Below, in pieces: positions 1 to 36,554 of a stretch of DNA of 36,554 nt. The notes below the pieces were generated by a model that did not search any database, had not been told where the DNA came from, and saw only the letters and a list, made by a program, of their open reading frames with translations. The stretch is from a virus: positions 11,414 to 47,967 of IMG/VR virus record IMGVR_UViG_3300029448_000070; one strand, written 5' to 3'. A program made the translations under genes and the position numbers. The stretch's first letter is position 1. Each line of letters opens with the position of its first letter.

Positions 1-3000
1 AAAATTATCTATATAATTAACAGGATTTGCAGGAAAACTTTTAAGATCCCTACATAATTCCCAATTTCCCTGATCAAATCCTACTCCATATGGATTATCA
101 CAATCAGTGCCACAGTCTGACATAACTTTCCAAATAGTATTAGGAGGTGTATCTCCCATCCAAGGTAATACAGTATTAAATTTTACATATTGTCCACTAG
201 TAAAATTTCCAGTTCCTTCATATGTTAATTCGTTAGTATATGTCCATACTAAACTTCCTCCATTTTCCCATTTTTGTTCACATGTAGTTTGTACTAATTC
301 AGGTGTTGATATGTCTGAACAATTATATATACAGTCTAATCCAACTCTACCTAATAAATATCGCATTAAAATTGTAGTCCACAATGCAATATCTTCACAT
401 AAATCTTTACCTCCTGTAATATGATTTCTATACCAATTTACAGTACTATTCATTAAACAGTTATCTAAATAATTTAATTTATCCTTTAATCTAGGTGGTA
501 AACACATCTTGCCTCCTTCTCCTTCTAAACACGGTCCATTCCAATTAGCATTTAACCAATTATCCATTATAGCTAGACCAGCTGAACTTGAGCTAAAGTT
601 AATTGGTCCATCACTTCCAACTTGAGTTTGTGCTTGCCATCCTAAGTTAGTAATTGTAGAGTTAGAATTTCCACTTTCAGGAGAAAGATTGTTAATTATA
701 TTTTGTAAAAAATTAATATTTAATCCAACATTTGGAGTATAATTTAATGAAGTATCTGAAACACATCCAAGACCAATACCTGTTTGGTATGAAGGTACAG
801 CTGAATCAGAACTATTACTATTACAAGGACTAGAAAGACTTTGACTAGGTACTAAATCAATTGTTCGATGATAATGATTTAATCCGTTATATACAAGTTT
901 TAATTCAAACATGTATAATCCAAATCCTATTGAACCTTCATCAGGCTCCCATACTGTAGGAGCTAATCCTACGTTACCAAACCCAGTTCCTGCAAACATA
1001 AGATTTCCACCTGTATTTGTAGGAGATGTAGTAAGTGTACCTGTAGTTTGATTATATATAGCAAAAACATTAGGACTAGAAGATGTATTAAATCCTGCCC
1101 ACCAAGGACATCCTTGAGGATTTCCAGAAGAATTATTAGTAAAGTCAGTAAAAATATTTGCATCTGTTCCTGTCATTTTCCATACAGCACTAACTGGTAA
1201 TCCAGAAGTTTCTAAAGGAAAACTAAGGTCATTTAAAGTTAATCCAGCTATAGAATTATTACCTCCAACTGGAAGTTTATAAGCTACTAATTCAGATCCT
1301 AATTCTATTGTTGTAGCTACTGGTATACGAAGAGTTACTGCTCTTAAACCATTTGCTGTTGCGTTTACATCATATGCAGTTCCTTCTACAGGACAAAGTA
1401 AATTTGGCCAGACATTAAAAAACATTGCGTCTTGCTCTTCTGGCATTAGTCCTGATACATTAATATTAGGCCACATACACATAGACATATCATTAATAGT
1501 AGCAAAAGGATTATAATTTATTGCATTAGGTGCTAAGCATCCTACTATGTCATCTATACATGAACCATCATCAATATTTGCTGAAGCATTATAATTATTA
1601 GCTGTTTGATCCATACATCCTGCAATAACTGGAATACATGATCCATCATCCCATATAGCTTCACAATCATAGTTAAATGCTATATCATCTGTGCATCCTC
1701 CTGTATTTACAGCCATTCTACTCATAGCCGATCTAGGAGTAGCTTGTCCTTCACACTCTTCTTTCTTTATATATATTTCTCCACTATCTGTACATTTAGT
1801 TCGAGTATTCTCTACATAAACAGACACATATGCTCCAGATTCAACTAAATGCGGTCCAGCGCCATATTTTTTAGATGATCCTATATTCCATGTAACATTA
1901 TTGTCTTTTTTAGATTTAGGAACATGAACAGTTTTAATACATTTAGATACTGTATCTGTTACAACTATTTTTACATTTTTTTCTTCACAATTATATTCAC
2001 AAGCAGATTGAATTAAATAAGTTGCTTTCTTATCATAATTAGAAGCGTATGTATCAGTACATCCTCCATATCCTACATAAAATCTATAAACACTTACACA
2101 ATCAGCTAAACTAGGAACATTAAGAACTGATGCTGCAACTGCATACCATCCAGTAGCTAAACTGCTCCATTCATGTTCAAGATCCCCATCTTGATTGCTT
2201 GTGCTTAAAGCTAGTACTTGTGCTTTTGTTAAAGAATTTGCATCTTCAGTATTACCTAAATTATATAAAGCTAGTCTATAACTAACATCTGCATCTTGAT
2301 TAATTACAGGTAATGCTGCAGGATGTACAGATCCTCTAAAATAAATTTTACCATTGCCTATTGCTCCATCTGCTGCAGCATCTACAACAGAACTATGTTG
2401 ATTTACAATTAATTCTTCTCCCGTTGCTTTAGCAGTTGCACTTGATATTCCAAATGCTAAACCTCCATATTTTTCACCTCTAGGACCTAAAGATTGACAA
2501 TATAAACATCCTGTATTATAAGTAGCAGAAGAATCATAAAGTAAAGAATTACTATCAGTGCATCCTTGAATTAATGTAGACTCATCTCGTCTAATTCTTC
2601 CTAATTGTATATATGAAGTAGCTTTACAAGAATTTGCATCTGTTACTACTATTTTATAAGGACTTTGATTTGATTCAGCAAATGCTAATGATGTAAATTC
2701 ATGTTCATCTCCTGTTATTGATGTAGTTGTATTTAAACCTGTTGCACTATTAGTAATATTTATAGAAAAGTCACCTTGTCCTCCAGTTATAAATACTTTT
2801 ATTTTTCCAACGTTAAGTCCAAACTTTGCATCTAAATCACTTGTATTCCTAACTTGAATAGAAAAACTATCACATATTGATGAGCAACAATTGCCATCTA
2901 AAAATACTGCAGGCTCTTCTCCTGTTCTATATCTAGTATCGATTGTAGTTCCATCACAATCTTTTCCTGTAGTTATCCAATTTGAAGCATCACCTTCATT

Positions 3001-3882
3001 TTTACAAACATAAAATGTAGGAGCATCATCTGGTATATTAATTAAATTTTTACCGTATATAAATCCATATGTAAAAATTGATGTATTTAATTTACTTAAA
3101 AGATCTTTTCTAGTTTTTAAATTATCTGTTAAAGAAGTTATTACATTTACAAAATGTATTTCTTGTTCTGCTGGAGCAGGATGTAAATGTCCTACACCTC
3201 TTAAAGATTCACCTTCCTCTACAGAAGAAACAGAAGATTTAACTCCATCTTTAATAAATATTTCATTTAAAGAATCAGAGTTTACATAATATACAAATGG
3301 TAATTTATTAACAAAAACTTTATCATAATTAAAAACATTATAAGGATCTTGTTTAGGAATTACACTACTTACTAAAGTATTATCTGATTGTATACCTGTA
3401 CTTAAAGCTAAAAGATTATCATAAGGAGATGAACTCATTATAGATGATATATCTTGTATAGAAGATTCTAATTTTGAATTTTTACCAGGTACTGTGAGTT
3501 CTATTCTTTTAGAATCTCCAGAGGCAAATATTAATGTTAAACTTTTTTTATAAGTTTTACGCTTTGTCCATTTTTTATAAAGTAATGAAACTTCTCCATT
3601 ATTAGAATAATCAGCAGTAAAATTTTTAGATCCATCTGCATCTAGAATATTAACTATTCTATCATATTCAGTATCATACTTATATCTTATTTCTATTTTT
3701 AATCTATTACTATTTTCAAGAAAAGCTACACCCTGAACTAATTTAGGCATATTTGATGAAAAAGTATCAGCAGTTATAAATGTTGATGAAGTTGAAGATA
3801 ATGTTGGATACGACTTAGATTCTGAAGCAGAAAATCTGTTCATATTAGATGATGTATCGTTTTTGTTAAAGTTTTTTGACAT
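1..3882 (-). CDS. Large tail/adhesin-like protein with Bacteroidota surface repeats (C-terminus outside window)
   Basis: An uninterrupted frame of 1294 codons starts at an ATG at 3882, two bases after the upstream gene's stop, and runs off the left edge, so the protein is longer. Residues about 355-425 resemble one SprB repeat (GGQGDFSI, then VTDANSCKAT). At least six degenerate Cys repeats of the type GCxDxxAxNYxxxAxxDDGSC occur near residues 439, 605, 729, 755, 780 and 1038; the middle three are tandem and the best preserved. Residues 1-300 lack Cys-rich repeats and probably form the virion-attachment part. The last 200 residues are rich in Cys, Trp and Asn. Both repeat types are known from gliding adhesins and secreted proteins of Bacteroidota. 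As the last gene of the virion operon it is probably a receptor-binding or tail spike/muzzle protein that reaches the host surface. That function is inferred from position, size and repeats. Confidence 0.75.
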   Translation of the reverse strand, partial: MSKNFNKNDTSSNMNRFSASESKSYPTLSSTSSTFITADTFSSNMPKLVQGVAFLENSNRLKIEIRYKYDTEYDRIVNILDADGSKNFTADYSNNGEVSLLYKKWTKRKTYKKSLTLIFASGDSKRIELTVPGKNSKLESSIQDISSIMSSSPYDNLLALSTGIQSDNTLVSSVIPKQDPYNVFNYDKVFVNKLPFVYYVNSDSLNEIFIKDGVKSSVSSVEEGESLRGVGHLHPAPAEQEIHFVNVITSLTDNLKTRKDLLSKLNTSIFTYGFIYGKNLINIPDDAPTFYVCKNEGDASNWITTGKDCDGTTIDTRYRTGEEPAVFLDGNCCSSICDSFSIQVRNTSDLDAKFGLNVGKIKVFITGGQGDFSINITNSATGLNTTTSITGDEHEFTSLAFAESNQSPYKIVVTDANSCKATSYIQLGRIRRDESTLIQGCTDSNSLLYDSSATYNTGCLYCQSLGPRGEKYGGLAFGISSATAKATGEELIVNQHSSVVDAAADGAIGNGKIYFRGSVHPAALPVINQDADVSYRLALYNLGNTEDANSLTKAQVLALSTSNQDGDLEHEWSSLATGWYAVAASVLNVPSLADCVSVYRFYVGYGGCTDTYASNYDKKATYLIQSACEYNCEEKNVKIVVTDTVSKCIKTVHVPKSKKDNNVTWNIGSSKKYGAGPHLVESGAYVSVYVENTRTKCTDSGEIYIKKEECEGQATPRSAMSRMAVNTGGCTDDIAFNYDCEAIWDDGSCIPVIAGCMDQTANNYNASANIDDGSCIDDIVGCLAPNAINYNPFATINDMSMCMWPNINVSGLMPEEQDAMFFNVWPNLLCPVEGTAYDVNATANGLRAVTLRIPVATTIELGSELVAYKLPVGGNNSIAGLTLNDLSFPLETSGLPVSAVWKMTGTDANIFTDFTNNSSGNPQGCPWWAGFNTSSSPNVFAIYNQTTGTLTTSPTNTGGNLMFAGTGFGNVGLAPTVWEPDEGSIGFGLYMFELKLVYNGLNHYHRTIDLVPSQSLSSPCNSNSSDSAVPSYQTGIGLGCVSDTSLNYTPNVGLNINFLQNIINNLSPESGNSNSTITNLGWQAQTQVGSDGPINFSSSSAGLAIMDNWLNANWNGPCLEGEGGKMCLPPRLKDKLNYLDNCLMNSTVNWYRNHITGGKDLCEDIALWTTILMRYLLGRVGLDCIYNCSDISTPELVQTTCEQKWENGGSLVWTYTNELTYEGTGNFTSGQYVKFNTVLPWMGDTPPNTIWKVMSDCGTDCDNPYGVGFDQGNWELCRDLKSFPANPVNYIDNF

Positions 3883-3884
3883 AG

Positions 3885-4454
3885 TTAACAATTGCATCCG
3901 CAACTGTCAGAACATAAGTCTTTAGCTGCATTATAAGTATCTAGTGCTTGAGATATAATTCCTTCATTTATTCCTACATCTGTTCCTAATTGAGATAACA
4001 TAGTTTTAATAGATGTTAAATAAAGAAAGATTTTTTGTGACATAGCTAATTTGTCACTACATTTTGAATTGCAATCTGTACATTTAGTTAAATCTAAAAC
4101 TTTTTCTGCTAAACAACAATCTAATTCACAACTAGATAAAATTGCTGCGCTAGCTCTATTACCCATAGAATCTTGTAAAACTATAGTAATAATACCAGGA
4201 TTAACCCACTCATCATCATTACCAATATTTATAGTAAATTGATTTGCAGATACTTCTATTCCAGGAACTGTATTATCAGCTTCTACATTAGAAAGTAAAA
4301 CATCTCCAGATCGTACTAAAGTTCCGTTATTGTAAAATTCAATATTAGCTAATTCTGATTGAGCTTGAGGTGAAGTACCTTCAAATGTACTTCCTGTTAA
4401 ATGATAGGTTAATAACCTACAATCTGGTGTAAGCGATAGTTTTACACTTGCCAT
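3885..4454 (-). CDS. Cys-rich virion/tail-associated protein
   Basis: This is a 189-aa protein. Residues 1-100 look like a beta-sandwich (KLSLTPDCRLLTYHLTGS). They are followed by a Cys-rich helical segment containing CELDCC, CTDCNSKC and, at the extreme C-terminus, CSDSCGCNC. The arrangement (CC followed by AEKVLDL, a CxxC pair, then QKIFLYLTSIKTM) resembles a recurrent small structural protein that I recall from Bacteroidota phages, but I cannot name a family. The gene sits between the two Ala-rich virion proteins and the giant adhesin, with only 2 nt before the adhesin start, so a tail adaptor role or help in adhesin assembly is plausible. The paired cysteines could bind a metal or form disulfides. 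Confidence 0.6.
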   Translation of the reverse strand: MASVKLSLTPDCRLLTYHLTGSTFEGTSPQAQSELANIEFYNNGTLVRSGDVLLSNVEADNTVPGIEVSANQFTINIGNDDEWVNPGIITIVLQDSMGNRASAAILSSCELDCCLAEKVLDLTKCTDCNSKCSDKLAMSQKIFLYLTSIKTMLSQLGTDVGINEGIISQALDTYNAAKDLCSDSCGCNC

Positions 4455-4470
4455 AAATGATAAAGATTAA

Positions 4471-4506
4471 ATAGATATAGGGGATCCTAAGACCCCCTTA
4501 ATCTAT
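4471..4506 (-). terminator. Strong intergenic hairpin between two virion genes
   Basis: On the transcript the sequence folds as a 7-bp stem GGGGGUC/GAUCCCC (one G-U pair) closed by a UUAG tetraloop. An AUAGAU/AUCUAU outer stem flanks it. The 3' flank has only a weak U tract, so it could be a partial terminator, a processing site or a stabiliser that sets different mRNA levels for the genes on either side. Confidence 0.55.
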
Positions 4507-4522
4507 ATTATTGTTAAATTAA

Positions 4523-5125
4523 TTACGATACTGTAAACGTACCCGTAGCTCCAGTTCCTTCTTTGACATTAAACACTTTCACTAACCACTCATTTTCTTG
4601 TACTGCAAAGAAGTGTATAAGACTTCCTACGCCTAAAAAATTTGTGTCAGCTGCTGCTGCTGTATATATCATATTAACTGAAGTTGGTGCCGCTGCAGTT
4701 CCTGCAGTAATAACTGCTTGAGCTGATGCATAACCGTTTTCAGGTTGAATTACTTGAAAAGCGAATTCTCCTGCTGCTCCAGATGTAGCATTAGTTGCTG
4801 CAATTGTAAGAGCTCCAGTTTGATCTATATCTCCTGTAATATGTAATACCGTATGTGTTCCTTTTGTACACACAGGTAATATATTTAAGCTAGCTGCAGA
4901 TCCATCGGATGCACACGTATTAATTGCGTCTGCATTCATTGTTGCTGCTAGTACTTCAGCAGCATCACTAGATCCTACTGCAGTATTACCTTCACTCTGA
5001 GTAATTGCGACTGGTGTTCCTGTTAAATTTGAACAATTACCAGCTACAAAGTCTAAATATTTACTCATGTAACTAGCACTCATTTGTGATTTTTTACCAT
5101 CACTTCGTCTTGCTGTATTTGCCAT
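4523..5125 (-). CDS. Ala/Thr-rich abundant virion protein (decoration or tail, unassigned)
   Basis: This 200-aa protein is strongly enriched in Ala, Thr, Gly and Ser. A basic, Ser-rich N-terminus (ANTARRSDGKKSQ) is followed by predicted beta-strand material to the end. It has no recognisable enzyme motif. Codon use looks more host-like and GC-richer than in the flanking genes, as in the capsid gene, which suggests high expression. It lies between the 340-aa virion protein, which has similar composition, and the Cys-rich 189-aa protein, and is followed by the strong hairpin at 4471-4506. A capsid decoration, head-fibre or tail-shaft subunit are all possible. Only the structural class is inferred. 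Confidence 0.6.
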   Translation of the reverse strand: MANTARRSDGKKSQMSASYMSKYLDFVAGNCSNLTGTPVAITQSEGNTAVGSSDAAEVLAATMNADAINTCASDGSAASLNILPVCTKGTHTVLHITGDIDQTGALTIAATNATSGAAGEFAFQVIQPENGYASAQAVITAGTAAAPTSVNMIYTAAAADTNFLGVGSLIHFFAVQENEWLVKVFNVKEGTGATGTFTVS

Positions 5126-5155
5126 TTTTTTCTATTTTAAAAATTAATATCCTAG

Positions 5156-6178
5156 TTAAACTGTTATACCTGTTAATGGTAATAAAGTATTCAACTTTTC
5201 TACAAATGAAGTTAAATCATCTGCAGTATAAATAGTTGAAACACCAGCTTTACCTGCAATGAATATTTCATCTAAGTTATCTACTCCGTGAATTTGTCCG
5301 CTAGCTGAACTACCATCTTTAGTAGCTACTAAAGTAATCATATCATAAGTACTTCCAACTACAGCTCCGTTATCTGGAGTATTAGGTAGATTACGTCTGT
5401 TATAATAACCGTACATAATTCCTTTCATTTTATCTTCAAACTTTTTTACACTGTAATAAGTACCTACACCATTTTCACCTCTTGTTGATTCAGAAGCTGT
5501 AAAAGTAGCTGTACCTATGTCATTTTGACTAACTACAATTACTGATATTCTTGCAGCATCTCCTTCCCAAGCATCTCCCGAAGAAGTTGTTGTTCCTCCA
5601 GGAACTTGTCCTAAGAATTGAACATGAGTAGAAGTACAAGCAGCAGCACTTGCTGCACCTGTAGCTGTAGTAGCTAACGTACCATTTACACTACAAGTTG
5701 CATTTAACCAATCTGGTTTTGTAGCAGCATCATAGTCTGTTTTTATAAAATCATCTGCAGCACTATCTGCTGTAGTAGCTCCTGCTGGAATACTTGTCAC
5801 GTTTAAGTGCCAAAATTCTTCAGTCACACCATTATGTAGAACAAACTTAAGTTCTAAATCATTATTTGCTCCTGCAGCAACAACTGAGTTACCAGCTACC
5901 ACTAATCTTGCTTCATGATGAGTAGAAGTTTCAGCTGAACTACCGTCAAACGCAATTACGTTTTTTGGATTCATCCAATTTGAATAAACATTTGGTCCTG
6001 AAGTAGTACCTTGAACGATTCTAAACATATCCGGATTTGCCATTGTAGAGGCATTATACGAGATAGGCCCTTCATCATTACTAACATCAAGAACTTCAAT
6101 ATTTAGTCCTGTATCAGCTAGTTTTCCAGAAGAGTAAGTTGTTGAACCTAGTTCTCCTATTAAAAATTGTCTTGCCAT
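5156..6178 (-). CDS. Ala/Gly/Thr-rich virion structural protein
   Basis: The 340-aa product begins MARQFLIGELGSTTYSSGKL and ends in a short amphipathic helix (SFVEKLNTLLP). It is rich in small residues and looks mostly beta-structured with several loops (ATTATGAASAAACTS). No catalytic motif is evident. It resembles the downstream 200-aa protein in composition, so the pair may be partners in one virion sub-assembly, such as decoration proteins, head fibres or tail-shaft subunits. It starts 33 bp after the neck-protein gene with an A/T-rich leader and no Shine-Dalgarno motif. Comparatively GC-rich codon choice suggests high expression. A tail tube role cannot be excluded, but short-tailed architecture makes it less likely. 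Confidence 0.6.
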   Translation of the reverse strand: MARQFLIGELGSTTYSSGKLADTGLNIEVLDVSNDEGPISYNASTMANPDMFRIVQGTTSGPNVYSNWMNPKNVIAFDGSSAETSTHHEARLVVAGNSVVAAGANNDLELKFVLHNGVTEEFWHLNVTSIPAGATTADSAADDFIKTDYDAATKPDWLNATCSVNGTLATTATGAASAAACTSTHVQFLGQVPGGTTTSSGDAWEGDAARISVIVVSQNDIGTATFTASESTRGENGVGTYYSVKKFEDKMKGIMYGYYNRRNLPNTPDNGAVVGSTYDMITLVATKDGSSASGQIHGVDNLDEIFIAGKAGVSTIYTADDLTSFVEKLNTLLPLTGITV

Positions 6179-6211
6179 TTTAAATTATTTTAAAAATTAT
6201 TATTTAATTTA

Positions 6212-7489
6212 TTATTCCATTTTGTCCACTTGTGTTAAGTGGCCTTGATATCTTGGGTCGGAAATTTCTTCCAAGATACTTGATACAGCCAGTTTACAAA
6301 CTTCTTCGTGTGTATGTACAGGTAAATCACAATCAGTATTTGTTGATAGTGATACTAGCACAGGCTGTCTTAAATAAGTTAATCTTATTCGATCTATTAC
6401 AAATGTATCATCTGTATATATGTCTACACTGGTTCCTCGCATTACAGTGAGAGGGCTAGTGTATTTTGTTTTATTAAAAGGATCGTCAAGTAGTTTAAAT
6501 ATATCATCATGTTGTATTAATCTACAAGGATGTGTTTCTCTTATAAAATCTGTTGTTGAAGGAATCCTTCTTTGCACTGTTAAATCAGCCGCATACCTAA
6601 CAGGTTCATACACTACTCTATCATTATTACTATCATACCCAACCATATTAGTTAAAGGTAGTCCTCCATTAGCATCAAAATTTGAATAGTCAGGAAAACC
6701 CGTTTCATTCACAAGAATTACAAAAGATCCTGGAAAACTAAATGATTCTGCATTTTGAAATCCTTCAAATTCTGCATTTTCAGGTCCTCCTGATGGCCAC
6801 CATGATTCCCAAAAAGCTACCATAGCTCCTTCAAATTCAGAATTAATCCACTCAATAAAAGTGTCTATAAATAACTGTTTATCTTGAGGATAACTTAATC
6901 CATTAAAATAATCAGTACCTTCAAGATCTCCTGGCAATACATCATTAAATCCTAGTCCAGCAACATCATATATACTTTGTTGCGTACCTGAACCATCATC
7001 CTCTTCAATTGTATCAACTAATTGTATGCCTCTAAGATAATTACCTCCTCCATTTGTAATAAAATTTTTATAATTTAAAACAAAATAAAATAGTTTATCT
7101 TGATCTCTTAATATATATGAGAATGGAGAACAATCTTTTGATCTCATTACTACAGAAGATATATTTATAAGGTGCCTATAATTATAAGGTAATGTAATTG
7201 TGTCTACAATTAAAGCTCCTCCATCTTGTGTTTCATTTCTTACAATCTCTTTAAATACAGCAGGCTTGCTATCTTCTACTACTAAAGTTCGTAAATCATC
7301 TCTTCTTTTTTGAGACTCCTCAAACCCTAAACCATATTTATTATTTTTTTGAAATCTGGTATTTACAAATTGTTCGATAGCTTTATTTAACTCTCTATCT
7401 ATTTCAGTAGCTAGTAAAGTGTCAGCGATTTGGGCATGGATTTTGTCCACGCCCTGTATCACTGATAAATGCATATCATTTATTGTCAT
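6212..7489 (-). CDS. Neck/ring-type head-to-tail connector protein
   Basis: This 425-aa protein has an N-terminal helical region (ADTLLATEIDRELNKAIEQF, then YGLGFEESQKRRDDLRTLV). A beta-rich body follows, and then a C-terminal helix (EEVCKLAVSSILEEISDPRY). Helix ends of this type, with an E-x2-x-LAV motif, occur in collar or adaptor proteins of short-tailed phages. From memory the QKRxDDLRTL segment resembles ring/neck proteins of crAss-like phages. It is the second gene after the capsid gene, separated from the 270-aa gene by only 4 bp, which is the expected place for a connector. I am fairly sure it is structural and less sure of the exact ring it forms. Confidence 0.6.
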   Translation of the reverse strand: MTINDMHLSVIQGVDKIHAQIADTLLATEIDRELNKAIEQFVNTRFQKNNKYGLGFEESQKRRDDLRTLVVEDSKPAVFKEIVRNETQDGGALIVDTITLPYNYRHLINISSVVMRSKDCSPFSYILRDQDKLFYFVLNYKNFITNGGGNYLRGIQLVDTIEEDDGSGTQQSIYDVAGLGFNDVLPGDLEGTDYFNGLSYPQDKQLFIDTFIEWINSEFEGAMVAFWESWWPSGGPENAEFEGFQNAESFSFPGSFVILVNETGFPDYSNFDANGGLPLTNMVGYDSNNDRVVYEPVRYAADLTVQRRIPSTTDFIRETHPCRLIQHDDIFKLLDDPFNKTKYTSPLTVMRGTSVDIYTDDTFVIDRIRLTYLRQPVLVSLSTNTDCDLPVHTHEEVCKLAVSSILEEISDPRYQGHLTQVDKME

Positions 7490-7493
7490 TATA

Positions 7494-8306
7494 TTATACT
7501 GTTAACTCTTTAAGCTTTGCTCTTAATATTGTTAATTTACCAGAATTCTTTTTATCTTTTAAATGAATTATAGTGTCATCTAATGTTTCTCCTAATATTT
7601 CATCTATAAAAATAACTTGATTTCCAATCTTTCTTAAAACTCCAGCACTAACCATTTCTTCTAGTTCTGCTTTCATACTAAGATTTTTATCAGTTACAAT
7701 CTTATAAAATTTCTTATGATCCTTTTCTTTTAAATCATATAAAGAATTTTCTATCTGCTCTCTGCTCATAATATCAGGATTAGTATCAGACATAAGTCTT
7801 AATACCCAAGCCATTCTTTTTTTATCAGAAGAGATCTTAATAAATTCTTTATCTGCATCTTTTTTAGATTGAATTTTAAGATTCTTTTTCATTTCATCTT
7901 TTGAAAGATCTTGGACATAAAATCGTTTAGTGTAGCTAGCATTCATTTCTTCTTCAGTTAAAGCAACATGTGGATGCCTTAGTGCAAAATTATATTGAAT
8001 CCAATCCATTATTTGTATAGGATCTCCGCTATCAGTTTTACCAATTTCAAGTTCAACACCTTCAAATCCAACTTTTATAGTCAGTTCTGCCCAAAATTGT
8101 TTTGCATATTTTGGCCATTCATGATTAGATGGATCAACATCTAAAATTCCATTTAGATATTTTTTTTCGTCTTCATAATCAAATCCTTTTAAAGGTTGTC
8201 TGTTTACAAAAACACTGCTGAGTTTCATAGTAGCCTCAGCACGTACTACTTCAGGAAGAAAATTATCAATTGTTTTTCTTCTTAAAAATACTTTTTTACT
8301 TGCCAT
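7494..8306 (-). CDS. Conserved-looking structural protein downstream of the capsid gene
   Basis: The 270-aa product has three visible parts. A beta-like N-terminus (KKVFLRRKTIDNFLP) is followed by an aromatic-rich middle (YAKQFWAELTIKVGFEGVEL, then WIQYNFALRHPHV) and a highly charged helical C-terminal half with many Lys and Glu. There are no catalytic or membrane motifs. It is the first gene after the capsid gene's structured 3' region and is closely linked to the connector gene, so a head-completion or neck-ring role fits. I do not recognise a named family. Confidence 0.5.
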   Translation of the reverse strand: MASKKVFLRRKTIDNFLPEVVRAEATMKLSSVFVNRQPLKGFDYEDEKKYLNGILDVDPSNHEWPKYAKQFWAELTIKVGFEGVELEIGKTDSGDPIQIMDWIQYNFALRHPHVALTEEEMNASYTKRFYVQDLSKDEMKKNLKIQSKKDADKEFIKISSDKKRMAWVLRLMSDTNPDIMSREQIENSLYDLKEKDHKKFYKIVTDKNLSMKAELEEMVSAGVLRKIGNQVIFIDEILGETLDDTIIHLKDKKNSGKLTILRAKLKELTV

Positions 8307-8357
8307 TTTCAGTTCTTTTAAATTATTAATAATAGGTTGGAAAGAATAACTCTCCTA

Positions 8358-8459
8358 TTAGGTTTTAGCGGAAGGGGGAATTGCTTCCCCACAACCTAAC
8401 TAAAAACCAATTTATATAGACTCACGATGCAACGTGAATATAACATAAGTATCCTTATG
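8358..8459 (-). terminator. Three consecutive hairpins in the capsid gene 3' untranslated region
   Basis: Reading with the transcript, hairpin 1 (8459-8444) is CATAAG-gata-CTTATG. Hairpin 2 (8437-8422) is TCACG-ttgcat-CGTGA. Hairpin 3 (8399-8358) has an outer stem TTAGGTT/AACCTAA and an inner GGGGAA-GCAA-TTCCCC stem with a GNRA-type loop. An overlapping alternative outer pairing, GGTTTTTAG with CTAAAACC, is also available. There is no long U tract, so mRNA stabilisation, processing or partial termination after the capsid gene is as likely as full termination. Confidence 0.55.
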
Positions 8460-8464
8460 CTACC

Positions 8465-9919
8465 TTACGACGCTGTACACGTAATATCTAGAGACGTATC
8501 AAAACGTTTCAATACAATACCCGCAGTCTTCAACATGTGAACGGAAGCACCGTCAACATCAGAAGCTCTTGCAGATCCTGCATCAAATCCTCTAGGTACC
8601 ACACTACCTGCAACACACCATCTCATCATTTCACGACCTTTCTTAGAAAGCATCTGTAAATTTGCTTGACCATCATAATTTGATTGATCAACAAATACCA
8701 TACGATAAGATTCTAGTGAGAATCCAGTAGTAGGATGTTTACCACTTGCTTGAGCAACAGGACCATGATCAAATAAAGGTAGTTTAACTACATTTACTGT
8801 ATGTCCGTCAATATGCTCGTAAGAAGTAAAGTATCCTGTCATACCAAGGTTTCTACCTGAACCAGTGATGAATCTATTTTCTCCTCCAGTCTTCCAACCG
8901 TTAGAAGTAGTATTAGAGTAATGCCCTTTAAGAGCTTCATCAAATTCACGCATACCACCTGTACCTGTATAAAGCGTAACTTGTTTATTTTGAGAATCTG
9001 TCATTCCGTAGAATAAGTCCCCAATAATATTCTTAATTTTAGTCTCTGTCAAACTAGAGTAAGTATCTTTATTAACTATTTGCTCTAATAATCCAGGACC
9101 TACGATTACTGGTTGACCGTTTTCATCTTTCATGGAGGTATTACCTGCATTGTTGTATGTTTTTTGTCCGTACCAGTAGAACATCTCACACTCTTCTTTA
9201 AAGTTAAGCATGTGCTGATATTCTTCGTAATCCATCCAAAGTTTAGTAGTTTTACCACCCTTAGTAGGTAATCCAAACTCAACTACATAGTCTCGCGCGT
9301 GACCAGACATATGATATGATTTTCTTACCGTACCAATTTTGTTTCTTACCATTCCTGGAGTTTCCCAGTTTGAAGCGTTTCCTCTAGAGAAATCAACTCC
9401 TACTGGAGCATACAATTGTGCCCAAAGATCACCTACAGAATAACCACCTGTTAAAGTAGCTGAAGCTGCTGGGTTAACTAATTGTAATGTATACTTGTAA
9501 CCTTGATCAGACACTGGTGTTGGTTCCTTCATTATACGTGCTTGTTCACCTTTTGAGTTTACAAGTACGTATGGGAACACAAAATGTTTGTCTGGAAAGA
9601 TTAATTCAAATGCTGCGCCTCCAAGGCCAACATTTGTACCGCTTAAAGCAACCTGTACTGGTCGTGTTTTTCTCGTATGAGTTCTAACACGATATTCATA
9701 TTCCAATCTATCCATTGACTTAACGTTACCAACTCCCTCAGTCAAAAATGATAGTGGAAATCTTTTATCGTCTCTACCAGCCAGATGGGTAATAATCGGA
9801 GATAATTCAGTAGGCTTAGATTGCAAAGCGTTTGCCAGACTATTCATGTCTGTCATCTGAGAATCATTATAAAACGTTTTAATAACGCTAATGTTCTTAC
9901 CTTGTTGTTGTAATGCCAT
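8465..9919 (-). CDS. Major capsid protein
   Basis: The 484-aa product sits directly downstream of a scaffold-like gene in the order terminase, portal, large virion protein, scaffold, this gene, neck genes. Its length suits an HK97-fold capsid subunit. The N-terminal segment (SKPTELSPIITHLAGRDDKR) is followed by a long beta-rich body. A conserved-looking block GTVRKSYHMSGHARDYVVEF precedes MLNFKEECEMFYWYGQ, which resembles the capsid proteins of crAss-like phages as I remember them. Codon use is richer in C-ending codons than in most neighbours, as expected for the most abundant virion protein. The start follows a typical A/T-rich leader, and the 3' end carries a structured untranslated region. 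Confidence 0.85.
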   Translation of the reverse strand: MALQQQGKNISVIKTFYNDSQMTDMNSLANALQSKPTELSPIITHLAGRDDKRFPLSFLTEGVGNVKSMDRLEYEYRVRTHTRKTRPVQVALSGTNVGLGGAAFELIFPDKHFVFPYVLVNSKGEQARIMKEPTPVSDQGYKYTLQLVNPAASATLTGGYSVGDLWAQLYAPVGVDFSRGNASNWETPGMVRNKIGTVRKSYHMSGHARDYVVEFGLPTKGGKTTKLWMDYEEYQHMLNFKEECEMFYWYGQKTYNNAGNTSMKDENGQPVIVGPGLLEQIVNKDTYSSLTETKIKNIIGDLFYGMTDSQNKQVTLYTGTGGMREFDEALKGHYSNTTSNGWKTGGENRFITGSGRNLGMTGYFTSYEHIDGHTVNVVKLPLFDHGPVAQASGKHPTTGFSLESYRMVFVDQSNYDGQANLQMLSKKGREMMRWCVAGSVVPRGFDAGSARASDVDGASVHMLKTAGIVLKRFDTSLDITCTAS

Positions 9920-9947
9920 ATCTAATTATTTTTTAAAAATTAATAGG

Positions 9948-11108
9948 TTAAAAGAGACTTAAATCTAAATCTTCTATATTTACAGCTTTACTAGGTGATT
10001 TACTTGCTTTTCTTGCACTCTTTACTGTTTCCTGATGACCTTTAATTCTATCCTTAAGAGTTTGAGTACTCTTAGTTCTAGCCTTAGTATTTATCAGTTT
10101 ATCCAGATTAAATCCTTTAAACATTAAATAGTCCATTGCAAGTTTGACATCTACTGCCGCTTTATCCATATCTACATCTCTTTGTGTGTAACCTTCCTTG
10201 GTTACAGGTTTTGATATATAATCAAAAAAACCATTCTTTTCTCTTTCAGGTATTTGTATTCCCTGAAATTCTTTGGATTGACCTATAGTTTCATATATAT
10301 CATTCCAAACTTTTTGTTGCGCTTTTATTTGTTCTTGTTGGTATTCTTGCTGCTCTTTAATTACTTGTTGTTTATACTGCTTTTGCATTCCAACTAATTC
10401 TTTTTGCGCATCTTGAGCTTTAGTATATAGTTTACCACCATCTTGGTAATCATCTAATAGCCCATTTATAAATTTACTATCATGACCTTTTGATTTAAAA
10501 TACTCAGATAAAATATATTTTTGTCCCTGTGTATCTTTCTCTCCAACTTTCATTCTTGAGTAATCTGATCTTGGGTCATTAACAGCCATAAAATCTTGAC
10601 TGTTGCCACCATTCATAACATAATTTAAATGGTCTTTAACAAGTGGATAGGATTCAAATAATGAATCTAGCTGTTCTTCAGCTAATTGTGACCCAACGTC
10701 TTTTGTCATTTGTGTTAGACCATCTGCTGTATCCTCATACTTTGAGTCTTTAGTTTCATATCCTAAAGAACTTAATACTTGAGTTACTACAGAATCATCA
10801 ATTATTTCCTCTGTTTCCTCTTCTGCAACCTTTTCAGGTTTTTTAGTAAGAGAATCCGTTGAATCTTGCGGTATTTCTGTTTCCGCAAGTACCTGTTCCT
10901 GTTTCTTGTCGTCTTCCTGCTTAGCTTCAACATCATCTTCCAAAGAAGTCGTATTAGTTTGCGCTTCAGGTTCTTCATTTGTTACTGATTCTTCAGTTTT
11001 TTGAGGTTCTTCTGCTTCAATCGTTTCAACAGAATCCTCTATACCTCCATCTAACATATCGTCAAAAGAGATATCGTCTACATTTAGTTTTTTATTGTCT
11101 GTACTCAT
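9948..11108 (-). CDS. Capsid scaffold-like protein
   Basis: This 386-aa protein lies immediately upstream of the capsid gene. Its first ~130 residues are very acidic and disordered-looking (Glu/Asp/Thr rich). A helical middle follows, with a Gln/Glu/Lys-rich coiled coil (QKQYKQQVIKEQQEYQQEQI) at about residues 240-265. The basic C-terminal segment (TKSTQTLKDRIKGHQ) ends in IEDLDLSLF. Acidic N-terminus, coiled coil and basic C-terminus are the usual plan of assembly scaffolds, whose basic tail contacts the capsid protein. No protease motif is present in it. Function is inferred from composition and position. Confidence 0.65.
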   Translation of the reverse strand: MSTDNKKLNVDDISFDDMLDGGIEDSVETIEAEEPQKTEESVTNEEPEAQTNTTSLEDDVEAKQEDDKKQEQVLAETEIPQDSTDSLTKKPEKVAEEETEEIIDDSVVTQVLSSLGYETKDSKYEDTADGLTQMTKDVGSQLAEEQLDSLFESYPLVKDHLNYVMNGGNSQDFMAVNDPRSDYSRMKVGEKDTQGQKYILSEYFKSKGHDSKFINGLLDDYQDGGKLYTKAQDAQKELVGMQKQYKQQVIKEQQEYQQEQIKAQQKVWNDIYETIGQSKEFQGIQIPEREKNGFFDYISKPVTKEGYTQRDVDMDKAAVDVKLAMDYLMFKGFNLDKLINTKARTKSTQTLKDRIKGHQETVKSARKASKSPSKAVNIEDLDLSLF

Positions 11109-11186
11109 TGGTCTACAAATTTAATAATTATTATTTAGTTATTTTTCATTAAAGTTTATTTATAGTGTTTCTTTAATATATAACAC

Positions 11187-14100
11187 TTAATTTTGACTTC
11201 GTTTTAAAGCTCTATTAGTAGGAGCTCCTTTTGAACCAGGTTTTCTCATTCTTTCACCTGATCCCGAAGCTATTCTTTTTCTTTTAGCGTGAATATTAGC
11301 CCATAATCCTCCACCTTTAAATCTATAATTTAATCCTAATCTTGGGGTAACATTATGTCCAACAGATCCAGTAATATCCATTCTATTACTTATAGGTTGA
11401 TTAAATCCAGTTCCAAGTATAAAATCAGAAGGCAATTGCTCAAGCATAGGAAATAATTTTGTTTTTTTATTTTTTCTTTGTTTAGGTAATGGTATTTCTA
11501 ATACACTATCTCCTTTAAATTTATAATTTTTACCCGGTTTCATTATTTTTTGATTACCTAAATTATCTATTCCTAATAAAGGAATATTTACACCTTTCAT
11601 GGTGATATTATTACCTGGTATTATATTAAATGGTCTATTTTTATCTGGACTGTTTTTCTTATATCCTGTTTTTGAATATCCTCCCTTCTTCTTTAATTTA
11701 TATCCGCCTTTTTGAAATCCTGCCCAATTTCTAAATCTATTAATATTATTTGCTACTCTATCATAAATTGAGGTTCCTGGAACATCAGTAAGTTCACCTT
11801 TTTCTGATGATGATGGAAGAACCTTAATTGGACCTAGTGTAATTGATTTTGTACTATCTGAATGAAGCGGAGGTGCATTTATATTACTTGGTGGATTTCT
11901 TCGTTCTAACATATCTAAATAATCAGGGTCTGTAGCTAAATGCCTAGCTCCAGGAAAAGTACCTGGACGGTAAGGTCCTCTAGGTTGATCAAAAACAGGT
12001 GAACTAAAATGATTGTCATGAAAACCAAAACCTCGCTCAGCAGACTCTTCAGGAACTATTCCTAGCATTTTAGTTGTTAAATCAGGATTAACTTGCATAA
12101 CAGGACTACCTGATCCTCCAGATTTATTATATGGATCGTACATCATTTGTAGCATATCGCTTTCCCATCCTCCTAATGGTCCATACGGGCTATCTTTAAA
12201 CTGTTTAACTCCTTTATACATTTTTCTTGGACCATATATAGTTGGATTTATATTATCATTAACATCATGATATTGTATTTGATTTTGCAATGTTTCTGTA
12301 GGAGCTGGAACATATCCTGCTGCGTCTGTGTCAGAAAATGCGTCTGAACTACTTAAATTTCCTCTTGAATCACCCGCCCAACATGATCCTAAATAACAAT
12401 TTCCTTCCCATCCTGTTTCTTCATCTGTTAAAATATTTGAAATAGCTTCAGCCCATGTATCATTAACTGATCTTTGATAGTTTGGACCGTATATATTATC
12501 AAGATCTTGTTCTGTTCTAAACGGTATTGGGTCTACATCATCTCTTTCTTCTATTGCTGTTAAAGATGGTTGATAACGAGATTCTGCTCTATATCTAGAT
12601 AGTGCATCTGCATATCTTTGATCATCTGAAAGATACATACCACCAATATGTCCTTGCGCGTGTCCTAAAAGATATAAATCATCTTGTGAGCCCAATGAAT
12701 ATCCTTGAGCTTTTATCCATTGATTTATATTATCTCCTCTATCTCCTTCTATTGATGCAGGATCATTATAAGATAACTCATCATGTAGCGGTCGAGATTC
12801 TGTTTGCCGTATCATTTCATCATGATTTATCTCCATTCCCATCCTTTCTGTCCTTTCTTCCCTTTCCCGTTGAGTCATTTGAAATAGTTGATTTTTAGAA
12901 AAACCAATATCACGTGGAATTTCTACAATTTCATAATTATCTTTACCGTAATAAGCATCTAAATTAAGTCTCATTCTGTCAGCTTCCTCCTTCATATCCT
13001 TGTCACCTTCTAAATAAAAAACTAATCCTCTATTATCTTGTTGAGTTTGTGCATTATGCGGTCCTCCATGACTATATTTAAATCTAAATCCTCCTTTTTG
13101 AGCATTCATAGTTTCAACTAAGTCATTATCAGGTTCATTAGATGCAACATTATTCATCATCCACATTAAATCATTATCTGTATATTCTTTAATTAATCTT
13201 TGAAAGACTGGAGAATTTTTTAATTGTTCATATGCAATTCCTAAATCATAAGAATCAAAATTTTCTAATCCTGCATCATATATGTTTGATTGATATAATA
13301 AATATCTGAAAGCATCTAAATCTGCTTTAACTTCTAAAGTTTTAATTTTGTCATTTTGAAATCGTCCTCCATTTTGAAGAATTTTACTTCTATCTAAAAT
13401 TTCTTTTTCATCTGTTTTATTTAAAGTAGTTTTAGTAGATATATGTGATAACTCATGCGCTAATATTTCTTCTTCAGATGCATTTGGAAATCGACGCCTA
13501 TCTGTATCATAATCAGTAACTATATGATTAGATTCTGGATAAGCTCTAGATCCTACTGGAAGAAATTCAGGATTATCATAGTCTTCTCTAGGTTGAATTA
13601 CAGGACCGTGTTTAAAATTTTCATATCTATCTGCTATTTGTTCTTGAGTATATCCAGACTCTAATAAACGTTCTTTATGTTTAGGAGATTGATAATAGTA
13701 TTGTGCAAATGATAATGGATTAGAGGTATCATCAGCAGGAGGTTTCATTTGATCTGAAGTAAGTTGAGGATGTTCTCTTATTCCTCCTGTTTGCTTATTA
13801 AAATAACTATTTTTATAATTATATATATAAGATTTAGGATTTATATCCTTTAAATCTAAATCTAAATCTATCATATCTTTTATATGATATCCTCCTTTTT
13901 TATAATTAGAAGATTCTTCTAAAGTATTAGAAACATTTTCACCTCTAGGCATTTCACCTGGCTGAGAAGTTTCATAACTTCTAACTAAAGCTTGTGAATT
14001 TGGAACTTGATCAGGAGTTGTAGGCATGTGTGGAGGAGATATATTAACAGACGGCACTGTAGATTTAATATCAACTCCAGGTGCTGCACTTCCTGGATTC

Positions 14101-14231
14101 TCTGGTTCTGGTAATTTAGATTCTAATTCAGAAGGATCTTCTTGAGCCCATAGATCTGACATAAATCCAGTATAGCCTTCTCTTAAGGCTTGCTCCATTA
14201 TTTCTAATTTTCTTTGATCTGTTAATGCCAT
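11187..14231 (-). CDS. 1014-aa multidomain virion protein with metallopeptidase-like and caspase-like motifs
   Basis: The start overlaps the portal stop (TAATG), so the two are translationally coupled. The sequence shows, in order: a disordered Pro-rich N-terminus (1-110); an HExxH motif EEILAHELSH with H259, E260 and H263, followed by LEVKADLDAF (E300, D304), which could supply the third metal ligand as in gluzincins; a segment from about 400 with LYLLGHAQG (H524) and CYLGSCWAG (C617), spaced like the His and Cys of clan CD peptidases (caspase, CHAT); and a Lys-rich C-terminal part. KKGGY, QKGGF, QKGGY, KKGGY and FKGGG occur at residues 111, 378, 840, 848 and 972. The protein ends in LWANIHAKRKRIASGSGERM. 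It may be an internal ejected or cargo protein, a maturation protease, or both. The motifs are seen; catalysis is inferred. Confidence 0.65.
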   Translation of the reverse strand: MALTDQRKLEIMEQALREGYTGFMSDLWAQEDPSELESKLPEPENPGSAAPGVDIKSTVPSVNISPPHMPTTPDQVPNSQALVRSYETSQPGEMPRGENVSNTLEESSNYKKGGYHIKDMIDLDLDLKDINPKSYIYNYKNSYFNKQTGGIREHPQLTSDQMKPPADDTSNPLSFAQYYYQSPKHKERLLESGYTQEQIADRYENFKHGPVIQPREDYDNPEFLPVGSRAYPESNHIVTDYDTDRRRFPNASEEEILAHELSHISTKTTLNKTDEKEILDRSKILQNGGRFQNDKIKTLEVKADLDAFRYLLYQSNIYDAGLENFDSYDLGIAYEQLKNSPVFQRLIKEYTDNDLMWMMNNVASNEPDNDLVETMNAQKGGFRFKYSHGGPHNAQTQQDNRGLVFYLEGDKDMKEEADRMRLNLDAYYGKDNYEIVEIPRDIGFSKNQLFQMTQREREERTERMGMEINHDEMIRQTESRPLHDELSYNDPASIEGDRGDNINQWIKAQGYSLGSQDDLYLLGHAQGHIGGMYLSDDQRYADALSRYRAESRYQPSLTAIEERDDVDPIPFRTEQDLDNIYGPNYQRSVNDTWAEAISNILTDEETGWEGNCYLGSCWAGDSRGNLSSSDAFSDTDAAGYVPAPTETLQNQIQYHDVNDNINPTIYGPRKMYKGVKQFKDSPYGPLGGWESDMLQMMYDPYNKSGGSGSPVMQVNPDLTTKMLGIVPEESAERGFGFHDNHFSSPVFDQPRGPYRPGTFPGARHLATDPDYLDMLERRNPPSNINAPPLHSDSTKSITLGPIKVLPSSSEKGELTDVPGTSIYDRVANNINRFRNWAGFQKGGYKLKKKGGYSKTGYKKNSPDKNRPFNIIPGNNITMKGVNIPLLGIDNLGNQKIMKPGKNYKFKGDSVLEIPLPKQRKNKKTKLFPMLEQLPSDFILGTGFNQPISNRMDITGSVGHNVTPRLGLNYRFKGGGLWANIHAKRKRIASGSGERMRKPGSKGAPTNRALKRSQN

Positions 14232-16606
14232 TATTCAGATTTAGGTTTTTGAGCTGCTTGTTTTTTAATAACTTGATCTTCTTTTTTAATTTCTCGATCT
14301 TTTTCTTTGTCTTCTTTTGCCTGCTCTCTATCCTCATCATGTTGGATAGCAGATACACCTGCTTGTTCAGCTTTTAACCTTTGATCTTCTCTAATCAAAT
14401 CTTCTTTTGCTTGATTTGATCTAGATTTTTCCATACTATCTTCTGCTTTTAAATCTGTTTGCCTACTTTTAATTTGTGCATCTTGTTGAGATTTATCTGC
14501 ATTAAATTGATTATCTCTTAACTTAGCTTCAGCAGCTATTAAAGCAATACGTATTTTTGTTTCTCTATCTTTTTCATTTTGCTCATTTTCATTCTCCATT
14601 GTATCTCTAGTCAATTCTCTTTGAGCTTCAGCCTGTTCTGCTTCAGCTTGTTGCTGTGCTTCTGCTAATTGTTGTTGAGCAGATTCGGCAGATTTAATTT
14701 TTTCTTTAATTTCACTAAAATTATCTGCATCTACCATTTCAGCAATAGTAGAAGCTGGTACTCCATTTTGTACCATAGATTGTGCAAGTTGTTTTAATAT
14801 TTCTAACTTGTCTTGATCTTGACCTGAGTCTGAAACAAATATTCCATATTCGGATTCCATATGTTTTAAACTATCTAAATCAAATAACTCTTTTGTACCA
14901 TCTGACATGATGTACATTCCTTTTTTACCTGTTAACCAAGCTTCTTTTGAATAATCTAATAATGCTTGCAAATCTCTTTGTTCTAATCTAGAAAATTTTC
15001 TAAATATATCTTCTGTAATATGAGATGATTGTACAATAGCTTGTTGAGATGTAGCTTTACCTTCATAATTACCAACTTGTCCTTGTCTTTGTCTATTTAC
15101 TCCAGAAACTTTTTCCCACTCTATCATTATAGAATCTAATAAAGCAATATATTGTTCAATTGTTTTAATAGATAAATCTAATACTCCTTGATGTTGCGGA
15201 GATAATTGTATACCTTCTTTATTATAATCTACCCACGCGATACCTGTACCTTCTACATAGTACATAAATTTATCCATATCCCATTTCTTTGGGATCATAT
15301 TAATATCAAATTGCGCAATTATATCTTTACTTTTAGCTATAGCTAACTCTAATCTATATTTATAAATGTTATAATTTAATTGGTAAGGTATTCCTAAAGA
15401 TACTAAAGATATATTTTTTGTATTTAAGTCAGAATATTTTCTACCATTAATTGGAAGTTTACATTTAGACGGGTTGTCCATAGATGCTCTTTGATTTGTA
15501 CATGGTTCTATTTTAACATATAAATTACCATCTATTCTTGTACCTTCCCAAACTTCATTAATCCATTGCCAATCTACTGTAGCTCCCATTTGTTTTAATT
15601 GAGCAGGCATTCTAAACTTTTCATCTACTATTCTTTCTTCCCAAGATCCTGTTTGAGGATCTAGATAATTTAAAAATCCAACTTTTTTTCTACTCTTCCA
15701 ATATACAGTAACTACTTCTATAAGTCTTTCTCTATACATTTCTCTATCATCTGCTCTACTAGAAACTGTTAAATACGAATCCATGCTAGCATTTTCGGGT
15801 TCTTCTAATCTTAAAATTTGAGAATCATCTAAAAAGTCTCTGTAATGATCTATAATAGTAGATGCATGTACATATTTTCTAATTAAAGCCCAATCTCCAT
15901 CTTCAACAAATTCTACATCAGGATCTTTATCATAGTCAATATCTAAAGGATTTAAAATTTCATAAAAAGGCTCTGAGCTACGAACTCCTCTCCAAGTGTA
16001 TACTTCCCCAGATACTAGAAAGTGAAACCATGCTTTTTGTAATTTATCATAAATTTCTTGATGTTGCATGATAAAGCTCATAGCTTGCTGACCTTTTATT
16101 GCTCTGATGTCGGTGTAATTATTTTCAAACATTTGGGATATATGTTGAGGCATTTCAACTTCTTGGCTTGGCACTCCTGTTTGTTGGCCAGCTTCATTCA
16201 TTTTATTTATAAACTGCTGTTCTAAATTTTTATAGAGCAGTTCTTTTTTAGCCTCTTCTTTAATTGTAATTGCATCAGAATTTTGTACGGTAACGGTGTA
16301 ATTGAGAGGTCGTTTAGATTTCTCTCCCAGTAGTAGATCTATAATAGGTTTAATAATAGGATAGTTACGCATTTTAGAGGGGAAGTTTTGCCTTGTTTTA
16401 CCGTAAGGCTTAAGTACGTATCTATAATCTACTTCATCTATTACACCGTTATAATAATCATATAGAGTTTTTAACCAGTCACGTCTTTCACTGTAACCGG
16501 CTGTTGAGAGATCTATGTATGCTTCTACACATGCTTCTCTCCATTTCTTAGTTTTTTTACTAAGATTTAATTTTTGTTGAGGAATTTTATTTGAACCTAA
16601 ATACAT
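14231..16606 (-). CDS. Portal protein
   Basis: This 791-aa protein lies between the terminase and the capsid genes. The N-terminal half is mixed alpha/beta (DWLKTLYDYYNGVIDEVDYR, then PIIKPIIDLLLGEKSKRP, the typical portal clip/wing lead-in). The stretch EKVSGVNRQRQGQVGNYEGK followed by SQQAIVQSS matches the crown/stem-proximal region of many portals. From about residue 640 to the end it is an extended Gln/Glu/Lys-rich coiled coil (QQQLAEAQQQAEAEQAEAQ) and then a charged tail. It forms the dodecameric DNA channel that docks the terminase. Its stop overlaps the start of the 1014-aa gene. A possible weak promoter lies in the 96-bp leader. Length and gene order fit crAss-like portals. Confidence 0.88.
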   Translation of the reverse strand: MYLGSNKIPQQKLNLSKKTKKWREACVEAYIDLSTAGYSERRDWLKTLYDYYNGVIDEVDYRYVLKPYGKTRQNFPSKMRNYPIIKPIIDLLLGEKSKRPLNYTVTVQNSDAITIKEEAKKELLYKNLEQQFINKMNEAGQQTGVPSQEVEMPQHISQMFENNYTDIRAIKGQQAMSFIMQHQEIYDKLQKAWFHFLVSGEVYTWRGVRSSEPFYEILNPLDIDYDKDPDVEFVEDGDWALIRKYVHASTIIDHYRDFLDDSQILRLEEPENASMDSYLTVSSRADDREMYRERLIEVVTVYWKSRKKVGFLNYLDPQTGSWEERIVDEKFRMPAQLKQMGATVDWQWINEVWEGTRIDGNLYVKIEPCTNQRASMDNPSKCKLPINGRKYSDLNTKNISLVSLGIPYQLNYNIYKYRLELAIAKSKDIIAQFDINMIPKKWDMDKFMYYVEGTGIAWVDYNKEGIQLSPQHQGVLDLSIKTIEQYIALLDSIMIEWEKVSGVNRQRQGQVGNYEGKATSQQAIVQSSHITEDIFRKFSRLEQRDLQALLDYSKEAWLTGKKGMYIMSDGTKELFDLDSLKHMESEYGIFVSDSGQDQDKLEILKQLAQSMVQNGVPASTIAEMVDADNFSEIKEKIKSAESAQQQLAEAQQQAEAEQAEAQRELTRDTMENENEQNEKDRETKIRIALIAAEAKLRDNQFNADKSQQDAQIKSRQTDLKAEDSMEKSRSNQAKEDLIREDQRLKAEQAGVSAIQHDEDREQAKEDKEKDREIKKEDQVIKKQAAQKPKSE

Positions 16607-16631
16607 ATCTATACTATTAACCTATTGTACA

Positions 16632-16639
16632 CAAAAATA
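16632..16639 (-). promoter_or_regulatory. Possible Bacteroidota -7 box before the portal gene
   Basis: On the minus strand the bases read TATTTTTG, matching TAnnTTTG, within a 96-bp A/T-rich gap between terminase and portal. No good TTTG -33 box lies at the usual distance, so this is weak and may be chance in AT-rich DNA. Confidence 0.25.
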
Positions 16640-16702
16640 ATATTATTTTCTTAAAATACTATAATATTTTATAATTTTACCTGTTATATTATAATATAGC
16701 AC

Positions 16703-18667
16703 TTAATAATAATTGCTAGCAAACCACTTATCTGCAGCTCTATCATCTAACACATCTTTAACTTCAGCATTGTATAATTCTCTAGTATGATACATTCCTA
16801 CCATAAGAGACATAACACGGTCAAAATTACCATCATGATTAAATTTAATAAGTTCTTGCAGTAATCCAAGATCATATATTTTATGCATGTTTAATAATTT
16901 TTTTCCACTCTCATCTGTAGATCTTACAGTATTTAACCAGTCTCTTATGTATATTTCTCCCTGCCTTTTTCTAGGTTCAGTCATGTGCATACCATATTGC
17001 CTTTTAACAGTTCGTGATCTTAAATCTTTTTTATCTAACATCTCAAACTCTTCTTGCAGTCTATGTAATTTTCTATGCCTTCGCGCATACGCAATTACTT
17101 CTCCACGATCATTCTCAAAACCTATTTTAGCATTATAATAATCGGCTAACATAAATAAATTTTTATTAAACTCATCTTGAGAATGTGGACGTGCTACATA
17201 ACTAGCAACTATTAAATCATCAGGTCGTGATATATTGTTAACTCTTTTGATAACATATGCAGATCCTAAAGAAGAAGAATCTGCTGATTGAGATTGAGCA
17301 TAAGGATCATGACATACTAAATACATATTAATAGGAACTTGTTGCTCTGCATTTTTATAAGGAGATTCATAAATAGTTACGCATCCTTGTAAATTATCTT
17401 CTTTTCTATGAGGAAATCTATTTACAGGTTTAGCGTCACCATCTACTTTAAACTCTATAGTTCCAGTTGATGAGTAATATAAAAGTCCATTTGTTCCTAC
17501 AGCTTGTAAATTATTTACTCTTACATTATTGTATTGTTCTTGTAAAGAAGCTATATCAAAAAGATTAGACGATACTTGAAGTGTAGCTTCTCTAGGATTT
17601 TTTGGATGCTCTGCTACATACTGATCATAAGCTTTTGGATCATTTGTACCTTTCTTTTTTAATCTATTTCCTTCTTCAAATTCTGTAGCTGCATCTCTAT
17701 CTGAATTACCATCATCATCAATAAACCCTTCTAAATTTTCTTGTATAGGCACAAAATATCCACAATATGTTCCTTTTCCTCCTGCGTCCCATTCATTTTC
17801 AAACGCTAAACAATCATAAGAATCTGGATTATAAAATAACTCTTCCATTCCTTCAAAATCTGCACCTTCTGTACCACCTGTTCCAAATGCAACCATAGTT
17901 CCAAGAGTTTTTGCACCTTGACGCATTACAGGCATAGTAACTTCCCAAGCTTTTAATAAACCTGGGAAGGCACCAGCCTCTTCAAAGAATATAAGCTCTC
18001 CAGCTTTACCCCTCACTTTATCAGGAGCGTCTTTCAGCGATACGCCCATTATTTGGCTTTTCATTCCAAGCTCTACGTCCGCTCCGTTTACGTTCTTTTT
18101 ATATCCAGACATTTTAATCATCTCCCTATCTCTTAATCTAGGTTGAGTCCATGCTGTATTATCATCTACAAAAGAAAGAATTTCCCAAGCTTTAGATAAT
18201 AATCCATCCCCAATAAGATATTCTTTTTGTCCAGCAAATACAAAATTTTTACTATTTCTTATATGAAAATAGTTACGCGCAAGCATAGCTGCTGCTTTAT
18301 AAGAATAACCTTTACGTCTAGCTTTTAATACTACTAAATGTTTATCAGTTCTTCTAGCTGTATCTACAGATGTAAAATATTTCCAATCACCATCATAAAA
18401 TGCAGGAAATGTTCTTTCACGTCTTGCTATAACTGTACCATCTGGAAGTTCCTCATCGACAGATCTGTCAATAGGACAAAAATTTAAATAGAAATAATGA
18501 TTACCAGTAATTTTTACACCATTAACTTCATATCCATATAAACATCTATTTCTTTCTTCATCCCAATACTCATAATAATCTTTAGTATTAGGTAAAGCAG
18601 ATGTATAAGATCCTGTCTCTATAAATTTTAGAGCTGCAGGTCTGAATTTATTAGTGTCTTTGAACAT
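16703..18667 (-). CDS. terL: Terminase large subunit (DNA packaging ATPase/nuclease)
   Basis: The 654-aa protein has an N-terminal ATPase with a Walker A-like loop KARRKGYSYKAA (115-126) and a Walker B LIFFEEAG (225-232). A C-terminal RNase H-like nuclease follows, with plausible acidic residues D454 (CHDPYAQ), E518 (GFEND) and D616 (NFDRVMSLM). It cuts and pumps concatemeric DNA into proheads through the portal, which is encoded next. The ATG start lies inside the end of the preceding small gene (40-nt overlap). Length is typical of two-domain large terminases. No small subunit is obvious; one of the preceding small genes may fill that role. Confidence 0.92.
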   Translation of the reverse strand: MFKDTNKFRPAALKFIETGSYTSALPNTKDYYEYWDEERNRCLYGYEVNGVKITGNHYFYLNFCPIDRSVDEELPDGTVIARRERTFPAFYDGDWKYFTSVDTARRTDKHLVVLKARRKGYSYKAAAMLARNYFHIRNSKNFVFAGQKEYLIGDGLLSKAWEILSFVDDNTAWTQPRLRDREMIKMSGYKKNVNGADVELGMKSQIMGVSLKDAPDKVRGKAGELIFFEEAGAFPGLLKAWEVTMPVMRQGAKTLGTMVAFGTGGTEGADFEGMEELFYNPDSYDCLAFENEWDAGGKGTYCGYFVPIQENLEGFIDDDGNSDRDAATEFEEGNRLKKKGTNDPKAYDQYVAEHPKNPREATLQVSSNLFDIASLQEQYNNVRVNNLQAVGTNGLLYYSSTGTIEFKVDGDAKPVNRFPHRKEDNLQGCVTIYESPYKNAEQQVPINMYLVCHDPYAQSQSADSSSLGSAYVIKRVNNISRPDDLIVASYVARPHSQDEFNKNLFMLADYYNAKIGFENDRGEVIAYARRHRKLHRLQEEFEMLDKKDLRSRTVKRQYGMHMTEPRKRQGEIYIRDWLNTVRSTDESGKKLLNMHKIYDLGLLQELIKFNHDGNFDRVMSLMVGMYHTRELYNAEVKDVLDDRAADKWFASNYY

Positions 18668-18945
18668 AAATCTTTTATCTTAACTAATTTTGCACATTTT
18701 TCATAATCTTCTAACTCTTCAAAATGTTCTAGTAAAAGATCTATAGTTCCTGTGTCTCTTCCGTCTTGATCTATGGGATTAAATGGTAAATAAAATTCAT
18801 CGTATGTACCACTTTCCAGTTCATAATATATATCATCAACTGTTTTTTCTTTTGTTATAATAAGGTAAGCATTGTACATTGCCTCATTATATAAAGCTAA
18901 ATCTTTGTAAAGATCTAATTCCGTATCATCGTTTTCTTCCAACAT
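18628..18945 (-). CDS. Small acidic protein preceding the terminase gene
   Basis: From the ATG at 18945 this is a 105-aa acidic protein (MLEENDDTELDLYKDLALYN). It has two helical parts and the segment LLLEHFEELEDYEKCAKLVK near the C-terminus. A TTG at 18969 would add eight residues but lies within the upstream 55-aa gene, so the ATG is preferred. Its 3' end overlaps the terminase start by 40 nt. The repeated helical look and the LLEHFExxEDYEKCAKL segment recur, as I remember, in small proteins of T4-like and other phages, but I assign no function. A small terminase subunit or packaging accessory is possible by position only. Confidence 0.55.
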   Translation of the reverse strand: MLEENDDTELDLYKDLALYNEAMYNAYLIITKEKTVDDIYYELESGTYDEFYLPFNPIDQDGRDTGTIDLLLEHFEELEDYEKCAKLVKIKDLCSKTLINSDLQL

Positions 18946-18949
18946 TTGT

Positions 18950-19117
18950 TCATTTTTTCCAGAGCTCAAACCCTAAATTAAATATCATAAATCTATATTC
19001 ATTAATATCAAAGTTAAGGTAGATTTCAAATATTGTAAGAAATCCTGCTCTAAGTGTGAAATCAAAGATACTATTTTTTTTGAAACTATTCCAACAATTT
19101 ATCCAATCTATTTTCAT
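18950..19117 (-). CDS. Small 55-aa hypothetical protein
   Basis: This short frame starts MKIDWINCWNSFKKNS and ends in LGFELWKK, immediately 5' of the small acidic gene; its stop lies 4 nt before that gene's ATG. It is rich in aromatic residues (Trp, Phe, Tyr) and isoleucine, has no clear membrane segment, and fills an otherwise empty 160-bp gap in a tightly packed operon. The start follows an A-rich leader like its neighbours. It is unrecognised, and I consider it real mainly from context. Confidence 0.45.
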   Translation of the reverse strand: MKIDWINCWNSFKKNSIFDFTLRAGFLTIFEIYLNFDINEYRFMIFNLGFELWKK

Positions 19118-19128
19118 TTTTTTTATTT

Positions 19129-19632
19129 TTATTGACTATATTTATTTGTAATAACACCTCCTCTATTAGCGTTATTTATTTGTTCTTCCTTTTTAACTTG
19201 TTCTTCTAACTTAGATAATCCATTGATGACATCTCCCATTTTAGATAAATTTTGAACTAAATCTTTTGCAGTAAACATTAATCTTCCATTATCATCCATC
19301 ATTGTTAAATCAATGTCTCTAAAATATTTTTCTAATTTAGTAACAGAATTTCTAGCAGCTTTTAATAATTTAACTGCAGATGTTTCTGATAACTCTTTAT
19401 ATTTATTTTCTGCTAATTCTATTTTTTTAGATCTTTTATATTTTTTCTTAAATATACTTTGCGAAACTTCATCATGTCTTTTTTCTTCATCATAAACAGA
19501 AAATGGGGATTTATGATCAATCATATAATATACATATGCTAATTCATTATTAGATAAATCTTTAAATTCCGTTATAGTTAATGTATACGGAGAAGGAAGT
19601 ACTTTATTATTACTTATTGTTAATAGTTCCAC
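19129..19632 (-). CDS. Helical hypothetical protein upstream of the terminase
   Basis: This 167-aa, largely helical protein has an N-terminal part (TITEFKDLSNNELAYVYYMI) that suggests a small folded domain. A basic stretch (FKKKYKRSKKIELAENKYKE) and a long amphipathic helix to about residue 150 follow (KDLVQNLSKMGDVINGLSKL, then EEQVKKEEQ). The C-terminus is short and flexible. Its start overlaps the end of the HU-like gene by 23 nt. Small, helical, coiled-coil-forming proteins just upstream of terL are often small terminase subunits, so that is a reasonable candidate function, but nothing in the sequence proves it. Confidence 0.5.
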   Translation of the reverse strand: MELLTISNNKVLPSPYTLTITEFKDLSNNELAYVYYMIDHKSPFSVYDEEKRHDEVSQSIFKKKYKRSKKIELAENKYKELSETSAVKLLKAARNSVTKLEKYFRDIDLTMMDDNGRLMFTAKDLVQNLSKMGDVINGLSKLEEQVKKEEQINNANRGGVITNKYSQ

Positions 19633-19828
19633 TTTTTTCTTTTATATGTTTTAATCTATTTTTATTTACATGAAACTTACCAAAATATGGAAGTCTTACT
19701 GCATTAAATTTACCTTCACTCATTATTTTTGATACAAATTTAAATTGATGATACACTATATTTTCTACAGTTTTTAAAGGTAAATTATATTTACTCGCTA
19801 GTTTTTGTATTAATGTTTTGGAATCCAC
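19610..19828 (-). CDS. Short HU/IHF-like DNA-binding protein
   Basis: The 72-aa protein matches the first two thirds of the HU/IHF fold. Helices come first (TLIQKLASKYNLPLKTVENI), then KFVSKIMSEGKFNAVRLPYF and GKF, corresponding to the HU signature around 'v.l.gfG.F' at residues 44-52. The family usually has about 90 residues; here the DNA-embracing beta arm is reduced to a short basic tail (HVNKNRLKHIKEK). HU/IHF homologues bend DNA and occur in crAss-like phages near the packaging genes. It could act in packaging, late transcription or genome condensation. It overlaps both neighbours, which suggests coupled translation. Confidence 0.7.
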   Translation of the reverse strand: MDSKTLIQKLASKYNLPLKTVENIVYHQFKFVSKIMSEGKFNAVRLPYFGKFHVNKNRLKHIKEKSGTINNK

Positions 19829-20285
19829 TAAGTAAGGTTTTTAAATTTTTTCTTTTTATATTTAAATTAGGTATCTTTTTAACAAAATCTTTTAATTGTA
19901 AAATATTTATATTTTTAATTTTATGTTTAAGTTTTAAAATTAATAATCTTTTTTTACCATCTATAATTCTTACACCACTTGGCCATTCTTGAATTTTAAT
20001 ATACTCAAATTCTTCTGGGTCATACCCAAATTCATTTAAACTTTCTGTAAGAGATACTATATTTTCATGTTCAGCTTCAAAATGTTTATACTTTTCAGGA
20101 TCATTAATAAATTTTGTGTATACATCAATAGATCTTTCATCTATTAAATCAACCAATTCATCTATCGTCATTTTTTTATAGTAAGGTAAAGGCATAGTTC
20201 TACCTCTAAAACTTATACGTGTTCTATCCTTTTTTTTCTTTTCCTTTTTCTGTGGAGTTTGATTCTCCTGGTTCGTCACATCCAT
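19791..20285 (-). CDS. Basic protein with a ParB-like DG.KR motif
   Basis: From the ATG at 20285 (a GTG precedes it directly) this is a 164-aa basic protein. The Lys-rich N-terminal tail (QKKEKKKKDRTRISFRGR) precedes MTIDELVDLIDERSIDVYTK. Then come IVSLTESLNEFGYDPEEFEY and WPSGVRIIDGKKRLLILKLK. The last part resembles the ParB/sulfiredoxin-like core, where an 'I.DG.HR' loop contacts nucleotide or DNA; here the His is Lys. It overlaps both the Zn-binding gene (62 nt) and the HU-like gene (38 nt). A later ATG at 20195 would shorten the first overlap. DNA binding is likely from the charge; a nuclease or CTPase role is unproven. Confidence 0.4.
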   Translation of the reverse strand: MDVTNQENQTPQKKEKKKKDRTRISFRGRTMPLPYYKKMTIDELVDLIDERSIDVYTKFINDPEKYKHFEAEHENIVSLTESLNEFGYDPEEFEYIKIQEWPSGVRIIDGKKRLLILKLKHKIKNINILQLKDFVKKIPNLNIKRKNLKTLLSGFQNINTKTSE

Positions 20286-20730
20286 CACATTCTTTATTTT
20301 GTTTTCTTACTATTATATCATCATATCCTAATTTTCTTAATATAGGATTAGCTGTTTCTGGCTTCTTAGGATCAAATATACCAGCATCATAAGCTTTATG
20401 TAAAATTTTATTTGTTGCTATTGCTTTTCTTACATTTTCATTTTTTGGTCCTGCTAAAGATTTAAACATAGGTTTCCATCTAGGCGGTTTGTCTGGACAA
20501 GTAGTTGTTTTCCATTTAGCTTTGTGTTCTACTAAACATCCACACAAAGTGCATCTCATTTTTTCTTTATCTAACTTTGGACACGTATTACAAGCTTTTA
20601 ATCTTTCAGTATATTGAGCATGTGTAACATTTGGAGCTCCTTCTTTTATATATGTACCAAGATCTTTGGCAAAATTTTTAGCCATAGTAAATATACTTGG
20701 CATTTTTTTATTTTCTTTACTCATTGACAT
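20224..20730 (-). CDS. Zn-binding Cys-cluster protein
   Basis: From the ATG at 20730 this is a 168-aa protein with a compact cysteine cluster: C47 and C50 (CNTCPKL), C60, C63 and C65 (CTLCGC), C78 (TTTCPD), plus C148 and C151 (ECDGCDE). The arrangement 'ERLK-C-x2-C ... C-x2-CGC ... CP' is a recurrent phage and bacterial zinc-binding module, well known in marine phages near structural genes but of unknown role. The tail is Lys/Glu-rich. It begins inside the end of the 42-aa upstream frame (ATGAGTAA context). A structural or packaging accessory is possible; only metal binding is supported. Confidence 0.6.
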   Translation of the reverse strand: MSMSKENKKMPSIFTMAKNFAKDLGTYIKEGAPNVTHAQYTERLKACNTCPKLDKEKMRCTLCGCLVEHKAKWKTTTCPDKPPRWKPMFKSLAGPKNENVRKAIATNKILHKAYDAGIFDPKKPETANPILRKLGYDDIIVRKQNKECDGCDEPGESNSTEKGKEKKG

Positions 20731-20845
20731 ATTCACTTACTTCAACACTAATTAATTTTCCTTGTTTACTATATATAACCATAATAGAGTATGGGTATTT
20801 AGCATATTCTGATATAACATAATTTTTATACAAGAGTGATTTCAA
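20717..20845 (-). CDS. Possible 42-aa protein with TTG start
   Basis: A short frame in the gap between the winged-helix and Zn-binding genes reads LKSLLYKNYVISEYAKYPYS, then IMVIYSKQGKLISVEVSEYV. It begins at a TTG just before the upstream stop and ends in the ATGAGTAA overlap at the next start, the same junction style seen elsewhere in this operon. The beta-hairpin-like composition looks protein-like. The absence of an ATG start leaves it uncertain. Confidence 0.35.
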   Translation of the reverse strand: MKSLLYKNYVISEYAKYPYSIMVIYSKQGKLISVEVSEYVNE

Positions 20846-21143
20846 TTTTAGTTATTTTAGGATTTAACAACTTGTTTACATCATATTTACCATTTTTATA
20901 AAGTAAAGCTCCTTTATCTTTTAATTTTTTTATATAATTATTTAAAGTATTAGAGTCTTTAATAGACATAATATCAGCTACTTTATCTTTACTTGTTTTA
21001 GTACAAAAATTTTTACTTTTTGATTTTAAATTTACTTGAATAAATGCAGATAAAATTTCTAATTCTTTATTTGTAAGATTAAAAATTCCATTCCAAATTA
21101 AAACTCTTTTATATATACTATTAGCTTTTATTTTTATTTTCAT
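20826..21143 (-). CDS. Winged-helix-like small protein
   Basis: The 105-aa basic protein reads as a helix-turn-helix fold. LTNKELEILSAFIQVNLKS supplies the first helices and VADIMSIKDSNTLNNYIKKL the candidate recognition helix. DKGALLYKNGKYDVNKLLNP forms the wing, as in MarR/PadR-like regulators. Its gene overlaps the preceding coiled-coil gene by 23 nt. Placed early in the late operon next to the GroES-like gene, it could regulate phage or host transcription. The fold is a reading of the sequence, not a search result. Confidence 0.5.
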   Translation of the reverse strand: MKIKIKANSIYKRVLIWNGIFNLTNKELEILSAFIQVNLKSKSKNFCTKTSKDKVADIMSIKDSNTLNNYIKKLKDKGALLYKNGKYDVNKLLNPKITKIEITLV

Positions 21144-21375
21144 CTATTCTTTCTATTACAGCTTTACCTCCAGAAAGTTTAATTCTAGATGATGTAGCTT
21201 GTTTATTATACTCTTCTACATATAATTCTAAATTAGATCTTGTACATATAAATGATAAAAAGACTTGAAGTTCTTTTATTGTTATACGTAAATTATCTTG
21301 CATACGCTCTGTTTTTTCTACAGATGCTTTAAGCGTTTCATAATTTTCTAAACTTATAGTTACAGTTCCGTTCAT
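21121..21375 (-). CDS. Small coiled-coil protein
   Basis: The 84-aa product starts with a short beta segment (NGTVTISLENYETLK). A helix with heptad-like spacing follows (ASVEKTERMQDNLRITIKEL), and the tail is basic. Its ATG overlaps the stop of the GroES-like gene (ATGA), and its end overlaps the winged-helix gene, so the three are probably co-translated. No family was recognised. A partner or regulator of the flanking proteins is possible. Confidence 0.45.
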   Translation of the reverse strand: MNGTVTISLENYETLKASVEKTERMQDNLRITIKELQVFLSFICTRSNLELYVEEYNKQATSSRIKLSGGKAVIERIDENKNKS

Positions 21376-21650
21376 GAAAATTTACCTAGTATATTATATT
21401 CTGCTACTAAAATAAATTCTCCTTCATCTAAATGTAATACACGTGCTTCTACAGTTGGATCTACCATTACAGTATCTCCTACTTTAGTAGTATTACAATC
21501 AGGTCCTATAGCTTGTACGTTTAATACATTCGTAACTATAGCGCCTGCTGTCTTATCATCTAAAATAATACCTGAATCTGTGATTTTTTTGGCGGGATTT
21601 GGAAGTAATATCCACTGACCATAAGGTTGAAATGTTGTTTTCTTTGCCAT
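21372..21650 (-). CDS. GroES-like co-chaperonin
   Basis: The 92-aa protein has the Cpn10 beta-barrel pattern. FQPYGQWILLPNP leads into a mobile loop (KKITDSGIILDD) with IIL at 28-30, where GroES carries its IVL anchor for GroEL. GAIVTNVLNVQAIGPDCNTT, KVGDTVMVDP and FILVAEYNILGKF follow. Length matches the family (about 95). No GroEL partner is encoded here, so it would cap the host chaperonin, like T4 gp31 does for its capsid protein. As the first gene of the virion operon it is made with the capsid genes. It lies just downstream of a good Bacteroidota-type promoter. Confidence 0.82.
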   Translation of the reverse strand: MAKKTTFQPYGQWILLPNPAKKITDSGIILDDKTAGAIVTNVLNVQAIGPDCNTTKVGDTVMVDPTVEARVLHLDEGEFILVAEYNILGKFS

Positions 21651-21672
21651 TTTATTATAAATTAGTTCTATG

Positions 21673-21705
21673 CAAATATATAATAAAATTTTTTATAAAA
21701 ACAAA
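21673..21705 (-). promoter_or_regulatory. Bacteroidota-type promoter for the leftward virion operon
   Basis: On the minus strand TTTG (21705-21702) is followed after 21 nt by TATATTTG (21680-21673). This matches the Bacteroidota consensus TTTG-N19-21-TAnnTTTG. Transcription would begin near 21665, about 15 nt before the GroES-like ATG at 21650. Confidence 0.65.
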
Positions 21706-22217
21706 TTAATAAAAGTTTTTTTAATTTTTGGATATACCTCTCCCCTTGAAGATTAGTTAAACTTTGAATTTCCACCTACCGTGTTTAGCCTTCGTGGGTA
21801 CATTTCTATCAGCCTGTAGTATTACTCCCACCTAAGTTTTATATCAAAGCAATTTGCGGAATTATTGGGGACAACCATAACTTAATATGTAAACCCAACT
21901 TCTGACCCCATAACTACTTTCGCCCTCTGGGGTGATCTAGATTCCATTTGCAATATTACAATATTCCTACAACAAATGCAAGTATTATAATAGAAATATA
22001 TAAAAAATTTGAAATATCTATTCTTTTCATACTGCAATATACAGATCTAATGTAAAGTATAAGTTAAGATTAAATTAATTTTTAGTGAAAAAAATTTTTT
22101 TGGGGAATTAGTGAGCGTATAGGGGTATGTATACAAAAACCCCCACAGTTGTTTGGAATTGCAAGTACCCCGCGTTCAATCGCAGTCTTGTGTTCCATAG
22201 CAACTATAATAATGTAG
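21706..22217. other. Divergent intergenic hub with hairpins and A/T tracts; no gene seen
   Basis: No convincing frame exists on either strand. Inverted repeats lie at 21794-21831 (GTGGG/CCCAC), 21865-21898 (TTGGG/CCCAA), 21905-21933 (ACCCCA/TGGGGT) and 22114-22144 (GGGGT/ACCCC). A perfect A7T7 palindrome is at 22088-22101 inside a very AT-rich stretch. The left part is clearly GC-richer than the AT-rich surroundings. A leftward promoter and a possible rightward promoter flank it. It could hold a replication origin, a structured RNA or both; no DnaA box was recognised. Confidence 0.5.
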
Positions 22218-22226
22218 TGCTATAAT
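22218..22226 (+). promoter_or_regulatory. Possible extended -10 box for the rightward gene at 22261
   Basis: TGCTATAAT has the extended -10 form, and a second TATAAT lies at 22205-22210. No convincing -35 box is present. Transcription would start near 22233, just upstream of a small TGCAC/GTGCA hairpin (22237-22255) that precedes the ATG at 22261. Confidence 0.3.
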
Positions 22227-22260
22227 CTAATTGTCTGCACGACACTAAGTGCACAACGAT

Positions 22261-22863
22261 ATGGCTAATATCATTAACTCAGGCTCCGTGGAGAGTCTTC
22301 AAAAAGGACAGTGCATCCTACTATCGGCACAAAAATGTAAAGGCAACAAGGTTCAACTACAATTCGCTGAGAAGAAAGGCAGTGGTAGTTCAAGCTTACT
22401 TGCTAAGTTCAACAAAGGCGACGACAGGTTCTCATCCAAAGCAACAAGAGCTTGGCTAACTGTAGAGCCTTCAGCAATCAAAGAGTTCTTAGGCATTGAT
22501 GTAACATTTGCTACAGGTGCTTGGGAGGTTGCTACCGTTGGTGGTAAAGATAAGGAAATCATACCACTCAACATTCTTAATCCTTTGTCATTGGATAATA
22601 ACAGTCCAATCAGAGTTCAAGTCATTGAAACAACTCAAGGCACTGAATTCGAGCTTAAGAATGTTGATACAACAGCTAAGCGTGCAGGTCGTGATGGCGA
22701 GTTCATACTGCACAAAGGCAAGCACATTTTTATGCATAAAGAAATCGTTGATTGTGAGCCAATTGACGTTCTTCTAACACCTGATAACAATGCAACAGAG
22801 GTTCAAGCTAATGAATCCGTTGTAGAAACACAGGTTAAGACAGAAGAAGAGGTCGCTTTCTAA
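22261..22863 (+). CDS. Unknown protein with GC-rich codon use, first rightward gene
   Basis: The ATG at 22261 gives 200 aa; a GTG at 22249 would add four residues but lies inside a small hairpin. The sequence is mostly beta-like (GSVESLQKGQCILLSAQKCK, then GNKVQLQFAEKK). It has a Gly/Ser linker, the motif STRAWLT-like SKATRAWLTVEP, a later stretch EFELKNVDTTAKRAGRDGEF, and an acidic, disordered C-terminus (QVKTEEEVAF). No family was recognised. Codons end in C far more often than in most rightward genes (AAC, TTC, GGC), resembling the capsid gene, so it may be very highly expressed. The acidic tail recalls SSB-type proteins, but that is weak. A terminator-like hairpin follows directly. Confidence 0.65.
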   Translation: MANIINSGSVESLQKGQCILLSAQKCKGNKVQLQFAEKKGSGSSSLLAKFNKGDDRFSSKATRAWLTVEPSAIKEFLGIDVTFATGAWEVATVGGKDKEIIPLNILNPLSLDNNSPIRVQVIETTQGTEFELKNVDTTAKRAGRDGEFILHKGKHIFMHKEIVDCEPIDVLLTPDNNATEVQANESVVETQVKTEEEVAF

Positions 22864-22874
22864 AGCATTGTCAT

Positions 22875-22912
22875 CAGTTAGTAGTGGTAGCATAAGTTAT
22901 CACTACTAATTG
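22875..22912 (+). terminator. Strong hairpin after the first rightward gene
   Basis: A 15-bp stem (22875-22889 with 22898-22912, including CAGTTAGTAGTGG and its complement, with two G-U pairs) closes an 8-nt loop. It starts 11 nt after the stop codon and is followed by TTTCTTT. It very likely ends or strongly reduces transcription of the upstream gene. Confidence 0.65.
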
Positions 22913-22928
22913 ATTTCTTTATACACAA

Positions 22929-22936
22929 TATATTTG
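22929..22936 (+). promoter_or_regulatory. Possible Bacteroidota -7 box for the small-gene operon
   Basis: TATATTTG matches TAnnTTTG and lies just after the terminator-like hairpin. A TTG at 22910-22912 is 16 nt upstream, a little short of the usual 19-21 nt spacing. It would drive the operon that starts with the 57-aa gene. Confidence 0.4.
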
Positions 22937-22967
22937 CGCGAGCATTATATTTCATGAAGCGAGCGCA

Positions 22968-23013
22968 TTAGCCACTCATCACAGCCATACTTTTGGCTAT
23001 ATTTAGTGGTTAA
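22968..23013 (+). other. Nested hairpin in the leader of the small-gene operon
   Basis: An outer stem TTAGCCACT/AGTGGTTAA (22968-22976 with 23005-23013, one G-U pair) encloses AGCCA/TGGCT (22983-22987 with 22994-22998). Just upstream TGCGC and GCGCA (22935-22939 with 22963-22967) can also pair. This structured ~120-nt leader lies between the possible promoter and the gene at 23063. Confidence 0.45.
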
Positions 23014-23062
23014 CACAGTTTAGTTAATTAAATTATATAACACACACTTAAAATTAAATGAT

Positions 23063-23236
23063 ATGAAATACGATAGAATTGTTAACAATAGGTTAAAAGA
23101 ACTTAGAAAGTTAGATGCTCATACTTGTAATAAAATGTATGAAGCAGCAATAAAAGAAATAAAGTTAAACAAAAGCAAAAGAGCTAAGGCTTTAAATAAA
23201 TGGTATGATAATTGGATAAATCCATTTTCTAATTAA
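23063..23236 (+). CDS. Small basic helical protein, 57 aa
   Basis: The frame begins MKYDRIVNNRLKELRKLDAH, continues through a Lys-rich helix (AIKEIKLNKSKRAKALNKWY) and ends WINPFSN. It is strongly basic and predicted all-helical. It follows an A/T-rich leader containing ACACACAC, a motif also seen before other rightward genes. It is the first gene of the cassette of small and exported proteins. A nucleic-acid-binding or host-takeover role is possible; no family was recognised. Confidence 0.6.
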   Translation: MKYDRIVNNRLKELRKLDAHTCNKMYEAAIKEIKLNKSKRAKALNKWYDNWINPFSN

Positions 23237-23297
23237 TTAGTTATACATTAAATATTAACACACACACTAATAGGTAGTGACTTACCACTAATAGATT

Positions 23298-23525
23298 ATG
23301 AAAAAGATAAGTAAATTTATATTAAATATAACAGGTAATAAATGGAGTCCAATGGGAGCAGGACTATTAATGATATTAATTGCTCTAATATTAATGTTAA
23401 TGTCAAGTTGTGGAGTACAATCTAATTGTCCTTATGATAAGACATGGCAATGGAGTAGTTCAGATACTTTACAAATAAATAATAATATTAACACACACAA
23501 ATACAAGGCGTTAAGAGCGTCATAA
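23298..23525 (+). CDS. Small membrane-anchored protein or lipoprotein
   Basis: This 75-aa protein has a basic N-terminus (KKISKFILNITGNK) and one hydrophobic segment, MGAGLLMILIALILMLM, which ends in SSCGVQ, a lipobox-like site. The remaining ~37 residues are polar (NCPYDKTWQWSSSDTLQ). It may be lipidated and held in the inner or outer membrane of the Gram-negative host. It is followed 3 nt later by a two-helix membrane protein and then an exported transglutaminase-like protein. This suggests an envelope cassette for lysis (spanin-like) or superinfection exclusion; which one is not shown by the sequence. Confidence 0.55.
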   Translation: MKKISKFILNITGNKWSPMGAGLLMILIALILMLMSSCGVQSNCPYDKTWQWSSSDTLQINNNINTHKYKALRAS

Positions 23526-23528
23526 ATT

Positions 23529-23741
23529 ATGATAAATAAATTAAAATTAAAAGATATAAGAGACATGTTAAAGTTTTTTATGGTTGCAGTATCAATGATA
23601 ACAGCAATTATAGTAGGAGTATATGCAATAGTCTACTCATTAATAAATGCATTTATATTTATAGCTACATTTATAGTAGGAGTAATAGGATTAGGATTTG
23701 GACTTGTTACATTAAAAATAATTGCAAATAAACTAACATAA
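23529..23741 (+). CDS. Two-helix membrane protein (holin-like candidate)
   Basis: This is a 70-aa protein. A basic N-terminus with an amphipathic start (NKLKLKDIRDML) is followed by two long hydrophobic helices: FFMVAVSMITAIIVGVYAIV and INAFIFIATFIVGVIGLGFG. The end is short and basic. Size and topology suit a class II holin or a small exclusion protein. It is one base apart from the following exported protein gene and part of the same operon. No lysin of a familiar class is present here. Confidence 0.55.
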   Translation: MINKLKLKDIRDMLKFFMVAVSMITAIIVGVYAIVYSLINAFIFIATFIVGVIGLGFGLVTLKIIANKLT

Positions 23742-23742
23742 T

Positions 23743-24504
23743 ATGAAATTGTTAATGATGTTAGTTATCATATCAACATGTGGTTTTAGCCAAGTAAGTG
23801 TGGTTGAGTTCTTTGATCAATTCTACTCAAAGAACTCATCTACATTACTAACAATTTATGAAGATGATTATAAATTGTTTTGTAAGGATAAACAAATTGA
23901 TATAGATAACGATCATAATAAATATGTATTTCATAAACTATTCTTTTTACATAATGCATTTACAACAACAGGTGCAATAAATGGATTAAGAGGTGGTTTA
24001 TTAGAAATACCTTATTATGATATGAGTAGTAGATACAAATTAGAAGATGTTATTATAGAGGATAGAACACCAGTTATATTTTTGAGTGATTTGGTGAGTG
24101 ATACATCAAAATATAAAGATATGTATACATTTGGTTGGTGCAGTGAGAGAGAAATGGCATTTATGGCTTTGATAAAGAGTATGGGATTTGATGGCAGAAT
24201 AGTGGCTGATAATGGACATGCATGGTCTGAAGTGAATGTTGAATTATATGTAAATAATCAACTGAATGACTATATTTTATACATTGATAATACATATGAT
24301 AGATTTTTAATTAGAACAGAGTTATATTGGTATGAGTTAACATCAAACTATCATGAATGCAGATCATATGATTATAATTGTGAAATATGTTTAATGACTA
24401 AGTTTTATAATCCAAGAAGTGATGAAATTATAGATACTATTATGGTGTCTAAAGATAGAATAAAGTCATTAAGTAATCAATTAGTGTTAAATTTAAATAA
24501 ATAG
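23743..24504 (+). CDS. Exported transglutaminase-like (papain-fold) protein
   Basis: The 253-aa protein begins with a signal peptide, MKLLMMLVIISTCGFSQ, of the form usual for Bacteroidota (cleavage near FS/Q). The body holds a Cys-His-Asp series in the transglutaminase-like order: C133 in GWCSEREMAFMALIKSMGF, H159 in NGHAWSEV, and D182 in YIDNTYD. The family includes cysteine peptidases and amidases acting on proteins or peptidoglycan-linked peptides in the periplasm. Additional Cys residues occur near the C-terminus. It is flanked by small membrane proteins and a zinc ribbon. A periplasmic role in lysis, envelope remodelling or blocking other phages is inferred. It ends in TAG. Confidence 0.65.
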   Translation: MKLLMMLVIISTCGFSQVSVVEFFDQFYSKNSSTLLTIYEDDYKLFCKDKQIDIDNDHNKYVFHKLFFLHNAFTTTGAINGLRGGLLEIPYYDMSSRYKLEDVIIEDRTPVIFLSDLVSDTSKYKDMYTFGWCSEREMAFMALIKSMGFDGRIVADNGHAWSEVNVELYVNNQLNDYILYIDNTYDRFLIRTELYWYELTSNYHECRSYDYNCEICLMTKFYNPRSDEIIDTIMVSKDRIKSLSNQLVLNLNK

Positions 24505-24506
24505 TT

Positions 24507-24806
24507 ATGTCATATTTTCAAGAAACTGGAGGGTTGAGTGAATGGGAAAAGACTCAACTCTTCGAGTTAGGATATATTCCTAAACGTAAATGTAAAGAAG
24601 CTAATCAATTACAAAGTGATACATCTAAAAATATGTATCAACAATGTGATGAAGCAAAAGATGGTTGGTTAGCTAAAAGAGAAAACAGAACAAATATTAA
24701 TTGTCCAGAATGTGGATACACAGTAGGATATCAAGTTCATCAAAATCATCCTACTATTGCTGATTGTGGTAAATGTGGACATGTTTGTGATGTAATAGAG
24801 TATTAA
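24507..24806 (+). CDS. Zinc-ribbon protein
   Basis: The 99-aa protein carries a C-terminal zinc ribbon, C66 and C69 (CPECG) with C87 and C90 (CGKCG), and two further cysteines upstream. Its N-terminal part (SEWEKTQLFELGYIPKRKCK) is helical. It follows the transglutaminase-like gene by 2 nt, so the genes are probably co-translated. The ribbon might bind nucleic acid or protein. Nothing more specific can be said. Confidence 0.55.
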   Translation: MSYFQETGGLSEWEKTQLFELGYIPKRKCKEANQLQSDTSKNMYQQCDEAKDGWLAKRENRTNINCPECGYTVGYQVHQNHPTIADCGKCGHVCDVIEY

Positions 24807-24815
24807 TTGGTGGCG

Positions 24816-24897
24816 GCTAGCATTTATTTAATGGAATGCGATGAGTGCTAGCGTTGAGTGCGGTTGAGGTGAGTTTAAGGTCTTGCTTCAACTGCAC
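24816..24897 (+). other. Two adjacent hairpins in an intergenic leader
   Basis: Hairpin 1 pairs GCTAGCA (24816-24822) with TGCTAGC (24846-24852); a nested GCATT/AATGC pairing is an overlapping alternative. Hairpin 2 pairs GTGC-g-GTTGA (24858-24867) with TCAAC-t-GCAC (24888-24897). They lie between the zinc-ribbon gene and a 37-aa membrane protein. No U tract follows, so a processing or regulatory structure is more likely than a terminator. Confidence 0.45.
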
Positions 24898-24919
24898 ATA
24901 TTGCTAAAAGATTGTAAAT

Positions 24920-25033
24920 ATGAGTGATAAAGAATTAAAAGAGTGGGAAGAAGAATATAAAGAAGTACAAAAAGATGTTAAATGGATATTTCCTTTAACA
25001 ATAGTAATAATAATAATAAATATATTGACATGA
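24920..25033 (+). CDS. 37-aa single-pass membrane protein
   Basis: The frame reads MSDKELKEWEEEYKEVQKDV followed by KWIFPLTIVIIIINILT: an acidic amphipathic helix and one C-terminal transmembrane helix. Its TGA overlaps the ATG of the next gene (ATGA). Such tail-anchored small proteins are common among phage early genes that act on the inner membrane. The target is unknown. Confidence 0.55.
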   Translation: MSDKELKEWEEEYKEVQKDVKWIFPLTIVIIIINILT

Positions 25034-25182
25034 AAAAAGACGAGTTATTGCATCATGTATGCGAATTTTATATGAAACACAATTCATTAAGTGAGGACAC
25101 ACCTGAAGGTCCAATAGTAAATAAAATTACTGCAAAAGTATACGAGTTAAAAAATAAGTTATTCATTAAATTAAATAAATAG
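25030..25182 (+). CDS. Small hypothetical protein, 50 aa
   Basis: The start at 25030 is chosen because it forms an ATGA overlap with the preceding stop. An upstream ATG at 24982 in the same frame would add an Asn-rich stretch that lies inside the previous gene. The product (MKKDELLHHVCEFYMKHNSL, ending FIKLNK) is helical and mixed in charge, with no recognised domain. It ends in TAG two bases before the next ATG. Confidence 0.5.
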   Translation: MKKDELLHHVCEFYMKHNSLSEDTPEGPIVNKITAKVYELKNKLFIKLNK

Positions 25183-25184
25183 TT

Positions 25185-25775
25185 ATGGGAATGGATATAT
25201 CGGGTATAAACCCACAGACTACAGGTACTGAGCCTGTATTTCCAAGCAATTGGGATGAGTTATCAGATAAAGCAAAAGCATTTTATTTAGAAATAAAAGA
25301 CGATTGGGATGAAGCTAATCCAGGAGTATATTTTAGAGCAAATATATGGTCGTGGAGACCAATACATCTTGCAATTGTGCAAGCTAATATATCATTAGAG
25401 CTAGGAATAGATGATGATACAATAGAAGGTATGGGACATAATAGTGGAGATGGATTAAAAACACAAAAAGAATGTAATGCATTAGCTCATGCTTTAGAGT
25501 TATTAGCTGATGGTATGGATGAGGATAAAGTAACAGAGTTTGGATTTGCATTTGGTTATTGGAATTATAGAGATGGAGCTATGATTGTAAGTGAAGAAGA
25601 TACAGAAGTATTAAATAAAAAATATCCTTATGGTAAATGTATTACTGAAATGCCACTTAAATTGGCAACAGGTAAAACAACCAAGGATGTATGGCCAGCA
25701 CATGTTACTCAAGTAAAACATCTAAGAGAATTTATAGAGTTCTTGAGACATTGTGGAGGCTTTGAGATATGGTAA
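25185..25775 (+). CDS. MGMD-type conserved phage protein of unknown function
   Basis: The 196-aa protein starts MGMDISGINPQ and carries GVYFRANIWSWRPIHLAIVQ. The pairing 'MGMDxxGxNP' plus 'YFRxNxWxWRPL' is a signature I recall from many phage and bacterial hypothetical proteins. The middle holds MGHNSGDGLKTQKECNALAH and the end REFIEFLRHCGGFEIW. No catalytic set is apparent, though the conserved Trp, Arg, Asp and His residues suggest ligand binding. It follows the 50-aa gene by 2 nt. Confidence 0.6.
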   Translation: MGMDISGINPQTTGTEPVFPSNWDELSDKAKAFYLEIKDDWDEANPGVYFRANIWSWRPIHLAIVQANISLELGIDDDTIEGMGHNSGDGLKTQKECNALAHALELLADGMDEDKVTEFGFAFGYWNYRDGAMIVSEEDTEVLNKKYPYGKCITEMPLKLATGKTTKDVWPAHVTQVKHLREFIEFLRHCGGFEIW

Positions 25776-25790
25776 CATATTTCACTGTGT

Positions 25791-25823
25791 AAAAAACCTT
25801 AGTAAAAACCTTAAAAACCTTAG
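25791..25823 (+). repeat. Three short direct copies of AAAAACCTTA
   Basis: The 33-bp stretch just before the ATG at 25826 contains AAAAACCTTA three times at intervals of about 10-12 bp. It sits in the leader of a small gene and may be a protein-binding site or a replication-slippage product. Confidence 0.5.
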
Positions 25824-25825
25824 TC

Positions 25826-26104
25826 ATGTATTATATAAAATACGAATGCGATCTCTTTGGAGATCATAAAGCAGCTATTGAGTTGCTATGTGAAGTTCAT
25901 ACAATAGAATTTTGCAATCAAATTGAAGCACTTAAATTCATAGAAGAATGTACAAGTGCATTAACGAAGCCATGGGATGTATGTCCTTGGTTATCAGATA
26001 ATTGTGAAATGTTTGAAGAGCCACCAAATGGTAGTGAAAGAATAGATTCTTTAAAAAATATTCATTTAATTGCAAATGATGAAGATTTCAAGAATTTATT
26101 ATAA
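25826..26104 (+). CDS. Small acidic hypothetical protein, 92 aa
   Basis: The product starts MYYIKYECDLFGDHKAAIEL. It has an alternating beta/alpha look and scattered Cys and Trp residues (KPWDVCPWLSDNCEMFEEPP), and it ends in an acidic helix. It is the last gene before the structured leader of the polymerase operon and is preceded by a triple short repeat. No family was recognised. Confidence 0.5.
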   Translation: MYYIKYECDLFGDHKAAIELLCEVHTIEFCNQIEALKFIEECTSALTKPWDVCPWLSDNCEMFEEPPNGSERIDSLKNIHLIANDEDFKNLL

Positions 26105-26135
26105 AAAAATATGTTATAACGTTTGTTTGTTATAA

Positions 26136-26143
26136 TATATTTG
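26136..26143 (+). promoter_or_regulatory. Possible Bacteroidota -7 box for the replication operon
   Basis: TATATTTG matches TAnnTTTG in the 162-bp gap before the gene at 26267. No TTTG at the usual -33 distance is present, so the promoter is weakly supported. A start near 26150 would place the long stem and terminator that follow within the transcribed leader. Confidence 0.35.
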
Positions 26144-26150
26144 TTTATAT

Positions 26151-26261
26151 TTACTTGATTGTTGTAATAGATTTTATTATAACTATATAGAAGTCATAAT
26201 CTACTAAAAATCAAGTAATGTGTGTGTTGATGAGGCGGTATTAATTTATCGCCTCATTTTT
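26151..26261 (+). ncRNA. Structured leader ending in an intrinsic terminator (attenuator or small RNA)
   Basis: A perfect 10-bp stem TTACTTGATT/AATCAAGTAA (26151-26160 with 26209-26218) encloses TAGATT/AATCTA (26168-26173 with 26198-26203). After 12 nt comes a terminator hairpin TGAGGCG/CGCCTCA (26231-26237 with 26250-26256) followed by TTTTT. The terminator lies only 5 bp before the ATG of the polymerase operon's first gene, so it must either release a ~110-nt RNA or be read through conditionally. The pairing is seen; attenuation is inferred. Confidence 0.6.
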
Positions 26262-26266
26262 GTCTA

Positions 26267-26494
26267 ATGATTAAATTAAATGTCATGGGAAAAATGAAAT
26301 GGATTAGTCAAATGATCGAAGATGGATCATTTGAAGGAGACTTTATGCCTCTTTATATAGAAGCTAAAGATAATAACAAACCAATATTTACATATGCTGG
26401 AACTACATATTCTACATCATATGCTAGAATCATTGTTGATTTTGTTAAAGGAACTAAAGATAAATTAGAGATAGTTAAAAGATTAGAAAAATGA
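26267..26494 (+). CDS. Small hypothetical protein coupled to the polymerase gene
   Basis: The 75-aa product reads MIKLNVMGKMKWISQMIEDG, then aromatic-rich beta-like material (YAGTTYSTSYARIIVDFV) and a basic end. An in-frame ATG at residue 7 is an alternative start. Its TGA overlaps the polymerase ATG (ATGA), implying translational coupling and probably a replication-linked role. It has no recognised domain. Confidence 0.55.
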   Translation: MIKLNVMGKMKWISQMIEDGSFEGDFMPLYIEAKDNNKPIFTYAGTTYSTSYARIIVDFVKGTKDKLEIVKRLEK

Positions 26495-28389
26495 TTTATT
26501 ATATAGGTGATTTAAATTTAGGAAAAGAGTTCGATCATTGTGAATATTCTACAATGGAATTTGCTGTTGAATACTTTAAAAATAAAAGAGTAGTAGGTGT
26601 AGACACTGAGACAGAGGGAATGGATTTTACCTGTAAAAGAATGATAATGTTTCAGATAGGTGATGCAGAGAATCAATTTGTAATTGATACAAGAACAACA
26701 TCGATTGAACCATTGAGAGATATATTAGAAGGTAGTGAAAGAATTAAAATATTACACAATGCTAAGTTTGATTATAAATTTATTAAGAAATGGGCTAACA
26801 TAGAACTGTCTAATATTTATGATACATTTTTAGTAGAAAGAGTTTTACATTGCGGTAAAAAAACTGTAAGATTTGGACTAAAACATTTAGTTAAAAGTTA
26901 TTTAGATGTAGAATTAGATAAAGAGACAAGAAATCAATTTGTAAAGTTAGAAGGTCAACCATATACTAAAAAACAAATACAATATGGTGCTAAAGATGTT
27001 GAATATTTATTTAAATTAAGACAACTGCAACTAACTGAAATATCAAACAAAAATTTAAAAAATGTAGTATTGCTTGAGAATAGTGTTGTAGAAGCATTTT
27101 CTGAAATAGAATACAATGGCTTAAATTTAGATACAGAAAGATGGAAAGGATTAAGTATTGAATTTTGTAATACAGCTGAAGAAATATCATTAGAGTTAGA
27201 TGAAACAGTAATTAATCATCCTCAACTTCAAAAATTTGTATTAACATATATACAAGGAGATCTATTTGCTCCTAGAGAAGATTTAAGAAAAATAAGTATT
27301 AACTGGGACTCACCTAAGCAAGTATTAGAAGTGATGAAAGCTTTAATACCTAATCTAGATAATGTAAATGGTAAAGAGTTATATAAATATAGAAACAATT
27401 ATACTTTAGTTAAAAAGTATATTAAATATAAAGAGTACATGAAATTATGTACATCATACGGTGAAAAGTTTTTTAAATATTTGAAATCTGATGGAAAGAT
27501 TCATACTAATTTTCACCAAATATTAGATACAGGTAGAGTTAGCTCTAGTGATCCTAATATGCAACAAATTCCTGCTGACAACAAGTTTAGAAATTGTTTT
27601 ATAGCACCAGAAGACTGGGTGTTTGTAAGCTCAGATTATGCTAGCCAAGAGTTAAATGTTATAGCTTATGGTTCTCAAGATCCTGTATGGATACAAGCAT
27701 TAAAAGACAATCAAGACTTACACAGTGTATGTGCTGAACTTGTTTATGGTCAGGAATGGGTAAATGCTGCTGAGAGTAAATGCAATTACATGAGTAGGGG
27801 TACAAAGTGTAATTGTTCTCAGCATCAGGTACTAAGAAATAATGTTAAAGCAATTAATTTTGGCTTAGCTTATGGCATGGGTCCAAATAAATTAGCTGAT
27901 ACTTTACAAATATCTACACTTCAAGCCGGATCTCTTATCAAAAAATACTTCCAGGCTTTTCCAGCAATCGGGGGGTTCTTGGGAAAACTTGGTGATTTTG
28001 GTAAGAGACATGGCTACATTACAACGTTTCCGCCTTTCAAAAGAAAGAGATGGTTTGATAAATGGTACGACAAAATATGGCATCATCGATCATCTATAAT
28101 GGAATTAGGAAGCATTGAAAGAGCAAGTAAAAATACTCCTATACAAGGAGCAAGTGCAGATATGACTAAATTAGCATTAATAAATATTCACAAATATATA
28201 AAAGAGAATAAAGTTAATGTTAAACTGGTAATGACTGTGCATGATCAGATAGATACTATCTGTCATAAAAATTATGCAAAAGAATGGAAATTAAAAATGA
28301 CTGAGCTTATGGAAGAAGCAGCTATTACAGTAGTAAAAAATGGACTATTGAAAGCTGATACACACATATCACAAGTTTGGGAAAAATAA
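26491..28389 (+). CDS. Family A DNA polymerase with 3'-5' exonuclease
   Basis: This 632-aa replicative polymerase lacks a 5' nuclease domain. Exonuclease motifs are DTE (D38, E40), NAKFD (N90, D94) and YGAKD (Y165, D169). In the polymerase domain are TGRVSSS (347-353), motif A SDYASQEL (D382, E387), motif B RNNVKAINFGLAYG (R449, K453, Y461) and motif C VHDQ (H584, D585). In motif C the usual Glu after HD is Gln. Between motifs A and B lies a Cys-containing insert with C431, C440, C442 and H445 that could bind zinc. It heads the replication gene array with helicase and primase. It would copy the phage genome in the host cytoplasm. Confidence 0.92.
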   Translation: MIYYIGDLNLGKEFDHCEYSTMEFAVEYFKNKRVVGVDTETEGMDFTCKRMIMFQIGDAENQFVIDTRTTSIEPLRDILEGSERIKILHNAKFDYKFIKKWANIELSNIYDTFLVERVLHCGKKTVRFGLKHLVKSYLDVELDKETRNQFVKLEGQPYTKKQIQYGAKDVEYLFKLRQLQLTEISNKNLKNVVLLENSVVEAFSEIEYNGLNLDTERWKGLSIEFCNTAEEISLELDETVINHPQLQKFVLTYIQGDLFAPREDLRKISINWDSPKQVLEVMKALIPNLDNVNGKELYKYRNNYTLVKKYIKYKEYMKLCTSYGEKFFKYLKSDGKIHTNFHQILDTGRVSSSDPNMQQIPADNKFRNCFIAPEDWVFVSSDYASQELNVIAYGSQDPVWIQALKDNQDLHSVCAELVYGQEWVNAAESKCNYMSRGTKCNCSQHQVLRNNVKAINFGLAYGMGPNKLADTLQISTLQAGSLIKKYFQAFPAIGGFLGKLGDFGKRHGYITTFPPFKRKRWFDKWYDKIWHHRSSIMELGSIERASKNTPIQGASADMTKLALINIHKYIKENKVNVKLVMTVHDQIDTICHKNYAKEWKLKMTELMEEAAITVVKNGLLKADTHISQVWEK

Positions 28390-28396
28390 ATTAGTT

Positions 28397-28807
28397 ATGA
28401 AATATAAAGTAAATGAAGCAAGTCCTAGACATAAAGAGACTTTGCATATATTAGACCTAATATCTAGAGCTTTAGGTATAGGTATGAATACTCTTTTAAG
28501 TAAAAAACGACAAAGACATATTGTAGATGCACGACGTGTATGTTATGTGATATTACAGGAGCAAATGAGATTACCTGCTATTGTAATAGGATCTTATTTT
28601 GACAAAGATCATGCTAATATTAGGCATCATCAAAAAGAACATGATGTATTATATAAAGTGTATCCTGATTATAGGTTGATGTACGATAAAGCTGATAAAG
28701 TAGTTAGGTCTAATGAATATGTTGAGCATAATGTATATAATTGTGTAGAGAACATGCTATTAAGAATAGAATTATTAGAGAAAAAGCTTAAAAATGTAAG
28801 TATATGA
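28397..28807 (+). CDS. Protein resembling DnaA domain IV (DnaA-box binding)
   Basis: The 136-aa protein contains a region like the C-terminal DNA-binding domain of DnaA. ISRALGIGMNTLLSKKRQRH is followed by VDARRVCYVILQEQMRLPAI and VIGSYFDKDHANIRHH. The last part corresponds to the DnaA signature with RDH-T (here KDHANI at 70-75). The ATPase domains are missing. A C-terminal coiled coil (CVENMLLRIELLEKKLK) may allow dimerisation. Placed between polymerase and helicase genes, it may recognise the phage origin or compete with host DnaA. The stop overlaps the next start (ATGA). Confidence 0.65.
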   Translation: MKYKVNEASPRHKETLHILDLISRALGIGMNTLLSKKRQRHIVDARRVCYVILQEQMRLPAIVIGSYFDKDHANIRHHQKEHDVLYKVYPDYRLMYDKADKVVRSNEYVEHNVYNCVENMLLRIELLEKKLKNVSI

Positions 28808-28935
28808 ATGATTGGGATAGAGAGCCTTATCAAGATGAGGTTAATAAAGTAAAATGTAAATATTGCGGTGAAGACTCAGACTATGATTTTTGTAACAGTA
28901 GTTGTAGTCGAGCTTACTGGCAAGAAATGGATTAA
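28804..28935 (+). CDS. 43-aa zinc-finger-like protein
   Basis: The frame reads MNDWDREPYQDEVNKVKCKY, then CGEDSDYDFCNSSCSRAYWQ and EMD. CKYC and CNSSC give a C-x2-C ... C-x3-C arrangement like small phage zinc fingers. It overlaps the DnaA-like gene's stop by ATGA and lies within the replication operon. Metal binding is likely; the role is unknown. Confidence 0.55.
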   Translation: MNDWDREPYQDEVNKVKCKYCGEDSDYDFCNSSCSRAYWQEMD

Positions 28936-28946
28936 AATTTAAAAAT

Positions 28947-29069
28947 ATGAGTAGAGAATTATTAAATTGTTATAGTACTTGTTGTAGTGCTCTTACAGAT
29001 TCTGATCAAATGATTTGTTCGGACTGTAGAGAACATTGTGAAATTTATTATGGTGATGAAGAAAATTAA
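28947..29069 (+). CDS. 40-aa Cys-rich protein
   Basis: The frame reads MSRELLNCYSTCCSALTDSD, then QMICSDCREHCEIYYGDEEN, with cysteines grouped as CxxxCC and CxxCxxxC. It is a second tiny Cys-rich protein placed next to the 43-aa one and just before the SF2 helicase. It is probably a zinc-binding accessory. Its function is unknown. Confidence 0.55.
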   Translation: MSRELLNCYSTCCSALTDSDQMICSDCREHCEIYYGDEEN

Positions 29070-29074
29070 AGATT

Positions 29075-30265
29075 ATGATTAAAACAATGAGTAAATGCAT
29101 CGAAAATAAAGATAAAGAACAAAGAAAAGCACTTAACTTGTGGGCTCATCATAAATTTATTGGTAGTATAATTGCTGGCACTGGATTTGGTAAAACACGA
29201 GTTGGAGTATTGGCAGTAGGTAAAGTATTAGAAATGTATCCGGAAGGAAAAGCATTAGTATTAGTTCCCACTACTCAGTTACAAGAACAATTTGAATCTG
29301 AGTTTTTAAAATGGGGTTATACTGATGTCCTAGATAGAGTAAATATACAATGTTACCAGTCAGCTTATAAATTTAAAAACGAATCTTATGAAATTGTAAT
29401 TGCAGATGAGATTCATTTAGGATTGAGTAAACAACATTTTAAGTTTTTTGAAAATAATAAATATCGCAAACTATTATGTTTAACAGCAACAATACCTGAA
29501 GATGAAGAGTATAAATTTAAATTAGCTGAACTAGCACCTACTGTGTATCGTTTAAAATTAGATGACTGTGTAAAATTAGGACTTGTATCACCATATGAAA
29601 TATATTGTATGGCTGTAGGTTTAACTGAAGAAGAGCAAGCTGAATATAAGAAAGCAAATAATATGTTTGTCCACTATAAATATAAATTGGGACAATTTGA
29701 TGCATTTAATGAAGCTAAAAGAATATTAGCAAGTAAAAATGCTCAAGGCCATGAAAAACAATGGGCTGTATTATTTTATAAAGCTATTAGAGCTCGTAAA
29801 GCAGTAGTTGATTTTGCTTCTTATAAAATAGAAGCATTAAAAACTTTAACATTGCAGAATCCTACAAATAAAATTCTTACCTTTGCTGGCGCTAATGAAT
29901 TCACTGATAAAATGTGTGATGCATTAGGTAAGTCAGCTATAGCATATCATTCCAAGAAAACAAAGAAACAAAAGGATGAAGCCTTAAAACTATTTAGAAC
30001 AAATAAGAAACGAATATTATGTTCTACTAAAGCTCTTAACCAAGGTTTTGATGTGCCAGATGCAGATATGGGTATTATATGTGGGTTAACAAGTAAATCT
30101 TTGACTATGATTCAGCGAGTAGGTAGACTATTAAGATTCCAAGAAAATAAGATTGGAAAGATAGTAATTCTATATGTAGAAAATACTCAAGAAGAAAAAT
30201 GGTTAAAGTCCGCAGTTAAAGGTTTAACTAATGTCAACTGGGTTGACTTAATAACAGAAGAATAA
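29075..30265 (+). CDS. Superfamily 2 helicase
   Basis: The 396-aa protein has the SF2 motif set: Walker A GTGFGKT (35-41), VLVPTTQLQEQF (Ia), DEIH (111-114), LTATIP (136-141), then in the second RecA domain LTFAGANEF, CSTKALNQGFDVPDADMGII and motif VI QRVGRLLR (347-354). It looks like the RAD25/UvsW-like branch that remodels branched DNA or unwinds R-loops during recombination-dependent replication. A second ATG at 29087 is possible. It is followed after one base by the loader-like gene, so it belongs to the replication operon. Confidence 0.85.
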   Translation: MIKTMSKCIENKDKEQRKALNLWAHHKFIGSIIAGTGFGKTRVGVLAVGKVLEMYPEGKALVLVPTTQLQEQFESEFLKWGYTDVLDRVNIQCYQSAYKFKNESYEIVIADEIHLGLSKQHFKFFENNKYRKLLCLTATIPEDEEYKFKLAELAPTVYRLKLDDCVKLGLVSPYEIYCMAVGLTEEEQAEYKKANNMFVHYKYKLGQFDAFNEAKRILASKNAQGHEKQWAVLFYKAIRARKAVVDFASYKIEALKTLTLQNPTNKILTFAGANEFTDKMCDALGKSAIAYHSKKTKKQKDEALKLFRTNKKRILCSTKALNQGFDVPDADMGIICGLTSKSLTMIQRVGRLLRFQENKIGKIVILYVENTQEEKWLKSAVKGLTNVNWVDLITEE

Positions 30266-30266
30266 A

Positions 30267-30821
30267 ATGAATATTGAAATTGATTTATCTCTACTTAAAG
30301 AAAATCACTTATCTCCAGATGATTATATATTTTTATATTTAATTTGGAGAAAAGGATTTAACACTGTAGAGAGCATTCCACTTAGAATCAAGGCTACACG
30401 ATTAGAACACGACGGTTGGATTACATTAAATGATGAATTAGATCATACAAAATTTGTTGTACAACAAAAGTTTAAAGATTTATATTTAGCTGATGCAGAT
30501 AAAATGTTTGAAGAATTGGTAGAATTATACCCATTCAAAGTTTTATCTCCTACAAGAGGTGCAAGAGTACTTCGAGCTAAGGATCCTAATTCTATGAGTA
30601 ATAAAAAGGCTAAAAATAGGTATAAAAGAATTATACAAAATAAGCCTCATCTTCATAGATATATTATCAAATGTTTGAAAACACAATTAGAACATGAAAA
30701 AGATAATTTAGGATACATGCAAAACCTTGATACATGGATTAATAATCATACTTGGGAAAAGTATGAAGATGTTAACTTAAAAACTAACCAAGATGATAGA
30801 AGAATCACCAGAAAACTCTGA
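30267..30821 (+). CDS. Replication accessory protein, helicase-loader-like candidate
   Basis: The 184-aa protein starts with a helical, winged-helix-like region (SPDDYIFLYLIWRKGFNTVE, then IPLRIKATRLEHDGWITL). A central part follows, and it ends with GYMQNLDTWINNHTWEKYED. The final 'LxTWIxxxxWEKYED' element is frequent at the ends of phage replication-initiation and DnaT/DnaD-like proteins. It overlaps the DnaB-like helicase gene by 29 nt, as loader and helicase genes often do. It may help load the helicase at the origin or fork. The inference rests on position and the C-terminal motif. Confidence 0.5.
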   Translation: MNIEIDLSLLKENHLSPDDYIFLYLIWRKGFNTVESIPLRIKATRLEHDGWITLNDELDHTKFVVQQKFKDLYLADADKMFEELVELYPFKVLSPTRGARVLRAKDPNSMSNKKAKNRYKRIIQNKPHLHRYIIKCLKTQLEHEKDNLGYMQNLDTWINNHTWEKYEDVNLKTNQDDRRITRKL

Positions 30822-31731
30822 AATATTATATGGCAGAGGATTTCAAGCAATAAACAAATCTGTTGATCAGTCTATAGCAATAGTTAAAGATGCTATGGCT
30901 GGAAAGAGAGATGTATATCCTACAAAATGGAAAAGATTAAATAAGAATTTATTAGGAGGATTGCAAAAAGGTAAGATGTATGTTATTGCAGGTCGTCCTG
31001 GCGTAGGTAAGTCTGCATTTAGTAATCAAATGATATTTGATGTCTTAGATAATAATGCAAATAAAAATATAATAGTATTGTATTGGAGTTTTGAGATGCC
31101 GGGTTATCAACAAATTATGCGTAGCGCTTCTAAAAGTGTTAAAAAGGAAGTTAGTGAATTATTATCTGTTGAGGCAAGACTTAAAGATGAAGAGTTCAAA
31201 AACTATGCCAACAGTGTAGATAGATTTAGAAAGTATCCTGTTTATTTTAATAGTGTTCCAAGAACAATGGAGTATATTAAACAAACAAATGAACAAGTAT
31301 TTAGTAAATCTCCTAAAGCAACTGTTGTTAATGTATTTGACCACTCACGGTTAATTAAAGGATCTAACGAACACAGCGAGCTTCAGAAGTTAAATGAAAT
31401 TTCTAAAGGTTGTATGTGGTTGCAGGCTAAAATGGATACTATTAATATATTATTATCTCAACTAAATAGAAATATAGAACAAGAGCACAGAGCTAAAAAT
31501 CAATATCAGCCTCTCTTGACAGATCTATTTGGTGGCGACAGCATTGGTCAAGACGCCCATGTTGTAATGATATTAAATAGGCCTCATGATTTATATGGAA
31601 TAACTGATACATACTGCGATGAAAATCCTGCAGGACTATTAGCATGTCATATGGAAAAGAATAGAGATGGCTTACTAGGTTTAATACCTTTTGAAGCTGA
31701 TATGTCAACATTTACAATTAATGAACGATGA
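30793..31731 (+). CDS. DnaB-like replicative helicase (RecA-fold ATPase)
   Basis: The 312-aa protein is essentially only the C-terminal ATPase domain of DnaB. It has Walker A GRPGVGKS (67-74), SFEM with the catalytic Glu (E101), and a Walker B-like VFDHSRLIKG (D183; DnaB has 'IDYLQL'). SQLNR (222-226), DLFGGDSIGQDAHVV and EKNRDG (288-293) follow in the order of DnaB motifs. The N-terminal primase-interaction domain is missing or replaced by about 45 residues. It should form a ring on the lagging strand and work with the primase at 34.6 kb. Its stop overlaps the radical SAM start (ATGA). Confidence 0.88.
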   Translation: MIEESPENSEILYGRGFQAINKSVDQSIAIVKDAMAGKRDVYPTKWKRLNKNLLGGLQKGKMYVIAGRPGVGKSAFSNQMIFDVLDNNANKNIIVLYWSFEMPGYQQIMRSASKSVKKEVSELLSVEARLKDEEFKNYANSVDRFRKYPVYFNSVPRTMEYIKQTNEQVFSKSPKATVVNVFDHSRLIKGSNEHSELQKLNEISKGCMWLQAKMDTINILLSQLNRNIEQEHRAKNQYQPLLTDLFGGDSIGQDAHVVMILNRPHDLYGITDTYCDENPAGLLACHMEKNRDGLLGLIPFEADMSTFTINER

Positions 31732-32588
31732 TACAAAAAGTAAATAGAAAATCTTTTAAAATTAGAGAGTCTGGTAGATCTACAGATTATATATCTCCTA
31801 GCTTTGGGCACGGTTGTTTATATAATTGTTCTTATTGTTATATGAAGCGTAATAAACCGGTTGGACTATCTGTTGCTACAAATACAGATGATATATTAAC
31901 AGCTATAAATAGTCATGCATGGTTTGCGCAAATGGAAGCAATAAAACCTAATCAAACACATCCTGTTTACATTACTTATGATATCAGTTGCAACGAAGAC
32001 TTTGCATTGCATGCTAAATATCATGAGTGGCGTAAAATATTTACATTCTTTAAAGATCATGATATAGCTATGGGCAGTTTTGCAACTAAGTATGTAAACC
32101 CTGACCTTACAGCATTTGATCCTGAAGGTAAAGTTAGACTTAGATTTAGTCTTATGCCGCAACATAAAGCTGATATACATGAGCCTAATACATCTAAGAT
32201 TATAGATCGTATTAAAGCTATTGATGCATTTATTGATGCTGGATACGACGTACATATAAATTATAGTCCTATTATTATATATGATGGATGGCTTAAAGAT
32301 TATAAAGAGTTATTTGAAATGGTTGGTGATTATGTAACATATAAAGACCAAGTATTGTCAGAATGTATATTTTTAACACACAATGAAAATAGACATGAGT
32401 ATAACTTAAAAGATAATCCTAAAGCAGAAGATGATTTATGGACTTCACAATGGCAAGAGCCTAAAAAGTCTCAATATGGAGGCAAAAATATTAGATACAG
32501 ATCTGGTATGAAAAAAGAATTAATTAACCGATTTCAAGGTGTTCATAAAAAAATGATACCTTGGAATACAATTAGATATATATTTTAA
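31728..32588 (+). CDS. Radical SAM enzyme related to spore photoproduct lyase
   Basis: The 286-aa protein has the radical SAM cluster motif CLYNCSYC (C30, C34, C37), preceded by SPSFGHG. Such a 'GHGC.xxCxYC' lead is typical of the spore photoproduct lyase-like branch. Later blocks include HPVYITYDISCNEDFA, KVRLRFSLMPQ and AGYDVHINYSPIIIYDGWLK, as in a partial TIM barrel. SPL reverses thymine dimers using S-adenosylmethionine; relatives act on other DNA or RNA bases. The gene is coupled to the helicase upstream and lies 1 nt from the Sak4-like gene. Repair or modification of phage DNA or nucleotides is inferred; the substrate is unknown. Confidence 0.75.
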   Translation: MIQKVNRKSFKIRESGRSTDYISPSFGHGCLYNCSYCYMKRNKPVGLSVATNTDDILTAINSHAWFAQMEAIKPNQTHPVYITYDISCNEDFALHAKYHEWRKIFTFFKDHDIAMGSFATKYVNPDLTAFDPEGKVRLRFSLMPQHKADIHEPNTSKIIDRIKAIDAFIDAGYDVHINYSPIIIYDGWLKDYKELFEMVGDYVTYKDQVLSECIFLTHNENRHEYNLKDNPKAEDDLWTSQWQEPKKSQYGGKNIRYRSGMKKELINRFQGVHKKMIPWNTIRYIF

Positions 32589-32589
32589 A

Positions 32590-33288
32590 ATGGAATTACC
32601 TAAAAAGAAAAGTGGTGCTTTGCGTAAGTCACCTAAAAACATGGTCATTTATGGCCCGCCTAAAATAGGCAAAACAACATCATTAAGTAAATTGGATGAT
32701 TGTTTAATAATTGATCTTGAGCAGGGTTCAGATATGATAGAAGCTTTAAAAGTAAAAGCTCTTAATCTGGGCGAACTAGCAGAGATTGGTAAAGCAATTA
32801 TGCAACAAAAGAAGCCATACAAGTATGTAGCTATAGATACAGTTACAAAACTTGAAGAGTGGTGCGAGCATGAAGGTAAAAAACTTTATCAAAATACTCC
32901 TATGGGTAAAAACTTTGATAAAGATAATAAAGGTACCTCAGTGCTATCACTGCCTAATGGTGCTGGCTATCTATATCTTAGAATGGCATTTAAGAAATGG
33001 ATGGACAGATTAAACATGTTAGCTGATCATATTATATTAGTTGGTCACCTTAAAGACAAGATGCTAGATAAGAAAGGGAAAGAAGTCTCTTCTAAAGATC
33101 TTGATTTAACAGGTAAGATTAAACAAATAACATGTGCAAACGCTGACGCTATTGGTTATATTTATAGAGAGGGTGATAACACTATGATATCATTTAACTC
33201 TATGGACGATATAACTGCAGGATCACGTTGTGATCACCTCAAGGGACAAGATATGCCTCTTGAGTGGAACAAGATTTTTATAGATTAA
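32590..33288 (+). CDS. Sak4-like RecA-fold ATPase (recombination)
   Basis: The 232-aa protein is a small P-loop ATPase: Walker A GPPKIGKTT (22-30), an early strand DDCLIIDLEQGSDM, Walker B YVAIDTVTKLEEW, and HIILVGHLKDKML followed by basic residues. This matches the AAA_24/Sak4 group of phage single-strand annealing or RecA-like proteins, which often sit next to an SSB gene, as here two genes downstream. The N-terminus is basic (KKKSGALRKSPKN). It would promote strand annealing or recombination during replication. A general AAA ATPase role cannot be ruled out. Confidence 0.75.
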   Translation: MELPKKKSGALRKSPKNMVIYGPPKIGKTTSLSKLDDCLIIDLEQGSDMIEALKVKALNLGELAEIGKAIMQQKKPYKYVAIDTVTKLEEWCEHEGKKLYQNTPMGKNFDKDNKGTSVLSLPNGAGYLYLRMAFKKWMDRLNMLADHIILVGHLKDKMLDKKGKEVSSKDLDLTGKIKQITCANADAIGYIYREGDNTMISFNSMDDITAGSRCDHLKGQDMPLEWNKIFID

Positions 33289-33306
33289 CTTAACAAACTT
33301 AAAAAA

Positions 33307-33681
33307 ATGGTAGAATTTAGAGACAACAATCAAGCTCAGGAGTCTAACACAACTCCAGAAACTATTACTACTTCAATGATCATAGCAGATCTAGAAAATG
33401 GTATAGACAGAACAGGTATTAAAACTAAGTATGATTTAGAAACATGGGAAGTAAAGCAAATGTTTGATCATCCAAAATTAAAAGGTAAAAAAGCTAAGAA
33501 AATTAGAAAATTATCTTTTACTTTTGTTGACGATGTAAACGAAGATGTGCTTCCTGGTCAAGTAGACTTAGAAGATGCTATTAAAGAAGAGATGGAGGGT
33601 AGACAAGTTATGGATACTCAAGATCAAATCAGCGAAATGGAGACTAAAGCTGATGACTGGGCAAACGAAACTAATTATTAA
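33307..33681 (+). CDS. Small acidic protein between Sak4-like and SSB-like genes
   Basis: The 124-aa protein has a polar N-terminus and a short HTH-like segment (TTSMIIADLENGIDRTGIKT, then KYDLETWEVKQMF). A basic patch follows (KLKGKKAKKIRKL), and the C-terminus is acidic and disordered. Genes like this are found between Sak4-like ATPases and SSBs in other phages, as I recall, and may be their partner. No catalytic residues are evident. Confidence 0.5.
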   Translation: MVEFRDNNQAQESNTTPETITTSMIIADLENGIDRTGIKTKYDLETWEVKQMFDHPKLKGKKAKKIRKLSFTFVDDVNEDVLPGQVDLEDAIKEEMEGRQVMDTQDQISEMETKADDWANETNY

Positions 33682-33699
33682 TATTAAAAAAATTATAAA

Positions 33700-34485
33700 A
33701 TGGCTATAAAAAGCAATAATTCAAATGAAGAAGTTATAGGTGGTATTAAAAGCTACTCAGGACTTTCAAACTTTAATGTACTAGCTGTTAATCCTACAAT
33801 GGAAGAACTGCATGCTATTGATATTAAAGTAAAAACAGAACCAAATTATTTTCTAGAACTAAACGGTGAAGATTATTTTAAAGTTACGTTTTGGGTTAAG
33901 AACAACGATCTTACTACTAGATTAGAAATCTTAACACAAAATAAACCTAAAGTAAGTAAAACTGGTAAGAATCAATGGTTAAATGCCGTGGGTCAAAGCA
34001 CATGGAGTGAAGGTACTCCTAGTTATGACTGGTGGAAACAACCTGAAACTTCTAGAAAAGCTTTTGGCGGTGAGGAAACTTTAATTAATTTTGTTAGAGC
34101 TTGGGCTAATGTAGCTCCTGGTGATAATGTATATTTTGACACTATTGATAAAATAGTTCAAGGTGATGTTACTGAGATAAAAGCTTTACTTGACACACTA
34201 AAAAATAATCAAGTTAGATTGTTAGTTGGTGTAAAAGATGGTAAATATCAACAAGTATACACTAAATACTTTGGCAGGATTAAACCACAAAGAGATGATT
34301 TCTTTGTAAAATCTTTAAATGACGAATACGGTTCATTTAATGCAGAATTTAATGTAGATCTTAAATGGGGTGAATTTACTCCTGTATTAGCTGTTGTTAC
34401 TCCAGATAATGAAAATGGTGCAACTGCAAATGATACTTGGGGAGAGGCTGAGGTAACTACTGAAGAGCCTAAACTTCCATTTTAA
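33700..34485 (+). CDS. Single-stranded DNA-binding-like protein
   Basis: The 261-aa protein has a beta-rich, OB-fold-like core. Its parts include ELNGEDYFKVTFWVKNNDLT, WLNAVGQSTWSEGTPSYDWW with several aromatic residues suited to base stacking, and VRLLVGVKDGKYQQVYTKYF. It ends in an acidic tail tipped by a hydrophobic residue (EAEVTTEEPKLPF), like the partner-binding tip of SSB proteins. It is placed between Sak4-like and primase genes. It would coat single strands at the fork and in recombination. The fold is inferred from composition, tail and context. Confidence 0.65.
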   Translation: MAIKSNNSNEEVIGGIKSYSGLSNFNVLAVNPTMEELHAIDIKVKTEPNYFLELNGEDYFKVTFWVKNNDLTTRLEILTQNKPKVSKTGKNQWLNAVGQSTWSEGTPSYDWWKQPETSRKAFGGEETLINFVRAWANVAPGDNVYFDTIDKIVQGDVTEIKALLDTLKNNQVRLLVGVKDGKYQQVYTKYFGRIKPQRDDFFVKSLNDEYGSFNAEFNVDLKWGEFTPVLAVVTPDNENGATANDTWGEAEVTTEEPKLPF

Positions 34486-34499
34486 TTAATTTATAAAAA

Positions 34500-34609
34500 C
34501 ACATCCTGAGTAAATAGGGGGAATGCATGCCCCGGTCTAATACGCCGCTACTATTTACTTGTTCAAGTCCTGGCCTATAAAGGTACCAGTGGATGTGCTT
34601 TTATTTTTT
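34500..34609 (+). ncRNA. Three-way-junction leader RNA with U-rich tail upstream of the primase gene
   Basis: P1 CACATCC/GGATGTG (34500-34506 with 34591-34597) closes the junction. P2 AGTAAATAG/CTATTTACT (34509-34517 with 34551-34559), extendable by two G-U pairs to 34507/34561, carries small inner hairpins (GGGG/CCCC or CGG/CCG). P3 CTGG-CCT/AGG-ta-CCAG spans 34570-34589. P1 is followed by CTTTTATTTTTT. The primase ATG lies 13 nt further on. It looks like a riboswitch-type attenuator or terminated small RNA. No known class was recognised. Confidence 0.6.
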
Positions 34610-34621
34610 ACACACATAGAT

Positions 34622-35617
34622 ATGATAACATCAAGACCAAGTAATGACATACTACATACAGATGTGATTTTAAACAAGATTTCAGAATACGACATATTTA
34701 AATACTATTGCCCTAATTTTATACAATTAACTAAAAAGTTTTGTAGTGATCTAAGAAAAGATAACAAACCTTCAGTTTCTATAGTTAATTTTCATGGTAA
34801 TTTATTATATAAAGATTTTGGACATCCAGATCATACATTTAATTGTTTTGGATATATTCAAAAGAAATTCAATTTGAACTTTACTGAATCTTTAATAAAA
34901 ATAAGTAATGATTTTAATTTAAAATTAGCTCCGTCTAATGGACTTTTAACTTATAACAAACCTATTTTATATAATAAAAAAATTGAAAATAAAAAAGTTA
35001 CAATTATAAGAAAAAAACGTCGAGCTTGGAAAAAGAAAGATGCAGAATTTTGGTTAAAATTTGGTATAAATAAAGAAATTTTAAGTATCTTTGCGGTTGA
35101 GCCCATAGACTATTATTGGATTAATGAGAATAGATTTTCTTGTAAAACAATAACTTATGCCTTTAGGTTCGGTAACAAATTTAAAATTTATGCGCCTTAT
35201 GAACAAGATATTAAATGGTTTAGTAACACTAACAAAGAAATTATTCAAGGGTATAAGCAATTGCCTGAAAAAGGCAATGTGCTATATATTACATCTTCCC
35301 TTAAGGATATTATGTGCCTTTATGCCATGGAGTTGCGAGGGATTGCTTTGCAGTCCGAAATGCAAATACCCAGCAAAGTGCAAATGCAGATGTTGCTAAA
35401 CAGATTTGACAAAGTAGTTATCTTTTATGATAACGATACCCCCGGACAGGCAATGGCTGAGAAGATATGTCGTGAATATCAATTAGATAATCTTTATATT
35501 CCAAGTGATTGGGGTGCTAAAGACGTATCGGACGCCATTGCTGTTCATGGGTTTAGTAAGGTGAAACAATTTATATATGAAAAGATACAAACGCAAAAAG
35601 GGAAAAATTCAGAGTAA
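34622..35617 (+). CDS. DnaG-type primase with TOPRIM domain
   Basis: The ATG at 34622 (331 aa) is chosen because the longer open frame starts only at a TTG within the structured leader. The N-terminal part (YYCPNFIQLTKKF, DLRKDNKPSVSI, CFGYIQKKFNLNF) resembles a DnaG zinc domain that has lost most zinc ligands. A basic linker (RKKRRAWKKK) leads to the TOPRIM domain: ITSSLKDIMCL (225-229 SSLKD), where the usual Glu is not evident, then VVIFYDNDTPG with D270 and D272, and WGAKDVSDAI. It lays down RNA primers for the polymerase and pairs with the DnaB-like helicase. Its 3' end overlaps the nuclease gene by 41 nt. Confidence 0.78.
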   Translation: MITSRPSNDILHTDVILNKISEYDIFKYYCPNFIQLTKKFCSDLRKDNKPSVSIVNFHGNLLYKDFGHPDHTFNCFGYIQKKFNLNFTESLIKISNDFNLKLAPSNGLLTYNKPILYNKKIENKKVTIIRKKRRAWKKKDAEFWLKFGINKEILSIFAVEPIDYYWINENRFSCKTITYAFRFGNKFKIYAPYEQDIKWFSNTNKEIIQGYKQLPEKGNVLYITSSLKDIMCLYAMELRGIALQSEMQIPSKVQMQMLLNRFDKVVIFYDNDTPGQAMAEKICREYQLDNLYIPSDWGAKDVSDAIAVHGFSKVKQFIYEKIQTQKGKNSE

Positions 35618-36011
35618 AAAAACCACAGTAGACGGAATAAAATTTAGATCAAAATTAGAAGCATTTACTTATAGAAAGCTAAAAGAAGCTGGTATTAAAC
35701 AAGAATATGAAAGTGAAAAATACACACTTCTTGAAGGTTTTCATTACACATCTAATGCTTACGAACAATCAACAACAGGTTACAGAGATAGAGGAGAAGA
35801 AAAAGTTAGAGCAATAACATATACGCCTGACTTTCTTTGCCCTAAACGTGATTGGATTATAGAATGTAAAGGTTATGCTAATGACAGATTCCCACTTAAA
35901 TGGAAAATGTTTAAGAAACTTTTAAAAGAAACTAATCCAGACTGTAAACTTTATGTACCTAAAAATCAAAAACAGGTACTCGAAACTATAGAAATAATCA
36001 AAAATTTATGA
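35577..36011 (+). CDS. PD-(D/E)XK nuclease of the DUF1064 type
   Basis: The 144-aa protein begins with a basic tail (KRYKRKKGKIQSKKTTVDGI). It carries FRSKLEAFTYRKLKEAGI (E28), ITYTPDFLCPK (D85) and WIIECKGYAND (E96, K98), the spaced E ... D ... ExK residues of PD-(D/E)XK nucleases. Similar phage proteins (DUF1064) are thought to act as Holliday-junction or branched-DNA endonucleases. Its start lies 41 nt inside the primase gene, so translation is coupled. Resolving recombination intermediates before packaging is the likely role. Confidence 0.75.
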   Translation: MKRYKRKKGKIQSKKTTVDGIKFRSKLEAFTYRKLKEAGIKQEYESEKYTLLEGFHYTSNAYEQSTTGYRDRGEEKVRAITYTPDFLCPKRDWIIECKGYANDRFPLKWKMFKKLLKETNPDCKLYVPKNQKQVLETIEIIKNL

Positions 36012-36012
36012 A

Positions 36013-36360
36013 ATGAATCACATGGAATCAGCCACTCCTATCCACGAATGGACAGAGCGGTTAAGGCCAGGCGATTTGATTAGAGTATCTTACGGTTCTC
36101 GTGCTCATTATATGGGACTATTTAAACAACGTAAGAATAGAGCTAATGGGTGGATACTATATTATTGGGATTTTCCTAACCACTTTTACGACTCTAGTCA
36201 TGGAGACTGGTATGCAGAAAGGTTGCAAAAAGGTTTACCTTCAACCTCTTATATCTACGGATATAGTGTTAAAGATAGAATTCACCCTACAGAAAAGTGG
36301 ATGCTAACTGAAGAACAAAGGAAATATTACAAAAAACTATTAAAATTTATAAAAAAATGA
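36013..36360 (+). CDS. Hypothetical protein, 115 aa
   Basis: This Trp/Tyr-rich protein reads MNHMESATPIHEWTERLRPG, then beta-barrel-like DLIRVSYGSRAHYMGLFKQR, GWILYYWDFPNHFYDSSHGD, and a Lys-rich helical end. The early 'RPGDLIRVSYGSRAHYMGLF' recalls small SH3- or KOW-like barrels in which a backbone loop precedes aromatic residues. An in-frame ATG at 36022 is an alternative start. It overlaps the next gene's ATG (ATGA). No function is assigned. Confidence 0.5.
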   Translation: MNHMESATPIHEWTERLRPGDLIRVSYGSRAHYMGLFKQRKNRANGWILYYWDFPNHFYDSSHGDWYAERLQKGLPSTSYIYGYSVKDRIHPTEKWMLTEEQRKYYKKLLKFIKK

Positions 36361-36554
36361 GTATTAAAACTATTGATCGCGACATCCAAGGACAAGAGGG
36401 TGTCAAGAAGAAAATAAATAAGGGCGCTGAAAAGCTGGTCTTTGATATTCTTCAAGCTTCTCAATATTCTCAGCCTATCCCATCAACGGTTAGGGAGTTA
36501 ACTACAAATGCATGTGACTCTCAACGTGAGAAAGAAATGGCTATAGAAATATTG
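36357..36554 (+). CDS. rIIA-like GHKL ATPase (N-terminal part; continues beyond window)
   Basis: The first 66 codons are present and the frame is open to the right edge. After a charged start (MSIKTIDRDIQGQ) comes VFDILQASQYSQPIPSTVRE, followed by LTTNACDSQREKE. The block RELTTNACDSQ matches the N-box of GHKL ATPases (E..xNAxD), and its context resembles phage T4 rIIA. rIIA-like proteins are membrane-associated and act in lysis timing and escape from prophage-encoded exclusion. Only the N-terminus is visible, so the identity is provisional. Confidence 0.65.
   Translation, partial: MSIKTIDRDIQGQEGVKKKINKGAEKLVFDILQASQYSQPIPSTVRELTTNACDSQREKEMAIEIL

What the first reader, a model, noticed from the sequence alone, without database searches (positions are those of the whole stretch)
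11187..14231. One virion-module protein carries both a metallopeptidase-like and a caspase/CHAT-like active-site pattern
Seen: HELSH at residues 259-263 with LEVKADLDAF downstream (E300/D304), and LYLLGHAQG (H524) with CYLGSCWAG (C617). Known: HExxH plus a downstream acidic ligand marks gluzincin peptidases, and a hydrophobic strand-H-x-x-G followed by a strand ending in S-C marks clan CD peptidases such as caspases and CHAT. Inference: a protein next to the portal with two peptidase modules could process the prohead, or be ejected into the host and cut host or defence proteins. I know of no described phage protein with both.
Basis: partly seen in the sequence, partly recalled or inferred. Interest (0 to 1): 0.8.

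Follow-up and report, generated by a model that had tools for sequence, protein, structure and literature searches.

The report
Swappable phage cargo protein, two peptidase-like domains
A marine phage related to crAssphage carries, between two of its head-building genes, a gene slot whose content changes from phage to phage, and here it holds a probable injected protein with a convincing zinc-protease domain and a second domain that conserves a caspase-like His/Cys pair but whose fold could not be confirmed.

Summary
The motifs are real and at the stated residues. The HExxH domain (about 165-385) belongs to a phage family of 15-16 members in which H259, E260, H263, E300 and D304 are invariant. 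Its model is good (pLDDT 85), and the best-ranked solved structures are mostly zinc peptidases (Zmp1/neprilysin/PepO, lethal factor, PPEP, thermolysin). Its relatives in Cellulophaga phages phi4:1 and phi14:2 are annotated as virion proteins from MS/MS. The second domain (386-711) has four known members. H524 is their only invariant His and C617 their only invariant Cys, each ending a hydrophobic stretch as in caspases/CHAT, but the model failed (pLDDT 34) and no family profile matches: clan CD is plausible, not shown. The larger result is the context. In 46 crAss-like relatives the gene between portal and scaffold is a hypervariable slot: a shared N-terminal leader followed by interchangeable payloads (many HExxH domains, lytic transglycosylase, lysozyme, ADP-ribosyltransferase). 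That argues against an essential prohead protease and for an ejected, 'polyvalent'-type cargo protein. The 2017 survey of polyvalent proteins names no clan CD peptidase.

The parts
11187..14231 (-). Slot protein, 1014 aa, the finding
   Evidence: Intact ORF between portal and scaffold; same slot in sister phages
13782..14231 (-). N-terminal leader (residues 1-150) shared by slot proteins of the clade
   Evidence: HMM from 57 other leaders finds it at E 9e-13; dN/dS 0.13 between L078 and L079
13077..13739 (-). Gluzincin-like HExxH domain (residues 165-385)
   Evidence: phrog_24249 E 2e-18; AF2 pLDDT 85; zincin fold matches
13443..13457 (-). HELSH, residues 259-263
   Evidence: H259, E260, H263 invariant in 15-16 homologues
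13320..13334 (-). E300-D304, presumed third zinc ligand and gluzincin ExxxD motif
   Evidence: Both invariant
12099..13076 (-). Second domain (residues 386-711), clan CD-like His/Cys pattern, fold unconfirmed
   Evidence: Four members; model pLDDT 34
12651..12677 (-). LYLLGHAQG, residues 519-527, with H524
   Evidence: H524 the only invariant His of the domain
12372..12398 (-). CYLGSCWAG, residues 612-620, with C617
   Evidence: C617 the only invariant Cys of the domain
11394..11675 (-). Mobile module (residues 853-946), also a stand-alone ORF of about 80 aa and part of many large mosaic phage proteins
   Evidence: 74 viral loci; phrog_36695 virion structural protein E 5e-9
11196..11309 (-). 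C-terminal GLWANIHAKRKRI tag (residues 975-1012)
   Evidence: phrog_16028 E 3e-18; stand-alone ORF of about 50 aa in many marine phages
14231..16606 (-). Portal gene (context)
   Evidence: phrog_6547 E 4e-125
9948..11108 (-). Presumed scaffold gene (context)
   Evidence: Position between slot and MCP; no family match
8465..9919 (-). Major capsid protein gene (context)
   Evidence: phrog_11589 E 8e-86

Best explanation
A virion cargo protein of a marine crAss-like phage, encoded in a hypervariable slot between portal and scaffold. The conserved leader (perhaps with the C-terminal modules) loads it into the head; the payload domains are exchanged between phages. It is ejected with or ahead of the DNA. 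The gluzincin domain acts as a zinc protease that either releases the modules from the polypeptide or cuts host proteins, and the second domain acts as a clan CD-like cysteine protease effector. Shown: conserved active-site residues, predicted zincin fold, the slot and its payload swapping, and (from public annotation) virion presence of homologues of the HExxH domain. Inferred: loading, ejection, proteolysis, targets. Least certain: the clan CD fold, about even odds.
For: Invariant HExxH...ExxxD in 15-16 homologues, confident model, zincin fold matches. Homologues phi4:1 gp41 and phi14:2 g070 annotated from virion MS/MS. Slot statistics: portal pair coverage 0.98, slot 0.11, leader shared and the rest not; leader HMM. 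Payloads SLT, lysozyme, ART-PolyVal, many HExxH. crAss001 stores ejected cargo proteins in head and tail (PMC10172136). Conserved H524/C617 pair.
Against: No virion or ejection data for this phage or its close relatives. The second domain has no confirmed fold, only four members and a relatively high dN/dS of 0.56. The cargo proteins shown in crAss001 (gp45, gp46) are encoded elsewhere, not next to the portal.
Confidence: 0.6

Rival explanations
1. It is the prohead (maturation) protease: it cleaves scaffold or capsid protein during assembly.
For: Encoded between portal and scaffold; zincin-like active site; cr109_1 has a gene annotated as putative zincin protease near its portal.
Against: Relatives with the same head genes have unrelated slot proteins, one of 149 aa without HExxH. 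An essential assembly enzyme would not be exchanged like this.
Confidence: 0.12
2. It is an ejected structural protein that helps DNA cross the envelope (like T7 internal proteins); the enzymatic domains open the cell wall or a channel rather than attack host proteins.
For: Some slots carry lytic transglycosylase or phage lysozyme; phi4:1 gp41 is an MS/MS-detected virion tail protein; gp45 and gp46 of crAss001 are proposed channel formers.
Against: Payloads differ completely between close relatives, and one is an ADP-ribosyltransferase of the polyvalent type, of no obvious use in channel formation.
Confidence: 0.2
3. The second domain is not a protease but another enzyme, for example a degenerate alpha/beta hydrolase (GHAQG resembles the GHSxG nucleophile elbow), or a structural domain.
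For: No clan CD profile or fold match; the residue after the His varies (A, T, N).
Against: The hydrolase nucleophile position is not conserved, while one His and one Cys are the only invariant residues of their kind.
Confidence: 0.4

Closest known systems
Polyvalent proteins of phages and conjugative elements (Iyer et al. 2017, PMC5512222)
   Same: Large multi-domain protein of a portal-terminase phage with a zincin-like domain; a sister slot protein carries ART-PolyVal
   Different: Sits in a hypervariable portal-adjacent slot behind a shared leader; second domain has a clan CD-like pattern, a peptidase class not among the four named there
Cellulophaga phage phi4:1 gp41 and phi14:2 g070 virion proteins
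   Same: Homologous HExxH domain
   Different: Different other domains, other genome position, no second domain of this type
crAss001 cargo proteins gp45 and gp46 (PMC10172136)
   Same: Proposed role: packaged and ejected protein of a crAss-like phage
   Different: No sequence relation tested or found; encoded elsewhere
Gluzincin peptidases M13, M34, M4
   Same: Predicted fold and active-site pattern
   Different: About 10-14% identity; no family profile match
Clan CD peptidases (C14 caspases, CHAT, C25)
   Same: Hydrophobic stretch-His, then hydrophobic stretch-[ST]C, conserved in four copies
   Different: No profile or fold match; His not followed by Gly

Membership tests
Gluzincin metallopeptidases | HExxH motif, conserved | tested here: met
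   Invariant in 15-16 homologues
Gluzincin metallopeptidases | Downstream Glu ligand in a C-terminal helix | tested here: met
   E300 and D304 invariant, in a predicted helix
Gluzincin metallopeptidases | Zincin fold | tested here: met
   Predicted model only; Z 7.9 to 5.0, mostly zincins; Foldseek alone not significant in PDB
Gluzincin metallopeptidases | Zinc binding and proteolysis | not testable with these tools
   Needs biochemistry
Clan CD peptidases (caspase/CHAT-like) | His and Cys dyad after hydrophobic strands, conserved | tested here: met
   H524 and C617 invariant, 4 of 4
Clan CD peptidases (caspase/CHAT-like) | Gly after the catalytic His | tested here: not met
   A, T, T, N in the four copies; a CHAT copy fetched here also has H-A
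Clan CD peptidases (caspase/CHAT-like) | Caspase-like alpha/beta fold | tested here: inconclusive
   Model pLDDT 34
Clan CD peptidases (caspase/CHAT-like) | Match to a family profile (CHAT, C14) | tested here: not met
   No match at E 10
Polyvalent proteins | Several disparate domains in one phage protein of a portal-terminase phage | tested here: met
Polyvalent proteins | Domains shared with known polyvalent proteins | tested here: inconclusive
   ART-PolyVal in a sister slot protein, not in this one
Polyvalent proteins | Packaged and injected | not testable with these tools
   Only homologues of one domain annotated from virion MS/MS
Prohead maturation protease | Conserved with the head genes it serves | tested here: not met
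   Slot protein replaced by unrelated ones in relatives with conserved portal, scaffold and MCP
Crassvirales | Related portal, same gene order TerL-portal-X-MCP | tested here: met
   Portal 26-34% identical to crassvirus portals; gene order. Formal placement not tested with a tree

The most novel reading that the evidence does not exclude
A dedicated, fast-swapping cargo slot next to the portal delivers polymorphic effectors of crAss-like phages, and this copy delivers the first phage-injected protein that joins a gluzincin and a clan CD (caspase/CHAT-like) protease, for example to cut host defence proteins at the start of infection.
Probability: 0.3. Interest if true: 0.85.

Novelty: new variant of a known kind. 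Interest (0 to 1): 0.62.

Why it matters
crAss-like phages are among the most abundant phages, and what their ejected proteins do is mostly unknown. A single slot that is refilled with different enzymes, behind a shared leader and between nearly unchanged head genes, gives a direct way to find phage effectors: read the slot in each genome and test the payload. If the second domain is a caspase-like protease, phages would be using the protease class that bacteria use in several defence systems.

Tried and rejected
AF2 on the second domain with its four known sequences: pLDDT 34, so no fold search was made. Searches for more members of that domain: viral contigs gave only L078, L079 and L095; genome contigs none; phage and plasmid records none worth keeping. 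PDB and Pfam sequence searches: none. Profile-profile comparison with C14, CHAT and C25 sets taken from bacterial genomes: no signal, but C14 against CHAT also gave only 1.4% probability, so the test lacks power. GG motifs as cleavage sites: GG is only slightly above expectation in slot proteins (354 against 292), so no claim is made. NCBIfam: no match. eCIS_core (PF13699) is a sub-threshold match to the HExxH region (E 0.035 at best), not used. Literature searches for crAss-like phages with DUF192, zincin or polyvalent proteins found no description of this slot; the library lacks most subscription journals.

Full report
What was checked. The ORF at 11187-14231 (-) is intact, 1014 aa, and starts on the last base of the portal gene.

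The phage. The window lies in an IMG/VR virus record of 47,967 bases. TerL, portal and MCP match PHROG packaging families, and the nearest named portals are those of crassviruses, at 26-34% identity in the rows shown. The order TerL-portal-X-MCP resembles cr109_1, cr125_1 and Cellulophaga phi14:2.

The HExxH domain. Residues 170-366 match phrog_24249 (E 2e-18). Homologues came from other phages, among them Cellulophaga phi17:2 and phi4:1. In alignments of 15-16 sequences, down to 22% identity, H259, E260, H263, E300, D304, R309 and R345 are invariant. The AF2 model has pLDDT 85 and pTM 0.83. In the VIA comparison the rows are mostly zincin peptidases: Zmp1 Z 7.9, ECE-1 and neprilysin 7.3, PepO 7.2, lethal factor 6.5, PPEP 5.4, thermolysin 5.3; these Z values are middling on their own, and the agreement of the list with the invariant ligands carries the argument. 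Foldseek alone was not significant in PDB. Among predicted viral structures it found phi4:1 (E 6e-12) and the phi14:2 structural protein (E 2e-8); both are annotated from virion MS/MS. The phi14:2 g070 sequence carries HEFTH and HEFIH and scores with the HExxH profile. The gluzincin reading is well supported; catalysis is not tested.

The second domain. Its only relatives found are in L078, L079 and L095, all in the same slot of sister phages. The four copies are 27-32% identical to the window's and keep exactly one His (H524) and one Cys (C617). Both follow hydrophobic stretches: DLYLLGH, DIILWGH, DIILWGH, DLILMGH, and CYLGSC, MYFGTC, MYFGTC, CYMGTC. This is the clan CD arrangement by established knowledge of caspases and CHAT, and C14 and CHAT sequences fetched here show it. 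Against it: no family or PDB match, a failed model, and no Gly after the His. The domain evolves faster than the HExxH domain (dN/dS 0.56 against 0.22 between L078 and L079). I put clan CD at about even odds.

The slot. Eighty loci with a related portal were fetched. In 46 phages with portal, slot and scaffold, portal pairs align over 98% at 67% identity and scaffold pairs over 99% at 53%. Slot proteins align over 11% at the median and only 4% of pairs reach 70% coverage. The first 120 residues are shared (median coverage 0.68), the rest is not (0.00). Lengths run from 149 to 1553 aa. An HMM from 57 other leaders finds this protein at E 9e-13. Payloads recognised by Pfam are SLT, Phage_lysozyme2 and ART-PolyVal; a DUF192-like stretch lies in 24 of 43 slot proteins, in the examples shown within the leader and below Pfam's cut-off. 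HExxH occurs 17 times in 65 slot proteins against 0.74 expected, in several contexts unlike this one, and never in portal, scaffold or MCP. L078 and L079 carry a second HExxH (HEWFH) where the window has its C-terminal modules.

Mechanism. An essential assembly protease would hardly be exchanged for unrelated proteins, so prohead processing is unlikely. A protein encoded next to the portal, with exchangeable enzymatic payloads and a constant leader, fits cargo that is packaged and ejected. crAss001 stores such cargo in head and tail, one part bound to the portal (PMC10172136). The payload types fit the polyvalent proteins of Iyer et al. (PMC5512222), whose zincin domains are proposed either to process the polyprotein or to act on host proteins. 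Packaging, ejection and targets are inference.

Novelty. The class (injected multi-domain phage protein with a zincin) is known. New here, as far as the library shows, are the hypervariable portal-adjacent slot with a shared leader and, if the fold holds, a clan CD peptidase as payload; the 2017 survey names four peptidase superfamilies, none of clan CD.

Limits. Only four sequences for the second domain and no structure of it; no virion data for this phage; relatives in the slot statistics are not independent; subscription literature not searched.

Noticed in passing
11196-11309 (residues 975-1012): A peptide GLWANIHAKRKRI...MRKPGSKGAPT, up to 87-97% identical, is a stand-alone ORF of about 50 aa in cyanophages, pelagiphages, roseophages and many other marine viral contigs, in HTVC168P between scaffold and capsid genes; here it is fused to the C-terminus. 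Function unknown; a virion or packaging tag is one guess.
   Followed up: partly
11394-11675 (residues 853-946): A mobile module (ITMKGVxxPLLGIDxxG...MKPGKNYKFKG) recurs in dozens of large mosaic phage proteins and as stand-alone ORFs of about 80 aa in L001-L013.
   Followed up: partly
L217:2489-2647 (Roseobacter phage CRP-810): The small tag ORF is annotated as ribonucleotide reductase A subunit, evidently a wrong name copied between records.
   Followed up: no
L078:7470-11150 and L079:2869-6435: Sister slot proteins carry a second, unrelated-looking HExxH (YDTAGHEWFHHLQ) in their C-terminal half.
   Followed up: no
L163:10294-14955: Slot protein of 1553 aa with an ART-PolyVal domain at residues 607-772.
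   Followed up: no
L178:8058-9329 (crAssphage cr109_1): A gene near the portal of this gut crassvirus, annotated hypothetical, carries HEMTH, contains in-frame TAG/TAA/TGA-type stops under table 11 (stop recoding likely), and a 423-aa protein of this phage matches the HExxH model weakly (E 0.02).
   Followed up: partly
L160:4481-8871 and L162: Two adjacent ORFs fill the slot instead of one; the second (533 aa) carries the same HExxH family.
   Followed up: no
L016 and L030, L049, L070 large mosaic ORFs: The HExxH domain also sits in very large mosaic phage proteins next to other modules, including a lytic-transglycosylase-like stretch in L049.
   Followed up: no
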